From contig NZ_JAGYJH010000001.1 in the NCBI RefSeq assembly GCF_018402285.1, forward strand, positions 1 to 64,000: 64,000 nt of DNA. The letters are read 5' to 3'. The notes under the pieces were generated by a model. That model was not told the DNA's origin. It was given only the letters and a program-made list of their open reading frames with translations, and made no database searches. Made by a program: the position numbers and the translations under genes. This stretch comes from Hyphomonas sp. (GTDB taxonomy: Bacteria; Pseudomonadota; Alphaproteobacteria; Caulobacterales; Hyphomonadaceae). This document shows positions 1 to 64,000 of this stretch, piece after piece; positions within the stretch are counted from its first letter, which is position 1; the number at the start of each line of letters is the position of its first letter.

Positions 1-13
1 AAGGAAGGATGAA

Positions 14-89
14 TGGTGGGCGATGACGGGCTCGAACCGCCGACATCCTGCGTGTAAAGCAGGCGCTCTACCAACTGAGCTAATCGCCC
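14..89 (-). tRNA. tRNA-Val (anticodon UAC)
   Basis: On the minus strand the sequence folds as a full cloverleaf. Acceptor arm GGGCGAT pairs with ATCGCCC, followed by discriminator A and an encoded CCA at 14-16. The anticodon arm CCTGC-TTTACAC-GCAGG puts UAC in the loop, and the T-arm carries GGTTCGAGCC. UAC decodes valine. The CCA is genomically encoded. It lies about 110 bases beyond the lon terminator on the same strand, so it is transcribed separately from lon or by read-through. Confidence 0.97.
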
Positions 90-200
90 CACCAGCGCCC
101 TCATAACCGGGCGGGCGGCCTGAAGGCAAGTGCGCTTTGCCGCGCTGCGCAGCGCAGCCCCTCCAGCAGCACACCTGCCCCACCCCGCTCGCGCGCAAAC

Positions 201-232
201 AAAAAGCCCCCTCGTTTCCGAGAGGGCTTTTC
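201..232 (-). terminator. Intrinsic terminator of lon
   Basis: Read on the minus strand, AAAAGCCCTCTCGG and its complement form a GC-rich hairpin with a short loop, followed by a T-tract ending in TTTTTG. It starts 26 bases after the lon stop codon. Confidence 0.85.
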
Positions 233-257
233 CTTCAGTTCAGTCCAGGCTCGAAGC

Positions 258-2675
258 TCAGTGCGTGCGCACCGCGTCACCGTCACCGGAATTGCCCGGT
301 CCGCCGCCAAGGCTCGCCTGCAGGCGGGCCTCGTCTTCTTCCGACCATTCGATCGGCGTCAGCGGCCCGGTCAGCGCCAGTTTCAGAACTTCCTGGATGT
401 CGGACACAGGAATGATCTTCATGCCGGTTTTGACGTTGTCGGGGATCTCGTCGAGGTCCTTCTCGTTTTCCTTCGGGATCAGCACCGTCTTGATGCCGCC
501 GCGCAGGGCCGCGAGCAGTTTCTCCTTGAGGCCGCCAATCGGCAGCACCCGTCCACGCAGGGATATCTCGCCCGTCATCGCCACTTCGCGGTTCACCGGA
601 ATGCCGGTCAGCAGCGAGACGATGGCCGTGGTCATGGCCGCGCCAGCAGACGGCCCATCCTTGGGCGTTGCGCCATCAGGCACATGCACGTGGATGTCGG
701 TCGTGTTAAACACCGTCGGCTTGATGCCGAGCGCGACCGAGCGCGAGCGCACCAGCGAGCTGGCCGCCGAGATCGACTCCTTCATCACATCGCGCAGGTT
801 GCCCGTCACCTTCATCGCGCCGCGGCCGGGCATCTTCACCGCCTCGATCGTGAGGAGGTCGCCGCCCACTTCCGTCCAGGCGAGGCCGGTCACGGCGCCC
901 ACCTGATCGGTTTCGTCGGCAAGGCCATAACGATGCTTCCGGACGCCCGCATACTGGGCGAGGTTCTCCGAATTGATGGTCAGGCTTGTGATGTCCTGCG
1001 TCGCCAGTTCGCGCACGGCCTTGCGGGCCAGGCGGGAAACTTCGCGCTTCAGGCTGCGCACGCCCGCTTCCCGGCTGTAATACCGGATCAGGTCGCGGAT
1101 GGCGTCGTCGGTGACGATCCATTCCTCTTCCTTGAGGCCGTGATCCTCACGCACCTGGGGAACCAGGTGGCGCTTGGTGATCTCCAGCTTTTCGTCCTCG
1201 GTATAGCCTGCGATGCGGATGATCTCCATGCGGTCCAGCAAGGGCTGGGGCATGTTGAGCGAGTTCGCCGTCGTCACGAACATCACGTCGGAAAGGTCAT
1301 AGTCGACCTCCAGATAGTGGTCGTTGAACGTGGAGTTCTGCTCCGGATCGAGCACTTCCAGCAGCGCTGAAGCCGGATCGCCGCGATGGTCCATGCCCAT
1401 CTTGTCGATCTCGTCGAGCAGGAACAGCGGGTTGCCGCTCTTGGTCTTCTTGAGGCTCTGGATCACCCGGCCCGGCATCGAGCCGATATAGGTCCGGCGG
1501 TGGCCGCGGATCTCGCTCTCGTCACGCACGCCGCCCAGCGACACGCGCACAAAGTCGCGTCCCGTGGCTTCGGCAATCGAGCGCCCGAGCGATGTCTTGC
1601 CTACGCCCGGAGGTCCCACGAGGCAGAGGATCGGGCCTTTCAGGCGCCCGGTCCGCTTCTGCACGGCGAGGTATTCCAGGATACGCTCCTTCACCTTGTC
1701 GAGGCCGTAATGGTCGTCATCGAGCTGTTTCTCGGCCTTTGTCAGGTCGGTCTCGATATCCTTCCGCTTGCCCCAGGGCAGCGACAGCAGCCAGTCGAGA
1801 TAGTTGCGCACAACCGTGGATTCGGCAGACATCGGCGACATCTGGCGCAGTTTCTTGATCTCGGCTTCCGCCTTGGTGCGCGCTTCCAGGCTCAGCGGCG
1901 TGTCGGCGATCTTCTGGTCGAGTTCGGCCAGCTCGTCGCGGTCAGAGCCTTCGCCCTGATCGCCCAGCTCGCGCTGGATCGCCTTCATCTGCTCGTTGAG
2001 GTAATATTCGCGCTGGGTCTTTTCCATCTGCCGCTTGACGCGGTTTTTGATCTTCCGCTCCATCTGCAGCATGCCCATCTCGCCTTCCATAAGCGAGAAC
2101 ACCTTCTCGAGGCGGTCCTTCACCTCCGGCATCTCCAGCAATTCCTGCTTGTCGGAGAGCTTCACCGAAAGGTTCGACGCCACCTGGTCGGCAAGCCGGC
2201 CGGGATCGGTCAGCTGGCTGATCGTGGTCACCGCTTCGGGCGGGATCTTGCGGTTGAGCTTTACGTAATTCTCGAACTGCTCCTGCACGGCGCGCATCAG
2301 CGCCTGCACATCGGTACCCGACGCATCGGCTTCCGGAATGGCCTCCACCTCGGCCTCGAAATATTCGGACCGGTCGTGCAGCGCCAACAGCTTAGCGCGC
2401 GTGCGGCCCTCGACCAGCACCTTCACGGTGCCATCTGGCAGCTTCAGCAGTTGCAGGATGGTCGCCAGAGTGCCAGTGGCATGCAGATCGCCGGTCACCG
2501 GGTTGTCGATCGCCGCATCCTTCTGGGCCACCAGCATGATCTCATTGTCGGACTCGTCGATCATCTCGAGCGCCCGGACGGACTTGTCGCGGCCCACAAA
2601 CAACGGCGCAACCATGTCAGGGAAAACAACGATGTCCCGAAGCGGCAACACCGGCACTGTCTTGGTCTTTGGCAT
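258..2675 (-). CDS. lon: ATP-dependent protease Lon (La)
   Basis: Cytoplasmic AAA+ serine protease that degrades damaged and regulatory proteins. In Caulobacter relatives its targets include CcrM and DnaA. The order is the usual one: an N-terminal substrate-binding domain ([12 protein letters not shown] near the start), a coiled middle region, an AAA+ module with Walker A GPPGVGKT near residue 355, and a C-terminal Ser-Lys protease domain with the catalytic serine in PKDGPSAG. At about 805 residues it is full length. The frame stays open to a TTG at 2681, but an AAAGGAGG ribosome site lies 9 bases before the ATG at 2675 and only 3-4 before the TTG, so I chose the ATG. It is transcribed divergently from parE, with about 310 bases between them. 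Confidence 0.97.
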
Positions 2676-2683
2676 CTTCAAGT

Positions 2684-2989
2684 GCCTCCTTTGATTCGGG
2701 CCCCGCTGAGCAGCGACCCTTATACCCTGTCATGCCATATAGGGCATTACTGGGGCGACACTAGGAATGTGGAAACCCACCCCTGACCCTGCAAGCGATC
2801 GGCTGCTCAACAATGTTGTGAATTGAGCTCACGCAGCCGCCGCCCCCTTGCCCCGCCTCGCGAAGCCCTGCAGATGGTGCCCCTTGGCAGAATGCCGAAG
2901 GTTAATGCGCCGTTAAGGGCTTTAACCTCCTATCTGCCACGACAGTTCTGCCGGGGTTCGGCGGTGTTCAGTGACGGAGAAGCGGTCCA
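2684..2989. other. Divergent lon/parE intergenic region
   Basis: About 300 bases without a gene. It holds the lon ribosome site (2685-2692), a GANTC methylation site (GATTC, 2693-2697), nested palindromes at 2805-2832 (GCTCAA...TTGAGC around CAACAATGTTG) and a CtrA-like box at 2902-2916. I could not identify a convincing heat-shock (sigma-32) promoter for lon. Confidence 0.6.
2902..2916 (+). promoter_or_regulatory. CtrA-like binding box upstream of parE
   Basis: TTAATGCGCCGTTAA is an exact match to the TTAA-N7-TTAA consensus of the alphaproteobacterial cell-cycle regulator CtrA. It overlaps a second palindrome, GTTAAGGGCTTTAAC (2912-2926). A weak -10-like TATCTG begins 14 bases after the second half-site, and the parE start is 73 bases downstream. 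CtrA control is inferred from the motif alone. Confidence 0.5.
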
Positions 2990-4987
2990 ATGTCCTCAGC
3001 GCGGCAGATGAAGCAAGACGACCTGCTGGCCGGAACGGCGGGCTATTCGGCCAAGGATATCGAGGTTCTCGAGGGCCTTGAGCCCGTCCGCAAGCGCCCG
3101 GGCATGTATATCGGCGGCACCGACGAGCGCGCCTGGCACCATCTCTTCGCCGAAGTCCTCGACAACGCCATGGACGAAGCCGTCGCCGGCTATGCCAACC
3201 GCATCGACATCAAGCTCGACGCCGACGGCTTCCTTACCGTGGTCGACAACGGACGCGGCATCCCCATCGACCCCCACCCGAAATTCCCCAAGAAATCAGC
3301 GCTCGAAGTCATCATGACGACGCTCCACTCGGGCGGCAAATTCTCCGATAAAGCCTACTCCACCGCCGGCGGCCTCCACGGCGTCGGCATCTCGGTCGTC
3401 AACGCCCTCTCCGAGCTTGTCGAAGTCGAAGTGGCCCGCGACCGCACCCTCTATCGCCAGGATTTCTCGCGCGGCCAGCCGCTCGGCAAGCTCCAGAAGG
3501 TCGGCGCCGCCCCCAACCGGCGCGGCACATCGGTGCGCTTCAAGCCCGATTTCCAGATCTTCGGCGACAAGCTCCGCTGGCGCCCCCAGCGCCTCTTCCA
3601 GATGGCGCGCTCAAAGGCCTATCTCTTCCGCGGCGTCGAAGTGCGCTGGTCGTGTGATCCCGAGCTTCTGCCCGAGGATTCCAAAGTCCCCGCCGAAGCC
3701 GTCCTCTCCTACCCCAATGGCCTGGCTGACCAGCTCACCGAAGTCTTCGGCGACAAATCCACCATCACCGAAACCCCCTTCACGGGCCTCGTCGACATGG
3801 GCGCCGAGGGCAAGGTCGAATGGGCCATCGCCTGGACCCAGGCCGGCTTCGGTGAGGCAGACGGCTTTGCCCGCTCCTACTGTAACACCATCCCGACGCC
3901 CGAAGGCGGCACCCATGAGGCCGGTTTCCGCTCGGCCATCACCAAGGGCATCCGTAATTTCGGCGAACTCACCGGCAACAAGAAAGCTGCCGAAGTCACC
4001 GCAGAGGACATCATGGGCCATTCCGGCCTCCTTCTCTCGGTCTTCATCCGCGGCCCCGAATTTGTCGGACAGACGAAAGACAAGCTCTCCTCCACTCACG
4101 CCTTCCGCCTGGTGGAAAACGCCGTCCGCGATCACTTCGACCATTGGCTCGCCGGCTCCCCAAAGGAAGCGGGCAAGCTGCTCGGCTGGGCGATTGACCG
4201 GGCCGACGAGCGCGCCAAGCGCCGCAAGGCCAAGGAAATCAGCCGCAAGTCCGCCACCAAGAAACTCCGCCTGCCCGGCAAGCTCGCCGATTGCTCCGCC
4301 AAGGGCCCGGAAGGCACCGAGCTTTTCCTGGTCGAAGGCGACTCGGCCGGCGGCTCGGCCAAGCAGGCCCGCAACCGCGAGACGCAGGCGATCCTTCCCC
4401 TGCGCGGCAAGATCCTCAACGTCGAAAGCGCGTCCGATGACAAGCTTATGGGCAACCAGGAACTCTCTGACCTCTCCCTTGCTCTGGGCACCGACCTTGG
4501 CCGCAAGTTCAACATCGATGATCTGCGCTATGAGCGCATCATCATCATGACCGATGCCGATGTCGACGGCGCCCACATCGCCGCCCTCCTCATCACCTTC
4601 TTCTACCGGCTCACCCCCGGCCTGATCGAAAGCGGCCGGCTCTATCTCGCCCTGCCCCCGCTCTACAAGCTGTCGAACAAGGGCAACATCCACTATGCCA
4701 TGGACGACGCCGACCGTGCCCGGATCATGAAGGAACACTTCAAGGGCAACCAGAAAGTCGACATGACCCGCTTCAAGGGCCTCGGCGAAATGAACCCGGC
4801 CCAGCTCAAAGAGACCACCATGAACCCGGCCAGCCGCACCCTCGCGCGCGTCACCTTGCCCGCCACCATGGACGACCTCGAAATCAAGCCCGCCGACCTC
4901 ATCAACACCCTGATGGGCAAGAAAGCCGAACTCCGCTTCCGCTTCATCCAGGAAAACGCCGCCTTCGTCGAAGAGCTGGATATCTAA
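2990..4987 (+). CDS. parE: DNA topoisomerase IV subunit B (ParE)
   Basis: ATPase subunit of topoisomerase IV, which decatenates replicated chromosomes together with ParC (not in this window). The protein has 665 residues, normal for the family. A GHKL ATPase domain carries LDNAMDEA, DNGRGIP and GGLHGVG. It is followed by the transducer domain, then a TOPRIM domain with EGDSAGGSA near residue 450 and the metal-binding DADVDG. The closing motif PLRGKILNVE and the absence of the GyrB-type insertion favour ParE over GyrB. The start is the ATG after GGAGAAGCGGTCCA. A CtrA-like box lies upstream, which would suit cell-cycle-timed expression. Confidence 0.95.
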   Translation: MSSARQMKQDDLLAGTAGYSAKDIEVLEGLEPVRKRPGMYIGGTDERAWHHLFAEVLDNAMDEAVAGYANRIDIKLDADGFLTVVDNGRGIPIDPHPKFPKKSALEVIMTTLHSGGKFSDKAYSTAGGLHGVGISVVNALSELVEVEVARDRTLYRQDFSRGQPLGKLQKVGAAPNRRGTSVRFKPDFQIFGDKLRWRPQRLFQMARSKAYLFRGVEVRWSCDPELLPEDSKVPAEAVLSYPNGLADQLTEVFGDKSTITETPFTGLVDMGAEGKVEWAIAWTQAGFGEADGFARSYCNTIPTPEGGTHEAGFRSAITKGIRNFGELTGNKKAAEVTAEDIMGHSGLLLSVFIRGPEFVGQTKDKLSSTHAFRLVENAVRDHFDHWLAGSPKEAGKLLGWAIDRADERAKRRKAKEISRKSATKKLRLPGKLADCSAKGPEGTELFLVEGDSAGGSAKQARNRETQAILPLRGKILNVESASDDKLMGNQELSDLSLALGTDLGRKFNIDDLRYERIIIMTDADVDGAHIAALLITFFYRLTPGLIESGRLYLALPPLYKLSNKGNIHYAMDDADRARIMKEHFKGNQKVDMTRFKGLGEMNPAQLKETTMNPASRTLARVTLPATMDDLEIKPADLINTLMGKKAELRFRFIQENAAFVEELDI

Positions 4988-5086
4988 GCGCCGCCGCCCG
5001 CCCCGCCCCGGCACCTCCTGAGGCCATGCCCGATCGCCTTCCCCACCTCCCGCGCGCACCGCGGGAAGGTCAAGGCGTTTGCCTCA

Positions 5087-5121
5087 TACAAAAAACCCCT
5101 CCGTCACCGGAGGGGTTTCTC
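5087..5121. terminator. Bidirectional terminator between parE and nfeD-like gene
   Basis: ACCCCTCCG and CGGAGGGGT form a 9-bp stem. The A6 on the left gives a perfect U-tract for minus-strand transcription, and TTTCTC on the right gives a weaker one for parE. Confidence 0.8.
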
Positions 5122-5145
5122 AATTCCACAAACAGCGCCCGAAAA

Positions 5146-5610
5146 TCAGGCTTTGCGCACCAGCGCCGTGTTTCCGTCCGTATCGCTGACGACAACCGTA
5201 TCCCCGGCCAGGACCGGCGGCTCGCCCGGAACCGCTTCTGCGCCCCACACGGTATCGCCGATCTGCACCTGGCCGGACCCGGCCACGAAATCCTTCGTCG
5301 CCTGCCCATGCTGGCCGACAAGCCCGGCCATCCGCTTGTTCAGCGTCGGATGCTCCGGCGGCGGCCCGCGCCGCGAAAAGAACATCCGCCCGCCCGCAAC
5401 CAGCACCACGGCCGCAATTCCGAACACCGCCAGCTGCCCCTGCCATCCGGCCAGGCCCTCTGGTGCAAGCCCGGTAAACAGAGCCGTCAGCATCGCGGCA
5501 ATCGAGATCATCAGGAGGTCAAACGTCCCCGTCATCATCTCGATCCCGAAGAGCACAAGCCCCAGAGCAACCCAGTGCCACCAGGTCAGTTCACTCATCA
5601 GAAATTCCAT
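5146..5610 (-). CDS. NfeD family membrane protein
   Basis: A 154-residue inner-membrane protein of the short NfeD type. It has an N-terminal acidic/aromatic segment (WWHWVALG), three predicted membrane helices to about residue 75, then a soluble beta-rich domain of the OB-fold type (about 85-154). Short NfeD proteins partner with SPFH/stomatin proteins in membrane microdomains. The gene starts 31 bases after its SPFH partner, with AAGGAGG ahead of the ATG, so the two form an operon. The family role in membrane quality control is known, but the substrate here is not. Confidence 0.85.
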   Translation of the reverse strand: MEFLMSELTWWHWVALGLVLFGIEMMTGTFDLLMISIAAMLTALFTGLAPEGLAGWQGQLAVFGIAAVVLVAGGRMFFSRRGPPPEHPTLNKRMAGLVGQHGQATKDFVAGSGQVQIGDTVWGAEAVPGEPPVLAGDTVVVSDTDGNTALVRKA

Positions 5611-5641
5611 CGAAAGCCTCCTTCAGCAGGCGGATGAATGG

Positions 5642-6607
5642 CTAGTCTTCACGCCGCGTCGGCGGCACGGCGCCCTGCGGGCGCGGCGGTGGCGCAGAGT
5701 TTTTCGCCGAGTCCGTCAGTCCTCGTATCCCCTCTATTGTGCCGAGGATCGAGGAGAATTCCGCCGGGATGATCACGGTGCGCTGCTGCGGCGAGGTCGC
5801 CAGCTTCTCGAACGCGGCCACATAGGCCTGGCCGAGGAAGTAGTTGATCGCGTTCACGTCGCCCCGCGCAATGGCTTCAGACACCATCGCGGTTGCCTTG
5901 GCTTCGGCTTCGGCTTCGCGCTCGCGGGCTTCGGCGTCGCGGAAGGCGGCTTCCTTGCGGCCCTCGGCCTGCAGGATCTGCGCCTGCTTCTGGCCCTCCG
6001 CCTTGAGGATGGCAGACTGTTTCTCGCCCTCGGCGGTCAGGATTTCGGCCCGCTTCAGGCGCTCGGCCTTCATTTGCCGCGCCATCGCCTCGGTGATGTC
6101 GGCGGGCGGGGTAAGGTCCTTTATCTCGATCCGGGTGACCTTGATGCCCCAGGGATGGGTCGCCGCGTCAATCGTGCCCAGAAGGCGCGCATTGATCTCA
6201 TCCCGGTTCGACAGCACCTGGTCCAGGTCCATCGAGCCGACCACGGTGCGGATATTTGTCATCGAGAGGTTGGTGATCGCATGGGTGAGGTTGTTGACCT
6301 CATAGGCCGCCTGCACCGCATCGATCACCTGGATGAACACGATGGCGTCACACGAGACCATCGCGTTGTCGCGGGTAATCACTTCCTGCTGGGGCACGTC
6401 CAGCACGGTCTCCATCATGTTCATCTTCCGGCCCACCCGGTCGATGAAGGGCGTGATGACCGACACACCCGGGACGAGCGTGCGCGTGTAGCGGCCAAAG
6501 CGTTCCACGGTCCAGTTATGGCCCTGCGGCACGAATTTGAAGGCCGACACGATGCCGATCAGGCCAACGACGGCGATCAGCAGGAATACGGCGAGAAAAA
6601 TATCCAT
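5642..6607 (-). CDS. SPFH/stomatin-like membrane protease-associated protein (QmcA type)
   Basis: One N-terminal membrane helix (MDIFLAVFLLIAVVGLIGIV) is followed by an SPFH/Band 7 domain (VPQGHNWTVERFGRY onward). Next comes a long charged, Ala/Glu-rich coiled-coil with repeated AEGEKQSAILKAEGQKQAQI-like units, and a short polar tail. It has about 321 residues, normal for the QmcA/stomatin group. The frame stays open upstream to 6715, but the ATG at 6607 has a GAGAGGG ribosome site and begins at the membrane helix. It is the first gene of the operon with the NfeD protein. Such pairs scaffold membrane microdomains and modulate FtsH-type proteases; that role is inferred. Confidence 0.9.
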   Translation of the reverse strand: MDIFLAVFLLIAVVGLIGIVSAFKFVPQGHNWTVERFGRYTRTLVPGVSVITPFIDRVGRKMNMMETVLDVPQQEVITRDNAMVSCDAIVFIQVIDAVQAAYEVNNLTHAITNLSMTNIRTVVGSMDLDQVLSNRDEINARLLGTIDAATHPWGIKVTRIEIKDLTPPADITEAMARQMKAERLKRAEILTAEGEKQSAILKAEGQKQAQILQAEGRKEAAFRDAEAREREAEAEAKATAMVSEAIARGDVNAINYFLGQAYVAAFEKLATSPQQRTVIIPAEFSSILGTIEGIRGLTDSAKNSAPPPRPQGAVPPTRRED

Positions 6608-6676
6608 GGGTCCCTCTCCACGTTGATTACACTTACGAATTGGGGAGGGTTTGCCGTTTTTCAATAAATCCGTACT

Positions 6677-6712
6677 GAAAATCGGCCTGCCACGTCCCCG
6701 CAGCAGGCCGAT
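6677..6712 (-). terminator. Likely intrinsic terminator of the peroxiredoxin gene
   Basis: Perfect 10-bp inverted repeat ATCGGCCTGC / GCAGGCCGAT with a 12-base loop, followed on the minus strand by TTTC. The U-tract is short, so its efficiency is uncertain. It lies 49 bases after the peroxiredoxin stop. Confidence 0.55.
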
Positions 6713-6760
6713 CATCGCTGTATTCGGTAACAGGCGCTTAAACGTGCGCCCGCTAAATCA

Positions 6761-7243
6761 TCAGAGCTGGCCGAGCAGGTAGTCGGCGGCGGACACCTTG
6801 AATTCCCCGCCCGATTCCACGTTCAGTTCGGCTACAATGCCGTCCTTGACCAGCATGGAGTAGCGCTGCGAGCGCTTGCCCATGCCAAAGCCGGTGGCGT
6901 CGAGTTCGAGGCCAAGGGACTGCGCAAACGCGCCATTTCCGTCGGCCAGCATCCGCACGCTCTCTTCGGCGTGGGAGGATTTACCCCAGGCGCCCATAAC
7001 GAACACGTCGTTCACCGAGGTGCAGACGATCTCGTCAACGCCCTTGGCCTTGAAGTCGCCTGCCTTGTCGACATAGCCCGGCAGGTGACGCGCCGAACAG
7101 GTCGGGGTGTAGGCGCCCGGCACCGCAAACAGCGCCACCGTCTTGCCGCCGAACACCTGCGCAGTGGTCACGGGCTTGGGCCCGTCCACGGTCATTTCCA
7201 TAAAAGTCGCTTCCGGAAGCTTGTCGCCTACTTTGATCGCCAT
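6761..7243 (-). CDS. Peroxiredoxin (Prx5-like redoxin)
   Basis: Thiol peroxidase of 160 residues, cytoplasmic, reducing hydrogen peroxide and alkyl hydroperoxides. The peroxidatic cysteine is Cys49 in PGAYTPTCSARHLP, the classic PxxxTxxC context. There is no fused glutaredoxin domain, so an external thiol reductant is needed. The start is the ATG at 7243 preceded by AAGGAG; the frame is open further upstream but that part has no family similarity. Endonuclease V follows 38 bases upstream on the same strand, so co-transcription is possible. Confidence 0.92.
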   Translation of the reverse strand: MAIKVGDKLPEATFMEMTVDGPKPVTTAQVFGGKTVALFAVPGAYTPTCSARHLPGYVDKAGDFKAKGVDEIVCTSVNDVFVMGAWGKSSHAEESVRMLADGNGAFAQSLGLELDATGFGMGKRSQRYSMLVKDGIVAELNVESGGEFKVSAADYLLGQL

Positions 7244-7281
7244 GGCAGTTTTCTCCTTGTTTGGCCCAACGAAATAGGCCG

Positions 7282-7944
7282 CTACGGCCCATCCCGCAAT
7301 GCTTCCCCCACAAGACGGTCGGCGATCCGCGTGGTTTCCGGCAACCGGTAGCGCGGCGCGAGCCTGAGCACCCAGGCGCACGCCGTCTCCAGGCTCACCC
7401 GGTGCCCGCTCGAAACATACACCGGCGCCACCGCGTCCCGCGTGCGCAGCATCGCGCCGATCTCCTCGCCCCGGTCCATCAGCGCCGCCCGGCTGCCCCG
7501 CGCCGGTCCCGGCATCTCATGCGTCCCCGTCAGCCGCGTCTTGGCGCAGCCGATGGTCGGCAGCCCCGTCCAAACGCCCAGATGACAGGCAAGGCCAAAC
7601 CGGCGCGGATGGGCAATGCCCTGCCCGTCACACACGATCAGATCCGGCGCCGCCGCCAGCTTCTCCAGCGCCGCCAGAACCGGCGGCAACTCCCGGAACG
7701 AAAACAGCCCCGGTACATACGGAAACACCGGCTCGCCCAGCACGATCTGCACGTCCATCACCTGCAGCGTCACCGCGTCCAGCACAACCGCCGCCGCCGC
7801 CAGCCGGCCGCTTGCGGCGTGATACGACACGTCCACCCCCGCCACCTGCGAGACCAGCCCCAGCCGGTCCTCACGCTCCACCCGCCCCGCCAGCTCCCGC
7901 TGCAGGGCCACGGCCTCTTTCGGTGTCAGATCCCAGGAATGCAT
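7282..7944 (-). CDS. nfi: Endonuclease V (deoxyinosine 3'-endonuclease)
   Basis: Repair enzyme that nicks DNA at the second phosphodiester bond 3' of deoxyinosine. Visible family motifs are the metal-binding Asp in AGVDVSYH, the wedge and catalytic segment YVPGLFSFRELPPVL, and the second Asp in LIVCDGQGIAHPRRFG. The conserved HPR motif is followed by TIGCAKTRLTG, also typical. Its 220 residues match the family length. I chose the ATG at 7944 (MHSWDL) because GGGAGGGG lies 7 bases before it; an upstream in-frame start at 8001 lacks this. Confidence 0.93.
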   Translation of the reverse strand: MHSWDLTPKEAVALQRELAGRVEREDRLGLVSQVAGVDVSYHAASGRLAAAAVVLDAVTLQVMDVQIVLGEPVFPYVPGLFSFRELPPVLAALEKLAAAPDLIVCDGQGIAHPRRFGLACHLGVWTGLPTIGCAKTRLTGTHEMPGPARGSRAALMDRGEEIGAMLRTRDAVAPVYVSSGHRVSLETACAWVLRLAPRYRLPETTRIADRLVGEALRDGP

Positions 7945-8042
7945 GCCTGCACCCCTCCCTGCCCCCGCTTCATTGTCAATGCCGCGAACAAATGCTTGCA
8001 AATGCCTGCCGCCTGCCCCAGCCTTGAAGGCCGGAGCCTGAC

Positions 8043-8610
8043 ATGCAGATTGAAACGGACCTCACCGGCAAACTGCTGATTGCCATGCCTGGCATCGGCG
8101 ACCCGCGCTTCGAGCGGTCGGTGATCCTTGTCTGCGCCCACACACCGGAATTTGCGATGGGCATCATCCTCAACAAGCCGATGGACGGGATCGACCTGCA
8201 GGAAATCATCGACCAGATGGACATCCCCCAGGATGTGGACCTGGAGGGCGTCACCATCCTGGAGGGCGGCCCGGTCGCTACCGGGCGCGGATTTGTTCTG
8301 CACACAGATGACGTCATCTGCGACGGCGCTACCATGGAGGTCGAGGACGAGACTCTGCATGACCGCCACGCGGGAAATCCTCGCCGCCATTGCCTCGGCT
8401 TCGCCGCCGCGCAAATTCGTGATGGCGCTCGGCTATGCCGGCTGGGGCGCAGGCCAGCTGGAAGAAGAACTCGCCCAGAATGCCTGGCTTATCGGCGCGC
8501 CCGATTCAGATCTCGTCTTCGGCGATGCCTATGAACACAAATGGCGACACGCCCTTACGCGGATGGGCGTCGATCTCTCGCGGCTTCAGTCTAACGCCGG
8601 CAACGCCTGA
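8043..8610 (+). pseudogene. YqgE/AlgH (UPF0301) family protein, frameshifted
   Basis: The first half reads in one frame (MQIETDLTGKLLIAMPGIGD to MEVEDE, 8043-8351) and the second in the +1 frame (LCMTATREILAAIA, MALGYAGWGAGQLEEELAQNAW, to SNAGNA at 8610). Together they make one continuous family protein of about 188 residues, the normal length. Removing one base near 8352 restores MEVEDELCMTATREI. As written, translation runs out of frame to 8534. The function of the family is unknown. A sequencing error is as likely as a true mutation, because both halves retain full family conservation. Confidence 0.85.
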
Positions 8611-8616
8611 GGCGGC

Positions 8617-9195
8617 TCAGACCACCGGCGCGCGCAAGAGGTCAAACACATCCGCGCCGGCCGCTTCCAGCTTTTCCTCAAGCGCTTCCACGCCTTCGGC
8701 CTCGGCCAGGGCATACTCGCTGTCAGAGATCGGAATGATCTGCAGCCAGACGGTCCGGCCGCCGTCCTGCTCGAACAGACCAAAGGCCTCGTCCCAGAAA
8801 AACGGATGTACCAGCAACAGGTGCTGCATCTGGCTGCCTGGAAAATAGGGCTGCATCACATCCGGCAGGATCGTACCGAGCGCAATGCTCCACTCGCCCG
8901 CCTGCACCTCATGGGCAATATCGGCGAGCATCTCCACGAACGGGGTCTCATCGGCATAAAGTGCCCCGCACAGTTCCACGCCAAAGCCCATGGGCTCATC
9001 GTCCAGAACCAGTTCCCGGTCGCTGAGGCCGATGGTGGAGCAGGAAAGATAAGTCCCCTCCGGCGCGCCGGAAGACACCAGAACGTTCACGGACAGTCCA
9101 TCCAGATAGGACTGCCCCATCACCTTGATCTCCCCGCCAAACTGGCCGGCAAGATAGTCTGCAATCGCGCGGTGGCGTGCGGGCGCCTGGCTCAT
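8617..9195 (-). CDS. Suppressor-of-fused (SUFU) domain protein
   Basis: A cytoplasmic protein of 192 residues that is almost entirely a SUFU-like domain: VSSGAPEGTYLSCSTIGLSD, ELCGALY, ALGTILPD, HLLLVHPFFWDE, VWLQIIPISDSEY. Bacterial single-domain SUFU proteins are widespread but poorly characterised, and some sit beside polymorphic toxins as immunity proteins. No toxin is visible here. It ends 6 bases from yqgE (convergent) and starts 5 bases after the EAL gene, so it is probably co-transcribed with that gene. Confidence 0.85.
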   Translation of the reverse strand: MSQAPARHRAIADYLAGQFGGEIKVMGQSYLDGLSVNVLVSSGAPEGTYLSCSTIGLSDRELVLDDEPMGFGVELCGALYADETPFVEMLADIAHEVQAGEWSIALGTILPDVMQPYFPGSQMQHLLLVHPFFWDEAFGLFEQDGGRTVWLQIIPISDSEYALAEAEGVEALEEKLEAAGADVFDLLRAPVV

Positions 9196-9200
9196 TCGCG

Positions 9201-10232
9201 TTATCCCTTCAGGAAGGCCAGCGCCTTGACCGCGTCCATCGGACGGGCAAAGGCATAGCCCTGCGCATGGTCAAAGCCGAGCGCACGCAGGCGGCTGGCG
9301 TCTTCGCGCTTCTCCACGCCCTCGGCGGTGGACGACATGCCGAGCCGGCTCGCCAGAAGCGTGATGGTGGAGAGGATCGTGTCGTTGCGGTGCTGGCCAA
9401 GGCGGCTGGTCAGTCCATGATCGATCTTTAGGCTGTCGAACGGCAGGTCCGCCAGCCAGGCAAAGGAGGAATGCCCGGTGCCGAAATCATCGAGCACCAG
9501 CCCGGCCCCGACTGCTTTCAGCGCCATCGCGGCGGCCAGCGACTGGGTCTCGTCGCGCAGCGCCGCCTGCTCGGTCAGCTCCATGCGCAGCGCCCGCTCG
9601 GGCAGCTTGTAGCCATTCATCAGCGCCTCGATCAGCGCTGGCAGCGTGCTCTTGGTCAGCTCCCGCGCAGTAAGGTTCACATGCATGAAGATGTCGTCGC
9701 GCTTTGCCCCCTCGCGCAGGTTCGAGAGGGTCTCAGCCGAGCGGATCAGCATGTTGGAGGCCAGCGCCTGGTCCTCATAGCGGCTCGGCGGGGCGTTCAC
9801 TTCCATCCCGTCCCAGCGCGCCAGCGCCTCGAAACCGACCACCCGGCCATCGCGCAGCGAGATGATCGGCTGGTAGACCGGCATCAGGTCCGGGCCGGGG
9901 CGCATGTCGCTCGGGTCGATCTCCGGGAAAGTCTCGCCCGACAGCAGCATGCCGCGCGCTTCACTGTCGGTCACGAAGGCGCCGACGAAATGGATGTCCC
10001 GTCCGTTGGAGAGGCGCAGGCCGCAGCGCACCGGACCGCCCTCGCCGGTGGAGAGCGCCTTGGCCAGCCGGCCCCGGCTGAGGCCCTCGACCATCTTCTC
10101 CAGCGCGTCGATGGACCAGTCCCCCGACAGGTCGGAGAGCAGGGTGCCGGTCGGCGCCTCGATGACGAGCCGTCCGGCCTCGCCGCGCCAGTGCCAGTTG
10201 CCCTGCGGCTCATTAGGGGTGGGTTTTGCCAT
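9201..10232 (-). CDS. EAL-domain cyclic-di-GMP phosphodiesterase
   Basis: 343-residue cytoplasmic protein with no membrane helices. Residues 1-110 form an N-terminal region of uncertain fold, possibly PAS-like (LSNGRDIHFVGAFVTDSEARG). The rest is an EAL domain with its signature EAL at 135-137. Catalytic and metal positions appear intact: VNL(TAREL), ELTEQ, LDDFGTG, KIDHG, AEGVEK, QGYAFARP. It is therefore expected to hydrolyse c-di-GMP. There is no GGDEF partner. It shares a strand and a 5-base gap with the SUFU gene downstream, and lies 13 bases from the GNAT gene upstream. Confidence 0.93.
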   Translation of the reverse strand: MAKPTPNEPQGNWHWRGEAGRLVIEAPTGTLLSDLSGDWSIDALEKMVEGLSRGRLAKALSTGEGGPVRCGLRLSNGRDIHFVGAFVTDSEARGMLLSGETFPEIDPSDMRPGPDLMPVYQPIISLRDGRVVGFEALARWDGMEVNAPPSRYEDQALASNMLIRSAETLSNLREGAKRDDIFMHVNLTARELTKSTLPALIEALMNGYKLPERALRMELTEQAALRDETQSLAAAMALKAVGAGLVLDDFGTGHSSFAWLADLPFDSLKIDHGLTSRLGQHRNDTILSTITLLASRLGMSSTAEGVEKREDASRLRALGFDHAQGYAFARPMDAVKALAFLKG

Positions 10233-10245
10233 GTGTTCTTGTTAC

Positions 10246-10815
10246 CTAGCGGCGAATATCCGCTCTGACGAGAGCGAAAAGGATATGGTCGCGGCGCTGC
10301 CCGGCAATTTCCAGATAAGCGCTCGCCCGCCCCTCTTCAGCAAATCCCGTGCCTTCCAGCACCCGGCGGGAGCGCTCATTCTCCGGAACGATGCCTGCTT
10401 CGATACGCGCCAGGTTAAGCATCGGAAACGCCCATGTGCACAGGGTTTGCACCGCTTCGCGCATATAGCCCTGCCCGGCATGGGGCTCGCCCATCCAGTA
10501 ACCAAGGCTGGCGCTGTTGGCCGGCCAGGGGCGCACCTGTGTCAGGGAGGCACCGCCCAGGAGGGCATTGTCGCTATGGCGGCGGATCAGGAACACATAG
10601 CCCGTCCCGGCTTTCCAGGCCTTGGTCCAGACATTCACGCGCCTCTGCCAGTCCTTCCGGCTCAGCGCGTCGCTGGGCCAGCTCGGCTCCCAGGGCTCCA
10701 GATAGGTGCGGCTTACCGCCCGCAGCGCCGCCCAGTCCTCATAGTCAGGCCGGCGCGCCGCCATCAGCGCCAGCCGCTCTGCCGGGATCACCGTATCGAG
10801 CGGCACATATGCCAT
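10246..10815 (-). CDS. GNAT family N-acetyltransferase (RimJ/RimL type)
   Basis: 189-residue acetyl-CoA-dependent acetyltransferase. The RimJ/RimL pattern is clear: RRPDYEDWAALRAVSRTYLEPWEP, then LGYWMGEPHAGQGYMREAVQTL as the acetyl-CoA-binding loop, and LARIEAGIVPENERSRRVLEGTGF near the C-terminus. The substrate may be a ribosomal protein N-terminus, but the family is broad. The ATG at 10815 lies 9 bases after the thrC stop with AGGCGG ahead of it, so the gene is in the thrC transcription unit. Confidence 0.9.
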   Translation of the reverse strand: MAYVPLDTVIPAERLALMAARRPDYEDWAALRAVSRTYLEPWEPSWPSDALSRKDWQRRVNVWTKAWKAGTGYVFLIRRHSDNALLGGASLTQVRPWPANSASLGYWMGEPHAGQGYMREAVQTLCTWAFPMLNLARIEAGIVPENERSRRVLEGTGFAEEGRASAYLEIAGQRRDHILFALVRADIRR

Positions 10816-10824
10816 GGCAGCCGC

Positions 10825-12207
10825 CTAGCCCGCGAACGCCGCGACGCGCGCGCGCACCGCCGCCGGGTCTGCCGGCATCCGTTCGAACACTTCGCCGCGG
10901 AGGCTCAACCCGGCGCAGCGGCTCGGCAGAGGCGCGTCCTCGCCGGTCGCTTCCCTGACGGTCTCGGGAAACTTCGTCGCCGCCGCCGTCGCCAGCACGA
11001 TGGTTGCCACCGCGTCCGACGGCTTCAGGCGCCGCGCCAGATGCGTGCCCACCGCCGTATGCGGACAGATCAGCCAGCCGGTTTCCTGCCGGAAGCGTTC
11101 CATCTCGGCCAGCGTATCGGCATTGCCGACAGACGCCGCCGTCAGGCCGGTGCAGGAGAGCCGCGTGCGGGCGGCCTCGGGAATGTCCACCTCGCCCGCC
11201 TGCGCATAGGTCTCATAGGTGCGCCGCACCGCGTCCGCATCCCGGCCAGTCACCTCAAACAGCAGCCGCTCGAAGTTCGACGGCACGGCAATGTCCATCG
11301 CCGGGCTTGGTGTCGCCACCGCCGCAGCCCGCGTCATCTTTCCGGTATTGAACACCCGGGCCAGCGTGTCGTTCTCGTTGACCGCGCACTGGATCTCGAG
11401 GCCGCCGGGCAGCAGGCCGCAGCGTGCTGCCACATAGCCTGCCAGCGCGTCACCCATATTGCCGCTCGGGACCACGAAGCGCAGCGCCCGGTGGCCAAGC
11501 TGCGCGCTGGCCGTGGCGTAATAGACTGACTGGGCCGCAATCCGCGCCCAGTTGATCGAGTTGACGCCCGAGAGGCCGATCCCGGCGGCGAACGCCTTGT
11601 CCGCGAACATCGACTTGACCATCGACTGGCAATCATCGAAGTCACCGTCCACGGCGATGTTGAGGACGTTCTCTGCCCCGGTCGTCGTCATGAACAGGCG
11701 CTGCACCGGCGAGACCCGCTCATGCGGATGCAGGATCACGAGGCGTACATTCTTCGCCCCGGCAAACGCGCCAGCGGCGGCCCCGCCGGTATCCCCGGAG
11801 GTCGCGCAGGTCACCGTCATCCGCTGGCCCGACAGGCCGAGGAGATAGTCATAGATCTGGCCGATGATCTGCATCGCCACATCCTTGAAGGCGAGCGTCG
11901 GCCCATGGTGCAGCTCCATAAGCCACAGGCCCGGCCCGGCCTGCGTCAGCGGCGCCACCGAGCGGTGGGCAAACCGGCCATAAGCCCGCTGGCAGAGGCG
12001 GGCCATGACATCCCTGGGGATCGCGTCCCCGGCAAAGGCGGAAAGAATGCGCGCAGCCGTCTCGGCATAAGGTTCACCCGCCTTCGCCGGCGCAATCTGC
12101 GGCCAGCTTTCGGGCACGTAGAGCCCGCCATCGGCAGCCAGGCCCGCCAGGCACGCCCCGGCAAAATCCACAGGCTCGGCCTGACCCCGGGTCGAAACAT
12201 ACTTCAC
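10825..12207 (-). CDS. thrC: Threonine synthase
   Basis: PLP enzyme converting O-phosphohomoserine to threonine. It has 460 residues, the longer bacterial type with an N-terminal domain (MKYVSTRGQAEPVDFAGACLAGLAADGG). The PLP lysine is Lys108 in HHGPTLAFKD. Other family segments are TCATSGDTGGAAAGAF and VPSGNMGDALAGY. Its ATG overlaps the surf1 stop by 4 bases (ATGA), so it is translationally coupled to the end of the cytochrome oxidase operon. hom is encoded 25 kb away. Confidence 0.96.
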   Translation of the reverse strand: MKYVSTRGQAEPVDFAGACLAGLAADGGLYVPESWPQIAPAKAGEPYAETAARILSAFAGDAIPRDVMARLCQRAYGRFAHRSVAPLTQAGPGLWLMELHHGPTLAFKDVAMQIIGQIYDYLLGLSGQRMTVTCATSGDTGGAAAGAFAGAKNVRLVILHPHERVSPVQRLFMTTTGAENVLNIAVDGDFDDCQSMVKSMFADKAFAAGIGLSGVNSINWARIAAQSVYYATASAQLGHRALRFVVPSGNMGDALAGYVAARCGLLPGGLEIQCAVNENDTLARVFNTGKMTRAAAVATPSPAMDIAVPSNFERLLFEVTGRDADAVRRTYETYAQAGEVDIPEAARTRLSCTGLTAASVGNADTLAEMERFRQETGWLICPHTAVGTHLARRLKPSDAVATIVLATAAATKFPETVREATGEDAPLPSRCAGLSLRGEVFERMPADPAAVRARVAAFAG

Positions 12208-12887
12208 TCACTCGTCTCCCGCCTGAAGCGCAGCCGCCCGCGCTGGTAATGGAAGGCCAGATACACACCGACAAGCGCCATGGCGAGGCCCCACCAGGTG
12301 ATCGCATAGCCAAAATGGCGCTCCGGCGGCAGGCGCTCGGCATCGCCCGGCTGGAGCAGAGGATTGGCGACCGGCTGAGGCGCCGGATCATCCATCCGCA
12401 TCAGCGTTTCCGGCTCGAACACGCGGGGGATCACCCGCGCTGCCTGATCTGCCGGCAGCGACGCGGCCAGCCGCTCGGGATCGAGCGCATAGTAGATGCC
12501 CTTCTCCGGCTCATCCGGCGTGGTGAAGGCATTGCGCCGCTGGGGCGGATGCCACAGGCCCCGCAGGGTCAGCGTCTCGGGAGCTTCGGCAACCCTTACC
12601 GGCGGCGGCTCGATCGAATAGGCAATGGAGACCGGCAGGAAGAGGATACCCTCGGCCGTTTCGAACGCGGTCACCTGGCGCCAGGCCGCGTCGCCATCAG
12701 CATAGGCATAAACGGTCCGCTCCGTGCCGGGCAGTGTTGTGCCGGCGAGCTCGGCCCAGTCGGGCGCCACGCCCTTCTGCGCCATCTTCTCCCCATACCG
12801 GGCCCATTGCCAGTTCCCGAACATGATCAGGATGGAAAAACAGATGATGCTCAGCACGGTCATCACGGGCAAAGGACGAAACATCAT
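12204..12887 (-). CDS. SURF1 family cytochrome oxidase biogenesis protein
   Basis: Inner-membrane assembly factor for haem A insertion into subunit I. The topology is typical: one N-terminal helix (VMTVLSIICFSILIMFGNWQWARY), a periplasmic domain with LRGLWHP and a closing helix (ITWWGLAMALVGVYLAFHYQRGR). About 227 residues from the MM start at 12887. The frame stays open to 13073, but that stretch is Pro/Arg-rich and unlike the family. No strong ribosome site is seen at 12887, so the start is moderately sure. It sits between ctaE and thrC, the usual alphaproteobacterial order. Confidence 0.88.
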   Translation of the reverse strand: MMFRPLPVMTVLSIICFSILIMFGNWQWARYGEKMAQKGVAPDWAELAGTTLPGTERTVYAYADGDAAWRQVTAFETAEGILFLPVSIAYSIEPPPVRVAEAPETLTLRGLWHPPQRRNAFTTPDEPEKGIYYALDPERLAASLPADQAARVIPRVFEPETLMRMDDPAPQPVANPLLQPGDAERLPPERHFGYAITWWGLAMALVGVYLAFHYQRGRLRFRRETSE

Positions 12888-13009
12888 GGGGTCATATCCG
12901 CGACAGGTTCTGACAGGCAGGAACACCAGAAAGACAAAGCCCGCCAGCGTGGGAACACCGGCGGGCCAGATTGTGTCACCGTGGGCCGCCCGGGGAGGCG
13001 GCAGCCGGC

Positions 13010-13888
13010 TTAGTGGCCCCCGCCGTGCACCAGATGTGGCACAACATAGACGAAGGCAAAGAGGAAGAGCCACACGACGTCCACGAAGTGCCAGTACCAG
13101 GCGGCAAACTCGAAGCCGAGATGTTTCTTGGGGGTGAGGTTACCGGCATACATGCGGATCAGGCAGACGATCAGGAAGATCGTGCCGATGACGACGTGGG
13201 CACCGTGGAAGCCGGTGGCCATGTAGAAGGCCGAGCCATAAAGGGTGCCGTCAAAGGTGAAGCCGGCATGGCTGTATTCGAGAACCTGAAGCGCCGTGAA
13301 GCCGAGGCCGAGCAGGATCGTGAGCCAGAGGCCAAGCTTGGCGCCGTTCATGTCGCCATGGGCGAGGGCATGGTGGGCCCAGGTCACCGTGGTGCCCGAG
13401 AGCAGCAGGACAAGGGTGTTCATCAGCGGCAGGTGGAAGGGATCAAACGTGGTCACTTCTGCCGGCGGCCACTGCGCAAAGCGGTTGAGCCCATCGGCGA
13501 ACAGGGCGTTTGCCGAATCCCAGGTTGCGCCGACGCGGGCGTCCCAGAAGATGGAAAATTCAAAGAACGACCAGAACCAGGCCACGAAGAACATCACTTC
13601 AGAGGCGATGAACAGGATCATGCCATAGCGCAGGCCGATTTCCACCACAGGGGTGTGATCGCCGGTGCGGCCTTCCTTGATGACGGTCGCCCACCAGCCG
13701 AACATGACCCAGAAGACCATGGCAAAGCCGATCGCCATCAGCCACCAGGTGCCTTCAGCCAGGCCAAAGAGGCCTTTCATGTAGGTCACACTGCCGATTG
13801 CGAGAACGGTGACCGCCAGCGAGCCAAGGAGCGGCCAAGGCGAGGGGTTCACCAGATGATAATCGTGTTTGACGTCGCTGCCGGCCAT
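13010..13888 (-). CDS. ctaE: Cytochrome c oxidase subunit III
   Basis: 292-residue integral membrane subunit of the aa3-type oxidase, with seven predicted helices. Typical segments are [16 protein letters not shown] at the start, [35 protein letters not shown] and the C-terminal [16 protein letters not shown]. The conserved Glu in SEVMFF is present. It belongs to the leftward cta operon, 75 bases after ctaG. Confidence 0.97.
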
Positions 13889-13963
13889 TATTCAATCCCC
13901 TCCGGAATCGCATGTATTTCTCTGGCGCTGTTTATCGCCAGCGCGAGGCTTTTCGCAACTGTT

Positions 13964-14572
13964 TCAGCCCGGCGTGGCCGGATTTGCCGCACCCCCGGCC
14001 GCAGGGGCCGCAGTTGGCACAGGCCCCGACACTTCCGTTCTGGGCCCATAGTAAGTGCCGCTGTCAAAGAAGGTATAGCTGAGCGTGATGGTTTCCATAT
14101 TCTTCGCCACCCGGTCTTCGATCATGTTGGGCGAGATGAAATAGACCACCGGCAGCTTGCGCGTTTCGCCCGCCGCAATCACCCGCTCGGAAAAGCAGAA
14201 GCATTCCAGCTTGTTGAAATAAGGCCCCGCCATGTGGGGGGTCACGTTATAGCTTGCGATGACGCGGATTTCCGATGCCGTGGGGTTGGTCACCTCATAG
14301 AAGGCGAGGCCATGCTGACCGATCTGGACGGTCTGCGAGACCTGCATCGGGCGGAACTGAAGCGGGCTGTCGGCGACATTTGCATCGAAGCGGACCTCAA
14401 CGGTCTGCTCCAACATTTCCTTCGGGCCTTCGGTTGCCACCCGCGTGGTGCCGCCAAAGCCGGTGACCTCGCAGAAGGCCGAATAGAGCGGCTCGGCCGC
14501 AAAGGCGAGGGTCAGCATGCCCGCGGCAAAGCCCCCGGCGATCATCCCGATCTTTGTGTTTGAAAGTCCCAT
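13964..14572 (-). CDS. ctaG: Cytochrome c oxidase assembly protein CtaG/Cox11 (copper delivery)
   Basis: Membrane-anchored periplasmic protein that delivers copper to the CuB site. It has 202 residues: an N-terminal helix (IGMIAGGFAAGMLTLAFAAEPLYSAFC) and an immunoglobulin-like domain with the copper-binding motif ECFCFSE. QVFFD-type positions are replaced locally but the Cys pair is intact. Its ATG overlaps the preceding stop in TAATG, with GGGGAGG just ahead, so it is translationally coupled to the small membrane gene upstream. Confidence 0.95.
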   Translation of the reverse strand: MGLSNTKIGMIAGGFAAGMLTLAFAAEPLYSAFCEVTGFGGTTRVATEGPKEMLEQTVEVRFDANVADSPLQFRPMQVSQTVQIGQHGLAFYEVTNPTASEIRVIASYNVTPHMAGPYFNKLECFCFSERVIAAGETRKLPVVYFISPNMIEDRVAKNMETITLSYTFFDSGTYYGPRTEVSGPVPTAAPAAGGAANPATPG

Positions 14573-14745
14573 TACATCCTCCCCGAAATGCCTGTGCCGG
14601 TTGTCAGCCGCACGATCGTGGTAATCATCACCAGCAGGACAAATCCGGCCAGCGCAAGGCCGAGCCAGAGATTGCGCTTCTTGCGGGCAGCCAGTTCTTC
14701 CGGTGTAGTCGCGCGGACGTCCGGCTTCAGCGTGGGGTCTTCCAT
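14572..14745 (-). CDS. Small single-pass membrane protein of the cta operon (CoxF-like)
   Basis: 57 residues: a polar N-terminus (MEDPTLKPDVRATTPEELAARKKRN) and one hydrophobic helix (LWLGLALAGFVLLVMITTIV). Small proteins of this kind lie between ctaB and ctaG in many alphaproteobacteria, and their role in oxidase assembly is not established. GGAGCC precedes the ATG. The ctaB stop is 1 base upstream and the gene's own stop overlaps the ctaG start, so it sits inside a tightly coupled operon. An upstream in-frame start at 14805 would overlap ctaB and is less likely. Confidence 0.85.
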   Translation of the reverse strand: MEDPTLKPDVRATTPEELAARKKRNLWLGLALAGFVLLVMITTIVRLTTGTGISGRM

Positions 14746-14746
14746 A

Positions 14747-15646
14747 TCAGGCTCCAAAGACCGGGAAGTGCAGCCCGGCAGCATGCTCTGCCAGCACCGC
14801 GCCAAACAGCGCGAAGAGGTAGAGGATCGAGAAAAGGAATGTATTGCGGGCGAGCTTCATGTCAGCCCCCGGCGCGCCCTCGTCCCCCGCCTTAGAGCGC
14901 AGGATCCCCAGCGCGCAGGCGAGGAAGACAAGTCCGAGCGCGCCCGCCGTCACGCCATAGATCCAGCCGCCAAGGCCGGTGGCCAGCGGGCTGAGCGAGA
15001 CCGGGATCAGTACCAGCGTATAGATGAGGATCTGCAGCCGCGTCGCCCTGGCGCCGTGCGTCACGGGCAGCATCGGCACGGACACCTTGGCGTATTCCTT
15101 GTGGGCCAGCAGCGACAGCGCCCAGAAATGCGGGGGCGTCCAGAAGAAGATGATGGCGAAGAGTATCCAGGCATCAAGGGGTGTGTTGCCGGTGACGGCG
15201 GCCCAGCCGATGACCGGCGGGAACGCCCCGGCCCCGCCGCCGATGACGATATTCTGCGGGGTCGCCCGCTTCAGCCACATCGTATAGATGACGCCGTAAT
15301 AGAAGATCGAGAAGGCGAGCAGCGCGGCCGCGAGCCAGTTGGACGCCAGCCACATCAGCATCACCGAGACGCCCGACATGATGAGCCCCATCGTGAGGGC
15401 TTCGTCTTTCGGCACGGCGCCCGACGGAATCGGCCGCGTGGACGTGCGGCTCATGATGGCGTCGATGTCGGCATCATACCACATATTGATGGCGCCTGCC
15501 GCGCCTGAGCCGAGCGCAACGGCCAGCACGGCAATCGCCGCCATGGCCGGATGCATCATCACGCCCGTGATTCCGCTGGCGGCGGCCAGACCTGCGACAG
15601 CTGTAAACACCACCAGCATCATGATGCGGGGCTTCATCAGGTTCAC
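14747..15646 (-). CDS. ctaB: Protoheme IX farnesyltransferase (haem O synthase), 5' end frameshifted
   Basis: UbiA-family membrane prenyltransferase making haem O from protohaem. The Asp-rich motifs are present (NMWYDADIDAIMSRTSTRPIP and a second loop with DAWILFAIIFFWTPPHFWALSL). The open frame begins with a GTG at 15646 inside the expected N-terminus (VNLMKPRIMMLVVFTAVAG). Upstream, an ATG at 15698 with GAGGCC ahead starts MTELTAPPEASRDGD and stops. Dropping one C from the C5 run (15676-15680) gives MTELTAPLKRPATATDYV joined to VNLMKPR, a normal CtaB N-terminus of about 316 residues in total. The true gene is therefore probably 14747-15698. Confidence 0.92.
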   Translation of the reverse strand: MNLMKPRIMMLVVFTAVAGLAAASGITGVMMHPAMAAIAVLAVALGSGAAGAINMWYDADIDAIMSRTSTRPIPSGAVPKDEALTMGLIMSGVSVMLMWLASNWLAAALLAFSIFYYGVIYTMWLKRATPQNIVIGGGAGAFPPVIGWAAVTGNTPLDAWILFAIIFFWTPPHFWALSLLAHKEYAKVSVPMLPVTHGARATRLQILIYTLVLIPVSLSPLATGLGGWIYGVTAGALGLVFLACALGILRSKAGDEGAPGADMKLARNTFLFSILYLFALFGAVLAEHAAGLHFPVFGA

Positions 15647-15808
15647 ATAGTCAGTCGCCGTCGCGGGACGCTTCAGGGGGTGCTGTCAGCTCAGTCATCT
15701 TTGAGGCCTCTCTCCGGCCGTCTAAACGAAGCGGCCCACACGCTTTTGCGCGAGGGCCGCCCCGGTTGGTTTAATTCTCCAGCCCGGTGCGGCGGGCCTG
15801 GCCAGTGC

Positions 15809-17521
<1,713 letters not shown>

Positions 17522-18505
17522 TTAGTTGGAAGCAAAATTAGTGCCGGCGTCAGCCGTGGCAATCTGGCGGACCGACGCAGCTGCGGCGTCGAAGTCACCC
17601 GCCTTCATCAGCTCTGCCCAGGCATCGAATTGCGCCTGCGGAACAACGCGCACTTCGATGGGCATGTAGGCATGGTCAACGCCGCAAAGCTCGGAACACT
17701 GGCCATAATACACGCCCGGCTCCTTCACGAGGAACCAGCCTTCGTTGAGGCGGCCAGGAATGGCATCGACCTTGATGGCAAACGCCGGAACAGCCCAGGA
17801 ATGGATCACGTCCGCAGCGGCGGTATAGAAGCGGACATAGCGGTCAGCGGGCACAACCATCGGATAGTCGGTGCTCAGGAGCCGCAGGCCATCGGTCGGG
17901 TCAGAACTGCGGCCCTTGTGGAGGCCGTTGGAAACGAACTCCACCGGAAGGCCTGCCTCATCGACGATGTCGGCATAGGTGTAGGTCCAGTTCCACTGGT
18001 TGCCCTGGATCTTGACGTTGACAAAGCCAGCCTCGGCCGCGTCGGGGAAATAATCCCTGGTGAAGGCCTGGTGCTCGGCCGACTTTCCCTCGGCCAGCAG
18101 CTGCTTGGAGGTGGCAACGATCTGGCCAAGGTTGGGCGAGACGTTCTGGTAATAGAGGTTGGGGAAGGACAGGCCTGCAATACCGACCAGGATGAGCGCC
18201 GGGACAACCGTCCACACGATCTCGACCGTCGTGTTGTGGCTAAACTTGCGGGACACCTTGTTGGCCTTGGTGTTGTAACGCACCACGACCCAGATGAGCA
18301 GTGCCAGCACCAGCAGCGTGATCGCCGTGATGATCACGAGCAGCACGTTGTGGAAGTCATGTACACGCTCGGCGATTCGCGTTGCCGCGGGCTGCATGTT
18401 GATCGCGCCGTCTACGGGCTCGGCCGCGAAGGCAGGTCCGGCCAGCAAGGCAGCGGAGAAGGCGGCAAGGATGTGTCGCACGGATTCAACCCCAATTCGT
18501 CTCAA
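17522..18505 (-). CDS. ctaC: Cytochrome c oxidase subunit II
   Basis: 327-residue membrane-anchored subunit that accepts electrons from cytochrome c. It has a signal peptide (HILAAFSAALLAGPAFAAEP), two membrane helices (VLLVIITAITLLVLALLIWVV; IVWTVVPALILVGIAGL) and a periplasmic cupredoxin domain. All CuA ligands are visible in YGQCSELCGVDHAYMPIEV. The TTG at 18505 has AGAGG five bases upstream and was kept; a GTG at 18481 is an alternative. It is the first gene of the oxidase operon and diverges from a TPR gene 128 bases away. Confidence 0.97.
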   Translation of the reverse strand: MRRIGVESVRHILAAFSAALLAGPAFAAEPVDGAINMQPAATRIAERVHDFHNVLLVIITAITLLVLALLIWVVVRYNTKANKVSRKFSHNTTVEIVWTVVPALILVGIAGLSFPNLYYQNVSPNLGQIVATSKQLLAEGKSAEHQAFTRDYFPDAAEAGFVNVKIQGNQWNWTYTYADIVDEAGLPVEFVSNGLHKGRSSDPTDGLRLLSTDYPMVVPADRYVRFYTAAADVIHSWAVPAFAIKVDAIPGRLNEGWFLVKEPGVYYGQCSELCGVDHAYMPIEVRVVPQAQFDAWAELMKAGDFDAAAASVRQIATADAGTNFASN

Positions 18506-18633
18506 TTTGGCCTCTAACTATACCAGCCGCGCCGGGAACCCCAGCGTTTTCCGCGCTCAAAATTGTCGCAGCGCATCGCCGGGCCAGAGGGGGTGTGCTA
18601 TACTCCTTCGACCACCGGATACGGGAGGAAAAC

Positions 18634-19185
18634 ATGATCCGTACAGTTGTATTTGCGGCAGTTCTGGCCGCCCTGGCCCCCACCGCTGCGGCCCAGGTCA
18701 CCGTCATCGGTGGCGGCCTGGCCAAGGATTGTTACCAAGCGGCGAAATACCGGTTGATGTCCGAGGCGGCTGCCGAAGCCCTGTGCACCAAGGCGCTCGA
18801 GCATGAAGCGCTCAATCTCAGCAACCGCGCGGCCACCTTCACCAATCGCGGCGTCCTGCGCATGCGGCAGGGCAAGCTCGACACGGCCCTGAGCGATTAC
18901 AGCGCTTCCAAGCGCATTTCCCCCGATTCCGGACCGACCTGGCTGAACGAAGGCGCCGCCTTCATCCTCAAGCAGGACTACAACTCCGCCCTCGTGTCGC
19001 TGGACCGGGCTATCGAGCTCGACTCGATCGACCTTTACGCCGCCTATTACAACCGCGCCCTGGCCCGCGAGCGTACGGGCGATGTGGAAGGGGCCTATTA
19101 CGACTTCTTGAAGTCCAAGGAACTCAACCCCGACTACACCCCGACGGACGACCAGCTCGCCCGCTTCACGGTGAATACGAACTGA
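18634..19185 (+). CDS. Periplasmic tetratricopeptide-repeat protein
   Basis: 183 residues with a signal peptide (MIRTVVFAAVLAALAPTAAAQ) and about three TPR units: AATFTNRGVLRMRQGKLDTALSDY, PTWLNEGAAFILKQDYNSALVSL and LYAAYYNRALARERTGDVEGAY. The N-terminal region has two cysteines (KDCYQAAKYR, EALCTKAL) that could form a disulfide. The start at 18634 has GGGAGGAAAAC ahead. A TATACT -10-like hexamer lies near 18599. Partners are unknown; the protein probably acts as a binding scaffold in the periplasm. Confidence 0.85.
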   Translation: MIRTVVFAAVLAALAPTAAAQVTVIGGGLAKDCYQAAKYRLMSEAAAEALCTKALEHEALNLSNRAATFTNRGVLRMRQGKLDTALSDYSASKRISPDSGPTWLNEGAAFILKQDYNSALVSLDRAIELDSIDLYAAYYNRALARERTGDVEGAYYDFLKSKELNPDYTPTDDQLARFTVNTN

Positions 19186-19284
19186 AATTCAGGGGGCCAA
19201 ATGTGACGATTGGCCCCCACCGCTGTCAGATGAACCCGCAGGCTGAGGCTTGTACCCGGACAGGTTCGCCCGCATCTTGGGGAC

Positions 19285-20688
19285 ATGACCCAATCTCTCC
19301 TGCCCTTTGACCTGACAGCCGCTTCCGCCATCCTGGCCGAGGCCACCCGCGGCGCTGATGACGGCGATCTCTATGTTGAGCGATCACGCTCGGAGAGCTT
19401 CGTTTTCGACGATGGCCGGCTGAAATCGGCCGCCTATGACACCGATCAGGGATTTGGCCTGCGGGTTGTGGCGGGCGAGGCGCAGGGCTCGGGCTATGCC
19501 TCGCAGCTGACCCTCGACGCCATCCGCCGCGCGGGCGACACCGCCGCGCAGGCCAAGCGCGGCCATTCCGGCTCGCTGGCGACCGGCCCGCAGCCGACCA
19601 ACCGGCGCCTTTACGCCCCCATCGACCCGACGCTGGCGCCTGCTTTTACCGACAAGACGAACCTTCTGGCCGAAATCGACGCCTTTGCCCGCGTGAGCGA
19701 TCCGCGCGTCGTACAAGTGTCGGTCTCGCTGTCTGGCAGCCACAAGGAAATCGACATCCTGCGCCCGGACGGCGCGCACTTCCATGAAGTACGCCCGCTG
19801 GTGCGGCTCAACGTGTCGGTCACGCTGGAAGAAAACGGCCGACGCGAATCGGCCGGCTCCGGCGCCGGCGGCCGCGCCGCCTATGACGAATGGATCGCCC
19901 CGGACCGCTGGAAGGCGATGGTGCGCCGCGCGATCGAGAAGGCGTCGGTAAACCTCAAATCCATCCCTGCCCCCGCCGGAGAGATGGAAGTCGTGCTCGG
20001 CCCCGGCTGGCCCGCCGTGCTTTTGCACGAAGCGGTCGGCCATGGCCTGGAGGGCGACTTCAACCGCAAGGGCACCAGCGTCTATTCCGGCCAGATCGGC
20101 CAGCAGGTTGCCGCCAAAGGCGTCACTGTGATTGATGACGGCTCGATCGAAGCCCGTCGCGGCTCGCTCTCCTTCGATGACGAAGGCACGCCGACCCAGC
20201 GCACCGTGCTGATCGAGGACGGCATCCTGAAAGGCTACATGCAGGACCGGATGAATGCCCGCCTGATGGGCATGGCGCCCACCGGCAATGGCCGGCGTGA
20301 AAGCTACGAGTCCCAGACCATGCCGCGGATGACCAACACGGTGATGCTCGGCGGAGACAAGGACCCCAAGGAGATCGTCGCCTCGATCAAACGCGGTCTG
20401 TGGGCGGTGGATTTCGGCGGCGGACAGGTGGACATCACGTCAGGCAACTTTGTCTTTCAGTGTACGGAGGCTTACCTCGTCGAGAACGGCAAGGTGGTTG
20501 CCCCCGTTAAGAACGCCACCCTGATCGGCCATGGGCCCACCGTGTTGCACGACGTGACCATGATCGGCAATGATTTTGCCATGGACGACGGCGTAGGCGT
20601 ATGCGGCAAGGCCGGGCAGTCCGTTCCAGTCGGTGTCGGCCAGCCAACGCTGAAGGTCGGCTCCCTGACCGTTGGCGGAGCCGGATGA
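19285..20688 (+). CDS. tldD: Metalloprotease TldD
   Basis: 467 residues, normal for TldD of the TldD/PmbA family. Together with TldE (PmbA, not seen here) it forms a heterodimeric zinc protease that trims unfolded peptides. The zinc motif HEAVGHGLEGD (HExxxH) lies near residue 247, and the C-terminal third holds the conserved VTSGNFVFQCTEAYLVENGK and GVGVCGKAGQSVPVGVGQPT. It is the first gene of a rightward unit with rhodanese (4-base overlap) and DUF454. Confidence 0.96.
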   Translation: MTQSLLPFDLTAASAILAEATRGADDGDLYVERSRSESFVFDDGRLKSAAYDTDQGFGLRVVAGEAQGSGYASQLTLDAIRRAGDTAAQAKRGHSGSLATGPQPTNRRLYAPIDPTLAPAFTDKTNLLAEIDAFARVSDPRVVQVSVSLSGSHKEIDILRPDGAHFHEVRPLVRLNVSVTLEENGRRESAGSGAGGRAAYDEWIAPDRWKAMVRRAIEKASVNLKSIPAPAGEMEVVLGPGWPAVLLHEAVGHGLEGDFNRKGTSVYSGQIGQQVAAKGVTVIDDGSIEARRGSLSFDDEGTPTQRTVLIEDGILKGYMQDRMNARLMGMAPTGNGRRESYESQTMPRMTNTVMLGGDKDPKEIVASIKRGLWAVDFGGGQVDITSGNFVFQCTEAYLVENGKVVAPVKNATLIGHGPTVLHDVTMIGNDFAMDDGVGVCGKAGQSVPVGVGQPTLKVGSLTVGGAG

Positions 20689-21089
20689 ACATCCAGTCCA
20701 TCCTCGCCTCGATGTTTTCCCTGAAGGGCGATGGCCGCGCCGCACCGCCCGTTCAACGGCTGACCGCGCGCGAGGCATATGACAAGCTTCGCGCCGGAGA
20801 GATCACCCTGATTGATGTGCGCACATCTGAGGAATGGCGCCAGAGCGGCGTGCCCGAAGGGGCCGGACGCGCCACCCTTCAGGACCAGGATTTTCTGAAA
20901 CAGGTCATGCAGCATGCCGGAAGCTTTGAAGCACCGGTCGCCTTCATCTGCCGCTCCGGCCAGCGATCGGGCCAGTCCGCAGCCCAGGCGCGGTCTGTCG
21001 GCTTCACCCGTGTTTTCAACGTCGTTGGCGGCATGGAAGGCCCTGAGGGCTGGCTGGCCGAGCGCCTGCCAGTAACCTTCCCGCGATGA
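20685..21089 (+). CDS. Rhodanese-like sulfurtransferase domain protein
   Basis: 134 residues: one rhodanese domain (EAYDKLRAGEITLIDVRTSEEW) with the active-site loop CRSGQRS, catalytic Cys near residue 90. Single-domain rhodaneses move sulfane sulfur to cyanide or acceptor proteins; the acceptor here is unknown. The ATG overlaps the tldD stop (ATGA), showing translational coupling. The frame is open upstream, but only inside tldD. Confidence 0.9.
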   Translation: MNIQSILASMFSLKGDGRAAPPVQRLTAREAYDKLRAGEITLIDVRTSEEWRQSGVPEGAGRATLQDQDFLKQVMQHAGSFEAPVAFICRSGQRSGQSAAQARSVGFTRVFNVVGGMEGPEGWLAERLPVTFPR

Positions 21090-21126
21090 ACCGTTGGGCC
21101 CGCATGCGCCGCGGGACAGCCCCAAC

Positions 21127-21519
21127 ATGACCCGGCCGGTTTTCATCCTGATCGGCCTTGCCGCCACCGGGCTCGCCATTCTCGGCGCCATCCTGCCCGG
21201 CATGCCTGCCACCGTGTTCCTGATCGTCGCGCTGTGGGCGTTCTCGCGCTCTTCAGACCGAATGACCCGGTGGCTCGAAAGCATTCCCATCCTGAGCGTC
21301 CCCCTGAAAGAAGCCCGCCGCTTCGAGGAACGCCGCACTGTGCGACCGGCAGTCAAGCGCGTGGCCGTGGGCTTTGCCTGGGGCTCTGCGCTGGTTACGG
21401 CGGGCGTGTCCCAGTCCCTCACCGCGCCGCTTGTGCTGATCGTCGCGCTGGCCGCCGTGGCCGCAACCGTCGTGATGATCCTTATACCGACAGACCGGGA
21501 GTCGCCGGACGTGCCGTGA
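21127..21519 (+). CDS. DUF454 (YbaN-like) inner-membrane protein
   Basis: 130 residues with three to four hydrophobic helices (FILIGLAATGLAILGAILPGMPATVFLIVALWAF is the family-defining N-terminal hairpin with LPGxPxT). A basic cytoplasmic segment (RFEERRTVRPAVKR) and two further helices follow. The function of the family is not known. It is the last gene of the tldD unit, starting 37 bases after the rhodanese gene. Confidence 0.88.
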   Translation: MTRPVFILIGLAATGLAILGAILPGMPATVFLIVALWAFSRSSDRMTRWLESIPILSVPLKEARRFEERRTVRPAVKRVAVGFAWGSALVTAGVSQSLTAPLVLIVALAAVAATVVMILIPTDRESPDVP

Positions 21520-21523
21520 CCTC

Positions 21524-21823
21524 TCAGGAAATGCCGGGATCGACACATTCCCTGAGGCTCGTCAGATCATGAATGAGCTCCGGCATACCGTCGATACACA
21601 ACTCCAGCGGATAGACGATCTTGTGCCGCGGAATGATCCTGCCATCGCGCCGCGCCGGCATGAAGCGCACCGCTTCCAACGCCGCTGTGGCGCTGGCGCA
21701 AAACTCCGGATGCGAACAACGCGGTTGGATATGGCTGGTCTGCCCGCGTGTATCGACGCAGAGCATCACCTCGCACTACCCCTGCAACATTACCCGGGCG
21801 GCGGCGCGGGGATAGGAGGGCAT
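21524..21823 (-). pseudogene. TonB C-terminal-like domain remnant with internal stop
   Basis: On the minus strand an ATG at 21823 starts MPSYPRAAARVMLQG, then meets an in-frame TAG (21776-21778), after which the same frame continues CEVMLCVDTRG ... ATAALEAVRFMPARRDGRII ... VYPLELCID to 21524. This is the layout of a TonB C-terminal domain (YPxxA...G..V...VD..G...A...ALxxxRFxPA). A single Tyr codon in place of TAG would restore it. A GTG/ATG pair at 21769/21766 could start a shorter 80-residue product. Four cysteines are unusual for TonB. There is no membrane anchor, so even when intact it would be only part of an energy transducer. Confidence 0.6.
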
Positions 21824-21878
21824 GGGCGGACGCACCGGGCGGGCCCTGGCGTCCGGCAGGCTGCCGCTCAAGCCATTT

Positions 21879-23081
21879 CTAACGCACCCACGATCCCGGC
21901 GCATTGGTGCGATAGCCCAGCGATGTGTAGGCCGCATCAATCAGGCTCTGGCCACGCTCGTTGAGCAGGAGGCCGCCGCCCATCTGGTTCATGGTGTAGG
22001 AAAACGCCATGCGCGCTTCGGGGTCGGCAAAACCGATGGAGCCGCCCGCGCCGACATGGCCGAAGGCTGCCTCGCCCAGGATGGCGCTGGTGCCCGGCCC
22101 AAGGCCGAGGCCACGATTGTCCATCGATTTCATATAGCCCGAAGCAAAGCGCGAGGGGATCAGCAGCGTCGCGTCACGCTGGGTCGCGGTGGTGACACGC
22201 CCCATGGCAGCGAGACGGTCAGCCGAGACGAGCTTGCCGCTGTTGGTGGCAAGCTCGGTATACCACTTGACCTGCCCGCGCGCGTTCGAGAGGCCGCCGC
22301 CGCCGCCGACCTCGGCAGCCTGGCATTTGCGGTCATTCCAGTCCCAGCCACCGGTATTGAGAAAGGATTTGTGCTGGATGGAATTGGGGTCCGTCATCAG
22401 CGCGATCGTGAACTCCGTAGGCTGATCTGTGGGCAGAGGCTGATACATGCGGATGGGCGCGATGTGCACCTGCTCGCTTTCGGGAAGGCCGATCCAGAAT
22501 TTCGCGCCGGTTTTTTCGGCCACTTCCTCCCGGAAGAATGTGCCGAGCGATTTGCCCGAAACCCGGCGGACCAGCTCGCCCACCGTCCAGCCGAAGTTGA
22601 CCATGTGATAGCCGTTGCGCGTGCCCGGCTCCCAGAAGGCTTCTTCGTCCTCCATCCGCTTGATCATGTAATCCCAGTCGCCAAAGCCGCCGGGCCTCAC
22701 CGCGTCGCGCACCGTCGGCAGCGCGCTCTCATGATTGAGCATCATCTGGACGGTGGTCTTTTCTTTCCCGGCCTTGGCGAACTCCGGCCAGTATTCGCTG
22801 ACGAGCGCGGAGGGGTTCAGCTCACCCCGGTCGATAAGAATATGCGCACAGGTGGCGACGGCGGCCTTGGTGCAGGAGAAGACGATGGAAATCGTGTCTT
22901 CCTGCCAGGGATCATTCGTCTCCGGATTGGCCATGCCGCCCCAGAGATCGACGGCAACCTCGCCGTCCACCGACAGGCAGACAGAGGCGCCGACTTCGCC
23001 GCGCGCGGCAAAGTTGCGCTCGAACGCCTCACGGACTTTTGCGAATTTGGGGTCACACTTTCCCTGCACGCTGGCGGCCAT
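21879..23081 (-). CDS. Serine hydrolase of the beta-lactamase/EstB family
   Basis: 400 residues with the class C beta-lactamase/penicillin-binding fold. The nucleophile motif is SCTK (SxxK, near residue 69), the second motif YHMVN (YxN) near 160, and the third region is GHVGAGGSIGFAD. There is no signal peptide, so it is likely a cytoplasmic esterase (EstB/LACTB-like) and not a resistance enzyme. The substrate is unknown. It is monocistronic and lies just beyond the clpA terminator. Confidence 0.9.
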   Translation of the reverse strand: MAASVQGKCDPKFAKVREAFERNFAARGEVGASVCLSVDGEVAVDLWGGMANPETNDPWQEDTISIVFSCTKAAVATCAHILIDRGELNPSALVSEYWPEFAKAGKEKTTVQMMLNHESALPTVRDAVRPGGFGDWDYMIKRMEDEEAFWEPGTRNGYHMVNFGWTVGELVRRVSGKSLGTFFREEVAEKTGAKFWIGLPESEQVHIAPIRMYQPLPTDQPTEFTIALMTDPNSIQHKSFLNTGGWDWNDRKCQAAEVGGGGGLSNARGQVKWYTELATNSGKLVSADRLAAMGRVTTATQRDATLLIPSRFASGYMKSMDNRGLGLGPGTSAILGEAAFGHVGAGGSIGFADPEARMAFSYTMNQMGGGLLLNERGQSLIDAAYTSLGYRTNAPGSWVR

Positions 23082-23159
23082 CTGATTTCCTCCCGGGGTT
23101 CTTTTGCCGGCAGGTTAGCGGGTTTGCGCGGCTTGGGGAGGGGTTGCGTTGGGGAAAGC

Positions 23160-23190
23160 AAAAGGGCCGCCCCGGATGGGACGGCCCTTG
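23160..23190 (-). terminator. Intrinsic terminator of clpA
   Basis: On the minus strand AAGGGCCGTCC and GGGGCGGCCCTT pair around a short loop and are followed by TTTT. It lies 25 bases after the clpA stop. Confidence 0.85.
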
Positions 23191-23214
23191 ATGATGTTCA
23201 AGCCGGTAAGAAGA

Positions 23215-25530
<2,316 letters not shown>

Positions 25531-25587
25531 AGGAGGTAGCCTTCCGGGGGTGTGTGTGAACGGGGCCTAGAGTCTGTATATAGTGGC

Positions 25588-25971
25588 TTAGTCTTCTTTC
25601 TCCATGACGCACTGGAGAGGATGTTCGTGCCGGCGTGCAAGATCGAGCACCTGGGCTACCTTGGTCTCGGCAACCTCGTATGTATAGACCCCGCATAGTC
25701 CCACGCCCTTCTGGTGGACGTGAAGCATGATCCGCGTCGCCTGCTCACGGGAGCGGTTGAAGAACCGCTCGAGGATGAACACAACGAATTCCATCGGCGT
25801 GTAGTCATCATTTAGAAGAAGGACGCGGTAGAGAGACGGCTTCTTGGTCTTGATCCGTGTTTCGGTGGCCAGGTCAAAGCCTGTGCCATCACCGTCCCCC
25901 GTCTGGCCGCCCCCGGGGCCGCCGGAGTTCGATGATCCATTCATCCGGACCGGATCGAAATCGCTGCTCAT
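25588..25971 (-). CDS. clpS: ATP-dependent Clp protease adaptor ClpS
   Basis: Adaptor that binds N-end-rule substrates and hands them to ClpA. The conserved core is complete: [23 protein letters not shown], then the [28 protein letters not shown] segment. It is preceded by a Gly/Ser-rich disordered N-terminus of about 45 residues ([17 protein letters not shown]). About 127 residues from the ATG at 25971; an upstream ATG at 26013 is possible and no start has a strong ribosome site. It is followed by clpA. Confidence 0.93.
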
Positions 25972-26042
25972 GGTAATCAAGATATACGTTCCTGTGCGAG
26001 ATTGAAGATGCATTTACCGTCTAAATCCAGCTCTGCACGCTT

Positions 26043-26444
26043 TCACGGCAGACTGAGCGCAGCGGAAAGTTCATCAAGTCGCTTCCGGTTGGCTCCGAGA
26101 TCCGAGTAGCCGACGCGGGAGCGCGAATAGGCAGCGAAGGTCGATCGGCCGGGCGCGCCATCAACCGGCAATATGGTGACGTCCACATCATCTTTAAACC
26201 GCAACAGCCTGGTTACGGCGATAAAGCGCACCTGCCCGGTCGCGCCGTCGGCGGCCACGAGCTTCCAGCTACCCCGTGCCTCGATCATTGCCAGCAGCCG
26301 CGCAAAGCTTTCTGCGGGCGGAAAAGGCAGCTCCGGCGGGGCCGCATCGGGCGCCTCCAGGGGCGTGAACCCGGCCGGCGCAATCAGCGCCGTATTCGGC
26401 TTGGCAGGGCGTCTAAGCGTCTTGAAGTCGATAAAGTCCGTCAT
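26043..26444 (-). CDS. DUF1499 family protein
   Basis: 133 residues. The family pattern is DFKTLRRPAKPNTALIAPAGF at the N-terminus, then RLLRFKDDVDVTIL and SRSRVGYSDLGANRKRL at the C-terminus. DUF1499 proteins are common in alphaproteobacteria and of unknown function. The start is the ATG at 26444 preceded by AGGTGATC; codons upstream to 26480 carry no similarity. It lies 32 bases after the TTC38-like gene on the same strand, so the two are probably co-transcribed. Confidence 0.85.
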   Translation of the reverse strand: MTDFIDFKTLRRPAKPNTALIAPAGFTPLEAPDAAPPELPFPPAESFARLLAMIEARGSWKLVAADGATGQVRFIAVTRLLRFKDDVDVTILPVDGAPGRSTFAAYSRSRVGYSDLGANRKRLDELSAALSLP

Positions 26445-26476
26445 GGTCTGATCACCTGTTGATCCATTCTGCCCGT

Positions 26477-27793
26477 TCAATGCTCCCGTTTTGCCCGGGC
26501 CGCAAAGGCGCGGTTGACGCGGCTGGCCGGGCGAAGCGACAGGCGTTCGGCAATCAGGGCATCGGCAAGCCCGTTTACCCGCCCCCGTATTGCCGCCTCG
26601 GTCAGCGTCCAGTCGATCACGTCGCGCTGGGCATGGCTACCGCCAAAGGTCGCGTAAATCTGCCGCGCCGGGAACAGCAGCTCTGCTGCATCCGCATATT
26701 TGCCTTTGCCGAAAGCCACGAGGCCTTCGATGACCGGGCGGCCGGTATGGGCCATCCAGTCGCGCATCTCGCCGGGCTCGGCACCTTCGGCCGCTACCAG
26801 CAGGTCCAGCGCGTCATTGCGGCGGCCCGCGCCGATGAACGCCATCGCCGCGTGCATGTCGTTGAACGGATAGCAGCGGCCGTCGGCATGCTGCGTCCAG
26901 GCCTCGGCCAGTTCATCCCAGCGCTCGCCAAGGTCTACCCCGATCACATGCAGCCGCCACAGCAGCGCGGCGGCATCGGCCATATTCATCGCCACCGTGC
27001 TTTCCCCGGCGCGGATCTCGTCGTCATAAAGCTGGAGCGCGGCCTCGAACTCACCGAGTTCCAGATGGCACAACGCCAGATGCCACCAGTTATGGATTTT
27101 CAGGAAATTGTCGGGCTGGGCCCAATGCTCCCGGCGGCGGCGGATGAAATCCCGGCCCTCATCGGCGCGGCCCTGCATTTCCAGCACGTGCACGACCGCA
27201 TGGTGGGCCCAGCTGTCGTCGGCATTGCGCTCCAGCGCTTGGCGCCCGGCCGCTTCGGCGCGGGCATAATCGCCGGCCTCTTCAAGTCCGAACGCATGCA
27301 TGCCCAGGAGGAACGAGCGCTCCGGCAGCTTGTCCCAGGCAGGCAGCGCGCGGGCGATCCGGTCGCGCAGGTTGCGCGCGTTGGCGGTAAGGAAATCCAC
27401 CTGATGGCCAGCGAGCAGGGCAAGGTAATCGCGCGGATGGGAGGCAGACCAGATGTCGAGCGCCAGCCCGGCCTGCGTCCAGCTGCCCGCCGTGGCCGCC
27501 TGCAGCGCGCCCAGATGCGCCGCCTCGCGCTCATTGGCGGACGGGTTCTCCTTCTCGATATCCCGCAGGATGCGCCGCGCCCCGGCCGTCGCGCCCGGCT
27601 CGGTCGACATCACATAGATCCAGGCCTTGGCGATCTTGGCCATCGCGAAGTCAGGCGAATCGGCAATCGCATCATCCAGAGGCTCGACCGGATTGCCCCG
27701 GAAGCGCGCAAAGCGCTGACAGGACAGGTCAAACAGTTCCGCTGCCTTCGGACTGGCCCCCGCCAGTGGATTGCCTTGCCGGTCCTGAACCAT
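26477..27793 (-). CDS. TTC38-like tetratricopeptide-repeat protein
   Basis: About 438 residues of helical repeats. The TTC38 family pattern is visible: FAMAKIAKAWIYVMS, SANEREAAHLGALQAATAG, PRDYLALLAGHQVDFL, DSWAHHAVVHVLEMQGRADEG and KIHNWWHLALCHLELGEFEAALQLYDD. There is no signal peptide. The biological role is unknown in bacteria. I chose the ATG at 27793 with GGGGGGCG upstream; ATG 27829 is an alternative. DUF1499 follows on the same strand. Confidence 0.85.
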   Translation of the reverse strand: MVQDRQGNPLAGASPKAAELFDLSCQRFARFRGNPVEPLDDAIADSPDFAMAKIAKAWIYVMSTEPGATAGARRILRDIEKENPSANEREAAHLGALQAATAGSWTQAGLALDIWSASHPRDYLALLAGHQVDFLTANARNLRDRIARALPAWDKLPERSFLLGMHAFGLEEAGDYARAEAAGRQALERNADDSWAHHAVVHVLEMQGRADEGRDFIRRRREHWAQPDNFLKIHNWWHLALCHLELGEFEAALQLYDDEIRAGESTVAMNMADAAALLWRLHVIGVDLGERWDELAEAWTQHADGRCYPFNDMHAAMAFIGAGRRNDALDLLVAAEGAEPGEMRDWMAHTGRPVIEGLVAFGKGKYADAAELLFPARQIYATFGGSHAQRDVIDWTLTEAAIRGRVNGLADALIAERLSLRPASRVNRAFAARAKREH

Positions 27794-27898
27794 TGCGACG
27801 CCCCCCAGACGCTGACTGCAGGAGATCATAGATCGGTTCGCGGCCCGGGCGAACCCGGTTTGAAGCTTCTGCGACGGTAGACGCTGGGGCAGCGGGAA

Positions 27899-27928
27899 AG
27901 AAAAAAGGCCGGACCAACCGGCCCGGCC
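27899..27928 (-). terminator. Intrinsic terminator of the phasin gene
   Basis: On the minus strand GGCCGG...CCGGCC forms a stem, followed at once by TTTTTTC. It is about 73 bases after the phasin stop. Confidence 0.75.
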
Positions 27929-28001
27929 TCTCAAATCTACGCTCTCACTCTACATCCGGGCGCCGGGAGGAAGCGCCGGAGCCGGAAAACCAGAGAGTGT
28001 C

Positions 28002-28418
28002 TTACTTCGCGACACGCGACATGAACGGCTTGGCTGCTTCGCGCCACGCGCCCAGGCAAAGCTCGGTCTGCGCAGTGAATTCGGCGGTGTAGGCCGAGAA
28101 CATCGACTTGGCGTAGCCAGACTGGATCTGGAGCATCTCGCGCGGATCGCGGGCCGAGGCGAGGGCCTGGGTCATCTCGACGCCTTGCTCCATGGCCTGG
28201 GTCATGAAGTTCATGTTGCGGCTGCCGATCTCACGCATCGTTTCGGTCGACAGGGCGGCGCTGTCCTTGAGCGCTTTCACACCGTCTTCGGTATATTCGG
28301 AAAACTTGGATGCAAAACCGGCCATCGTGTCCATGCCAGCTTCGATTTTCTTCGTGGCAGCCTCGGCGGGACGCGCTTCTGCCTTTGCCCGGGGAGCGGA
28401 TTTTGTGGTCGTGGCCAT
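28002..28418 (-). CDS. Phasin family protein
   Basis: 138 residues, alpha-helical, coating polyhydroxyalkanoate granules. An Ala/Lys-rich N-terminus (ATTTKSAPRAKAEARPAEAATKK) leads into the phasin core, with VKALKDSAALSTETMREIGSRNMNFMTQAME and PREMLQIQSGYAKSMFSAYTAEF. The ATG has AAGGAATG ahead. A promoter-like TTGCGG-N16-TTATGT lies at 28458-28485 on the minus strand. phaC is 13 kb away. Confidence 0.9.
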   Translation of the reverse strand: MATTTKSAPRAKAEARPAEAATKKIEAGMDTMAGFASKFSEYTEDGVKALKDSAALSTETMREIGSRNMNFMTQAMEQGVEMTQALASARDPREMLQIQSGYAKSMFSAYTAEFTAQTELCLGAWREAAKPFMSRVAK

Positions 28419-28457
28419 GGGGACATTCCTTCAGCTAAGGGAATTCTGACTGCGCGG

Positions 28458-28485
28458 ACATAACACGCTACCTTCGCGGCCGCAA
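28458..28485 (-). promoter_or_regulatory. Candidate promoter of the phasin gene
   Basis: TTGCGG (-35), a 16-base spacer and TTATGT (-10) on the minus strand, about 40 bases before the phasin start. It is a reasonable but imperfect sigma-70-type match, found by eye. Confidence 0.4.
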
Positions 28486-28658
28486 TAAATTTTGTGCGCT
28501 GCAACATTAATCATTTTGCATGAGATTTGCATCAGGCTTTCAGATTACAAAACATTAGTCCGCTCATCCTGTGTTAAGCTGTGGTCAATAGAAATAGCTG
28601 AATCTAGGGTAGTCCTGGATGGTCCGGGGGGCGTGTTTAGTTCTGGAGGGTGCAGCCC

Positions 28659-29915
28659 ATGGCAGCCATAGTCTGGTCCCGTGCATTTCGCGGGTCCGCC
28701 ATAGCCGCCTCAGTATCGGTCACTGCCGCCGTTCTGGCGCCGGTTGCCCATGCTGAAAAATACGCCGCTATCGTTGTGGACGCCGATACCGGCGAAGTGC
28801 TGCACGCACGAAACCAGGACGATCCGCGTTACCCCGCCTCGCTCACCAAGGTCATGACGCTTTACCTGCTGTTCGACGCCATTGAGGCGGGCGAAGTCGG
28901 GCTCAAGGACAAGATCAAGGTCTCGCGCAATGCCGCGGCCCAGCCGCCTTCGAACCTGCGTCTGAGGGCTGGCGATACGATTACCGTCGAAGACGCGATC
29001 TACGCCCTCGTCACCAAATCGGCCAATGATGTTGCCGCTGCCGTCGCCGAATTCCTTGGTGGCTCCGAGCGCAAGTTCGCCGGCATGATGACCGACAAGG
29101 CCAGCGAGCTGGGCCTTGCCAACACCACCTTCCGCAACGCTTCGGGCCTGCCTAATACGGCGCAGCTGTCGACCGCGCGCGACCTGGCGATTCTCGCCGA
29201 CGCGCTGCTCGACAATCACGGCGACTATTACCATTACTTCCAGAACCAGCGCTTCAGCTGGGGCGGGATGACCTACAAGAGCCACAACAAGCTGATTGGC
29301 AGCGTGGATGGCGTGGACGGGATCAAGACCGGCTACACCCGCGCCTCCGGCTTCAATCTGATGACCTCGGCTGAGCGCGATGGCCGCCGCGTGATCGCTG
29401 TCATGCTGGGCGGGGCTTCGGCCAAGTCGCGCGATGCGCATGTCACTGAACTTGTGGAATCGGCGTTCGCTGCCCTCGGCCAGACGCCTGAGGTTATTGA
29501 TCCCAACTCCAAGCTGATGTCTTTCGCCGCTTTGCAGACGCCGCTCAACCCGAACGCCGCCGCCGAGCCGATGCTCAATGGCCGCCCGCTGAGCGCGATT
29601 CTCGCTGAAGCCGCCCCCAACCAGACTGCAGACCTGCTGCAGGAGCCGGAAATCGTCGAAGGCGACGCGAGCGAGCAGGCCCCGGCGCCGGCCGAAGAAA
29701 TCGCTGCTGCTGCAGACTTCAACGTGCCCGCCACGCTGAGCGTCAGCGGCTATGAAAAGGCCCAGACCGGCATCACGGCAGGCCCCCCGCAGATCCTGCC
29801 TGCCCTCACGCTCAATGGCATCTCTGTGTCAGAATATGAGGCCAGACAGGCAGCCAAGGCCGCTGCCGGCAAGTCTGTCTCCGACTATACCCTCCGCCAG
29901 ATGCGCCGCCGCTGA
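28659..29915 (+). CDS. D-alanyl-D-alanine carboxypeptidase (PBP5/6 family)
   Basis: About 418 residues, exported by a signal peptide (FRGSAIAASVSVTAAVLAPVAHA). The three active-site motifs of S11 peptidases are intact: SLTK (SxxK), SAND (SxN) and KTGYT (KTG). It trims the terminal D-Ala from peptidoglycan stem peptides. The C-terminal 130 residues are Ala/Pro/Glu-rich with repeated VSGYE/VSEYE/VSDYT units and replace the usual amphipathic anchor. GGAGG lies 9 bases before the ATG at 28659, so I prefer it to the GTG at 28650. An imperfect CtrA-like site (TTAAGCTGTGGTCAA, 28574-28588) lies upstream. Confidence 0.93.
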   Translation: MAAIVWSRAFRGSAIAASVSVTAAVLAPVAHAEKYAAIVVDADTGEVLHARNQDDPRYPASLTKVMTLYLLFDAIEAGEVGLKDKIKVSRNAAAQPPSNLRLRAGDTITVEDAIYALVTKSANDVAAAVAEFLGGSERKFAGMMTDKASELGLANTTFRNASGLPNTAQLSTARDLAILADALLDNHGDYYHYFQNQRFSWGGMTYKSHNKLIGSVDGVDGIKTGYTRASGFNLMTSAERDGRRVIAVMLGGASAKSRDAHVTELVESAFAALGQTPEVIDPNSKLMSFAALQTPLNPNAAAEPMLNGRPLSAILAEAAPNQTADLLQEPEIVEGDASEQAPAPAEEIAAAADFNVPATLSVSGYEKAQTGITAGPPQILPALTLNGISVSEYEARQAAKAAAGKSVSDYTLRQMRRR

Positions 29916-30010
29916 CCGGGACATTTCTGCAGGCCACCGGGGCTTGATGCATCCGGCCAATTGCAGGAGAAGGCCCATACGCCAGACCGGCGTGAGGAGT
30001 TCCCGTCGCC

Positions 30011-30976
30011 TTGACCACGCAATCCGACCTCGATCTTGCCCGCACTGTCATCCGCACCGAGCGCGATGCCCTTGAAAAGCTTGAATCCGTCATCGGCCCG
30101 GAGCTGGCCGAGGCCGTAAACATCATCCTTGCCACCGACCGGCATGTGATTGTCGCAGGCGTCGGCAAGTCCGGCCATATCGGCCAGAAGATCGCCGCGA
30201 GCCTCGCCTCGACCGGCACGCCCGCCTTCTTCCTTCACCCCACTGAAGCCAGCCATGGCGACCTCGGCATGATTGTTCCGGGGTCTGTCGTTCTGGCGAT
30301 TTCCTATTCCGGCGAGAGCCGCGAGCTGACCGACCTGCTGCGCTACTGCAAGGGCAACGCAATCCCGCTGATCGCAATGACCCGCGCGCGCCAATCAACC
30401 CTTGGCCGCTATGCCGATGTGGTGCTCGAAACGCCGGTTGTACCCGAAGCCTGCCCCAATGGCCTGGCGCCCACTTCGTCCACGACCATGGCGCTCGCCC
30501 TGGGCGACGCGCTCACAATCGTGCTGATGGCGCGGCGCGGCTTCTCGCGCGAAGAGTTCGGCTTCCGCCATCCCGGCGGCAAGCTCGGCCGCACGCTGCA
30601 GACGGCTGCAGATTACATCCGCGACCAGTCTGGCCCGCTGCCGCTCGCGGGCGCAAATGCCAGCTTCGAGGAGCTGGTCATCGCCGTGTCCGAAGGCCGC
30701 AAGGGCTGCGCCGGCATTGTGGATGAGGATGGCAAGCTGATCGGCATGGTCACGGACGGTGACCTGCGCCGGGCGATCCTCGCCGGGCGCCTGAAGGCTG
30801 GCGCATATGAAGTGATGACCCCGCGCCCGCAGACGATCAACCCGTCCGAGCGGATGATGAATGTCATCAAGAGCTTCAGCGAGAACCGGATCTCGAACGC
30901 CTTCGTGGTCGACGAGACCGGCGCGCCCGCCGGCCTCATCGACATGAAGGACCTTCTGGCCGAAGGCTATGTCTGA
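30011..30976 (+). CDS. kdsD: Arabinose-5-phosphate isomerase (KpsF/GutQ family)
   Basis: Converts ribulose 5-phosphate to arabinose 5-phosphate, the first step of KDO synthesis for lipopolysaccharide. 321 residues: a SIS domain (VIVAGVGKSGHIGQKIAASLASTGTPAFFLHP) and two CBS domains (GCAGIVDEDGKLIGMVTDGDLRRAI; NAFVVDETGAPAGLIDMKDL). The start is TTG at 30011 with GAGGAG 11 bases upstream; no ATG or GTG fits better. It follows the D,D-carboxypeptidase by 95 bases, another envelope gene. Confidence 0.93.
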   Translation: MTTQSDLDLARTVIRTERDALEKLESVIGPELAEAVNIILATDRHVIVAGVGKSGHIGQKIAASLASTGTPAFFLHPTEASHGDLGMIVPGSVVLAISYSGESRELTDLLRYCKGNAIPLIAMTRARQSTLGRYADVVLETPVVPEACPNGLAPTSSTTMALALGDALTIVLMARRGFSREEFGFRHPGGKLGRTLQTAADYIRDQSGPLPLAGANASFEELVIAVSEGRKGCAGIVDEDGKLIGMVTDGDLRRAILAGRLKAGAYEVMTPRPQTINPSERMMNVIKSFSENRISNAFVVDETGAPAGLIDMKDLLAEGYV

Positions 30977-30981
30977 GCAGG

Positions 30982-31764
30982 CTACTTCGTCAGCTCGAAC
31001 ATCACGCTGAGATTGGCCGTGACGCCGACTTCACCGCCCGCAACCGGGGTTGATTCCATCATGCTGTCGGCCATCGCCATCCGCGCCATCTGCATCGGCT
31101 GGGGCGACTGTTCATAGCCTTCGGTGATGGTCACGATGCGGGCGACCCGCAGACCAGCAGCAGACGCGTAGAGCTCTGCCTTCGCAATGGCATCCTTCAT
31201 CGCCTTGGCGCGGGCCTCGTTGCGCATTTCCTTGTCGTCATCGATGGCGAAGTTGACGCCCGAAAGCGTATTTCCGCCTGAAGAAACCAGCCCGTCGATC
31301 GTGTCGCCCAGGCGGCTGAGGTCGCGCACGCGCACGGTGACCTGATTGGACGCGACATAGCCTGCCAGTTTCTGCTGGCCGCGCTTCATGCCGGTGCGAT
31401 CCTCGGTTTCGATATAGTCGTAACGCGGCTGCAGGCTGAGCCCGGAGGTCTGCATGTCGCGGTCGGCGATGCCGGCGGCGCGCAGCGCCTCGAACACGCC
31501 GTTCATGGCAGACGACTGGGCCGCCATCGCCTCTTTCGCCGTGGCGCGCTCCTCGGTCACACCGGCTGTGACGAACGCAATGTCGGGCGCACGATCGATC
31601 CGCGCTTCAGCCGATACATTGATGGTGGTTTCAGGCTGGATCGAGTTGGGATGTCCCATCTGTGTGCTCCCGGCTGGCGCGGCGTAGGCGGCCGCTCCCT
31701 GCGCGCAGGCAGCCGGAGCAAGGGCCATAACCAGCGCGATGGCGGACAAAGTTGCATGTTTCAT
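30982..31764 (-). CDS. SIMPL (DUF541) domain periplasmic protein
   Basis: 260 residues with a signal peptide (ATLSAIALVMALAPAACAQGA) and one SIMPL/DUF541 domain: INVSAEARIDRAPDIAFVTAGVTEE, LQPRYDY, GYVASNQVTVRVRDLSRLG, KDAIAKAELYASAAGLRV. Relatives (YggE) lower oxidative stress by an unknown mechanism. A Cys after ALAPAA could be a lipobox, but AAC-A is atypical and I favour signal peptidase I. It converges with kdsD, 5 bases apart. Confidence 0.88.
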   Translation of the reverse strand: MKHATLSAIALVMALAPAACAQGAAAYAAPAGSTQMGHPNSIQPETTINVSAEARIDRAPDIAFVTAGVTEERATAKEAMAAQSSAMNGVFEALRAAGIADRDMQTSGLSLQPRYDYIETEDRTGMKRGQQKLAGYVASNQVTVRVRDLSRLGDTIDGLVSSGGNTLSGVNFAIDDDKEMRNEARAKAMKDAIAKAELYASAAGLRVARIVTITEGYEQSPQPMQMARMAMADSMMESTPVAGGEVGVTANLSVMFELTK

Positions 31765-31829
31765 GGATAATCACCTCTTAACCGGGAACCGGATGTGGAT
31801 GTGTCTGTCTTGTATTCCGAAGAAGGCCG

Positions 31830-31858
31830 TTGCGTGGCAAGCCTGCGGGCCTTAAACG
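31830..31858 (+). promoter_or_regulatory. Candidate promoter of tRNA-Ile2
   Basis: TTGCGT, a 17-base spacer and TAAACG end 12 bases before the mature tRNA 5' end, the distance expected for a short tRNA leader. The -10 hexamer TAAACG recurs in the candidate rplM promoter. Confidence 0.5.
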
Positions 31859-31870
31859 ACTTTCCCTGTG

Positions 31871-31947
31871 GGGCCTGTAGCTCAGTTGGTTAGAGCGGAC
31901 CGCTCATAACGGTTTGGTCGCAGGTTCAAGTCCTGCCGGGCCCACCA
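31871..31947 (+). tRNA. tRNA-Ile2 (anticodon CAU, lysidine type)
   Basis: Complete cloverleaf with encoded CCA. The acceptor GGGCCTG pairs with CGGGCCC. The anticodon loop CTCATAA has CAU and the variable/T region is GGTCGCAGGTTCAAGTCC. CAU could mean methionine, but the acceptor, the anticodon-arm context and the following GGTTTGGTCGC match tRNA-Ile2, whose C34 is converted to lysidine to read AUA. Confidence 0.93.
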
Positions 31948-32140
31948 AGGATTTCCACAGGCAGAATGTCAACAAGTTCAACGCGATCAGCTTGGAGGGC
32001 AGGGCTGCCACGGAATTGCTCCAATTCCGTTACAAAGAATTGCGGTCTGATGTCGGCATTCATGCTATGCATCTGAAGGCCGCAGTGGCACTACTCGAGG
32101 GGTCTGCTTCGCGCGGGCGAGTGTTGAGGGAGTATACGTC

Positions 32141-34033
32141 GTGACACCCAGAGACGCCGCACGGCGTGCCATGGCCCTGACCCTCACATTCGACATCGTC
32201 ATGGCTGGCCTGGCGATGTCGGCGGCGCATCTCGATACCCACCTCACCCAGGACAACCGCGACCCGTTCAACTATCTGAGCTGGCTGGCAGCAAGCGCCG
32301 CCTTCATGCTTGCAGCGTCCGTTGCTCTTGTGCTGGGCGGCATTCACCGTCAGGTCTGGCGCCATATGGGCGCGCCCGATGCGTGGCGCCTTGTACAGAT
32401 CATCGGCCTGACGGCCCTGTTCTACCTGCCCGTGATGGTCACGCTGAACGGCCACCTCGAATCACCCGTTCCCACTCTGCTGCTTGCCATCGGTTTCTGG
32501 ACCGTCGCGCTGTTTGGCGGACGGATGGTTGCGCGCTGGCGCTCCACCCAGCGCCCGATGCAGATCTTCCAGCAGCTGCCCAAGGACGGCCAGCCGATCC
32601 TGCTGCTTGGCAACCAGGAAAGCTGGATCGATGTCCTCCGGCGCCTCGAAGGCCGTGATTCGGAAAAGGCCGTGCGCGTGCTCGGTCTCGTCGAAATGGC
32701 GGCGCAGGAACCCGGCCGCGCCGTCCGCGGCGTGCCCATCCTCGGCAGCCTCAAGGAACTCAGCGACATCATCGAAATCATGGTGCTGCGCTATGGCGAG
32801 ACCCCCTGGGTTGCCCTGACCGGCCCGGCCCGCACACCCGCGGTAATGCTGCAGGTTCTCGAAGTCACTTCACGCCACGGCGCCGAGATAATGGCGCTTG
32901 GCCATGACGCAGCCGCCCAGGTGCTCGAACCGCTGCGCCCGGCAGACCTCCTGGCCCGGCCCGAGCGGCATCTCGACATGGAGCCTGTGCGCAAGATCCT
33001 GACTGGCGCGCGCGTACTTGTCACTGGCGGGGGCGGCTCCATCGGCTCCGAACTCGTGCGCCAGGTCGCCCAGGAATCCCCGGCCGAGCTGACGATCATC
33101 GATTTGTCCGAGTACAATCTCTACAAGATCGAGATGGAGCTGAAGCGCGACTGGCCGAAGCTGAAATTCAGCTGCCATCTGGGCGACATACGCGACGAGA
33201 ACCGTGTCGCGGGTATCTTCTCGGCTGCGCGGCCCGATACGGTCATCCACGCCGCTGCCCTAAAACATGTGCCGCTGATGGAGCGCCATGCCTGTGAGGC
33301 AATCCTGACCAACGTCGCCGGCGCGCGCATTGCTGCGCAGTCGGCCGTCGCGGCGGGCGCCAAACGCTTCGTCTTCATCTCGACCGACAAGGCCGTAGAC
33401 CCGGACAATGTCATGGGGGCCACCAAACGGCTTGCCGAGCTCTGTATCGGGCGGATCCTGACGGAAACGGGCATGGCCGTTGCCATGGTGCGCTTCGGCA
33501 ATGTTCTGGGCTCCTCGGGCTCTGTCGTGCCGCTGTTCGAGCGCCAGATCGCCCAGGGCGGCCCGGTGACGATCACCGATCCTGATGCCACGCGCTTCTT
33601 CATGACCATCGAGGAAGCCTCCGCGCTGGTGCTGCAGGCCGCCGCAATGGACGGGCCCGAGGGCGAAGCCGGCCTCTATGTGCTCGACATGGGCGACCCG
33701 ATCCCGATCCGCCAGCTGGCCGAAACGATGATCCGCCTGAAGGGCAAGGTGCCCTATGTCGACGTCGCCATCGAGACAATGGGCCTGCGCGAAGGCGAGA
33801 AGCTGCACGAGGAGCTGACCTATCCGCACGAGGCGCTGCAACCGACCCCGATCAGCGGCGTTCACCGGGTGAGCTATGAAGCCGCCCATAACGAGCTGTT
33901 CAACAAACAGCTGACCCAGCTGATCGAGACCGCCCGCAGCCACCAGCCCGCAGAGGCCCTGCGCCTGCTCGGCATTCTGGTACCCGAATACGGCTCGGAA
34001 CGCGCCGAACTGCTCAACCTCCGCCTCGCCTGA
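32141..34033 (+). CDS. CapD/FlaA1-type nucleotide-sugar epimerase/4,6-dehydratase
   Basis: 630-residue membrane-bound enzyme for surface polysaccharide precursors. The N-terminal part has about four membrane helices (ALTLTFDIVMAGLAMS; AFMLAASVALVLGGI; VQIIGLTALFYLPVMV; TLLLAIGFWTVALFGG). It is followed by a CoA-binding-like region and a C-terminal SDR domain. NAD(P) is bound by VLVTGGGGSIGSELVRQ, and the catalytic segment is STDKAVDPDNVMGATKRL. The last third holds the usual GDP.PI.QLAE segment. Starts with GTG at 32141. It stands alone, not in a capsule cluster, so the end product is unknown. Confidence 0.9.
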   Translation: MTPRDAARRAMALTLTFDIVMAGLAMSAAHLDTHLTQDNRDPFNYLSWLAASAAFMLAASVALVLGGIHRQVWRHMGAPDAWRLVQIIGLTALFYLPVMVTLNGHLESPVPTLLLAIGFWTVALFGGRMVARWRSTQRPMQIFQQLPKDGQPILLLGNQESWIDVLRRLEGRDSEKAVRVLGLVEMAAQEPGRAVRGVPILGSLKELSDIIEIMVLRYGETPWVALTGPARTPAVMLQVLEVTSRHGAEIMALGHDAAAQVLEPLRPADLLARPERHLDMEPVRKILTGARVLVTGGGGSIGSELVRQVAQESPAELTIIDLSEYNLYKIEMELKRDWPKLKFSCHLGDIRDENRVAGIFSAARPDTVIHAAALKHVPLMERHACEAILTNVAGARIAAQSAVAAGAKRFVFISTDKAVDPDNVMGATKRLAELCIGRILTETGMAVAMVRFGNVLGSSGSVVPLFERQIAQGGPVTITDPDATRFFMTIEEASALVLQAAAMDGPEGEAGLYVLDMGDPIPIRQLAETMIRLKGKVPYVDVAIETMGLREGEKLHEELTYPHEALQPTPISGVHRVSYEAAHNELFNKQLTQLIETARSHQPAEALRLLGILVPEYGSERAELLNLRLA

Positions 34034-34047
34034 TCCGGCAATCGCAA

Positions 34048-34076
34048 ACAAAAAAGGGCGCCCCTCAGAGCGCCCC
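34048..34076 (-). terminator. Intrinsic terminator at the end of the GST/DUF1428 operon
   Basis: GGGCGC and GCGCCC form a hairpin, and on the minus strand it is followed by TTTTTTG. It lies between the convergent capD-like and DUF1428 genes and may also slow transcription from the plus strand. Confidence 0.8.
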
Positions 34077-34111
34077 AGTGCAGAATTGGGATCTGGCCGC
34101 CATGGCCAGCA

Positions 34112-34828
34112 TCACACGTCCACAAGCGGAACAAAGCTGCCATAGATCATGCGTCCCATGTCGGCGCCCACCGTATGCGGACCGAATTCCTGCATGCGGG
34201 GATCCGCCATGATCCTTTCCCAGCCAGCGTCCCGCGCGGCCTTGTCCTTCCAGTTGATCCAGGAGAACACTACCGCCTCATCCGGCTTGCGCAGGGAGGC
34301 GGTGTGGAAATCATTCACCGTGCCTTCGGGCAGGTTGTCACCCCAGGCATCGACGACCGAAATCGCGCCATACTCCTGGAACAGCGCCGCCATCTTTTCT
34401 GACGCCGCCGTATAGGCCTCCCGCTTGTCGGCGGGTACCGGCAGAACCGTACCGTCGATATAACCGGTCTTGACCGTAGCATCGCCAAGAATTGTCTGAA
34501 ACCCGCCGACAATCATCCGCTTGCCATCAAATGGCATTTCGGGAAATTCCTTCCCCTGCATGTCGGCGATCATCTTCTGCTCGGCTTCATCGCTGGTTTT
34601 CCTATCGGGCCAGACAACCCAGGAGAACATTGCGGTCTCGTGAGGCTGTCGCATCACGGCCGAGTTGATGCAGTTGACCTTGCCCTGGGGCACATCATCA
34701 CCCCAGCCTTCCACCATCGCCACTGCGCCGTAGTCCTTGAACATCGGCCAGGCCTCTTCGGCATGCTTGCGATAGGCATCCTTGTTGGCAGTCGGCACGG
34801 CCAGCAGAAATCCGCTTACATATGTCAT
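34112..34828 (-). CDS. Tandem DUF1428 protein
   Basis: 238 residues made of two DUF1428 (YbaA-like, dimeric alpha/beta-barrel) domains fused head to tail, residues 1-116 and 117-238. Compare MVEGWGDDVPQGKVN in the first with VVDAWGDNLPEGTVN in the second, and MFSWVVWPDRKT with VFSWINWKDKAA. Family members are normally single domains of about 117 residues that could pair as dimers, so this is an internal dimer. The function is unknown. The ATG at 34828 has AAGGAG ahead. A 56-codon reading frame overlaps its start, and GST and marR lie upstream. Confidence 0.9.
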   Translation of the reverse strand: MTYVSGFLLAVPTANKDAYRKHAEEAWPMFKDYGAVAMVEGWGDDVPQGKVNCINSAVMRQPHETAMFSWVVWPDRKTSDEAEQKMIADMQGKEFPEMPFDGKRMIVGGFQTILGDATVKTGYIDGTVLPVPADKREAYTAASEKMAALFQEYGAISVVDAWGDNLPEGTVNDFHTASLRKPDEAVVFSWINWKDKAARDAGWERIMADPRMQEFGPHTVGADMGRMIYGSFVPLVDV

Positions 34829-34995
34829 TGCTCTTGCTCCTTCGCGCTCGGGGCATCTGCGCCATGGCGGCACGTGCCCCCGCTTCCCTTTCCTCGAGGG
34901 TTCCGGGCGGCCGCGCCCTGGCAGGTAATATGCGGGCTCTCGAGCCCTATCCCCATCTCCGCAGCAATCTCTGCCACGGGTTTTCCCGCCGTCAT
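34825..34995 (-). CDS. Possible small protein coupled to DUF1428 gene
   Basis: 56 codons (MTAGKPVAEIAAEMGIGLES...) starting at an ATG with AAAGGATGG upstream and ending in an ATGA overlap with the DUF1428 gene. It fills the gap between the GST and DUF1428 genes. The C-terminal half is low-complexity (RNPRGKGSGGT, APSAKEQEQ) and no family is recognised. Placement supports translation, perhaps as a leader for coupling, but a chance frame is quite possible. Confidence 0.35.
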   Translation of the reverse strand: MTAGKPVAEIAAEMGIGLESPHITCQGAAARNPRGKGSGGTCRHGADAPSAKEQEQ

Positions 34996-35016
34996 GGCAC
35001 CATCCTTTCTTCGTTC

Positions 35017-35667
35017 TCAAGCCGGCTCATGCGCGGCAAAGACTTTCAGTTGCGCGTCAATCGCCCGCTTGAAAGCAGGCCTCCCGATGCAGCGGTCGCA
35101 ATAGGCCTCCAGTGCCGGAAACTGCGCCAGCGTGCCGTCCCGCTTCAGTTCCCGCAGAACGCTCGCCATCAAAAGATCGGCGGCCGTAAAGCGTCCGGCT
35201 TCCAGATAGTCCCGGCCGTTCAGCCAACCGGACAGTTGATTGAGCCGCATGTCGAGCATGCCCCGCGCGCTTTTCAGATAGCCTTCCGCCCACGGCTTGC
35301 CGGCATTGAACAGCTGCGTCCCGGTCACATTCATCACATGAGGCTCAATCGAGTTGAGCGCGGCAAAGGCCCAGCTCATCACCCACGCCTGCGCCGCCGC
35401 TTCCCTGGGCATCAGGGCGTCCGATCCCTGCGCAACGTGCATCACGATGGCCGCAGACTCGAACATCTCAACCCTGTCATCCCGGTAAACCGGCACCTGT
35501 GCAAAGGGCTGGCGCGCGAGGTGCTCGGGCTGCAGCTTCTGCTCATGGTCGATCAGGCGATCTGTATACGGCATTCCTGCCTCTTCCAGAGCCCAGCGAA
35601 CGCGCAGGTCCTTCACGAAACCCTGCGCGAACTCCGGCACCCAGTTGTAAGCGGTCACTTCCCGCAT
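35017..35667 (-). CDS. Glutathione S-transferase family protein
   Basis: 216 residues: a thioredoxin-like N-terminal domain (VRWALEEAGMPYTDRLIDHEQKLQPEHLARQPFAQVPVYRDD) with the cis-Pro in QVPV and the glutathione-binding ESAAIVMHVA, then an all-helical C-terminal domain (EAGRFTAADLLMASVLREL). It is cytosolic and its substrate is unknown. It is the first gene of the leftward unit with the DUF1428 gene, and diverges from marR across a 122-base region with a palindrome. Confidence 0.92.
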   Translation of the reverse strand: MREVTAYNWVPEFAQGFVKDLRVRWALEEAGMPYTDRLIDHEQKLQPEHLARQPFAQVPVYRDDRVEMFESAAIVMHVAQGSDALMPREAAAQAWVMSWAFAALNSIEPHVMNVTGTQLFNAGKPWAEGYLKSARGMLDMRLNQLSGWLNGRDYLEAGRFTAADLLMASVLRELKRDGTLAQFPALEAYCDRCIGRPAFKRAIDAQLKVFAAHEPA

Positions 35668-35753
35668 CTCCTGTCCTCCATCAGTCCCTGGCGGCGCTGC
35701 GCGCCTGCCTTATCCGCAACACCGCCCTTCCGGCGGCCCTGGCATCTTTCTCA

Positions 35754-35783
35754 TTGACTTAAACGTTGATGTCAACATAATAT
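35754..35783 (+). promoter_or_regulatory. marR promoter with palindromic operator in its spacer
   Basis: TTGACT (35754-35759), a 17-base spacer and ATAATA (35777-35782) form a strong sigma-70-type promoter. The spacer contains the palindrome GTTGATGTCAAC (35765-35776), arms GTTGA/TCAAC. A regulator bound there would block polymerase. The same palindrome carries a minus-strand TTGACA that could be the -35 of the divergent GST unit. The ATG at 35790 falls 7 bases after the -10, so the mRNA is predicted to be leaderless. Confidence 0.65.
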
Positions 35784-35789
35784 ATTTTT

Positions 35790-36236
35790 ATGAAAACCGA
35801 CCTGCCTTTCGACACGACGCTGGAAGTTTACGGCCGCTGTCTCTGCTTCGGCATGCACCGCGCCGCGCGCACACTGGCGCGCCGGTTTGACGCGGCCTTC
35901 GCCCCTCTCGGCATCAGCCACGGGCAGTATTCCCTGATGATGTCGCTGAACCGGCCGGACCCGCCCCGGCTTGGCGAGGCAGCCGCCTTCCTGGCCATGG
36001 ACCGCACGACCCTGACGGCCAATCTCAAGCCGCTGGAACGGCTGGGCTATGTGAAAATTGTTCCGGATAAGGATGACAAGCGGTCACGCCGCCTGATCCT
36101 CACATCCGCCGGCCGCAAGGTCCTGGCCGCGGCCGTGCCCATCTGGCGCGCCACACATGACGAGGTGGACGCGCTCTTCTCCGGCAATCCGGCGGCGCTG
36201 CGAAACCAGCTGCTGGAGGTCGCCGCCGGCTGTTAA
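35790..36236 (+). CDS. MarR family transcriptional regulator
   Basis: 148-residue winged-helix repressor. Helical ends flank a DNA-binding domain: GISHGQYSLMMSLNRPDPPRLGEAAAFLAMDRTTLTANLKPLERLGYVKIVPDKDDKRSRRLILTSAGR, with the wing DKDDKRSRRL typical of MarR. It diverges from the GST/DUF1428 operon and likely represses it and itself through the palindrome at 35765-35776. The ligand is unknown; a reactive electrophile would fit a GST target, as inference. No Shine-Dalgarno is present, consistent with a leaderless transcript. Confidence 0.92.
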   Translation: MKTDLPFDTTLEVYGRCLCFGMHRAARTLARRFDAAFAPLGISHGQYSLMMSLNRPDPPRLGEAAAFLAMDRTTLTANLKPLERLGYVKIVPDKDDKRSRRLILTSAGRKVLAAAVPIWRATHDEVDALFSGNPAALRNQLLEVAAGC

Positions 36237-36259
36237 GCCTCCCGCCCTGAAACAGGAAC

Positions 36260-36283
36260 ACCGGCGGAGCTGCCCCCGCCGGT
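36260..36283 (+). terminator. Hairpin after marR
   Basis: ACCGGCGG and CCGCCGGT pair perfectly around an 8-base loop, 24 bases after the marR stop. The downstream T-content is weak (TATCCCGTTT), so it may be an imperfect terminator. Confidence 0.5.
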
Positions 36284-36330
36284 TATCCCGTTTACCTCAA
36301 TGAGGCCAAGCTGATCCGGAAAAAAACCCC

Positions 36331-37284
36331 TCAGGCCCGCCGCGCCGAGCGCACATAGCGCACCATGCCGTCCGTAGAGGTCATGACCAGCGTATGGGTG
36401 TGCACGCGCGCGTCGCGGTGCAGCACGCCGTCCAGCAGGCTGCCCTTGGTCACGCCGGTTGCGCAGAATACGGTCTCGCCGGAGGCCAGTTCATTCAGGG
36501 TGTAGGTCTTACCAAAATCGGTGATGCCGACGCGGGTGGCGCGTTTCTTCTCGTCTTCATTGCGGAAAACGAGACGGCCAAACATCTGTCCGCCCACGCA
36601 CTTCAGCGCGGCCGCCGCCAGAACGCCTTCCGGCGCCCCGCCCTGGCCGACATACATGTCGACCCCGGTCAGCGAATTGGTCGTGGCGATCACGCCGGCC
36701 ACATCGCCGTCGGTGATCAGCGACACCCGCGCGCCGGCAGAGCGCAGCGAGTCGATGATGTCCTGGTGGCGCGGACGGTCCAGCACGCAGACGGTCATGT
36801 CCTCGACCTTGCGCCCCGCATGCTTGGCCAGCGCCTTGATGTTCTCTGCCGGGCTGGCGTCCAGGGTGATGATGCCTTCGGGATAGCCCGGGCCGACGGC
36901 CAGCTTGTCCATATAGGTGTCGGGCGCGTGCAGCAGGCCGCCGCGCGGCGCAATCGCCAGCACCGCGCAGGCGTCCGGCATGGCTTTCGCCGTCAGCGTC
37001 GTGCCTTCAAGCGGGTCGAGCGCGATGTCGATTTCCGGGCCTTTGCCCGTGCCGACTTCCTCGCCGATATACAGCATCGGGGCTTCGTCCCGCTCGCCTT
37101 CGCCGATAACGACGCGGCCCCGGAAGTCCACCGCATTGAAGGCCGAGCGCATTGCGTCCACCGCCGCGGCATCAGCCTTTTTCTCGTCGCCCCGGCCCAC
37201 CATACGGGCAGCAGCGATGGCTGCTTCCTCCGTCACACGCACCATTGCGTCGGCGAGACTTGATGTCAGTACGCTGTTATCCAT
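36331..37284 (-). CDS. glpX: Fructose-1,6-bisphosphatase class II
   Basis: 317-residue metal-dependent phosphatase of gluconeogenesis. Signatures include GEGERDEAPMLYIGE, the metal-binding LDPLEGTTLTAKAMPDA, and AEGVLAAAALKCVGGQMFGRLVF-like conservation in the C-terminal half. It follows hom by 55 bases on the same strand, an arrangement common in alphaproteobacteria. The start has CGGAGAAAAACCT ahead. Confidence 0.95.
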   Translation of the reverse strand: MDNSVLTSSLADAMVRVTEEAAIAAARMVGRGDEKKADAAAVDAMRSAFNAVDFRGRVVIGEGERDEAPMLYIGEEVGTGKGPEIDIALDPLEGTTLTAKAMPDACAVLAIAPRGGLLHAPDTYMDKLAVGPGYPEGIITLDASPAENIKALAKHAGRKVEDMTVCVLDRPRHQDIIDSLRSAGARVSLITDGDVAGVIATTNSLTGVDMYVGQGGAPEGVLAAAALKCVGGQMFGRLVFRNEDEKKRATRVGITDFGKTYTLNELASGETVFCATGVTKGSLLDGVLHRDARVHTHTLVMTSTDGMVRYVRSARRA

Positions 37285-37339
37285 AGGTTTTTCTCCGAAA
37301 ACGGGTCATCATTCATGTGTCTGCGAGCAGCCTAAGCAA

Positions 37340-38623
37340 TTAGCTTGCCGTCTCGATCCTGATCAGTCTGGGGGCTTCCACGGTCACCCCGAGCGCCTCG
37401 ATCCGGCCAATGGCCGACAGGATCTGCCGGCGCGGGCAGCGATGGGTCACCACGGCCACCGGGCTTGCGCCCGTTTCATCAGCCGAATCCTGGAGCAGCT
37501 TGTCCACCGACACGCCCTCCTCGGCCAGCGCCTCGGTCAGCGCGGCCAGCGTGCCGGGCTTGTCGGTCAGGCGCACGCGCAGGAAGAAAGGCGACACCTC
37601 CTCCTGCCCGCCCGCCACGAAGGGCTGGGCCACATGGTGCTCGGCGCGGCCAAAGGCGTTGCGGATGGCCGGGCGGAAGAGCTTGGCCACGTCCCCCATC
37701 ACCGCGCTCGCCGTCGGGCCGGAGCCTGCACCGGGGCCGGTCAGCACGATCGCGCCCAGCGGGTCGGCCTCCACGCGCACGGAGTTCAGCGACCCGTCGA
37801 TCCGCGACAGGGCATGCCCGATCGGCAGCGCCATCGGCTCCACCCGGCAGACCACGCCCTCGCGCGTCAGGACGCCTTCGGCGATGAGCTTGATGCGGAA
37901 ACCCAGACGGTCGGCCAGACGCAGGTCCAGAAGGCCGATCTCCTCGATGCCGCGCACCGAAACTTTCGAGAAATCAAGGTCAGCCGAGAAGGCAATCGCC
38001 GATAGGATCGCCGCCTTGTGGGCTGCGTCCATGCCCGAAACGTCCAGCGTCGGGTCGACTTCGGCAAAGCCGCGCCGCTGGGCTTCGTCCAGCACGTCCT
38101 CATAGGACCGGCCGGTTTCCAGCATGGTGGAGGTGATGAAATTGCAGGTGCCGTTGAGAATGCCCGAAACCCGGGTCACTTCCGTGCCCGCAAGGCTGTC
38201 GCGCAGCACGCGCACCACCGGGATGCCCCCGGCCACAGCCGCTTCGAACAGCAGGTCGACCTGCTTTTCCGCCGCGAGGTTCGCCAGCATATTGCCATGC
38301 TTGGCAATCAGCGCCTTGTTGGCGGTCACCACATGCTTGCCCGCGCGCAGGGCCGATTCCACGGCAAACTTCGCCGGGCCGTCAGAGCCCCCGATCAGCT
38401 CGACAAATACGTCCACATTCGGGTCTTCGGCCAGCGTCGCAGCGTCGTCAAACCAGGTATAGGCATCGGTATTCACCGGCCGGTTGCGGTTCTGCGAGCG
38501 CGCGCTCACACCGGCAATCTCGACCTTTCCCGGCAGGCGCAGCCGGTCCTGACGCTGCACCAGCTCGATCAGCCCGGCGCCCACATGGCCGAGGCCGGCA
38601 ATTCCAATTCTCAACGGGCCCAT
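37340..38623 (-). CDS. hom: Homoserine dehydrogenase
   Basis: 427 residues. Reduces aspartate semialdehyde to homoserine for threonine and methionine. Domains: NAD(P)-binding Rossmann fold (GIAGLGHVGAGLIELV), catalytic domain (GTCNFITSTMLETGRSYEDVLDEAQRRGFAEVDPTLDVSG), and a C-terminal ACT domain (SPFFLRVRLTDKPGTLAALTEAL) that usually senses threonine. glpX follows directly, and the aminotransferase that often precedes hom is 1.2 kb upstream. Confidence 0.96.
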   Translation of the reverse strand: MGPLRIGIAGLGHVGAGLIELVQRQDRLRLPGKVEIAGVSARSQNRNRPVNTDAYTWFDDAATLAEDPNVDVFVELIGGSDGPAKFAVESALRAGKHVVTANKALIAKHGNMLANLAAEKQVDLLFEAAVAGGIPVVRVLRDSLAGTEVTRVSGILNGTCNFITSTMLETGRSYEDVLDEAQRRGFAEVDPTLDVSGMDAAHKAAILSAIAFSADLDFSKVSVRGIEEIGLLDLRLADRLGFRIKLIAEGVLTREGVVCRVEPMALPIGHALSRIDGSLNSVRVEADPLGAIVLTGPGAGSGPTASAVMGDVAKLFRPAIRNAFGRAEHHVAQPFVAGGQEEVSPFFLRVRLTDKPGTLAALTEALAEEGVSVDKLLQDSADETGASPVAVVTHRCPRRQILSAIGRIEALGVTVEAPRLIRIETAS

Positions 38624-38835
38624 CGGGCACCCTCATTCGCTATTTCAATGTTCCGGCGGCTGCCTACCCTTTTTAGGGCATGGGGGGAAGGGCTGGCGAA
38701 TGCGTATCCCGGCGCACACGCATTAATTGCCTGCAACGGGCGCCGATCCGTGCCCAATGCGAGGTTGCGGCCGAACGGAACCGATTCGTCTCCGGGGCGT
38801 TAAACCTTCAGCCACACCTCAACGAGGAGCCCCTG

Positions 38836-39436
38836 ATGTCCAAGCGTATCCTGTTTGCGTCGATGTGCGTCCTGGCCAGTTGCACCCCCCACCAGGAGAT
38901 CGACCGGGATGCCCCCGGGCGACATCTCCTCACCCTCCTTAGCTGATCCCCAGACCTCGACGCCGGCCGAGGCCGATGCCAAGTTCAAGGCAAGCACGGC
39001 AGATGGCGGCGCAGGCCAGGTCGATAGCGCCGTGGCAGCGGTCTACAAGATCCGTTCTACCGCCGACATTGCCCCCGCCGCGACCGCGATGATGACGCTC
39101 GCCGACAAGGACGAGGACGGACAGCTGACGCTGGAGGAATACGATCTTCTCGCCCCGGCCCTGGCCCAGGCGGACAATACCCAAAGCGCCAATGATGATG
39201 GCAGCACAGTGGAAAAACAGGGCGCAGCCGAATATGCCGAAACGTCTGACGCCGCGCCGATAAGCGTGGAAGAATTCTTCAACGAAACCGCCGGCGCTGA
39301 TGGCACCATCTCCCGCGAGGACCTGGCATCGGCCCTGACAGCGCGCTTTGAAACGGCCGACGCCAATTCCGACGGCACGCTGACTGCTGAAGAAGCGGCA
39401 ACCTTTTCCGCCAGCATGCGGTTTGGACGCGAATAA
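38836..39436 (+). pseudogene. EF-hand lipoprotein, frameshifted after the signal peptide
   Basis: An ATG at 38836 (GAGGAGCCCCTG ahead) encodes a lipoprotein signal MSKRILFASMCVLASC and soon stops at 38945. The +1 frame continues SLADPQTSTPAEADAKFK to 39436. Removing one C from the C6 run (38885-38890) or the C5 run (38912-38916) joins them into one protein of about 199 residues. The mature part has two EF-hand-like calcium loops, DKDEDGQLTLEE and DANSDGTLTAEE, plus a weaker GADGTISRED. It would be an outer- or inner-membrane-anchored calcium-binding lipoprotein. Whether it is broken or mis-sequenced is undecided. Confidence 0.75.
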
Positions 39437-39486
39437 CCCTCGCGCGCCAGCGTGAAGCGTCAATCCCGTGACGCTCCGTACACCGT

Positions 39487-39699
39487 CTATTTCTTCTTGA
39501 TGCCTGCCTTGAAATCCGCCTTGCCCAGATCAAGCCGCTTCTTGAGGTCGGGCCCCGGCCTTTGCGGCGTGCCCGCCTTCCCATCCCCTTGAGGACCCGG
39601 AAGCTGCGAATACCCGCACTTCCAGCAGATCGAGACAAGAGGCGGAATGTACGACTTGCAGATGTAACACTCCCTGCTGCCCAGCTTCTCGTTTGACAT
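39487..39699 (-). CDS. Small zinc-ribbon protein
   Basis: 70 residues. The motif CYICKSYIPPLVSICWKCGY gives two CxxC pairs 12 residues apart, a zinc-ribbon knuckle pair. A basic C-terminal tail follows (PDLKKRLDLGKADFKAGIKKK). No family is recognised; a nucleic-acid or protein-binding role is plausible. The start at 39699 has GGGGAG upstream, and longer versions to 39858 would run through the inverted repeat. It ends 51 bases from the EF-hand gene, convergent. Confidence 0.7.
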   Translation of the reverse strand: MSNEKLGSRECYICKSYIPPLVSICWKCGYSQLPGPQGDGKAGTPQRPGPDLKKRLDLGKADFKAGIKKK

Positions 39700-39783
39700 C
39701 GCGCGCTCCCCTGACCGGCCAATCGCCACTCTCTGACCATAAAGGCGCAGAGCGGGGACATTTCGGGTCAGGCGGAAAATGCA

Positions 39784-39860
39784 GGGTGCATTCAGGCGAG
39801 CGGCCGCAATGCATGGTCCACCGTCGCAATGCGGTGCATTGCGCTGCGCTGAATGCACCC
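39784..39860. repeat. Nested inverted repeat downstream of the aminotransferase gene
   Basis: Outer arms GGGTGCATTCAG (39784-39795) and CTGAATGCACCC (39849-39860) are perfect complements, and inside them GCAATGCA pairs with TGCATTGC. A rival hairpin forms from GGTGCATT (39834-39841) with AATGCACC (39852-39859). The element starts 7 bases beyond the aminotransferase stop and lies upstream of the zinc-ribbon gene. It lacks a U-tract, so it is not a simple terminator. I saw no second copy in this window. Confidence 0.75.
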
Positions 39861-39867
39861 TTACGAA

Positions 39868-41082
39868 TTACTCCGCAGCCGCCACAACCGGCTTGATCTC
39901 CTTCACGCCGCGCGAAGCGAGGAACTTACGGATGTTGCGGCCCGCCTGGCGGATGCGCTGTTCATTCTCAACGAGCGCGATGCGGACATAATCATCCCCA
40001 TGCTCGCCAAAGCCAGCGCCCGGCGCCACAGCCACATGCGCTTCGTTGATCAGCTGCAACGCAAACTCAAGGCTGCCCAGATGGCGCAGCTGTTCCGGGA
40101 TCGGCGCCCAGGCAAACATCGAGGCCTTCGGGCTCGGCACGGGCCAGCCCGCGCGCGTGAAGCTGTCGACCAGCACGTCGCGGCGGCCTTTATAGATCGC
40201 GCGGGTCTCGTCCACGCATTGCTGCGGGCCGTCAAGCGCAGCCACAGCGGCCACCTGGATCGGCGTATAGGCGCCATAATCGAGATAGGATTTCACGCGT
40301 GCCAGCGCGCCGACGAGCTTCTCATTGCCCGCCACAAAGCCCATCCGCCAACCGGCCATGGAATAGGTCTTCGACATCGTGGTGAACTCCACCGCGATGT
40401 CCTTTGCTCCGTCCACCTGCAGGATCGAAGGGGTCGGCTCCTCGAAATAGATCTCGTTATAGGCAAGGTCCGACAGCACCCAGAGGTCATGCTTCTTCGC
40501 GAACTTCACCGCTTCCTTGTAGAAGTCGAGATCGCACACCGCCGCCGTCGGGTTCGACGGGAAGCAGAGCACCATCGCGGTTGGCGGGGGCACGGAATAC
40601 TTCACGGCCCGGCCAAGATTGGACAGGTATTGCTCGGGTGTATGCGCCGGGACGCCGCGGATCGAGGCCCCGGCAATGATGAAGCCGAAATGGTGCAGCG
40701 GATAAGACGGGTCTGGCGCCAGGATCACGTCGCCTGGCGCAGAGATGGCCTGCGCCAGGTTGGCAAAGCCCTCCTTGGAGCCGAGCGTGACAATCACCTC
40801 CCGGTCCTTGTCGAGCGTGACGCCAAAGCGGCGCTTGTAATAATCGGTCAGCGCCCGGCGCAGGCCGGGGATGCCGCGCGAGGCGGAATAGCCGTTCACG
40901 TCCGGCTTGCGTGCCGTCTCGATCAGCTTGTCGACGATATGCTTGGGCGTCGGCAGGTCCGGATTGCCCATGCCAAGGTCTATGATGTCTGCGCCCCTGG
41001 CGCGCAGCGCCGCTTTCGTGCGGTTCACCTGTTCAAACACGTAAGGCGGAAGGCGCCGGATCTTGTGAAAGTCGGTGTTCAT
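39868..41082 (-). CDS. Class I/II PLP aminotransferase (AlaC/DapL-like)
   Basis: About 404 residues. The PLP lysine is in TTMSKTYSMAGWRMGF; other fold-type I marks are DLGMGNPDLPTP, FPSNPTAAVCDLDFY and DLAYNEIYF. The closest groups are glutamate-pyruvate aminotransferase AlaC and the LL-diaminopimelate aminotransferase-like enzymes next to hom in alphaproteobacteria. The amino donor specificity cannot be read from sequence. The start is the ATG at 41082; the TTG at 41097 is possible. It overlaps no neighbour, but the upstream lipoprotein gene ends 12 bases away. Confidence 0.9.
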   Translation of the reverse strand: MNTDFHKIRRLPPYVFEQVNRTKAALRARGADIIDLGMGNPDLPTPKHIVDKLIETARKPDVNGYSASRGIPGLRRALTDYYKRRFGVTLDKDREVIVTLGSKEGFANLAQAISAPGDVILAPDPSYPLHHFGFIIAGASIRGVPAHTPEQYLSNLGRAVKYSVPPPTAMVLCFPSNPTAAVCDLDFYKEAVKFAKKHDLWVLSDLAYNEIYFEEPTPSILQVDGAKDIAVEFTTMSKTYSMAGWRMGFVAGNEKLVGALARVKSYLDYGAYTPIQVAAVAALDGPQQCVDETRAIYKGRRDVLVDSFTRAGWPVPSPKASMFAWAPIPEQLRHLGSLEFALQLINEAHVAVAPGAGFGEHGDDYVRIALVENEQRIRQAGRNIRKFLASRGVKEIKPVVAAAE

Positions 41083-41093
41083 TTTCAGAGGTC

Positions 41094-41516
41094 TCAATAG
41101 TCGTCTTGTGTGACGCGGGGAACATTGAACTGGCTGCGGATAGCAGCGACTTCGGCTTGGGTGAGGAAATCGGATTCCGGCGGAATGTCGCCAAACCCCT
41201 CAATCATGCTGTCGGCGATGGCGCGGATTTCCTCGGCTCCGCCCACCGCCACGCTAGCTCGGGGGCCTGCAAAGGCCGCCACCAGATCCTCGCCCTTGCC
41301 TGCGCGCGCGCGCAGGGCGGTCCCGGGCACGTTGCCGGGATCAACCACAGGCAGCTCCGAAAGCTCCGGATAGCCTTCGCCCCGGATTTCCGTCCGCCGC
41401 TCGCCATACCAGGCCGGCGCGCTGTTAACGGCTTCCCGCACCTTCGCATACGAAGATGAACATCCCGCAATGAGCAGCAAAGGCACAATCAGGAGGGGAA
41501 TCGCCGTGTTTTTCAT
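41094..41516 (-). CDS. Hypothetical lipoprotein
   Basis: 140 residues with a lipoprotein signal (MKNTAIPLLIVPLLLIAGCSSS, Cys at 19). The mature part has PELSELPVVDPGNVP and SDFLTQAEVAAIRSQFNVPRV and no recognised domain. The start at 41516 is chosen for the signal peptide; its ribosome site is weak. The aminotransferase start lies 12 bases after its stop, so the two genes are probably co-transcribed. It diverges from phaC by 71 bases. Confidence 0.7.
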   Translation of the reverse strand: MKNTAIPLLIVPLLLIAGCSSSYAKVREAVNSAPAWYGERRTEIRGEGYPELSELPVVDPGNVPGTALRARAGKGEDLVAAFAGPRASVAVGGAEEIRAIADSMIEGFGDIPPESDFLTQAEVAAIRSQFNVPRVTQDDY

Positions 41517-41587
41517 GGTTAAGCTCATTAAATGACAAACATTCTGAAGGATAGATAAGCCCAAAGAAGCGGGCGAAACTACGACAC

Positions 41588-43420
41588 ATGGGCGGAAACA
41601 ACATACCAGCGTCTGAGACACCTTCCATCGCATCCCTGCTGATGGCGCAGGACCCCGCACATCTGCAAGTGCTGATGACCACACTGGCGCTGGCAAACAC
41701 CGAATCCCAGGCCCTCCTTACTGAAGTGCTCACTGGCTCGGGCCCCCTTGGCACCGTCTCCCAGGGCGACCCCATGGGCGCGGCCGACGCCTTCGGCAAG
41801 GTCGGCATGAGCCTGGCGCAGAACCCCATGGCGCTGATGCAGGCCAACATGGACCTGATGCAGGGCTGGATGGGCCTCTGGCAGGAGATGGTCACCGAAA
41901 CCCTCTCTGCCGAGCCCAGGCCCGAGAAGGACAAGCGCTTCGCCGATCCCGAATGGCAGACGAATCCAGGCTTCAAGTTCATCCGCAAGGCCTATGACCT
42001 CAACGCCCGCTGGATGATGAGCCTGGCTGACCGCGCGCCCGGCCTGGAAGAGCCGATCCACCTGCGCGCCAAATTCTTCATGCAACTGCTCACCGACAGC
42101 CTCTCGCCGACAAACTTCCTCGGCTCCAACCCGGCCGCGCTCAAAGCCTTTATCGAGAGCGGCGGGGAAAGCGTGCTCGCCGGCATCCGCATGGCCCGCG
42201 AAGACATCCGCAAGGGCGGCGGCAAGCTGCACATCACCCAGACCGACGAAACCCCCTTCAAGCTTGGTGAAAACATCGCCACAGCGCCCGGCCAGGTCGT
42301 CTTCCGCAATGACCTGATCGAACTCATCCAGTATGCGCCCACGCAGGAAACCGTCTACTCCAAGCCGCTGCTGATCTTCCCGCCCTGGATCAACAAGTTC
42401 TACATCCTGGACCTGCAGGAAAAGAACTCGATGATACGCTGGCTGGTCGACCGTGGGCTGACGGTTTTCGTCGTCTCCTGGCGTTCGGCCGATGGCGTGA
42501 CAAAAGACTACACCTGGGACGACTACGCCAAAAGGGGTATCTATGCCGCCGTCGAAGCCGCCCTGCAGGCATCGGGCGCCAAGAGCCTCAATGCGGTCGG
42601 CTACTGCATCGGCGGCACGCTGCTAACCTCCACCCTCGCCCACATGGCCGCCACCGGTTACAAGAAGATCGACTCGGCCACTTTCTTCGCCTCGCAGTCG
42701 GACTTTGAACTCGCCGGAGACCTGAAAGTCTTCACTGATGGTCCGGGCCGGGACTATGTCTACGGCATCATCGACAATCACGGCGGCATCATGCCCGGCA
42801 AGGACATGTACGAGACCTTCAACTGGCTCCGCCCGATTGATCTCGTCTGGCGCTATGTCATCGACCAGTACATGCTGGGCAAGGAGCCCCGCCCGTTCGA
42901 CCTGCTCTACTGGAATGCCGACCAGACCAATATCCCCGGCCCCGTCCACAAGCGCTACCTCTCTGAATGTTATGCGGAAAATCGCCTCGCCCGCGGCGAA
43001 TACACCGTCCTCGGAGAGAAGATCGACATGGCCAACATCCAGATCCCCGTGATGCTGCAGGCCTCAAAGGACGATCACATCGTCCCGTTTGAAAGCGTCT
43101 ACCGCTCGGCCAGGCGATTTGGCGGCGACACCACTTTTGTACTGTCCGGGTCCGGACATATCGCCGGCGTGGTCAACCATCCCGATGCTAAGAAATACCA
43201 GCACTGGACCAATGACAGCCTCGATCCGGCAACCGCCGCCGACTGGCTGCAGACCGCCACCGAAACCCCAGGCAGCTGGTGGCCCAGCTGGTGGGCCTGG
43301 CTGAAGCCGAAATCCGGCCGCAAGGTCAAGGCCGTGAAGCCCAAGGACATGGGCCTCGGCGCTGCACCCGGCACCTATGTCAAGGTCCGCCTCGAAGACA
43401 TAAAGCTGCCGGCGCTCTAG
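41588..43420 (+). CDS. phaC: Class I poly(3-hydroxyalkanoate) synthase
   Basis: 610-residue PHA polymerase acting at storage granules on (R)-3-hydroxyacyl-CoA. An N-terminal domain holds FLLNPGNP-like variants (NPGFKFIRKAYDLNARWMM). An alpha/beta-hydrolase domain follows, with the lipase-like box GYCIGGT (catalytic Cys near residue 340), the catalytic Asp in ASKDDHIVP and the His in GSGHIAGVVN. Without phaE or phaR nearby and at this length it is class I. The window also carries a phasin. Its stop overlaps the argC stop from the other strand. Confidence 0.95.
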   Translation: MGGNNIPASETPSIASLLMAQDPAHLQVLMTTLALANTESQALLTEVLTGSGPLGTVSQGDPMGAADAFGKVGMSLAQNPMALMQANMDLMQGWMGLWQEMVTETLSAEPRPEKDKRFADPEWQTNPGFKFIRKAYDLNARWMMSLADRAPGLEEPIHLRAKFFMQLLTDSLSPTNFLGSNPAALKAFIESGGESVLAGIRMAREDIRKGGGKLHITQTDETPFKLGENIATAPGQVVFRNDLIELIQYAPTQETVYSKPLLIFPPWINKFYILDLQEKNSMIRWLVDRGLTVFVVSWRSADGVTKDYTWDDYAKRGIYAAVEAALQASGAKSLNAVGYCIGGTLLTSTLAHMAATGYKKIDSATFFASQSDFELAGDLKVFTDGPGRDYVYGIIDNHGGIMPGKDMYETFNWLRPIDLVWRYVIDQYMLGKEPRPFDLLYWNADQTNIPGPVHKRYLSECYAENRLARGEYTVLGEKIDMANIQIPVMLQASKDDHIVPFESVYRSARRFGGDTTFVLSGSGHIAGVVNHPDAKKYQHWTNDSLDPATAADWLQTATETPGSWWPSWWAWLKPKSGRKVKAVKPKDMGLGAAPGTYVKVRLEDIKLPAL

Positions 43421-44353
43421 GCGACCAGCCCCGCGCCCTCGTCCAGCCCCAGCGCAATGTTCAGATTCTGCACCGCCGCGCCCGAGGCGCCCTTTGCCCA
43501 GATTGTCCAGCCGCGCCACAAGCCGCGCCTGCTCATCTGTCCCGAAGACATAGATCTCCAGCCGGTTGGTGTCGTTGCAGCCTTCTGCATCGAGCCCCTT
43601 CAGCGCGTCGCCGTCCGTGAGCGGAACAACCTTCACGAACGCTTCGCCCGCATAGGCCCCCGTCAATGCCTTGTGGATGTCCTTGCGTTTCGGACTGCCC
43701 GGCAACGCCCAGAGCGGCAGCGGCACTTCCACGATCATCCCCTGCGCAAACCGGCCGACAGCAGGCGTAAACATGGGCAGGTGCGAGAGGCCGGTGAACT
43801 TCTTCATTTCCGGCGGATGCTTGTGCTGCTGGCCGAGGCCGTAGATGCGGAAGTTATCCTGCGTCTGGCGCTCTTCAAATTCGGCGATCATCGGCTTGCC
43901 GCCGCCCGAATAGCCCGACACGGCGTTCACGCTCACCGGCCAGCTGGCAGGAAGGATCCCGGCTGCCACAAGAGGGCGCACAAGCGCAATGAAGCCGGTG
44001 GGATAGCATCCGGGATTGGAGATCCGCTTGGCCGCAGCAATCGCCGCGCGCTGGCCCCTGTCCATCTCGGCAAAGCCATACACCCAGCCCGGCGAAATCC
44101 GGTGAGCGGTGGAGGCGTCGATGATGACGGTGTTGGGATTGGAAACCAGGCTGGCGGCCAGCCGCGAGGCATCGTCGGGCAGGCAGAGGATCACCACATC
44201 GGCCTTGTTGATCAGGCGCGCCCGCTCTTCGACATCCTTGCGCTTGTCGGCATGGATCGAGATCAGCTCCAGATCCTTGCGGCCCTTCAGCCGCTCGGCA
44301 ATCTGAAGCCCGGTCGTCCCGGCCTCGCCATCAATGAAAACCTTGGGGATCAT
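43417..44353 (-). CDS. argC: N-acetyl-gamma-glutamyl-phosphate reductase (group 2), 3' end frameshifted
   Basis: Arginine synthesis enzyme of the short (AGPR group 2) type. It has GEAGTTGLQIAERL at the NADP site and the catalytic Cys in ISNPGCYPTGF. The frame is normal to about 43493 (LVARLDNLGKG) and then reads into unrelated sequence to 43064, antisense to phaC. Removing one base from the GGG at 43490-43492 gives GKGASGAAVQNLNIALGLDE and a stop at 43417, for 311 residues, the family length. The true gene is therefore taken as 43417-44353. GGAGGGG precedes the ATG. It lies 36 bases beyond the rpsI terminator. Confidence 0.9.
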
Positions 44354-44378
44354 GGCGCCCCTCCGCGAAAACAAGGGC

Positions 44379-44412
44379 AAAAACAAACGGGCGCTTCGTT
44401 TCCGAAGCGCCC
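44379..44412 (-). terminator. Intrinsic terminator of rplM-rpsI
   Basis: On the minus strand GGGCGCTTCG and CGAAGCGCCC form a 10-bp perfect stem with a 4-base loop, followed by GTTTGTTTTT. It lies 27 bases after the rpsI stop. Confidence 0.95.
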
Positions 44413-44438
44413 GCCAGACATTGGATATGCTGCTGCGA

Positions 44439-44921
44439 TTAGCGCTTCGAGAACTGGAAGCTGCGGCGGGCTTTCGCCTTGCCGTACTTCTTGCGCTCGA
44501 CGACGCGCGGGTCGCGGGTCATGAAGCCGAACGGCTTGAGCACGGCGCGAAGGCCGGGCTCATAAGCAACCAGAGCGCGGGAGATGCCGTGGCGGACCGC
44601 GCCGGCCTGGCCCATGAGGCCCGAGCCCTTGACAGTCGCGATCACGTCAAACTCGCTTGCGCGGCCAGCTTCGATCAGAGGCTGGGCAATCACCATGCGC
44701 AGAACCGGACGAGCGAAATACTGCTCCTGGTCGCGACCGTTGATGATGATCTTGCCAGTGCCGCGCTTGATCCAGACGCGGGCAGTGGCTTCCTTGCGGC
44801 GGCCAGTGCCATAGGCGCGGCCCTGGGCATCGATCTTGGGCTCAACGGATTTAACCGGCTGAGCAGAAGGCGCGCCCGTCATGGTGCCAAGGTCTTGCAG
44901 CGAGTTGGAGGTGTCGGTCAT
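44439..44921 (-). CDS. rpsI: 30S ribosomal protein S9
   Basis: 160 residues: a short N-terminal extension ([21 protein letters not shown]), then the S9 core ([47 protein letters not shown]) and the basic C-terminal tail ending SFQFSKR that reaches the P-site tRNA. It follows rplM by 5 bases. Confidence 0.98.
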
Positions 44922-44926
44922 GTTTA

Positions 44927-45391
44927 TCAGGCCGTTTTCGAGTTTTTGCGGTTCATCGCCTTGAAGTCGACGACTTCAGGCGCCTGTGCAGTGTGCGGGT
45001 GATCAGCGCCGGCGTAAACGCGCAGCTTGCCGAACTGTTTGCGCGACAGCGTGCTTTCGCGCGGCATCATGCGCTTGACAGCCATTTCGATCGCGCGCTC
45101 CGGGAAGCGTCCGGAAAGGATCTTGCCAGCGGTGGTCGACTTGATACCGCCCGGATAGCCGGTGTGGCGGTAATAAACCTTGTCGGCCAGCTTGTTGCCG
45201 GTGAACACAGCCTTCTCGGCATTGATAACGACGATGTGATCGCCAGTATCGACATGCGGAGTAAAGTCAGGGCGGTGCTTGCCGCGAAGGCGTTTGGCGA
45301 CGTAAGAAGCAAGCCGTCCGACAACGACGTCAGACGCGTCGATCACGACCCACTTGTTCTCTACCCCTACGGGTGCGTTATACGTTTTCAT
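44927..45391 (-). CDS. rplM: 50S ribosomal protein L13
   Basis: 154 residues starting MKTYNAP, with the family segments [44 protein letters not shown], and [28 protein letters not shown]. It is the first gene of the rplM-rpsI operon. Only 37 bases separate its start from the divergent lipoprotein gene, so its promoter must lie inside that gene. The frame is open to 45538, but the ATG at 45391 is the family start. Confidence 0.98.
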
Positions 45392-45428
45392 CGCTCTGCT
45401 CAGAGCCTCTACTTTCGGAGTTCCAGGA

Positions 45429-46391
45429 ATGCAAATTAAGGGCTGGCGTTTAAGCGCCGCGTTTCCCTTTGTCAACGCAGCCGCCGGGCTTAGCCTGCTT
45501 TTTGCGGTAAGCGCCTGTGGACGGCAAGAGGCACCCACCGCTGATCCTGATCAAGCTCCTGTAATTTCAGGACAAATTGAGCTTCCAGCGGTCTGGTCGA
45601 CCCGTCCTTTGCAGGGCGAAATCCGCGATGTGGCGCTCTCTTCGGGCTCCGGAGCCATTCTGGCGGTCGCTTATGACGCTGGCGGCCTTGAATTTTTTGA
45701 CATGGAAGGCGAGCGGCTGGGCGAACCGGCACGGTTCCATCTCAAGGATCTGGCCGATGGCCGCTCGGCCAGCATCGAAGGCGCCCAGCTTACGATCTTC
45801 CCGGGCGTGACCGAGGAGGGCACCCTTAAGGCGTATGTCTTCGGCAGCGGCCTGCTCGGTCCGGCCCAGATCGACCTGCCCATTCCCGAAGAGCGCATGG
45901 TCGAAGGCCTCTGTACCGGCGAGGCCGGCTCGCAGGGCCTGATGCGCCTCGCCTACTGGACCATCTCGGACAACCGTACCCTGCGCACCGGCATCGTAAG
46001 CCAGTCCGGCGATGAACTGTCCTGGACCGAAGAAGCCGCCACCGAGGCCGGTTTCCCGGTCACGTCCTGCGTCTTTGCCTATGACACGCTGATCGCGTCA
46101 CCGCGCTCTGCCGCGTCCGCCTCGCTGACGCGCGGGGAAAACTCGGCCCTTCTCTCGATCGAGGAAGGCGGTCAGCTGCAGATCTCTACCGATCTTGGCA
46201 TGACTACCAATGATATCGCTGTCCGCGACGGCATCACCATCACCGCGCCCGACAGCCCCACCGCCGTCACCGCCCATGGCACCCTGCCGGCCGGCGGGTA
46301 TCCGGGCGGCGTCGTCGTCATCGCCGGCGAAACCAGCGACGGCACCCATCAGGTCGTCTTCGTCGATCCCAGCGTCATCACGCTGCAGTAA
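45429..46391 (+). CDS. Hypothetical lipoprotein, beta-propeller-like
   Basis: 320 residues with a lipoprotein signal (LLFAVSAC, Cys near 30). The mature part contains blade-like repeats such as [25 protein letters not shown] that recall phytase-like beta-propellers, which is only a suggestion. There are two Cys ([17 protein letters not shown]). The 5' end overlaps the rplM promoter and the 3' end overlaps ctaA by 43 bases on the other strand. The start is the ATG at 45429 following GGAGTTCCAGGA. Confidence 0.7.
45447..45475 (-). promoter_or_regulatory. rplM-rpsI promoter inside the divergent lipoprotein gene
   Basis: On the minus strand: TTGACA (45470-45475, perfect -35), a 17-base spacer and TAAACG (45447-45452). 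Transcription would start near 45440, giving a leader of about 49 bases to rplM. The whole promoter lies in the signal-peptide codons of the divergent gene that starts at 45429. Confidence 0.65.
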
Positions 46392-47428
46392 GCGTTGTGC
46401 GCTCTCGGGCCGCCTGCACGCCAGACCGTGTAGACGGCCCACAGCGTGATCACCACGCCGAGGCCCTGATGCACCAGCGCCAGCCCCATCGGCGCGGCGT
46501 TCACCAGCGTGAGAATGCCCCAGACCGCTTGCGCCGAAACCAGCACCGCCAGGAACGCGAACTCCCGGCTGAGGGTGCTCTTCCGGAACGCCCACGCCGC
46601 CACAAGGCTTCCTGCCCAGAGAATGTAGGCAAGCAGGCGGTGATTGAACTGCGTCGCCTCCCGCCCCTCAAACAGGCTCCGCACGCCCAGATCGGCGTGC
46701 ATATAATGAGCGGGAAATACCTCCCCCGCCATCAGCGGCCAGTCGGTATAGGTCCGCCCCGCATCGAGCCCCGCCACAAGCGCGCCCGCCGCCATCTGCA
46801 CAAAGATCAGCACCATCAGCGCCAGCGCCGCCTGCCGCGCCGCTTTTGGCGCCCCGGCCCGCTGCTGCCGCCCAAGGTCCAGCCACAGCCAGGTGATAAA
46901 CGCCAGGATCAGCAGCGCCAGGGTAAAGTGCGTCATCAGCCGGTAAGGCGCGACCGACACCCGCTCGGTCTCGCCAATACCGCTCGCCACCATCCACCAG
47001 CCGATCGCCCCCTGCAGCCCGCCCAGCGCAATCAGCCCGGCAAGCTTCCAGGCAAGCCCCTGCCCCAGCCAGCGCCGCGCCGCGAAGACCGCAAACCCGG
47101 CCACCGCCACAAGCCCGATCAGACGCGCGATCTGCCGGTGTCCCCACTCCCACCAGTAAATGAACTGGAACTCGCCCATCGACATGCCGGCATTCTGAAA
47201 CTGGTATTGCGTCGTCGACCGGTACTTCTCGAACTCGGCCAGCCATGCCGCCTCGCTCATCGGCGGCAGCGCGCCGCTGACAGGACGCCACTCTGTTATG
47301 GAAAGCCCGGAATCGGTCAGGCGCGTCGCCCCGCCCACCAGGATGATCGCATAGACCATCAGGGCCAGAAGGATCAGCCAGCGGCGTATCCAGCCTGCGG
47401 CAACGGGAGAAATTGCGTTTGTGCTCAT
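46349..47428 (-). CDS. ctaA: Haem A synthase (CtaA/COX15)
   Basis: 359-residue membrane monooxygenase converting haem O to haem A for the aa3 oxidase. It has eight predicted helices in two four-helix bundles. COX15-type motifs include LVGGATRLTDSGLSITEWRPVSGALPP, EFQFIYWWEWGHRQIARLIGLV with a haem-ligand His, FNHRLLAY with another, and LVHQGLGV. It is encoded 29 kb from the cta operon. Its last 14 codons overlap the 3' end of the convergent lipoprotein gene. Confidence 0.94.
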   Translation of the reverse strand: MSTNAISPVAAGWIRRWLILLALMVYAIILVGGATRLTDSGLSITEWRPVSGALPPMSEAAWLAEFEKYRSTTQYQFQNAGMSMGEFQFIYWWEWGHRQIARLIGLVAVAGFAVFAARRWLGQGLAWKLAGLIALGGLQGAIGWWMVASGIGETERVSVAPYRLMTHFTLALLILAFITWLWLDLGRQQRAGAPKAARQAALALMVLIFVQMAAGALVAGLDAGRTYTDWPLMAGEVFPAHYMHADLGVRSLFEGREATQFNHRLLAYILWAGSLVAAWAFRKSTLSREFAFLAVLVSAQAVWGILTLVNAAPMGLALVHQGLGVVITLWAVYTVWRAGGPRAHNAYCSVMTLGSTKTT

Positions 47429-47509
47429 GAAGCCTAGATCACTTGACGCGCGCGCCGATCAAGGGTCGCTGTGGTCGCAGGCCGCCCGGGAAAGGACGAT
47501 TACGAACCC

Positions 47510-47722
47510 ATGCAGAACCCGCGAAAGCCCATCGCCATGCTGGCCATGCTCGCCTGGCTCGTCATCTATATCGTGGCCATCGGCTCCCTGAGCGGTCAGA
47601 TCGGCGCCCTTTCCGGCTGGCTCCAGATGCCCCTCTACATCCTCGCCGGCACTCTCTGGATCCTCCCCTTGAAGCCCCTCTTCGCCTGGATGAACGCGGT
47701 CGAGCCGCCCGAGGAAGACTGA
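47510..47722 (+). CDS. DUF2842 family membrane protein
   Basis: 70 residues with two hydrophobic helices (IAMLAMLAWLVIYIVAIGSL and MPLYILAGTLWILPLKPLFAWM). The signature LAGxxWxxPLKPLFxWM is characteristic of this small alphaproteobacterial family of unknown function. The start is the ATG at 47510; the frame is open to 47471. The CoA-transferase gene begins 5 bases after the stop. Confidence 0.85.
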   Translation: MQNPRKPIAMLAMLAWLVIYIVAIGSLSGQIGALSGWLQMPLYILAGTLWILPLKPLFAWMNAVEPPEED

Positions 47723-47727
47723 CCCCT

Positions 47728-48981
47728 GTGCCCTATCCCAGCCTCGCCGAAGCGTTCGAGACCTTCCGCCACCGTCTTCCCGCGCAGGCCCGCCTCTATG
47801 TCGGGGGCGCCAGCGGCGAGCCCCTTGGCCTTGCCCGCCTCTTCAAGGCAGAGCCCGAGCTTACCAGCGGCCTTACTTTCCTCGGCGCCTGGATCGCGGG
47901 CCTCAACTTCACCGACTGGGCCGGCTTCCATAACAACGCCTACGCCGAGACGATCTTCCTGCCCCCTGCCCAGCGCCCCTCCTATGAGGCTGGCCGCACG
48001 CGGTTCCTGCCGATGTCCTACAGCCAGGCCTGGCAGTGGATGGCCAGCACGCCGCTCCACGGCGCCGCCGTCCTCGTCTCCCCGCCAGATGCAGACGGCA
48101 ACGTCTCCCTCGGTGTCAGCCCGGATTTCTCCCCGCTCATCTTCCAGCGCCGTGACGTGCCGATCTTTGCCATCATCAATCCGCACATGCCCGCGCCCCC
48201 GAATTCGCCAAAAATCCCGCTCTCGGTTTTTGCTCAGCTGGCGGAGGATGATCATCCGCTGATCGAACTCGCCACCAGCCCCCTGCCGCCCGCCTTCCAG
48301 ACCATCGCCGGCCATATCGCCGCCCTCGTCGATGAAGGCGACACGCTCCAGTTCGGCGTCGGCAATGTGCAGCAGGCGATCCTCTCCGCCCTCAGGGGCC
48401 GGCGCGGCCTTTCCATCTATTCCGGCATGATCTCCGATCCCGTTCTGGGCATGCTGGAGGCTGACCCCGCCCTGCGCGTCGACACCGGCGTCGCAACCGG
48501 CACCCGCGCCCTTTACGAGCGGATGGCAACTGAGCCCCGCGTCCACTTCCACCCCGTCTCGAGAACCCATTTCGCCGGCGCGCTTGCCGCGGTCCCGCGC
48601 CTTCGGGCCATCAACTCCGTCATAGAGATTGACCTCTTCGGCCAGGCCAACGCCGAATTCATCGGCGGGCGCCAGGTCGCCGGGCAAGGCGGCCTCAACG
48701 ACTTCCTGCGCGGCGCGGCCCTCTCCGAAGGCGGCCTCGCCATCACCGCCCTGATGGCCACCGCCAAGGGCGGCGAAATCAGCCGAATCGTCCCGCGTTT
48801 GCCTCCCAACGCCGTCACCGTCATGCGCACGGATATGGACGTCGTCATCACCGAATACGGCGCCGCCCGCCTGCGCGGCAAAAGCATGGAAGCCCGCGCC
48901 GACGCGCTCATCGCAATTGCAGACCCCCGGCACCGACCCATGCTGGCCGAAGAGTGGGAAGCGATGCGCAGGCGGATCTAG
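47728..48981 (+). CDS. Acetyl-CoA hydrolase/transferase family CoA-transferase
   Basis: 417 residues, like 4-hydroxybutyrate CoA-transferases. It moves CoA between acyl-CoA and a free carboxylate through a glutamyl-CoA intermediate. The C-terminal catalytic region is clear: LRAINSVIEIDLFGQANAEFIGGRQVAGQGGLNDFLRGA, with the Glu of VIEIDLFGQ the likely nucleophile. GTG start at 47728, 5 bases after the DUF2842 stop; longer frames overlap DUF2842 and have no similarity. Given the succinate-semialdehyde dehydrogenase nearby, 4-hydroxybutyrate is a possible substrate (inference). It ends flush against the convergent CaiB gene. Confidence 0.87.
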   Translation: MPYPSLAEAFETFRHRLPAQARLYVGGASGEPLGLARLFKAEPELTSGLTFLGAWIAGLNFTDWAGFHNNAYAETIFLPPAQRPSYEAGRTRFLPMSYSQAWQWMASTPLHGAAVLVSPPDADGNVSLGVSPDFSPLIFQRRDVPIFAIINPHMPAPPNSPKIPLSVFAQLAEDDHPLIELATSPLPPAFQTIAGHIAALVDEGDTLQFGVGNVQQAILSALRGRRGLSIYSGMISDPVLGMLEADPALRVDTGVATGTRALYERMATEPRVHFHPVSRTHFAGALAAVPRLRAINSVIEIDLFGQANAEFIGGRQVAGQGGLNDFLRGAALSEGGLAITALMATAKGGEISRIVPRLPPNAVTVMRTDMDVVITEYGAARLRGKSMEARADALIAIADPRHRPMLAEEWEAMRRRI

Positions 48982-50151
48982 TCAGATCACGCCTCGCGCC
49001 TTCAGCGCCGCCGCCTCCGCTGCGCTCAGCCCCGCCTCCCGCGCAATCGCCTCCGAATGCTCGCCATAGCTTGCGAGCTTCGGATTGGGTTCTGGCGGCT
49101 CCTTCGCAAAGCGGATCGGCGGACCCACATGCCGGTTTCCGTCAGTATCGGTGAACACCATGCCCCGCTCTGCCGTAAACGGATCATCAAAGGCGGCTTT
49201 GAGGTCACGCACCGCCGCCCAGCAGCAATCCACTGGCTGCAGAAACGCCTCCCAATGGGCCAGCGGCTCGGTCGCAAACGTCTCGCGGAAATACGCTTTC
49301 AGCGGCTCCTGCCCGTCCCCGGGCGGTATCTTCGCATAGGGCAGAAGGTCCACTCGCCCCAGCGCCGCGAGCAAATTCTCCGCAAATTTCACTTCCGATC
49401 CACCGATCACCACAAATCCGTCATCGGATGTTCGATAGATGGAATTCATCGCCGCCCCTCCAAAACTGCGCATCTGGCGCGGTCTGGGCGCTTCATTCTT
49501 GCCAAATGTCGGCCCCAGGATATTCGGCGTCCAGGCAATGGCGGCGTCATACATCGACATGTCGATATAATCGCCCTCGCCGGTCTGGGTACGCCGGTAC
49601 AGGGCCATAAGGATACCAGAAAGCGCCATGAGGGAGGAGGAGGCGTCGGCAAACGCAATCCCCGGCGGCGCGGGTTCATTGTCGCTCAGCCCCCGGCCCA
49701 GATCCATGAACCCCGTCATCGCCTGCACCACCAGATCATGCGCAGGCTTCTGCGCATGACGCCCCTCCTGCCCGAAGGCGGAGATGGAGCAGTAGACAAT
49801 CTTGGGGTTCCTCGCCGAAACTGCCTCATATCCCACGCCCAGACGCTTCACCACGCCGGGGCGGAATGCTTCGACAAACACATCCGCCTGCTCGGCCAGC
49901 TTCAGCAGCAGCTCCACGCCCGCAGGGTCCTTCAGGTTCAGCTTCAGGCTGCGCTTGCCGCGTGCCACATTGCGAAACCACACGCTCCACCCGTCGGGCG
50001 TCGTCTCCCCAATCTCCCGCACCGGCTCGCCCACGCCATTGGCCGGCTCCACCATGATCACGTCCGCGCCATGGTCGGCCATCATCATCGTCATGTGCGG
50101 CCCGGGAAGGAACGCGGAGAGATCGAGAACTTTCAGGCCATCGAGTTTCAT
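48982..50151 (-). CDS. CaiB/BaiF family (class III) CoA-transferase, copy 1
   Basis: 389 residues. The class III fold is shown by LDGLKVLDLSAFLPGPHMTMMMADHGADVIMVEPANGVGEPVR, GKRSLKLNLKDPAGVELLLKLAEQADVFVEAFRPGV and FADASSSLMALSGILMALYRR, the last holding the catalytic Asp. Its closest characterised relatives include alpha-methylacyl-CoA racemase and formyl/carnitine CoA-transferases; the substrate is unknown. AAGGAACC precedes the ATG. It is the third gene of a leftward unit with the thioesterase fragment and copy 2. Confidence 0.9.
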   Translation of the reverse strand: MKLDGLKVLDLSAFLPGPHMTMMMADHGADVIMVEPANGVGEPVREIGETTPDGWSVWFRNVARGKRSLKLNLKDPAGVELLLKLAEQADVFVEAFRPGVVKRLGVGYEAVSARNPKIVYCSISAFGQEGRHAQKPAHDLVVQAMTGFMDLGRGLSDNEPAPPGIAFADASSSLMALSGILMALYRRTQTGEGDYIDMSMYDAAIAWTPNILGPTFGKNEAPRPRQMRSFGGAAMNSIYRTSDDGFVVIGGSEVKFAENLLAALGRVDLLPYAKIPPGDGQEPLKAYFRETFATEPLAHWEAFLQPVDCCWAAVRDLKAAFDDPFTAERGMVFTDTDGNRHVGPPIRFAKEPPEPNPKLASYGEHSEAIAREAGLSAAEAAALKARGVI

Positions 50152-50162
50152 AAAGGTTCCTT

Positions 50163-50297
50163 CTAGAGGTTCATCTGAGACTGGGTGGTCAGCACAATCA
50201 GCTTGCCCGCCTCCGTCTCGATCCGCGTGTGCCAGACCTTCAGCCTGCGGCCAACACTTACCGGCGGGGCAGCCGTGGCTGATTTGTTATCCCTCAT
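50163..50297 (-). pseudogene. C-terminal fragment of a hotdog-fold (PaaI-like) thioesterase
   Basis: 44 codons. The last 30 residues, VGRRLKVWHTRIETEAGKL and IVLTTQSQMNL, match the closing beta strands of PaaI-type thioesterases, which are normally about 140 residues. The first 14 residues (MRDNKSATAAPPVS) are unlike the family, so roughly the first 100 residues are missing. The ATG has a strong GGGAGGAAG site and overlaps the end of CaiB copy 2 by 11 bases, so the fragment is probably still translated. It looks like an internal deletion that kept operon structure. Confidence 0.6.
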
Positions 50298-51441
50298 GGC
50301 TTCCTCCCAGTATCTCAGTGTCCTGCTCGCCAAGCTTCGGCGCGCGCGTTGCGACGGGCCGCTCGCCATTCACCCGGAAGGGTGAGGCCACCGTGCGCAC
50401 GCCATCGGGCCGCGCCTCATGCGCCACTGTTTCGATCATACCAATCTCCTCCAGATACGGATTATCCAGCGCCGCCTTCACGTCCAGCACCGGCGCAAAT
50501 GGAACCCGCCCGGCAAACAGCCCCGTCCACTCCGCGCTCGTCCGCTGGCTGAGCACTTCGTCCAGCAGCGGTGTCAGCGTTTCGAGGTTCCTGTGACGGT
50601 CTGCAATGCTGGCAAACCGCGCATCGGCTTTCAGATGCCCCGCTCCTGTCAGCTCGCAGAAGATGTCCCAGAATTTCGGCGTCTGACACATCAGGAGGCC
50701 CCAGCCATCCCCGGTCTTCACCAGCTGGCTCGGCGCAATCGAGGGGTGGCTGCCGCGCGGCAGGCGCCGCGTCTCATGCCCCCGGTTGAGATACCAGGTC
50801 GCCGGATAGGAGAGCTGATGCACGGCCGTATCAAAGAGGCTCACATCCATATCGCATCCCTCGCCCGTGCGCTGCGCGCTGACGATCCCGGCCAGCAGCG
50901 CCACCGCCAGATGGCTGCCGGTGTGGAAGTCGATGATCGACAGCCCCGCCCGGACCGGCGGCCCTTCCGGCTCTCCCGTCACCATCATGAAGCCCGCTTC
51001 TGCCTGCATGAGGTAATCATAGCCCGGCCAGCCTGCCCGCGAATTGTCTCGCCCGTAAGCAGACAGGTGCGCGCACACGATCGCAGGGTTCACGTCCTTC
51101 AGCGACGGATAGTCGATGCCGAGCTTCCCCGGCTGGTCCCCGCGCAGATTGTTGGCAACGGCGTCCGCTGTCTTCACAAGGCGCAGGAACGCCTCCCGGT
51201 CAGCCCCGTCCTTGAGGTCCAGATCAACCGACTTCTTCCCCTTCGAGAAGGTCTGGAAGAAGTCGCTGTCCCCCCCGCCCAGGAAGTAAGGCCCGAGCCC
51301 CCGCGAGACATCCCCGCCCAGTTCCCGGCACTCGATCTTGATCACTTCGGCGCCAAGGTCAGCAAGCAGCTGGGTGCCATAGGGGCCTGCCGCGTACTGC
51401 TCCACCGAGAGGATGCGGATGCCGTCGAGAGGGCGTTTCAT
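50287..51441 (-). CDS. CaiB/BaiF family (class III) CoA-transferase, copy 2
   Basis: 384 residues. Class III marks: LDGIRILSVEQYAAGPYGTQLLADLGAEVIKIE, GKKSVDLDLKDGADREAFLRLVKTADAVANNL and AGLSIIDFHTGSHLAVALLAGI, with the catalytic Asp in SIID. It is clearly diverged from copy 1 and so is not a recent duplicate. It is the first gene of the leftward unit and diverges from gabD across 180 bases. The start is the ATG at 51441; the frame is open to 51558. Confidence 0.9.
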   Translation of the reverse strand: MKRPLDGIRILSVEQYAAGPYGTQLLADLGAEVIKIECRELGGDVSRGLGPYFLGGGDSDFFQTFSKGKKSVDLDLKDGADREAFLRLVKTADAVANNLRGDQPGKLGIDYPSLKDVNPAIVCAHLSAYGRDNSRAGWPGYDYLMQAEAGFMMVTGEPEGPPVRAGLSIIDFHTGSHLAVALLAGIVSAQRTGEGCDMDVSLFDTAVHQLSYPATWYLNRGHETRRLPRGSHPSIAPSQLVKTGDGWGLLMCQTPKFWDIFCELTGAGHLKADARFASIADRHRNLETLTPLLDEVLSQRTSAEWTGLFAGRVPFAPVLDVKAALDNPYLEEIGMIETVAHEARPDGVRTVASPFRVNGERPVATRAPKLGEQDTEILGGSHEG

Positions 51442-51621
51442 GCGTGTCCGTTTCTGCCCGGAAGTGTCCCGGATTTGTCCTGTTTTGGCAGCCCCCCGTG
51501 TACCTGTCCGAACCGCCCGCGTCACCACCTGCCAGCGCGTCAGCCCGGCAGGTCGCAATGCAGCTATCAGGGAACTATAACCGCCTCAGACTGTTGGATA
51601 AGTCCCGCCGGAGATTGCCTC

Positions 51622-53082
51622 ATGCCGCTGAAACTCAAGGATTCCTCGCTCCTGAAAACGGACGCTTTCATCGGCGGCAAGTGGCGCCCCGCCACCTCCG
51701 GCGCGACGTTCAACGTCAAGAACCCCGCCACCGGAGACCTCCTCGCCGCCGTCCCGAAAATGGGCGCCGATGAAACCCGCGCCGCCATTGACGCGGCCGC
51801 CAAAGCCTTCCCGGAATGGGCCGGCTTCCTGGCGGACAAGCGCGCCCAAATCCTGCGCCAGTGGTTTGATCTCCTTATGGAAAACCAGGCCGATCTTGCT
51901 GCGATCATGACCGCCGAACAGGGCAAGCCTTTCTCCGAATCCAAAGGCGAAATCGCCTACGCCGCCTCCTTCATCGAATGGTTCAGCGAAGAATCCCGCC
52001 GCACCTATGGCGACATCATCCCCGCCCACAAACAGGGCGCCCGCATCCTCGTCACCCACGAACCTTTGGGCGTTGCAGCAGCGATTACCCCCTGGAACTT
52101 CCCCGCCGCGATGATCGCCCGCAAGGCCGGCGCGGCCCTCTCGGTCGGCTGCGCCATGGTCGTCAAACCCGCCTCCGCCACCCCGCTCACCGCCCTCGCG
52201 ATAGCAGCCCTCGCCGAACGCGCCGGCATCCCACCCGGCGTCCTCTCGATCGTCACAGGCTCAGCCGGCGACATCGGCGGCGAACTCACCAGCAACCCCA
52301 AGGTCCGCAAGGTCAGCTTCACCGGCTCGACCGAAACGGGCAAGAAACTGATGCAGCAAAGCGCCTCCACCCTCAAACGCCTCAGCCTGGAGCTTGGCGG
52401 CAATGCCCCTTTCCTCGTCTTTCATGACGCAGATCTGGATGCCGCCGTCGAAGGCGCCATCGCCTCGAAGTTCCGCAATTCCGGCCAGACCTGCGTCTGC
52501 GCCAACCGCTTCCTGGTGCAGGACAGCATCTACGACGCCTTTGCCGAAAAGCTTGCTGCCGCCATCGCGAAACTGAAAGTCGGCAATGGAATGGACGAGG
52601 GCACAGATCAGGGCCCGCTCATCGATGAAGACGCTGTCGAAACCGTCAAAGCCCATATACAGGACGCCCTCCTGAAAGGCGCCCGCATCGCCCTCGGCGG
52701 CAAGCCGCACGAACTGGGCGGCACCTTCTTCGAGCCGACCCTCCTGCTGGACGTTCCCGCCACAGCCCGTATCGCGCGGGAAGAAACCTTCGGCCCCGTC
52801 GCCGCCCTCTTGCGCTTCACGGATGAGGAAGAGGCCATCGCCATGGCCAACGACACCGAATTCGGCCTTGCCGCTTACGCCTATACAAAAGATCTCGCCC
52901 GCGCGTTTCGCGTCTCCGCCGCGCTAGACTATGGCATCGTCGGCATGAATGAGGGCCTCATCTCCACCGCCGTCGCCCCCTTTGGCGGCCGCAAGGAAAG
53001 CGGCTTCGGCCGCGAGGGCTCAAAATATGGCGTCAGCGATTATCTCGACATAAAATACACGCTGATGGGCGGTCTCGGCTAG
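51622..53082 (+). CDS. gabD: Succinate-semialdehyde dehydrogenase (NAD(P)+)
   Basis: 486 residues, aldehyde dehydrogenase superfamily. It oxidises succinate semialdehyde to succinate. NAD(P) site: PWNFPAAMIARKAGAALSVGCAMVVKPAS and FTGSTETGKKLM; catalytic Glu in LELGGNAPFLVF; catalytic Cys in NSGQTCVCANRF, where the second Cys is typical of GabD-type redox switching. CGGAG precedes the ATG at 51622. The frame is open far upstream through the antisense of CaiB copy 2, which is not coding. The neighbouring CoA-transferases suggest use of 4-hydroxybutyrate or GABA-derived carbon. Confidence 0.93.
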   Translation: MPLKLKDSSLLKTDAFIGGKWRPATSGATFNVKNPATGDLLAAVPKMGADETRAAIDAAAKAFPEWAGFLADKRAQILRQWFDLLMENQADLAAIMTAEQGKPFSESKGEIAYAASFIEWFSEESRRTYGDIIPAHKQGARILVTHEPLGVAAAITPWNFPAAMIARKAGAALSVGCAMVVKPASATPLTALAIAALAERAGIPPGVLSIVTGSAGDIGGELTSNPKVRKVSFTGSTETGKKLMQQSASTLKRLSLELGGNAPFLVFHDADLDAAVEGAIASKFRNSGQTCVCANRFLVQDSIYDAFAEKLAAAIAKLKVGNGMDEGTDQGPLIDEDAVETVKAHIQDALLKGARIALGGKPHELGGTFFEPTLLLDVPATARIAREETFGPVAALLRFTDEEEAIAMANDTEFGLAAYAYTKDLARAFRVSAALDYGIVGMNEGLISTAVAPFGGRKESGFGREGSKYGVSDYLDIKYTLMGGLG

Positions 53083-53546
53083 GACCCAGCATGCAGAAGC
53101 AGTGGCCGGCAAAAGGGACAAGGATCATCGTGTCAAACAGGTTCCTGCTTCCAAAGCCTTCGGGAATCCACGCTCTGGAAGAAAGTCAGTGTACGCTTAT
53201 CCGCCCGGGCAGGCCCGGCAGGACGGGAGCGGGCGGGTTTTACGCTCCAGCCACTCTCCAGGGATTTTGACCCGGGCAAGCCGGACCAAAAGCCGGCAGA
53301 GAACCCCGACTGGTCCGCCTCTTTCACGAGAGGTCACAAGATTGAGGGGCTCGGAGGATCAGCCGTCGCGCTGCCTTTCACCCAAGAGCGCGAGAGACCT
53401 GCGGGCTCTCGCCGGGTGCGCGGCGGGCGAGGCCGCCCACTCCGCAACCCCACCCCCACCCCCGGGCGCCACCCGCCCGGCCAAAGGCGCATGAAGCGGG
53501 CGCATCCCCTGATGACATCCCCTGCGCATCATCCTAAATGCTCATC
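53083..53546. other. 460-base intergenic region with no recognised gene
   Basis: The stretch between gabD and nadE is very G+C-rich, with poly-C tracts (53448-53464) and several small inverted repeats (CCGGACCAAAAGCCGG near 53281). Open frames exist (53102-53494 plus, 53133-53327 minus) but are Arg/Pro/Ser-rich, lack ribosome sites and resemble no family. I checked for RNase P RNA, tmRNA and 6S RNA motifs by eye and saw none. Confidence 0.5.
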
Positions 53547-55205
53547 ATGAGCAATAATCTACGCATTCTGGCCGCCCAGCTGAACCCCGTCGTGGGCGAC
53601 ATCAAAGGCAATCTGGCGCTTGCGCGGCAGGCCTATGGCGAGGCCCGCGAAAAGGGCGCCCATCTCCTCGTGCTCAGCGAGCATTTCCTCCTCGGCTACC
53701 CCGCCGAAGACCTCGTACTGAAACCTTCGGCCGTCGACCAGTCGATGGAGGCGGTCCGCGCGCTGGCGGAGGAAACCAAAGGCGGCCCGGCCATCCTCAT
53801 CGGCACGCCCTGGTCAGAGAGCGGCCGGCTCTACAATTCGGCCTGCTTCCTCGGCGGCGGCCTCATCAAGGCGCGCTATGACAAGCGCGAGCTGCCAAAT
53901 TACGGCGTGTTCGACGAGAAGCGCCACTACACGCCGGGCGAAGGCCCGCCTCTGGTGGTCGAGCTGCACGGCGTGCGCATCGGCGTCGCCATCTGCGAAG
54001 ACATCTGGCTGGAGCGCGTGCCCCGCGCCACCCATGCTGCCGGCGCAGAGCTGCTCATCGTGCCCAACGCCTCGCCCTGGCGCCGCGCCATCCAGGCCGA
54101 GCGCGCGGCCGCCTTCGACCGCTGGGCAGACCTCAAACTGCCCTACCTCTTCGTCAACCAGATGGGCGGCCAGGACGAGCTCGTCTTCGATGGCGCCTCC
54201 TTTGCCACCAACAGCACACACGGCGAACGCTGCGGCCTCGTCGGCCAGTTCGAGACAGGCACCGCGCTGGTCGAGTTCGATCCGTCCACGAAGCTGTTCT
54301 CCGGCCTTGGCCAGAGCTGCGCGGCAGACCTTGAAGGCTGGCACGCCGAATACCGGGCCGCCATGCAGGGGCTCGGCGATTATGTCCGCAAGAACAGGTT
54401 CCCCGGCGTTGTCCTCGGCATGTCAGGCGGCATCGACTCGGCCATCACCGCCGCCATCGCCGCAGATGCTCTTGGGCCGGACAAAGTCTGGTGCGTGATG
54501 ATGCCGTCGAGATATACCAGCAGCCACAGCCTCGAAGACGCAAAGGCCTGCGCAGAAGCCCTCGGCTGCCGCTATGACACGATCAACATCCACCCCGGCG
54601 TTGAAGCGCTCGGTGAAATGCTCGGCGATGCCTTCGCCGGCACCAAGCCCGACATCACGGAAGAAAATATCCAGTCCCGCCTGCGCGCGGTCACGCTGAT
54701 GGCCCTCTCCAACAAGTTCGGCCAGATGGTCGTCACCACCGGCAACAAGAGCGAAATGGCCGTTGGTTATGCCACGCTCTATGGCGACATGTGCGGGGGC
54801 TACAACGCCCTGAAGGACTTCTACAAGACCGAAGTGTTCGAGCTGTCGAAATGGCGCAATGCCGTCCATCCGAAAGACGCGCTCGCCCCGGCCGGTGAAG
54901 TCATCCCGGAACGGATCATCACCAAGCCTCCGTCAGCAGAGCTGCGCGAAGACCAGAAGGACGAGGACTCCCTGCCGCCCTATGACGTGCTGGACGATAT
55001 CCTGCGCGGGCTGGTGGACCTTGAAGAAGACCTGGACGACATCCTCGCCCGCGGCCATGACGCAGCCACCGTGCGTCGCATCGAACATCTCGTCTACATC
55101 GCCGAATACAAGCGCCGACAGGCTCCTCCGGGCGTGAAAGTCGGCGGGAAGAATTTCGGCCGCGACCGGCGCTATCCGATCACCAACCGCTTCAGGGACG
55201 ATTAG
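53547..55205 (+). CDS. nadE: Glutamine-dependent NAD+ synthetase
   Basis: About 552 residues, last step of NAD synthesis. The N-terminal nitrilase-type glutaminase domain has its Glu in LSEHFLLGYP, Lys in YDKRELPNYGVFDEKR and Cys in VAICEDIWLE. The C-terminal ATP-pyrophosphatase domain has the P-loop LGMSGGIDSA and TTGNKSEMAVGYATLYGDM. Two in-frame ATGs (53538 and 53547) lack a clear ribosome site; MSNNLRILAAQLNPVVGD is the family-like start. Confidence 0.95.
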   Translation: MSNNLRILAAQLNPVVGDIKGNLALARQAYGEAREKGAHLLVLSEHFLLGYPAEDLVLKPSAVDQSMEAVRALAEETKGGPAILIGTPWSESGRLYNSACFLGGGLIKARYDKRELPNYGVFDEKRHYTPGEGPPLVVELHGVRIGVAICEDIWLERVPRATHAAGAELLIVPNASPWRRAIQAERAAAFDRWADLKLPYLFVNQMGGQDELVFDGASFATNSTHGERCGLVGQFETGTALVEFDPSTKLFSGLGQSCAADLEGWHAEYRAAMQGLGDYVRKNRFPGVVLGMSGGIDSAITAAIAADALGPDKVWCVMMPSRYTSSHSLEDAKACAEALGCRYDTINIHPGVEALGEMLGDAFAGTKPDITEENIQSRLRAVTLMALSNKFGQMVVTTGNKSEMAVGYATLYGDMCGGYNALKDFYKTEVFELSKWRNAVHPKDALAPAGEVIPERIITKPPSAELREDQKDEDSLPPYDVLDDILRGLVDLEEDLDDILARGHDAATVRRIEHLVYIAEYKRRQAPPGVKVGGKNFGRDRRYPITNRFRDD

Positions 55206-55220
55206 TTCGGTGGCAGGCGG

Positions 55221-56048
55221 TCACTCGACCGGCGGCGGCTCGACAGTCGAAGCGGTCGGGTCCAGCCCGAAGGCATCGAGGGCCATCATCTCGCGCACGG
55301 TCTCGACCTCCTCGGGACGGATGTCCTTGGCGTCGCCATAGCCGGTAATCGGGGAGGGGTAGATGCCTGGCTCAAGCACCGCTTCGTCAAACAGCAACCA
55401 GGCCTGCTTGCCACCCAGGCATGTTACGCGGACCCAGAGGTCCTCTTCATTTTCCAGCGCGCCGATATCGGTAATCTCGCGCAGCTCGCCTTCATTGATA
55501 TCGAACTCGCGCCCGTTGAAGCTCATCACCGTGAACCCCTCACCGATATAGCGCAGATAGGTCAGCACATCGCCCGCTTTCAGGGGCAGCGTCTCGATGC
55601 CTGCATTGCCCACGAACTCGACCTCGGCATCCTCAAGAACGGTTACGGGCAGCTTCTTGGTCGCCACGAAATAATCTAGATCGTCAGCATCGTTGCGGGT
55701 GTTGTTCCACAGCTGGTAATTGGCGTAATGGGGCAGGAGGCAGGTAATGTCCTGCGGATCAGTCGGGTTGGGCCGAGCCCGCGCCGGCACCCGCACATCG
55801 GCGTCCAGCACGGCAAATCCCGGCGGATACTCGCCCGGCCAGCCGGGGCTGAGGAACCAGCTGGCATCATAGCCCGACAGAGCTGCGTAATCTGTCGGCG
55901 GGGCCTCCGGGGCGCTGTCGGCCTCGGTGCCTGACGCCGCTGCCGCATCGGCCGCCGCTGCGCCCTCGCTGCCCGCCTGCGGGGTTACGTCGCTCTGTCC
56001 ACAGGCCGCCACAAAAAGGGCCGCCGAAACAATCCAGCCGAATCGCAT
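55221..56048 (-). CDS. Hypothetical lipoprotein
   Basis: 275 residues. Lipoprotein signal MRFGWIVSAALFVAAC, an Ala/Glu-rich linker (GSEGAAAADAAAASGTEADSAPEAPPT) and a folded part with two Cys (ITCLLPHY, VTCLGGKQAWLLFDE). VTVLEDAEVEFVGNAGIETLPLKAGDVLTYLRYIGEGF looks beta-rich. No family is recognised. It ends 15 bases from nadE (convergent) and diverges from gltX. Confidence 0.75.
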   Translation of the reverse strand: MRFGWIVSAALFVAACGQSDVTPQAGSEGAAAADAAAASGTEADSAPEAPPTDYAALSGYDASWFLSPGWPGEYPPGFAVLDADVRVPARARPNPTDPQDITCLLPHYANYQLWNNTRNDADDLDYFVATKKLPVTVLEDAEVEFVGNAGIETLPLKAGDVLTYLRYIGEGFTVMSFNGREFDINEGELREITDIGALENEEDLWVRVTCLGGKQAWLLFDEAVLEPGIYPSPITGYGDAKDIRPEEVETVREMMALDAFGLDPTASTVEPPPVE

Positions 56049-56178
56049 ATGCTGCTCCCAAACCTTCCGCTAGAAATGGAGGTGAACCACAACAATAGCA
56101 AGAATATGACCGTGACGCTTGGCTTTTGCCGCGATTTGATGTCTCAAGCCGCTTTCCGGAACTAGAAAGCCGCCGCCC

Positions 56179-57516
56179 ATGACCCGCCCCGTTGTTCGTT
56201 TTGCGCCCTCGCCCACTGGCCGTCTGCATGTCGGTAATGTGCGTACTGCCCTGATTAACTGGATGTTTTCACGTGGGCAGCAGGGCAAGTTCATCCTCCG
56301 CATCGACGACACGGATCTGGAGCGCTCCACAGCCGAGAACGAAGACGCTCTGAAAGTCGACCTCACCTGGCTCGGCCTGACATGGGACGACACGTTCAAC
56401 CAGTCCCACCGCTTCGCCGTCTATGACGCTGCTGCCGACAAGCTGCGGGCCATGGGTCTGCTCTATCCCTGCTACGAAACGGCCGAGGAACTCGACGTAA
56501 AACGCAAGATCGCCCAGTCCCGGGGCCGCCCGCCGGTCTATGACCGCGCCGCCCTTCAGCTGACCGAGAAAGACCGCGCCGAACTGGAGGCCAAGGGCCT
56601 CAAACCCCACTGGCGCTTCAAGCTTTCGGGCGAGCGCGTGGAATGGCACGACCTCGTGCGCGGGCCGCAGAGCATCGACACCTCTTCTGTCTCTGACCCG
56701 ATCCTCATTCGCGAGGATGGCAGTTATCTCTACACCCTTCCCTCGGTCGTCGACGACATCGAGGCCGGCATCACCCATGTCGTGCGCGGCGAGGACCATG
56801 TCACCAATTCCGGCGCCCAGATCGAGATCTTCATGGCGCTCGGCGGCAAGGCACCCGAGATGGCCCACACGCCTCTGCTGATCGGCGCTGACGGCGCAGC
56901 CCTCTCAAAGCGCATCGGTTCGCTCTCGATGGGCGAGCTTCGGGCGCGCGGTTTCGAGCCGATGGCCATCTGCAGCCACCTCGCCAAGCTCGGCACCTCC
57001 GACAATATCGAGGCGCGCAGCACACTGGAGCAGCTCTGCGAAGAGTTCGCCTTCTCGAAAATAGGCCGCGCCCCGGCCCGGTTCGACGATGACGACCTGC
57101 ATGCCCTCAACGCCGCTCTGGTGCATGCGATGCCGTTTGAATCCGTCCGTGAACGGCTGATCACCCTGGATGCCCGCGCCGCGTCAGAGCCGTTCTGGCT
57201 GGCCGTGCGCGAAAACTGCACCTTCGTGGCCGATGCGAAAGCATGGGTCGATATGGTCTTCGGCGCGCCCGCCCCGCTGGTGGCAGAGGAAGACCGCGAG
57301 TTCATCTCCGGCGCCGGCGCGCATCTTCCCGAGGGCGCCCTCACCCCGGAAAGCTGGAGCGCCTGGACCAGCGCGCTGAAAACGGCGACGGGCCGCAAGG
57401 GACGCAGCTTGTTCATGCCGCTGCGCAAGGCCCTCACCGGCGCCGAGCACGGGCCGGAAATGAGTGCCATCCTGCCCCTGATCGGCCGCGAGAAAGTGCT
57501 TCAGCGCCTCAGCTGA
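56179..57516 (+). CDS. gltX: Glutamyl-tRNA synthetase
   Basis: 445-residue class I aminoacyl-tRNA synthetase. The HIGH-type motif is APSPTGRLHVGNVRTAL, the glutamate site IDDTDLERS, and the KMSKS-type motif ALSKRIGS. The C-terminal helical domain binds the anticodon. Alphaproteobacteria often have two GltX copies, one of which charges tRNA-Gln for GatCAB; I cannot tell which this is. Confidence 0.95.
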   Translation: MTRPVVRFAPSPTGRLHVGNVRTALINWMFSRGQQGKFILRIDDTDLERSTAENEDALKVDLTWLGLTWDDTFNQSHRFAVYDAAADKLRAMGLLYPCYETAEELDVKRKIAQSRGRPPVYDRAALQLTEKDRAELEAKGLKPHWRFKLSGERVEWHDLVRGPQSIDTSSVSDPILIREDGSYLYTLPSVVDDIEAGITHVVRGEDHVTNSGAQIEIFMALGGKAPEMAHTPLLIGADGAALSKRIGSLSMGELRARGFEPMAICSHLAKLGTSDNIEARSTLEQLCEEFAFSKIGRAPARFDDDDLHALNAALVHAMPFESVRERLITLDARAASEPFWLAVRENCTFVADAKAWVDMVFGAPAPLVAEEDREFISGAGAHLPEGALTPESWSAWTSALKTATGRKGRSLFMPLRKALTGAEHGPEMSAILPLIGREKVLQRLS

Positions 57517-57526
57517 ACGGCCAAGG

Positions 57527-58621
57527 TCAATCGCAGCTGTTGTCCCGCTCGCACGAGACGGTTTTGACGGGGCGCCCTTCGGCGAGGTCGCGCACCCAAT
57601 CGGCGAGTTGCACCCCTTCGGCCTCGGTCGAGTACATCACCCCGTATCGCAACGCGGTGTGCCCCATACCGGGCGCCGAGAATGTTCTTATGCCTGCAAT
57701 ATCGCGCGCCAGATCAGCCGAGTTGGCGGCCAGCAGAGCGCGGACAGGTTCGCCGGTTCCCAAAAGCCCCAGGAAGCTCTGCTGAACTTCGTCATCGACA
57801 TTGTCGAAGCGCGCCAGCTGTAAATCCGGATACCGCGCGGCCGTGACGCGGAAGAAGTCCTCAGTTGTCGCTGTTGCGCGCTCGACAGAGGCAAACTCCG
57901 GCCAGTCCGGAAGGGCTTCAAATGCGCCCCAGGCTTCAAGCACGCCGGAAATCCCGGGAGAGCGATAGCCGCCCGCGCCATCCGCCAGCTGGATCACCTC
58001 TGCCTGCGGATAATGTTCTGAGACAAGACCGGCATAGTAGGGCGAGGCAATGGCACCGGCGCTACCTCCCGTCACAAACACGCGTTCAGGCGCGGCCTGG
58101 TTGGCATACACCCATTCAAGCGCCGCCTGGACATTCGTCTTGCCCCGGTGATGGATCATCACATCGGCTCCAGCCGAGGTCTTATAGGTGGCGTCCCTGG
58201 CGCCGAGATGGGCATCCCCCGTGCAGTAAGGTACAAAAACCTGGGTCCAGCCGGCGAAGGGATTGCCGGCCGCCCTGTTGTCGAACACACCGTCCAGCTG
58301 GTCTGGCTGGTTGGACTCCATGTCTGCGAACGGGGTGTAGGGGGTAGGCTCGGTGGCCAGATCGCAAAGGTCACCGCTCCAGCAGGCCCCTCCCCCATTC
58401 AGGAAAATCATCACCCGCTCCGGATCACCCTGGCGCACATGAAAGCGAAAGGGTGTTCCCGTCGCGCAAAGCGTATCGCCGCCAGGCTCAATCAGGGTCC
58501 AGCCTGCAGCCTTTGCTTCTGCCAGCGGCGGCGCCTGCTGCACATCCGGACGGGCGCTGCAGCCAGCCGTCACCGCGCTCAGAACCAACCCTGCCAGCAA
58601 GGCGCCAGATCTTGATTTCAT
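57527..58621 (-). CDS. Pectinacetylesterase-family lipoprotein
   Basis: 364 residues, lipoprotein signal (LVLSAVTAGC, Cys near 21). The mature enzyme has the pectinacetylesterase/Notum pattern: RVMIFLNGGGACWSGDLCD, QVFVPYCTGDAHLGARDATY, and the nucleophile in VFVTGGSAGAIASPYYAGLV. The later catalytic His is likely in APGMGHTALRYG. The substrate in a marine-type bacterium is uncertain: an acetylated polysaccharide or another ester. The start is the ATG at 58621, chosen for the signal peptide. Confidence 0.87.
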   Translation of the reverse strand: MKSRSGALLAGLVLSAVTAGCSARPDVQQAPPLAEAKAAGWTLIEPGGDTLCATGTPFRFHVRQGDPERVMIFLNGGGACWSGDLCDLATEPTPYTPFADMESNQPDQLDGVFDNRAAGNPFAGWTQVFVPYCTGDAHLGARDATYKTSAGADVMIHHRGKTNVQAALEWVYANQAAPERVFVTGGSAGAIASPYYAGLVSEHYPQAEVIQLADGAGGYRSPGISGVLEAWGAFEALPDWPEFASVERATATTEDFFRVTAARYPDLQLARFDNVDDEVQQSFLGLLGTGEPVRALLAANSADLARDIAGIRTFSAPGMGHTALRYGVMYSTEAEGVQLADWVRDLAEGRPVKTVSCERDNSCD

Positions 58622-58703
58622 GCTACTTCCTCCCCAGGGTCTGCCGCCCTGCAGGAGGAAGCTTATCAGCTGGCCGGAGGCTGGCAATCGCCCCCCAGGG
58701 CGA

Positions 58704-59081
58704 TTAGCGCGTCACCACATCCCGCTGCATCGGCGCAAGCTTGGCCAGCAGCTTGTTCTGCGCACGGAAGGGCACGCCCTCCCTGTTCATCGCAAGCTGG
58801 AGGTTCTCGACCAGCGCATTGAACTCACGGTTCGTGATGCCGTGGTCCTTGTGCGACGAGGCCATGTCCCGGCCGGTGTAGTCGCACGGGCCAGCGAGAA
58901 TGCAGCAGAACTGCTCCTTGAGGGTCCGGCGCAGGCGCACAAGGTCGCTGGCCATCAGGATTTCGGCCATCCGGGAATCCTCAAGGCTGATGCCCACCAT
59001 GGTGTCGACGATACTTGCAACGCCCTCTTCGCTGCCGAATACCTCTTGAGGCTCTCGCTCGCGATGGGGTTGCCCCGGCAT
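58704..59081 (-). CDS. Truncated haemoglobin (group 1), 5' end doubtful
   Basis: The globin part is complete: EVFGSEEGVASIVDTMVGISLEDSRM, LRRTLKEQFCCILAGPCDYTGRDMASSHKDHGITNREFNALVENL, with the proximal His in SSHKDHGI. It is about 125 residues from the ATG at 59081, which has no good ribosome site. Another frame directly upstream reads GELPVDPYEMTNENAGATP, a plausible linker from a longer, possibly exported protein; a one-base deletion near 59065-59075 would explain the split. The likely role is O2 or NO binding. It diverges from the Lrp gene. Confidence 0.8.
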   Translation of the reverse strand: MPGQPHREREPQEVFGSEEGVASIVDTMVGISLEDSRMAEILMASDLVRLRRTLKEQFCCILAGPCDYTGRDMASSHKDHGITNREFNALVENLQLAMNREGVPFRAQNKLLAKLAPMQRDVVTR

Positions 59082-59308
59082 TCTCGTTTGTCATCTCATA
59101 GGGATCGACCGGCAACTCACCGGCCGGCGCATCCTCTGTCTGCGCATGGACGCCAATACGGTGCAAGGCGCCCGCTGGCGCTGGAGGCTACCCCGAGCTT
59201 CCTGCAGGCAGGCAATCCGGCGCGCGCCATCGCCGGAGGCGCGTCATTGCCCGCTCATCAGGCCGCGCAAATCATCACCGCATAGTTTTCAGCACGATTG
59301 TTTCACAC

Positions 59309-59325
59309 CAACATTCCTAATGTTG
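59309..59325. promoter_or_regulatory. Palindromic operator candidate upstream of lrp-like gene
   Basis: CAACATT-CCT-AATGTTG is a perfect 7-bp inverted repeat with a 3-base centre, 31 bases before the Lrp/AsnC start and in the divergent region with the truncated haemoglobin gene. Size and position suit autoregulation by an Lrp-type dimer. Confidence 0.5.
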
Positions 59326-59356
59326 TAATTTTCATCAGGTTGGCTAATCTATTGCG

Positions 59357-59839
59357 ATGAGCGAAGAACTGTCGATATTTGATATCAAGATCCTTGAACA
59401 GCTCCAGAAGGACTGTTCAGTCTCCACCGTGGAGCTGGCAGACATTGTTGGCCTGTCCCAATCGCCCTGCTGGCGCCGTCTGCAAAGGCTGAAGGACGAG
59501 GGCTACATCCGCCAGCAGGTCGCAATCCTGGACCGCGAAAAGCTCGGCTACGGCCTGCACATCTTCGCCTATGTCAAAGTCGCGCGGCTGTCGGAGAAGG
59601 ACCGGGAAATCTTCCTTCGCAAGGTCCAGAACACGCCGGAAATCCTCGAATGCTATTCGATCTTCGGCGAGATGGACCTGATGATGAAGATCCTCGCCAA
59701 GTCGATGAAATGGTATCAGGAGTTCCTGATGGATTTCCTGCTGAACCTGCCGGGCGTGGAGAACGTCAATTCCACCGCGACCTTGGGCGAGCTGAAATCC
59801 ACCACGGCCATCCCCGTGCGAGGCAACATCGCCCTCTGA
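59357..59839 (+). CDS. Lrp/AsnC family transcriptional regulator
   Basis: 160 residues. N-terminal HTH (FDIKILEQLQKDCSVSTVELADIVGLSQSPCWRRLQRLKDEGYI) and C-terminal RAM ligand-binding domain (LHIFAYVKVARLSEKDREIFL ... PEILECYSIFGEMDLMMKILAKSM). SQSPCWRR is the typical recognition helix of this family. The effector is probably an amino acid. It converges with the amidohydrolase operon, which could be a target, but it also sits beside the truncated haemoglobin gene. Confidence 0.93.
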   Translation: MSEELSIFDIKILEQLQKDCSVSTVELADIVGLSQSPCWRRLQRLKDEGYIRQQVAILDREKLGYGLHIFAYVKVARLSEKDREIFLRKVQNTPEILECYSIFGEMDLMMKILAKSMKWYQEFLMDFLLNLPGVENVNSTATLGELKSTTAIPVRGNIAL

Positions 59840-59857
59840 TCCTGATGGGCGTTCCGG

Positions 59858-62353
59858 CTACGGAGCGTCCACATAGGCCATGCACTCAACCTCTACTGAC
59901 GCGCCAAGCGCCAGACCATCTGCGCCAAATGCGCTGCGCGCGGGCATTCGGCCCTTGGTGAAGTAGCTGGCATACACCTCATTGAAGGCAGGCCAGTTGC
60001 TCATTTCGTCCAGCATGACGGTACATTTGAATATCTGGTCCATCCCGGCGCCGGCGGAAGCCGCTACACGTTTGACCGCCTCCATAACTTCCACGGCATG
60101 GTCTCGGAAATCGGCGGAAGGCGCAGGACCACCGCCCCCGATCTGCCCGGAAAGATAGAGCACATTGCCCACGCGGACAGCGCCGGAAAACGGCAACGTG
60201 TCCACGTCAACCGAAAGACCCTCGGCAATCATCGGATAGTGCTGGACAAAGTCCGGCACTGGCGCGGAAGCGGGCTTTGCGGCCACCGGCTCCGGCGCTG
60301 CTGGCGCTGGCTCAGCTGTTGAGCGCAGCATCTCCGGCGGCTCTGCAAACGGCTTGATGCTGAGCGCCTCATAGATTTCGGAAGGAAAATACACGTCTCC
60401 GTCCCGTACGACCATGCGCGGCGCGCGGATGGCGTTGATGTCCTCCAGCGGATTGCCAGAGAGCAGGATGAAGTCAGCGAGCTTACCAGGCTCTACAGCC
60501 CCAAGCGTATCGGAATAGCCCATATAGTCGATCGGGTTCCACGCCGCGATGCGCAATGCTTCGGCGGCCGGAATGCCCGCCAGGGTATAGAGCTCGATCT
60601 CACGGTGAACCGTGAACCCCGTGCCATCATCCGTGCCCGGCAGGATCGTGACGCCCGCCTCATGCAGCATCTTCAGCGTTTCCAGAACGCGCCGGAACCC
60701 TTCCTGATAGGCTTCGTCCTCCGCGGCATTTGCGAGGGAAACAAAGCTGCGGCGCCGATAGCGCTGATAGGCAATCGGCATATGGTCGAGATAGGCCTTG
60801 TCGCCCACAGCAACCGTGCCTGCCCGGCTCAGCATGAGCCGCTCCAGGATCACCGCGGTCGGATCAATGGCCGTTTCGTTCTCCTGCATGCGGCGTACAG
60901 TTGCCTGAACCTTCTCAGATTGCAGGTCCAGCGTTGCGCCCCGCGCCATGCCCGTCAGGCGCAGCGGTGTTCGGGTATCTTCGGTAATCTCCAGCAGCCA
61001 GCCGAGCATCAGCTGGTTGATATGCGTCACCTCATCAAAGCCAGCGTCTATCATAGCGTCCGCATTCGTGAACGCCGGAATATGGCCGATCATCCGCATG
61101 CCACGCGAATGGGCCCGCTCGGCAACCGCAGGCATCCAGGCCGGGTTCATGGAGTTATAGGATTTGACATAGCCATATCCCCGTTCCGCATACCAATCGA
61201 CTGCCGCCAGTGCCTCTTCTTCCGTAGCAGCGATAATGCCGTGCCGCGCCGAGAACGGGCTGCGCCCTTCCAAAAACCCCGCCGGCGTGATGCGCGGCCC
61301 GGCCACCCGGTCTTCTGCCATCCGCGCCAGCAGGCCGGCCAGGAAGGTGTTCTCATTGCCCATGTCCCGGGTCGATGTCACACCAGCCGCTAGGTAGTAG
61401 AGCCCGGAATTGGCGGACGCATGTGAGTGCATATCGGCAAGCCCCGGCATCAGCGTGTCGCCTGCCCCATCAAACACTGCGCCTTCGCCTTCGGGCAGGA
61501 CGCCCGGCGCGTAAGGCGTGACGCTGGCAATCATGTTGCCGCTGACGGTGATCACAGACGGCGCGCCAAGCGTTCCGGTCTGCACGTCCAGAACACGGAC
61601 GTTCACGATGGAGTAGGGCGCATCATAGCGGTGCAGCAGGCGCTGAGCCAGCTCCTCCGTCCGCGCCGCATTGAGCTCACGCGCCACCGCCTGCAAGGGC
61701 TGGACACTCTCCTCAAATCCCTTGCGGACAACCGCAGAAGATTCGGAGAAAGTCGCGAAGAGAGAGCCATCTTCCTCCATCGCGAGCAGGCTCGGGCTCA
61801 TGTCAATTCCCGAGAGGCGATAGACGGCCACAGTCTTGTCCGCCGCGCCAGAGGGCACTACCACATTCTCCACCTTTTCCAGCCGGATCTCGCCGCCCGG
61901 CAGCACAGGCATCTGCTGGTCTGCATCCTTCAGGAGGGCGCGCGCATAAACATAATCCGCCCACGGGCTGCCGTCATTGACGGCATAAAGCGCAGGCTCG
62001 GAGAGATCCTGCCGCCCGGAATCTGCCTGGCTCAGCCAGCGCGCCACGCCCTCATTGACCGCAAAGGATTCTTCAACCCCCGCCCCCATGAGCGAGGTGC
62101 CAACAATCAGCCAGCTGACGGGAACGCCCGCTGCGTCAACCGTCAGCTCTTCGCGGTGCTTCGGCCCGCGCCCGTTGCTGTCGACGTAGTAATCAACAAC
62201 GGCCGATGGCCCGGCCTCCGACACTTTCAGATGCCCGACAGACTCGCCATTCTGGATGATGGCGTACTCAAACCGCTCCGTCTGAGCCGCTGCCAGGGGC
62301 AAGGCAGAAGCCAGAAGCGACGATGCCAGAAGGGCTGCCAGGCGATACATCAT
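59858..62353 (-). CDS. Exported amidohydrolase fused to a C-terminal RidA domain
   Basis: 831 residues. There is a signal peptide (LLASSLLASALPLAAAQ) and an N-terminal domain to about residue 240 of unrecognised fold. The metal-dependent amidohydrolase domain (about 245-680) carries all ligands of the Xaa-Pro/imidazolonepropionase-like group: MHSHAS, VKSYNS (Lys), IGHIP, VTHINQ and PGTDDG. A Pro/Ala linker (EPAPAAPEPVAAKPASAP) joins a RidA/YjgF domain (about 705-831) whose active-site Arg is in MPARSAFG and Glu in VEVECMAY. The substrate may be an N-acyl or Pro-peptide whose product is an imine. Its start overlaps the S10 gene stop by 4 bases. Confidence 0.9.
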   Translation of the reverse strand: MMYRLAALLASSLLASALPLAAAQTERFEYAIIQNGESVGHLKVSEAGPSAVVDYYVDSNGRGPKHREELTVDAAGVPVSWLIVGTSLMGAGVEESFAVNEGVARWLSQADSGRQDLSEPALYAVNDGSPWADYVYARALLKDADQQMPVLPGGEIRLEKVENVVVPSGAADKTVAVYRLSGIDMSPSLLAMEEDGSLFATFSESSAVVRKGFEESVQPLQAVARELNAARTEELAQRLLHRYDAPYSIVNVRVLDVQTGTLGAPSVITVSGNMIASVTPYAPGVLPEGEGAVFDGAGDTLMPGLADMHSHASANSGLYYLAAGVTSTRDMGNENTFLAGLLARMAEDRVAGPRITPAGFLEGRSPFSARHGIIAATEEEALAAVDWYAERGYGYVKSYNSMNPAWMPAVAERAHSRGMRMIGHIPAFTNADAMIDAGFDEVTHINQLMLGWLLEITEDTRTPLRLTGMARGATLDLQSEKVQATVRRMQENETAIDPTAVILERLMLSRAGTVAVGDKAYLDHMPIAYQRYRRRSFVSLANAAEDEAYQEGFRRVLETLKMLHEAGVTILPGTDDGTGFTVHREIELYTLAGIPAAEALRIAAWNPIDYMGYSDTLGAVEPGKLADFILLSGNPLEDINAIRAPRMVVRDGDVYFPSEIYEALSIKPFAEPPEMLRSTAEPAPAAPEPVAAKPASAPVPDFVQHYPMIAEGLSVDVDTLPFSGAVRVGNVLYLSGQIGGGGPAPSADFRDHAVEVMEAVKRVAASAGAGMDQIFKCTVMLDEMSNWPAFNEVYASYFTKGRMPARSAFGADGLALGASVEVECMAYVDAP

Positions 62354-63867
62354 GGGTTCATCTCCTGATTTTTGTCTGCGCCTGCTACTGTAGCAGCGGC
62401 AATGAAGGCATGAAGCCGGTCCGCAATGCCCGCTTTCAGCGTGTCTTCGTCATAAGGGGAATGCCCGCCGGGCAGCGCGACCAGTTCTACTCGCTTCTGA
62501 GGCAGATCATTATGGGTCAGCGCATACTGCGTACCCAGCAGCGTTGTCGCAAGATCGCGGTATCCGGCAAAAACCAGAAGGTTCACGCCGGCCTTCTCCT
62601 GCATGAAACGGGACAGGACCGGCGCCGAGCTCACATAAAACCTGGGAGACTTGGCAGACGCCCGCCAGTCCCACGCAAAATTGGCGTCCAGATTGAGCGA
62701 GCGATATTCCTCGCCTGCCGGCACGCCCGCGACCTGCGCAAGATACTCCGCGATGTCCTGAGATACGATGACATTCGACCGCCCGAGCCCCAGGGACGGG
62801 TCATTCGCAGCAGCCGGCCGGTGATCATTCACCTCCGGCGACGGCAAGGGGGATGTCACGGCGGTGTTCAGACGGCTGACGAGCAAGCCATCCTGCGCCA
62901 GAACATTTTCCAGGAAAAACTGGATATCAATGCGCAGGTCTGCACCAGCCACATCTTCTGCCGAAAGCCCGGTCATCCCGGCAATCTTAGCGGCCACTGC
63001 CGCCTTCTCATCGGCCCCGATCAGGTCACCCTTCTGCAGCGCCAGCAGGTAATCGCTCTGCGCATAGGCGCGCGCAATCTCCCAGCTTTCCGCCTCGGTT
63101 TCGGCTTCAATATCCGACCGCCCAAACCGCCAGGCCGTCGCCGCCATCGTCGGCAGCGCAAACACATGGCCAAGATCGGTCTGCCCCGCCCCGCTGTCGA
63201 GCGCGGGCGAGACCATCACAAGCCCCCGCACATCCAGATCGCCGACCTTGGCGACCAGATTGGCCAGCCGTGTCCCGCCATAGCTCTGCCCGGCGAGCAC
63301 CAGCGGCGACCCGGTGCGGTCATTCTCTTCCAGCCAGACGCGGATGAAACGGTTCACCGCGTCCACATCTCCCTCAATACCGAGATAGCGCGCCTGTCCT
63401 TCTTCGGAGTTTGCCCGGCTGAAACCGGTTGCCACAGGATCAATGAAGACAAGATCTGCTGACCTCAGGAGGGTGTACGGATTATCCGGAAAGGTCCTGT
63501 CTTTCCCCCGCGCCTTGGGTCCGATGGAGAAATGGAGCGGCGAGGAAGATGCCCCCGGACCGCCATTGAACAGGAACATCACTGGCCGCGCCACAACATC
63601 ACAGTCGCAGTCCATAAGGTAGGCCGTGGCCGAAATGGTCGCGCTGTCGCGCTCTTCGGGATCCAGCTTCAGCGCGCTCCACGCCACCGCGTATTCGACC
63701 GGCGGCAATCCCGCCCGGTCCTGCACGCTCTGGTCCGGGCCTTGCGCAAATATGGTCCAGGCGTCAGGCGCAGCAGCAACGGGCGCTCCATTGGCGGCGC
63801 ATCCGGCGAGAATACCGAGGATCGCGGCGGCAGAGAGCGCCTTCTTGAGTCGAGACAGTTTCATCAT
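62350..63867 (-). CDS. S10 family serine carboxypeptidase-like lipoprotein
   Basis: 505 residues, lipoprotein signal (AAAILGILAGC). Serine carboxypeptidase fold: FLFNGGPGASSSPLHFSIGP as the oxyanion region, the nucleophile in LAGQSYGGTRLANL, the catalytic Asp in FAGYRDLATT and His in LPGGHSPYDED. It would cut C-terminal residues from peptides outside the cytoplasm. It is translationally coupled to the amidohydrolase-RidA gene (ATGA overlap), so the two likely act in sequence on one class of substrates. Two adjacent ATGs (63867/63864) can serve as start. Confidence 0.92.
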   Translation of the reverse strand: MMKLSRLKKALSAAAILGILAGCAANGAPVAAAPDAWTIFAQGPDQSVQDRAGLPPVEYAVAWSALKLDPEERDSATISATAYLMDCDCDVVARPVMFLFNGGPGASSSPLHFSIGPKARGKDRTFPDNPYTLLRSADLVFIDPVATGFSRANSEEGQARYLGIEGDVDAVNRFIRVWLEENDRTGSPLVLAGQSYGGTRLANLVAKVGDLDVRGLVMVSPALDSGAGQTDLGHVFALPTMAATAWRFGRSDIEAETEAESWEIARAYAQSDYLLALQKGDLIGADEKAAVAAKIAGMTGLSAEDVAGADLRIDIQFFLENVLAQDGLLVSRLNTAVTSPLPSPEVNDHRPAAANDPSLGLGRSNVIVSQDIAEYLAQVAGVPAGEEYRSLNLDANFAWDWRASAKSPRFYVSSAPVLSRFMQEKAGVNLLVFAGYRDLATTLLGTQYALTHNDLPQKRVELVALPGGHSPYDEDTLKAGIADRLHAFIAAATVAGADKNQEMNP

Positions 63868-63966
63868 CCCCTAGACTCTCCTCATGCAGCGGAAAAATCC
63901 TATGCCTATCGCCCGCGCAGAAACACCCCGCCGGGAACAATCATGCATATTCGGGAAAAGGAACGC

Positions 63967-64000
63967 ATGATCCATTCCACCGCCACCGCTATAATGAAAA
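63967..64000 (+). CDS. Possible start of a rightward gene, cut by the window end
   Basis: An ATG follows AAAAGGAACGC at a good ribosome-site distance and begins MIHSTATAIMK before the window ends. Eleven codons are too few to name a product. The region between it and the S10 gene (63868-63966) would hold divergent promoters. Confidence 0.35.
   Translation, partial: MIHSTATAIMK

Follow-up and report, generated by a model that had tools for sequence, protein, structure and literature searches.

Toward the end of the stretch of DNA analyzed here (the window, 64,000 nucleotides), one reverse-strand reading frame encodes an amidohydrolase that appears to be exported and that ends in a RidA domain. 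What would a RidA domain do on an exported hydrolase? A reading made from the sequence alone had answered that the substrate pathway itself yields an imine outside the cytoplasm. That answer stands in part, in that genes for possible imine chemistry lie nearby (a Tat-type PLP enzyme and a mu-crystallin-like reductase), but its premise that an exported RidA implies a special pathway does not, since exported RidAs are also met in Alphaproteobacteria at loci that lack the genes of this cluster.

Domains of the fusion protein

The amidohydrolase-RidA fusion is 831 residues long (positions 59858 to 62353, reverse strand, like all of its parts given below), as delimited by its open reading frame, its Pfam matches and fused full-length homologues, and an assembly artefact is ruled out by an open fused reading frame in 12 genomes. 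Its first 24 residues (62282 to 62353; boundary placed by eye) constitute a Sec-type signal peptide, residues 1 to 21 of which have pLDDT values below 50 in the predicted structure, and a hydrophobic N terminus is present in all 8 fused homologues inspected; the protein would accordingly be found outside the cytoplasm. The region that follows (residues 25 to 240; 61634 to 62281) matches no Pfam family in the window's own protein. The sequence-only reading had left the N-terminal 240 residues unassigned, a description that no longer fits: an equivalent of residues 25 to 240 is present in all 80 loci fetched with this amidohydrolase family, and AlphaFold2 predicts a beta domain (mean pLDDT of 95.5 over residues 24 to 245) with an EipB/DUF1849-like fold, matched by Foldseek to chains of 6ntr, which we take to be EipB (E values of 3.3e-4 to 1.1e-3; TM by query of 0.44 to 0.48).

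Residues 241 to 680 (60314 to 61633) form a metal-dependent amidohydrolase domain, with an Amidohydro_1 match of 67.6 bits over residues 300 to 651. Six residues, H309, H311, K397, H424, H444 and D575, are invariant in 39 of 39 aligned rows and are probably the metal ligands, on the assumption that the HxH, Lys, His, His and Asp of the fusion correspond to the ligand pattern of the amidohydrolase superfamily. N-acyl amino acids, Xaa-Pro peptides and cyclic dipeptides are the candidate substrates named by the sequence-only reading. The best NCBIfam model for the fusion, NF051886 (Xaa-Pro dipeptidase), gives 91 bits, short of its cut-off of 500.

A Pro/Ala-rich linker (residues 681 to 719; 60197 to 60313), predicted to be disordered from pLDDT values that stay below 50 across residues 681 to 722, leads to the RidA domain (residues 720 to 827; 59873 to 60196), which matches Ribonuc_L-PSP (RidA, PF01042) with 78.2 bits against a cut-off of 27.3. 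R806 and E821, 15 residues apart, occupy the positions of RidA Arg105 and Glu120 and are invariant in the 19 cluster RidAs aligned (19/19), so that the claim of a RidA fusion with its catalytic Arg and Glu in place holds. The predicted structure has the RidA-like order of strands and helices (block pLDDT of 62 to 88), and folding of this domain is predicted with moderate confidence. Because the fusion reaches 77 bits against TIGR00004, whose cut-off is 106.25 (a standalone RidA of Shewanella reaches 91), we call this a RidA-type domain and not a member of TIGR00004.

The surrounding gene cluster

Directly upstream lies the gene of an S10 serine carboxypeptidase (505 residues; 62350 to 63867, reverse strand), identified by a Peptidase_S10 match (PF00450) of 57.3 bits against a cut-off of 21.9 in which 119 of 420 profile positions are matched, and by PDB matches to carboxypeptidase Y. 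Its triad candidates S195, D438 and H469, roles that we assign from carboxypeptidase Y motifs, are invariant in 8 of 8 rows. A lipobox-like LAGC, seen by eye in its N terminus, makes this protein probably an envelope-anchored lipoprotein rather than the secreted enzyme that had been proposed. The 4-base overlap that had also been described is real (ATGA stop/start, 62350 to 62353, reverse strand), as S10 lies immediately upstream of the fusion in 12 of 12 fused genomes and the overlap is kept in 11 of them, the relative G516 having an 11-base gap instead; the pairing of the fusion with the peptidase and with a signal peptide is thus conserved among relatives, contrary to what would have refuted the sequence-only reading. 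On the other side, 18 bases separate the fusion from a convergent Lrp/AsnC-type regulator (59357 to 59839, forward strand), whose HTH_24 and AsnC_trans_reg domains score above their Pfam cut-offs, in agreement with the sequence-only reading; the gene has the same position in 11 of 12 fused loci, and the twelfth ends at a contig edge.

Just beyond the window end are a divergent gene for a PLP enzyme with a twin arginine (64002 to 65297 of the contig) and genes for two further S10 peptidases, an amino-acid permease, a TonB receptor and a ketimine-reductase-like protein. All 12 fused genomes (12/12) have S10, the divergent PLP gene, the TonB receptor and an OCD gene; in the assembly from which the window comes, the OCD gene is split. 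Much of the set is found again in members of the Alpha- and Gammaproteobacteria, in some cases together with an exported RidA that stands alone. Among 80 relatives (the best 80 of 365, ranked by similarity to the window protein, with open reading frames called by a simple script and signal peptides judged by hydropathy and by eye), the fetched locus includes S10 in 65, OCD in 59, an M61 peptidase in 53, a TonB receptor in 47, Lrp in 44, PLP in 43 and the permease in 41. RidA is present in 18 of these 80 loci (fused in 8), and three gammaproteobacterial loci have a further Rid-type gene. We found no account of this cluster in the open-access literature searched, with queries of which not all were aimed at the gene set.

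The PLP enzymes retain K257 and a twin arginine (R20 R21) at a conservation of at least 95% among 24 aligned sequences, presumably as the PLP lysine and as a Tat signal, respectively. The hydropathy script passed 29 of 43 PLP proteins, a low rate because it misjudges Tat signals and because of wrong starts. A cysteine desulfurase is one possible identity for the enzyme: its best PDB matches are to SufS, but a desulfurase-type cysteine was not seen among the conserved positions, and no cut-off is reached among the NCBIfam matches listed (25 of 32), with the PvdN model NF051467 giving 26.9 bits against a cut-off of 650. Class V PLP enzymes carry out many reactions, some of them without free imines. 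Strong PLP hits (E of ≤1e-50) and strong amidohydrolase hits (E of ≤1e-170) coincide in the same 3 of 385 genomes of the class, two of the three belonging to one genus, and the weaker hits (PLP in five more genomes, amidohydrolase in two more) show no coincidence. In a close relative, the best PDB matches of the OCD protein (156 bits) are thiomorpholine-carboxylate dehydrogenase and, next, mu-crystallin. The hydropathy script scored 15 of 69 OCD hits as hydrophobic, a result that we attribute to wrong starts or internal stretches and regard as noise.

Kinship, distribution and selection of the cluster RidAs

Full-length fusions are present in 12 of the 398 genomes of the order, in four genera of one family, and none beyond the window's own was found among 385 genomes of the class at an E value of ≤1e-60. 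The RidA tree, which contains 9 of the 12 fused proteins (those of G016, G516 and G581 were left out) and 10 standalone proteins, all 10 of which have a signal-peptide-like N terminus, places the 19 cluster RidAs from Alpha- and Gammaproteobacteria in one clade (support of 89/95, not starred by the tool) and the fused RidAs in one clade (99/90).

RidA could be a general guard of the periplasm, housekeeping or chaperone-like, whose fusion is incidental to the pathway, and a reciprocal search lends this reading some weight. With a RidA profile built from cluster RidAs, so that the ranking favors these, an exported-looking RidA was detected in 13 of the 20 top-scoring RidA loci outside the cluster (the 19 best-scoring places after the window's own and one lower); exported RidAs are therefore common in Alphaproteobacteria without the cluster, and export as proof of a special pathway is ruled out. 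By eye, ten such exported RidAs share no neighborhood theme. (The same two genes adjoin RidA in loci L181 and L183, both of one family.) A second RidA with a lipoprotein-like N terminus is present in 4 of the 6 fused genomes searched. Nor does its association with the PLP gene set RidA apart: when loci of 18 kb or more are counted, PLP occurs in 15 of the 16 that have RidA and in 26 of the 48 that lack it (P = 0.0056 by Fisher's test, with six further tests of this kind giving P values of 0.058 to 0.72), but collapsing by genus leaves 8 of 9 versus 12 of 18 (P = 0.36), so that no association beyond kinship is shown, and we dropped this co-occurrence as statistical proof. Against a general guard, the cluster RidAs make up their own clade across two classes, and, at the thresholds used, cluster genes were found at none of 40 RidA-sampled loci (the 20 above and 20 hand-picked from lower ranks; 9 loci of less than 18 kb) versus RidA at 18 of 80 cluster loci. 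On balance, we regard the general-guard explanation as unlikely.

Less likely still is that the amidohydrolase itself frees an enamine from N-acyl dehydroamino acids or similar amides, with the tethered RidA finishing the reaction, a more specific form of the sequence-only proposal. The covalent fusion in 12 genomes, the intact metal-ligand positions and the standalone RidAs that come right after the amidohydrolase in 2 of 10 cases (both of the Sphingopyxis type) all agree with such a source. However, for 6 of the 10 standalone RidAs, from three genera (Nitrospirillum, Shewanella and one Xanthomonas), the gene immediately before RidA is that of the exported PLP enzyme, and the amidohydrolase therefore need not be where an imine originates; 62 of 80 amidohydrolase loci, moreover, have no RidA in the fetched stretch. 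In three Hyphomonas-type orthologues in the Hyphomonadaceae the amidohydrolase is still in place and RidA, which appears to have been lost, is absent. The fetched clusters of relatives G074 and G206 contain no RidA, and in Hyphomonas beringensis (G013), which has this cluster too, the RidA profile matches nothing in the whole genome at an E value of ≤1e-6. RidA is optional in the cluster.

Where it is present, RidA is the most constrained segment of the fusion, with a dN/dS of 0.029, compared with 0.110 for the amidohydrolase and 0.264 for the linker (computed over five Hyphomonas sequences), which rules out a decaying passenger. Judged from these alignments, the fusion is real and conserved, and its RidA is under strong purifying selection. 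A purely structural role, in which a noncatalytic RidA trimer holds amidohydrolase units together in a larger assembly, would suit the flexible linker and the typically trimeric state of Rid proteins (PMC4433059, in the portion available) but is highly improbable given this constraint, the invariant Arg and Glu, and the existence of standalone RidAs of the same clade.

A tentative periplasmic pathway and its relation to known systems

The reading that we put forward, at slightly short of an even chance, is that the cluster serves periplasmic peptide catabolism, in which an exported PLP enzyme yields an enamine or imine that is hydrolyzed by an exported RidA. The TonB receptor would import a peptide, or a compound resembling one, into the periplasm, where the S10 carboxypeptidases (M61 peptidase in other lineages) and the metal-dependent amidohydrolase would free an amino acid from it. 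The Tat-exported class V PLP enzyme would then convert this amino acid, in the periplasm, to an enamine or imine, as product or by-product, and the RidA domain would turn the latter into a keto acid and ammonia, thereby protecting the PLP enzyme, whose cofactor probably has no way into the periplasm except within the folded protein. The permease may take the products inward, and the reductase of the OCD/mu-crystallin type could reduce imines in the cytoplasm. In the Hyphomonadaceae, the exported RidA would have been fused once to the amidohydrolase, perhaps securing co-export and a fixed ratio. The conserved gene set, the common clade of the cluster RidAs, the standalone RidAs next to PLP genes and the constraint on RidA favor this reading; the many clusters without RidA, the frequency of exported RidA outside the cluster, the lack of a RidA-PLP association beyond kinship and the range of class V PLP reactions weigh against it. 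The domains, the catalytic positions, the conserved order of genes, the selection on RidA and the kinship of the RidAs are seen in the sequences, whereas the compartment, the substrate, the PLP enzyme as the source of the imine and the activity of RidA are inferred.

More doubtful, although a serious possibility, is the broader idea of a periplasmic RidA branch, in which Tat-exported PLP enzymes make enamines and a dedicated RidA lineage clears them and guards a PLP that cannot be replaced. If true, enamine damage and repair operate in the periplasm too, and the families of the exported class V enzyme and of the beta-domain amidohydrolase become one testable pathway; exported RidAs without cluster neighbors are a separate question. 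The available parts of the RidA papers frame enamine/imine stress around metabolic PLP enzymes and do not discuss RidA export; 2-aminoacrylate attacks PLP (PMC12172467).

The amidohydrolase domain resembles the Xaa-Pro dipeptidase 2qs8, the L-arginine carboxypeptidase Cc2672 (3mtw) and the amidohydrolase 8ihq, with phmmer matches mostly to the C-terminal part of the domain; compared with all three, the fusion has an additional EipB-like domain at its N terminus and RidA at its C terminus. The predicted fold of residues 25 to 240 resembles that of the Brucella envelope protein EipB (DUF1849), at about 10% identity, with a TM below 0.5 and no Pfam match. The OCD protein, a putative reductase, is similar in sequence to mu-crystallin/ketimine reductase and is found here in a bacterial cluster. 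The PLP enzymes PvdN and PtaA, which act in pyoverdine tailoring, are exported by Tat (PMC6206403), and Tat export of a PLP enzyme is probably common to them and the cluster; the cluster enzyme has peptidases and not siderophore genes as neighbors, and its sequence was compared with the PvdN model. OngD, a RidA protein needed in a chitin-acid pathway, is placed in the cytoplasm by its authors (PMC9537276, available portion). Clustering of RidA genes with those of PLP enzymes has been described before, and the same source, in its available sections, names Rid domains fused with each other and seeks fusions with other families (PMC4433059). With the RidA imine deaminases of the Rid family (PF01042), the domain described here appears to share both the fold and the catalytic Arg and Glu; unlike them, it is apparently exported and is fused to an amidohydrolase.

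An S10 carboxypeptidase and a probably exported amidohydrolase-RidA fusion

Pfam places a serine carboxypeptidase gene (Peptidase_S10, above cut-off) at positions 62350-63867 and a gene for an 831-residue protein with Amidohydro_1 and Ribonuc_L-PSP domains (both above their cut-offs) at 59858-62353, both on the minus strand. These positions agree with the sequence-only reading, as does the joining of the two genes: the S10 stop lies within the ATGA with which the amidohydrolase-RidA gene begins, and AGGAG stands a little upstream of that start codon. The convergent Lrp-type regulator reported beside the fusion is likewise identified by Pfam, as Lrp/AsnC at 59357-59839. The S10 enzyme, described as secreted, does carry an N-terminal signal, but this ends in LAGC, which we take to be a lipobox-like motif, so the enzyme is probably envelope-anchored instead. 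At 57527-58687 (minus strand) is a pectinacetylesterase-like protein (PF03283), and four other Hyphomonas genomes have a homologue of it close to the fused locus (L041, L042, L044, and L045).

Residues 1-24 of the fusion look like a Sec signal peptide. The N-terminal region that follows had been called unassigned, and the window's beta domain indeed matches no Pfam family, but residues 24-245 are predicted to fold with high confidence (mean pLDDT 95.5); Foldseek returned three matches at an E of ≤0.001, the top one being chain 9fqr_Xh from a sperm microtubule complex (TM 0.54), and two being chains of 6ntr, a DUF1849 beta-barrel-like protein (TM by query 0.44 and 0.48). Amidohydrolase residues H309, H311, K397, H424, H444, and D575 are kept in 39/39 aligned rows, and pLDDT is <50 across residues 681-722. 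The RidA domain is predicted to have a RidA-type order of strands and helices (block pLDDT 62-88), consistent with a folded active site, and the catalytic pair is intact, as had been proposed: R806 and E821 are 15 residues apart, the same spacing as Arg105 and Glu120 of RidA, whose catalytic roles are given in excerpts of PMC4433059. Across five Hyphomonas fusions, RidA has the lowest median dN/dS (0.029), compared with the amidohydrolase (0.110), the beta domain (0.139), the linker (0.264), and the signal region (0.274); the RidA value argues that this part has a function that sequence change would spoil.

Neighboring genes and distribution of the fusion

The continuation of the contig, fetched as locus L040, encodes past the window's end a divergent class V pyridoxal-phosphate (PLP) enzyme whose N-terminus carries a twin arginine (Aminotran_5, 130.7 bits), followed by another S10, an OCD/mu-crystallin protein, a third S10, a TonB receptor, and an amino-acid permease (APC). 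In the PDB, the PLP enzyme is matched best by SufS cysteine desulfurases, but it reaches no NCBIfam cut-off among the 25 of 32 matches listed; the twin arginine and lysine K257 are kept at 95% or more in 24 aligned PLP enzymes. The OCD gene is broken into two overlapping frames in the window's assembly (G000:C1 66882-67842; L040 12883-13843) but is a single frame in the remaining 11 genomes with the fusion, the split being either a pseudogene or a sequencing error; the OCD protein of the relative G016 best matches, in the PDB, thiomorpholine-carboxylate dehydrogenase and then mu-crystallin, both ketimine reductases. An unfused beta-domain amidohydrolase paralogue (44% identity) adjoins a carboxyl transferase gene at G000:C2 20391-22340 (L055), and unfused proteins like it are common in the order.

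The fusion occurs in 6 genomes of a set of 61 made up of the window's genome and 60 relatives. Across the order, a count at an E of ≤1e-150 that is a lower bound gives at least 12 of 398 genomes; six belong to the window's genus, four to genus g287, and one each to g289 and g290, all in one family. Relatives consistently pair it with the peptidase, since in all 12 an S10 gene lies directly upstream, the PLP gene is divergent, and a TonB receptor is present; the 4-base overlap is kept in 11, and the convergent Lrp gene is found in 11, the twelfth locus ending at a contig end. The four g287 fusions (Henriciella type; L257-L260, three on the same contigs as L063, L064, and L069) all bear, as read by eye, an extra hydrophobic C-terminal helix beyond RidA; together with the signal peptide, this helix argues for a RidA facing the periplasm. 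In G002, G013, and G029, genomes of Hyphomonas type, the locus is the same but lacks RidA, that of G002 being broken off by a contig end. Two changes on the amidohydrolase tree are enough to explain RidA presence, the simplest history being a single gain at the group's base and a single loss. Both G002 and G029 encode a lipoprotein-like RidA, so RidA could substitute in trans there, and the whole G013 genome has no RidA-profile match at an E of ≤1e-6. Among six fused genomes searched, four (G008, G016, G023, and G034) have a lipoprotein-like RidA besides the fusion, and none was seen in the window's genome and G030.

The gene cluster in other lineages and RidA outside it

Around the best 80 of 365 relatives of the window's fusion protein, the nearby genes are S10 (65 loci), OCD (59), M61 peptidase (53), TonB receptor (47), Lrp (44), PLP (43), permease (41), and RidA (18; 8 fused and 10 standalone), absences being partly contig-end effects because 16 of the 80 loci are <18 kb; Pfam supports the M61 assignment in the two members checked, both barely over cut-off. 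All ten standalone RidAs have a signal-peptide-like N-terminus. Their genes immediately follow the PLP gene in four Nitrospirillum loci, one Shewanella locus, and one Xanthomonas locus and the amidohydrolase gene in two Sphingopyxis-type loci; the remaining two lie after the permease (L108) and ~4 kb past the amidohydrolase (L080). The Shewanella locus L081 also encodes, between the amidohydrolase and PLP genes, a second Rid-superfamily protein (12025-12543; PF14588, 47.7 bits, assigned in this locus only) that by eye has no signal peptide; its phmmer relatives, in Xanthomonas L105 (12010-12540) and inside L121 (10201-12462), are also near amidohydrolase and PLP genes, and all three loci are gammaproteobacterial.

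A tree of RidA domains (61 in all), built on few columns (a tool warning), groups the 19 from the cluster into one clade (89/95, unstarred by the tool), within which the nine fused domains form their own (99/90). Both belong to a broader clade (97/92) whose 36 rows include 34 judged exported. RidA may have moved together with the cluster, given that the cluster clade spans Hyphomonadaceae, Azospirillaceae, the Sphingopyxis type, Xanthomonas, and Shewanella.

The sequence-only reading had further taken a RidA domain on an amidohydrolase with a signal peptide to suggest an imine-yielding pathway outside the cytoplasm, but export of RidA does not by itself imply a special pathway. A reverse search from RidA covered 385 genomes of the class, with 20 high-scoring and 20 lower-scoring loci fetched (9/40 <18 kb); at the thresholds of the 80-locus count, none of the 40 has cluster genes near RidA, weaker matches being PLP at 67 bits (L203), OCD at 126 bits (L192), and others at ~30 bits. 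As RidA looks exported in 13 of the 20 high-scoring loci, exported RidA is widespread and, within this sample, not tied to the cluster. Many Alphaproteobacteria have standalone RidAs whose N-termini resemble signal peptides or those of lipoproteins and that have no cluster genes nearby (L170-L176, L178-L181, L183, and L188).

Within loci of ≥18 kb, PLP is present in 15/16 that have RidA and in 26/48 that lack it (P = 0.0056 by Fisher's test, among seven such tests), the other P values being 0.45 for OCD, 0.058 for M61, 0.54 for Lrp, 0.13 for TonB, 0.092 for permease, and 0.72 for S10; M61, TonB, and permease are rarer in RidA loci. Collapsed by genus, the RidA-PLP association is 8/9 versus 12/18 (P = 0.36). 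No RidA lies near any of ten Sphingomonas loci, nine of which have PLP, and RidA is absent from the fetched clusters of G074 and G206, genomes with strong amidohydrolase and PLP genes.

Candidate imine source and known systems

From what is established for these families, the S10 enzyme and the amidohydrolase would cut amino acids off the carboxyl ends of peptides or free them from N-acyl groups, the PLP enzyme would take a free amine as substrate, and RidA would hydrolyze the enamine or imine. The sequences show the domains, the catalytic residues, the gene order, the selection on RidA, and the kinship of the cluster RidAs, whereas we infer the compartment, the substrate, the activity, and the PLP enzyme as imine source. 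The amidohydrolase could itself be the imine source, as its covalent fusion to RidA and the RidA genes immediately after it in Sphingopyxis-type loci suggest, but we weigh the PLP enzyme higher because RidA directly adjoins it in three genera, it has a Tat signal, and the cluster includes a reductase.

Excerpts of published work describe PvdN and PtaA as periplasmic PLP enzymes that are Tat-exported folded with PLP (PMC6206403), attack of free 2-aminoacrylate on PLP (PMC12172467), and the clustering of RidA genes with PLP enzymes as general (PMC4433059); taken together, these suggest that an enamine-making periplasmic PLP enzyme would need a RidA on the same side. Searches of one open-access library, not all directed at this topic and with most subscription journals outside its scope, listed no title or abstract beginning on an exported RidA, a RidA-amidohydrolase fusion, or the cluster's gene set; excerpts of PMC4433059 state that its authors looked for fusions of Rid domains to other families. 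The parts belong to known families, and it is their arrangement and compartment that look new.
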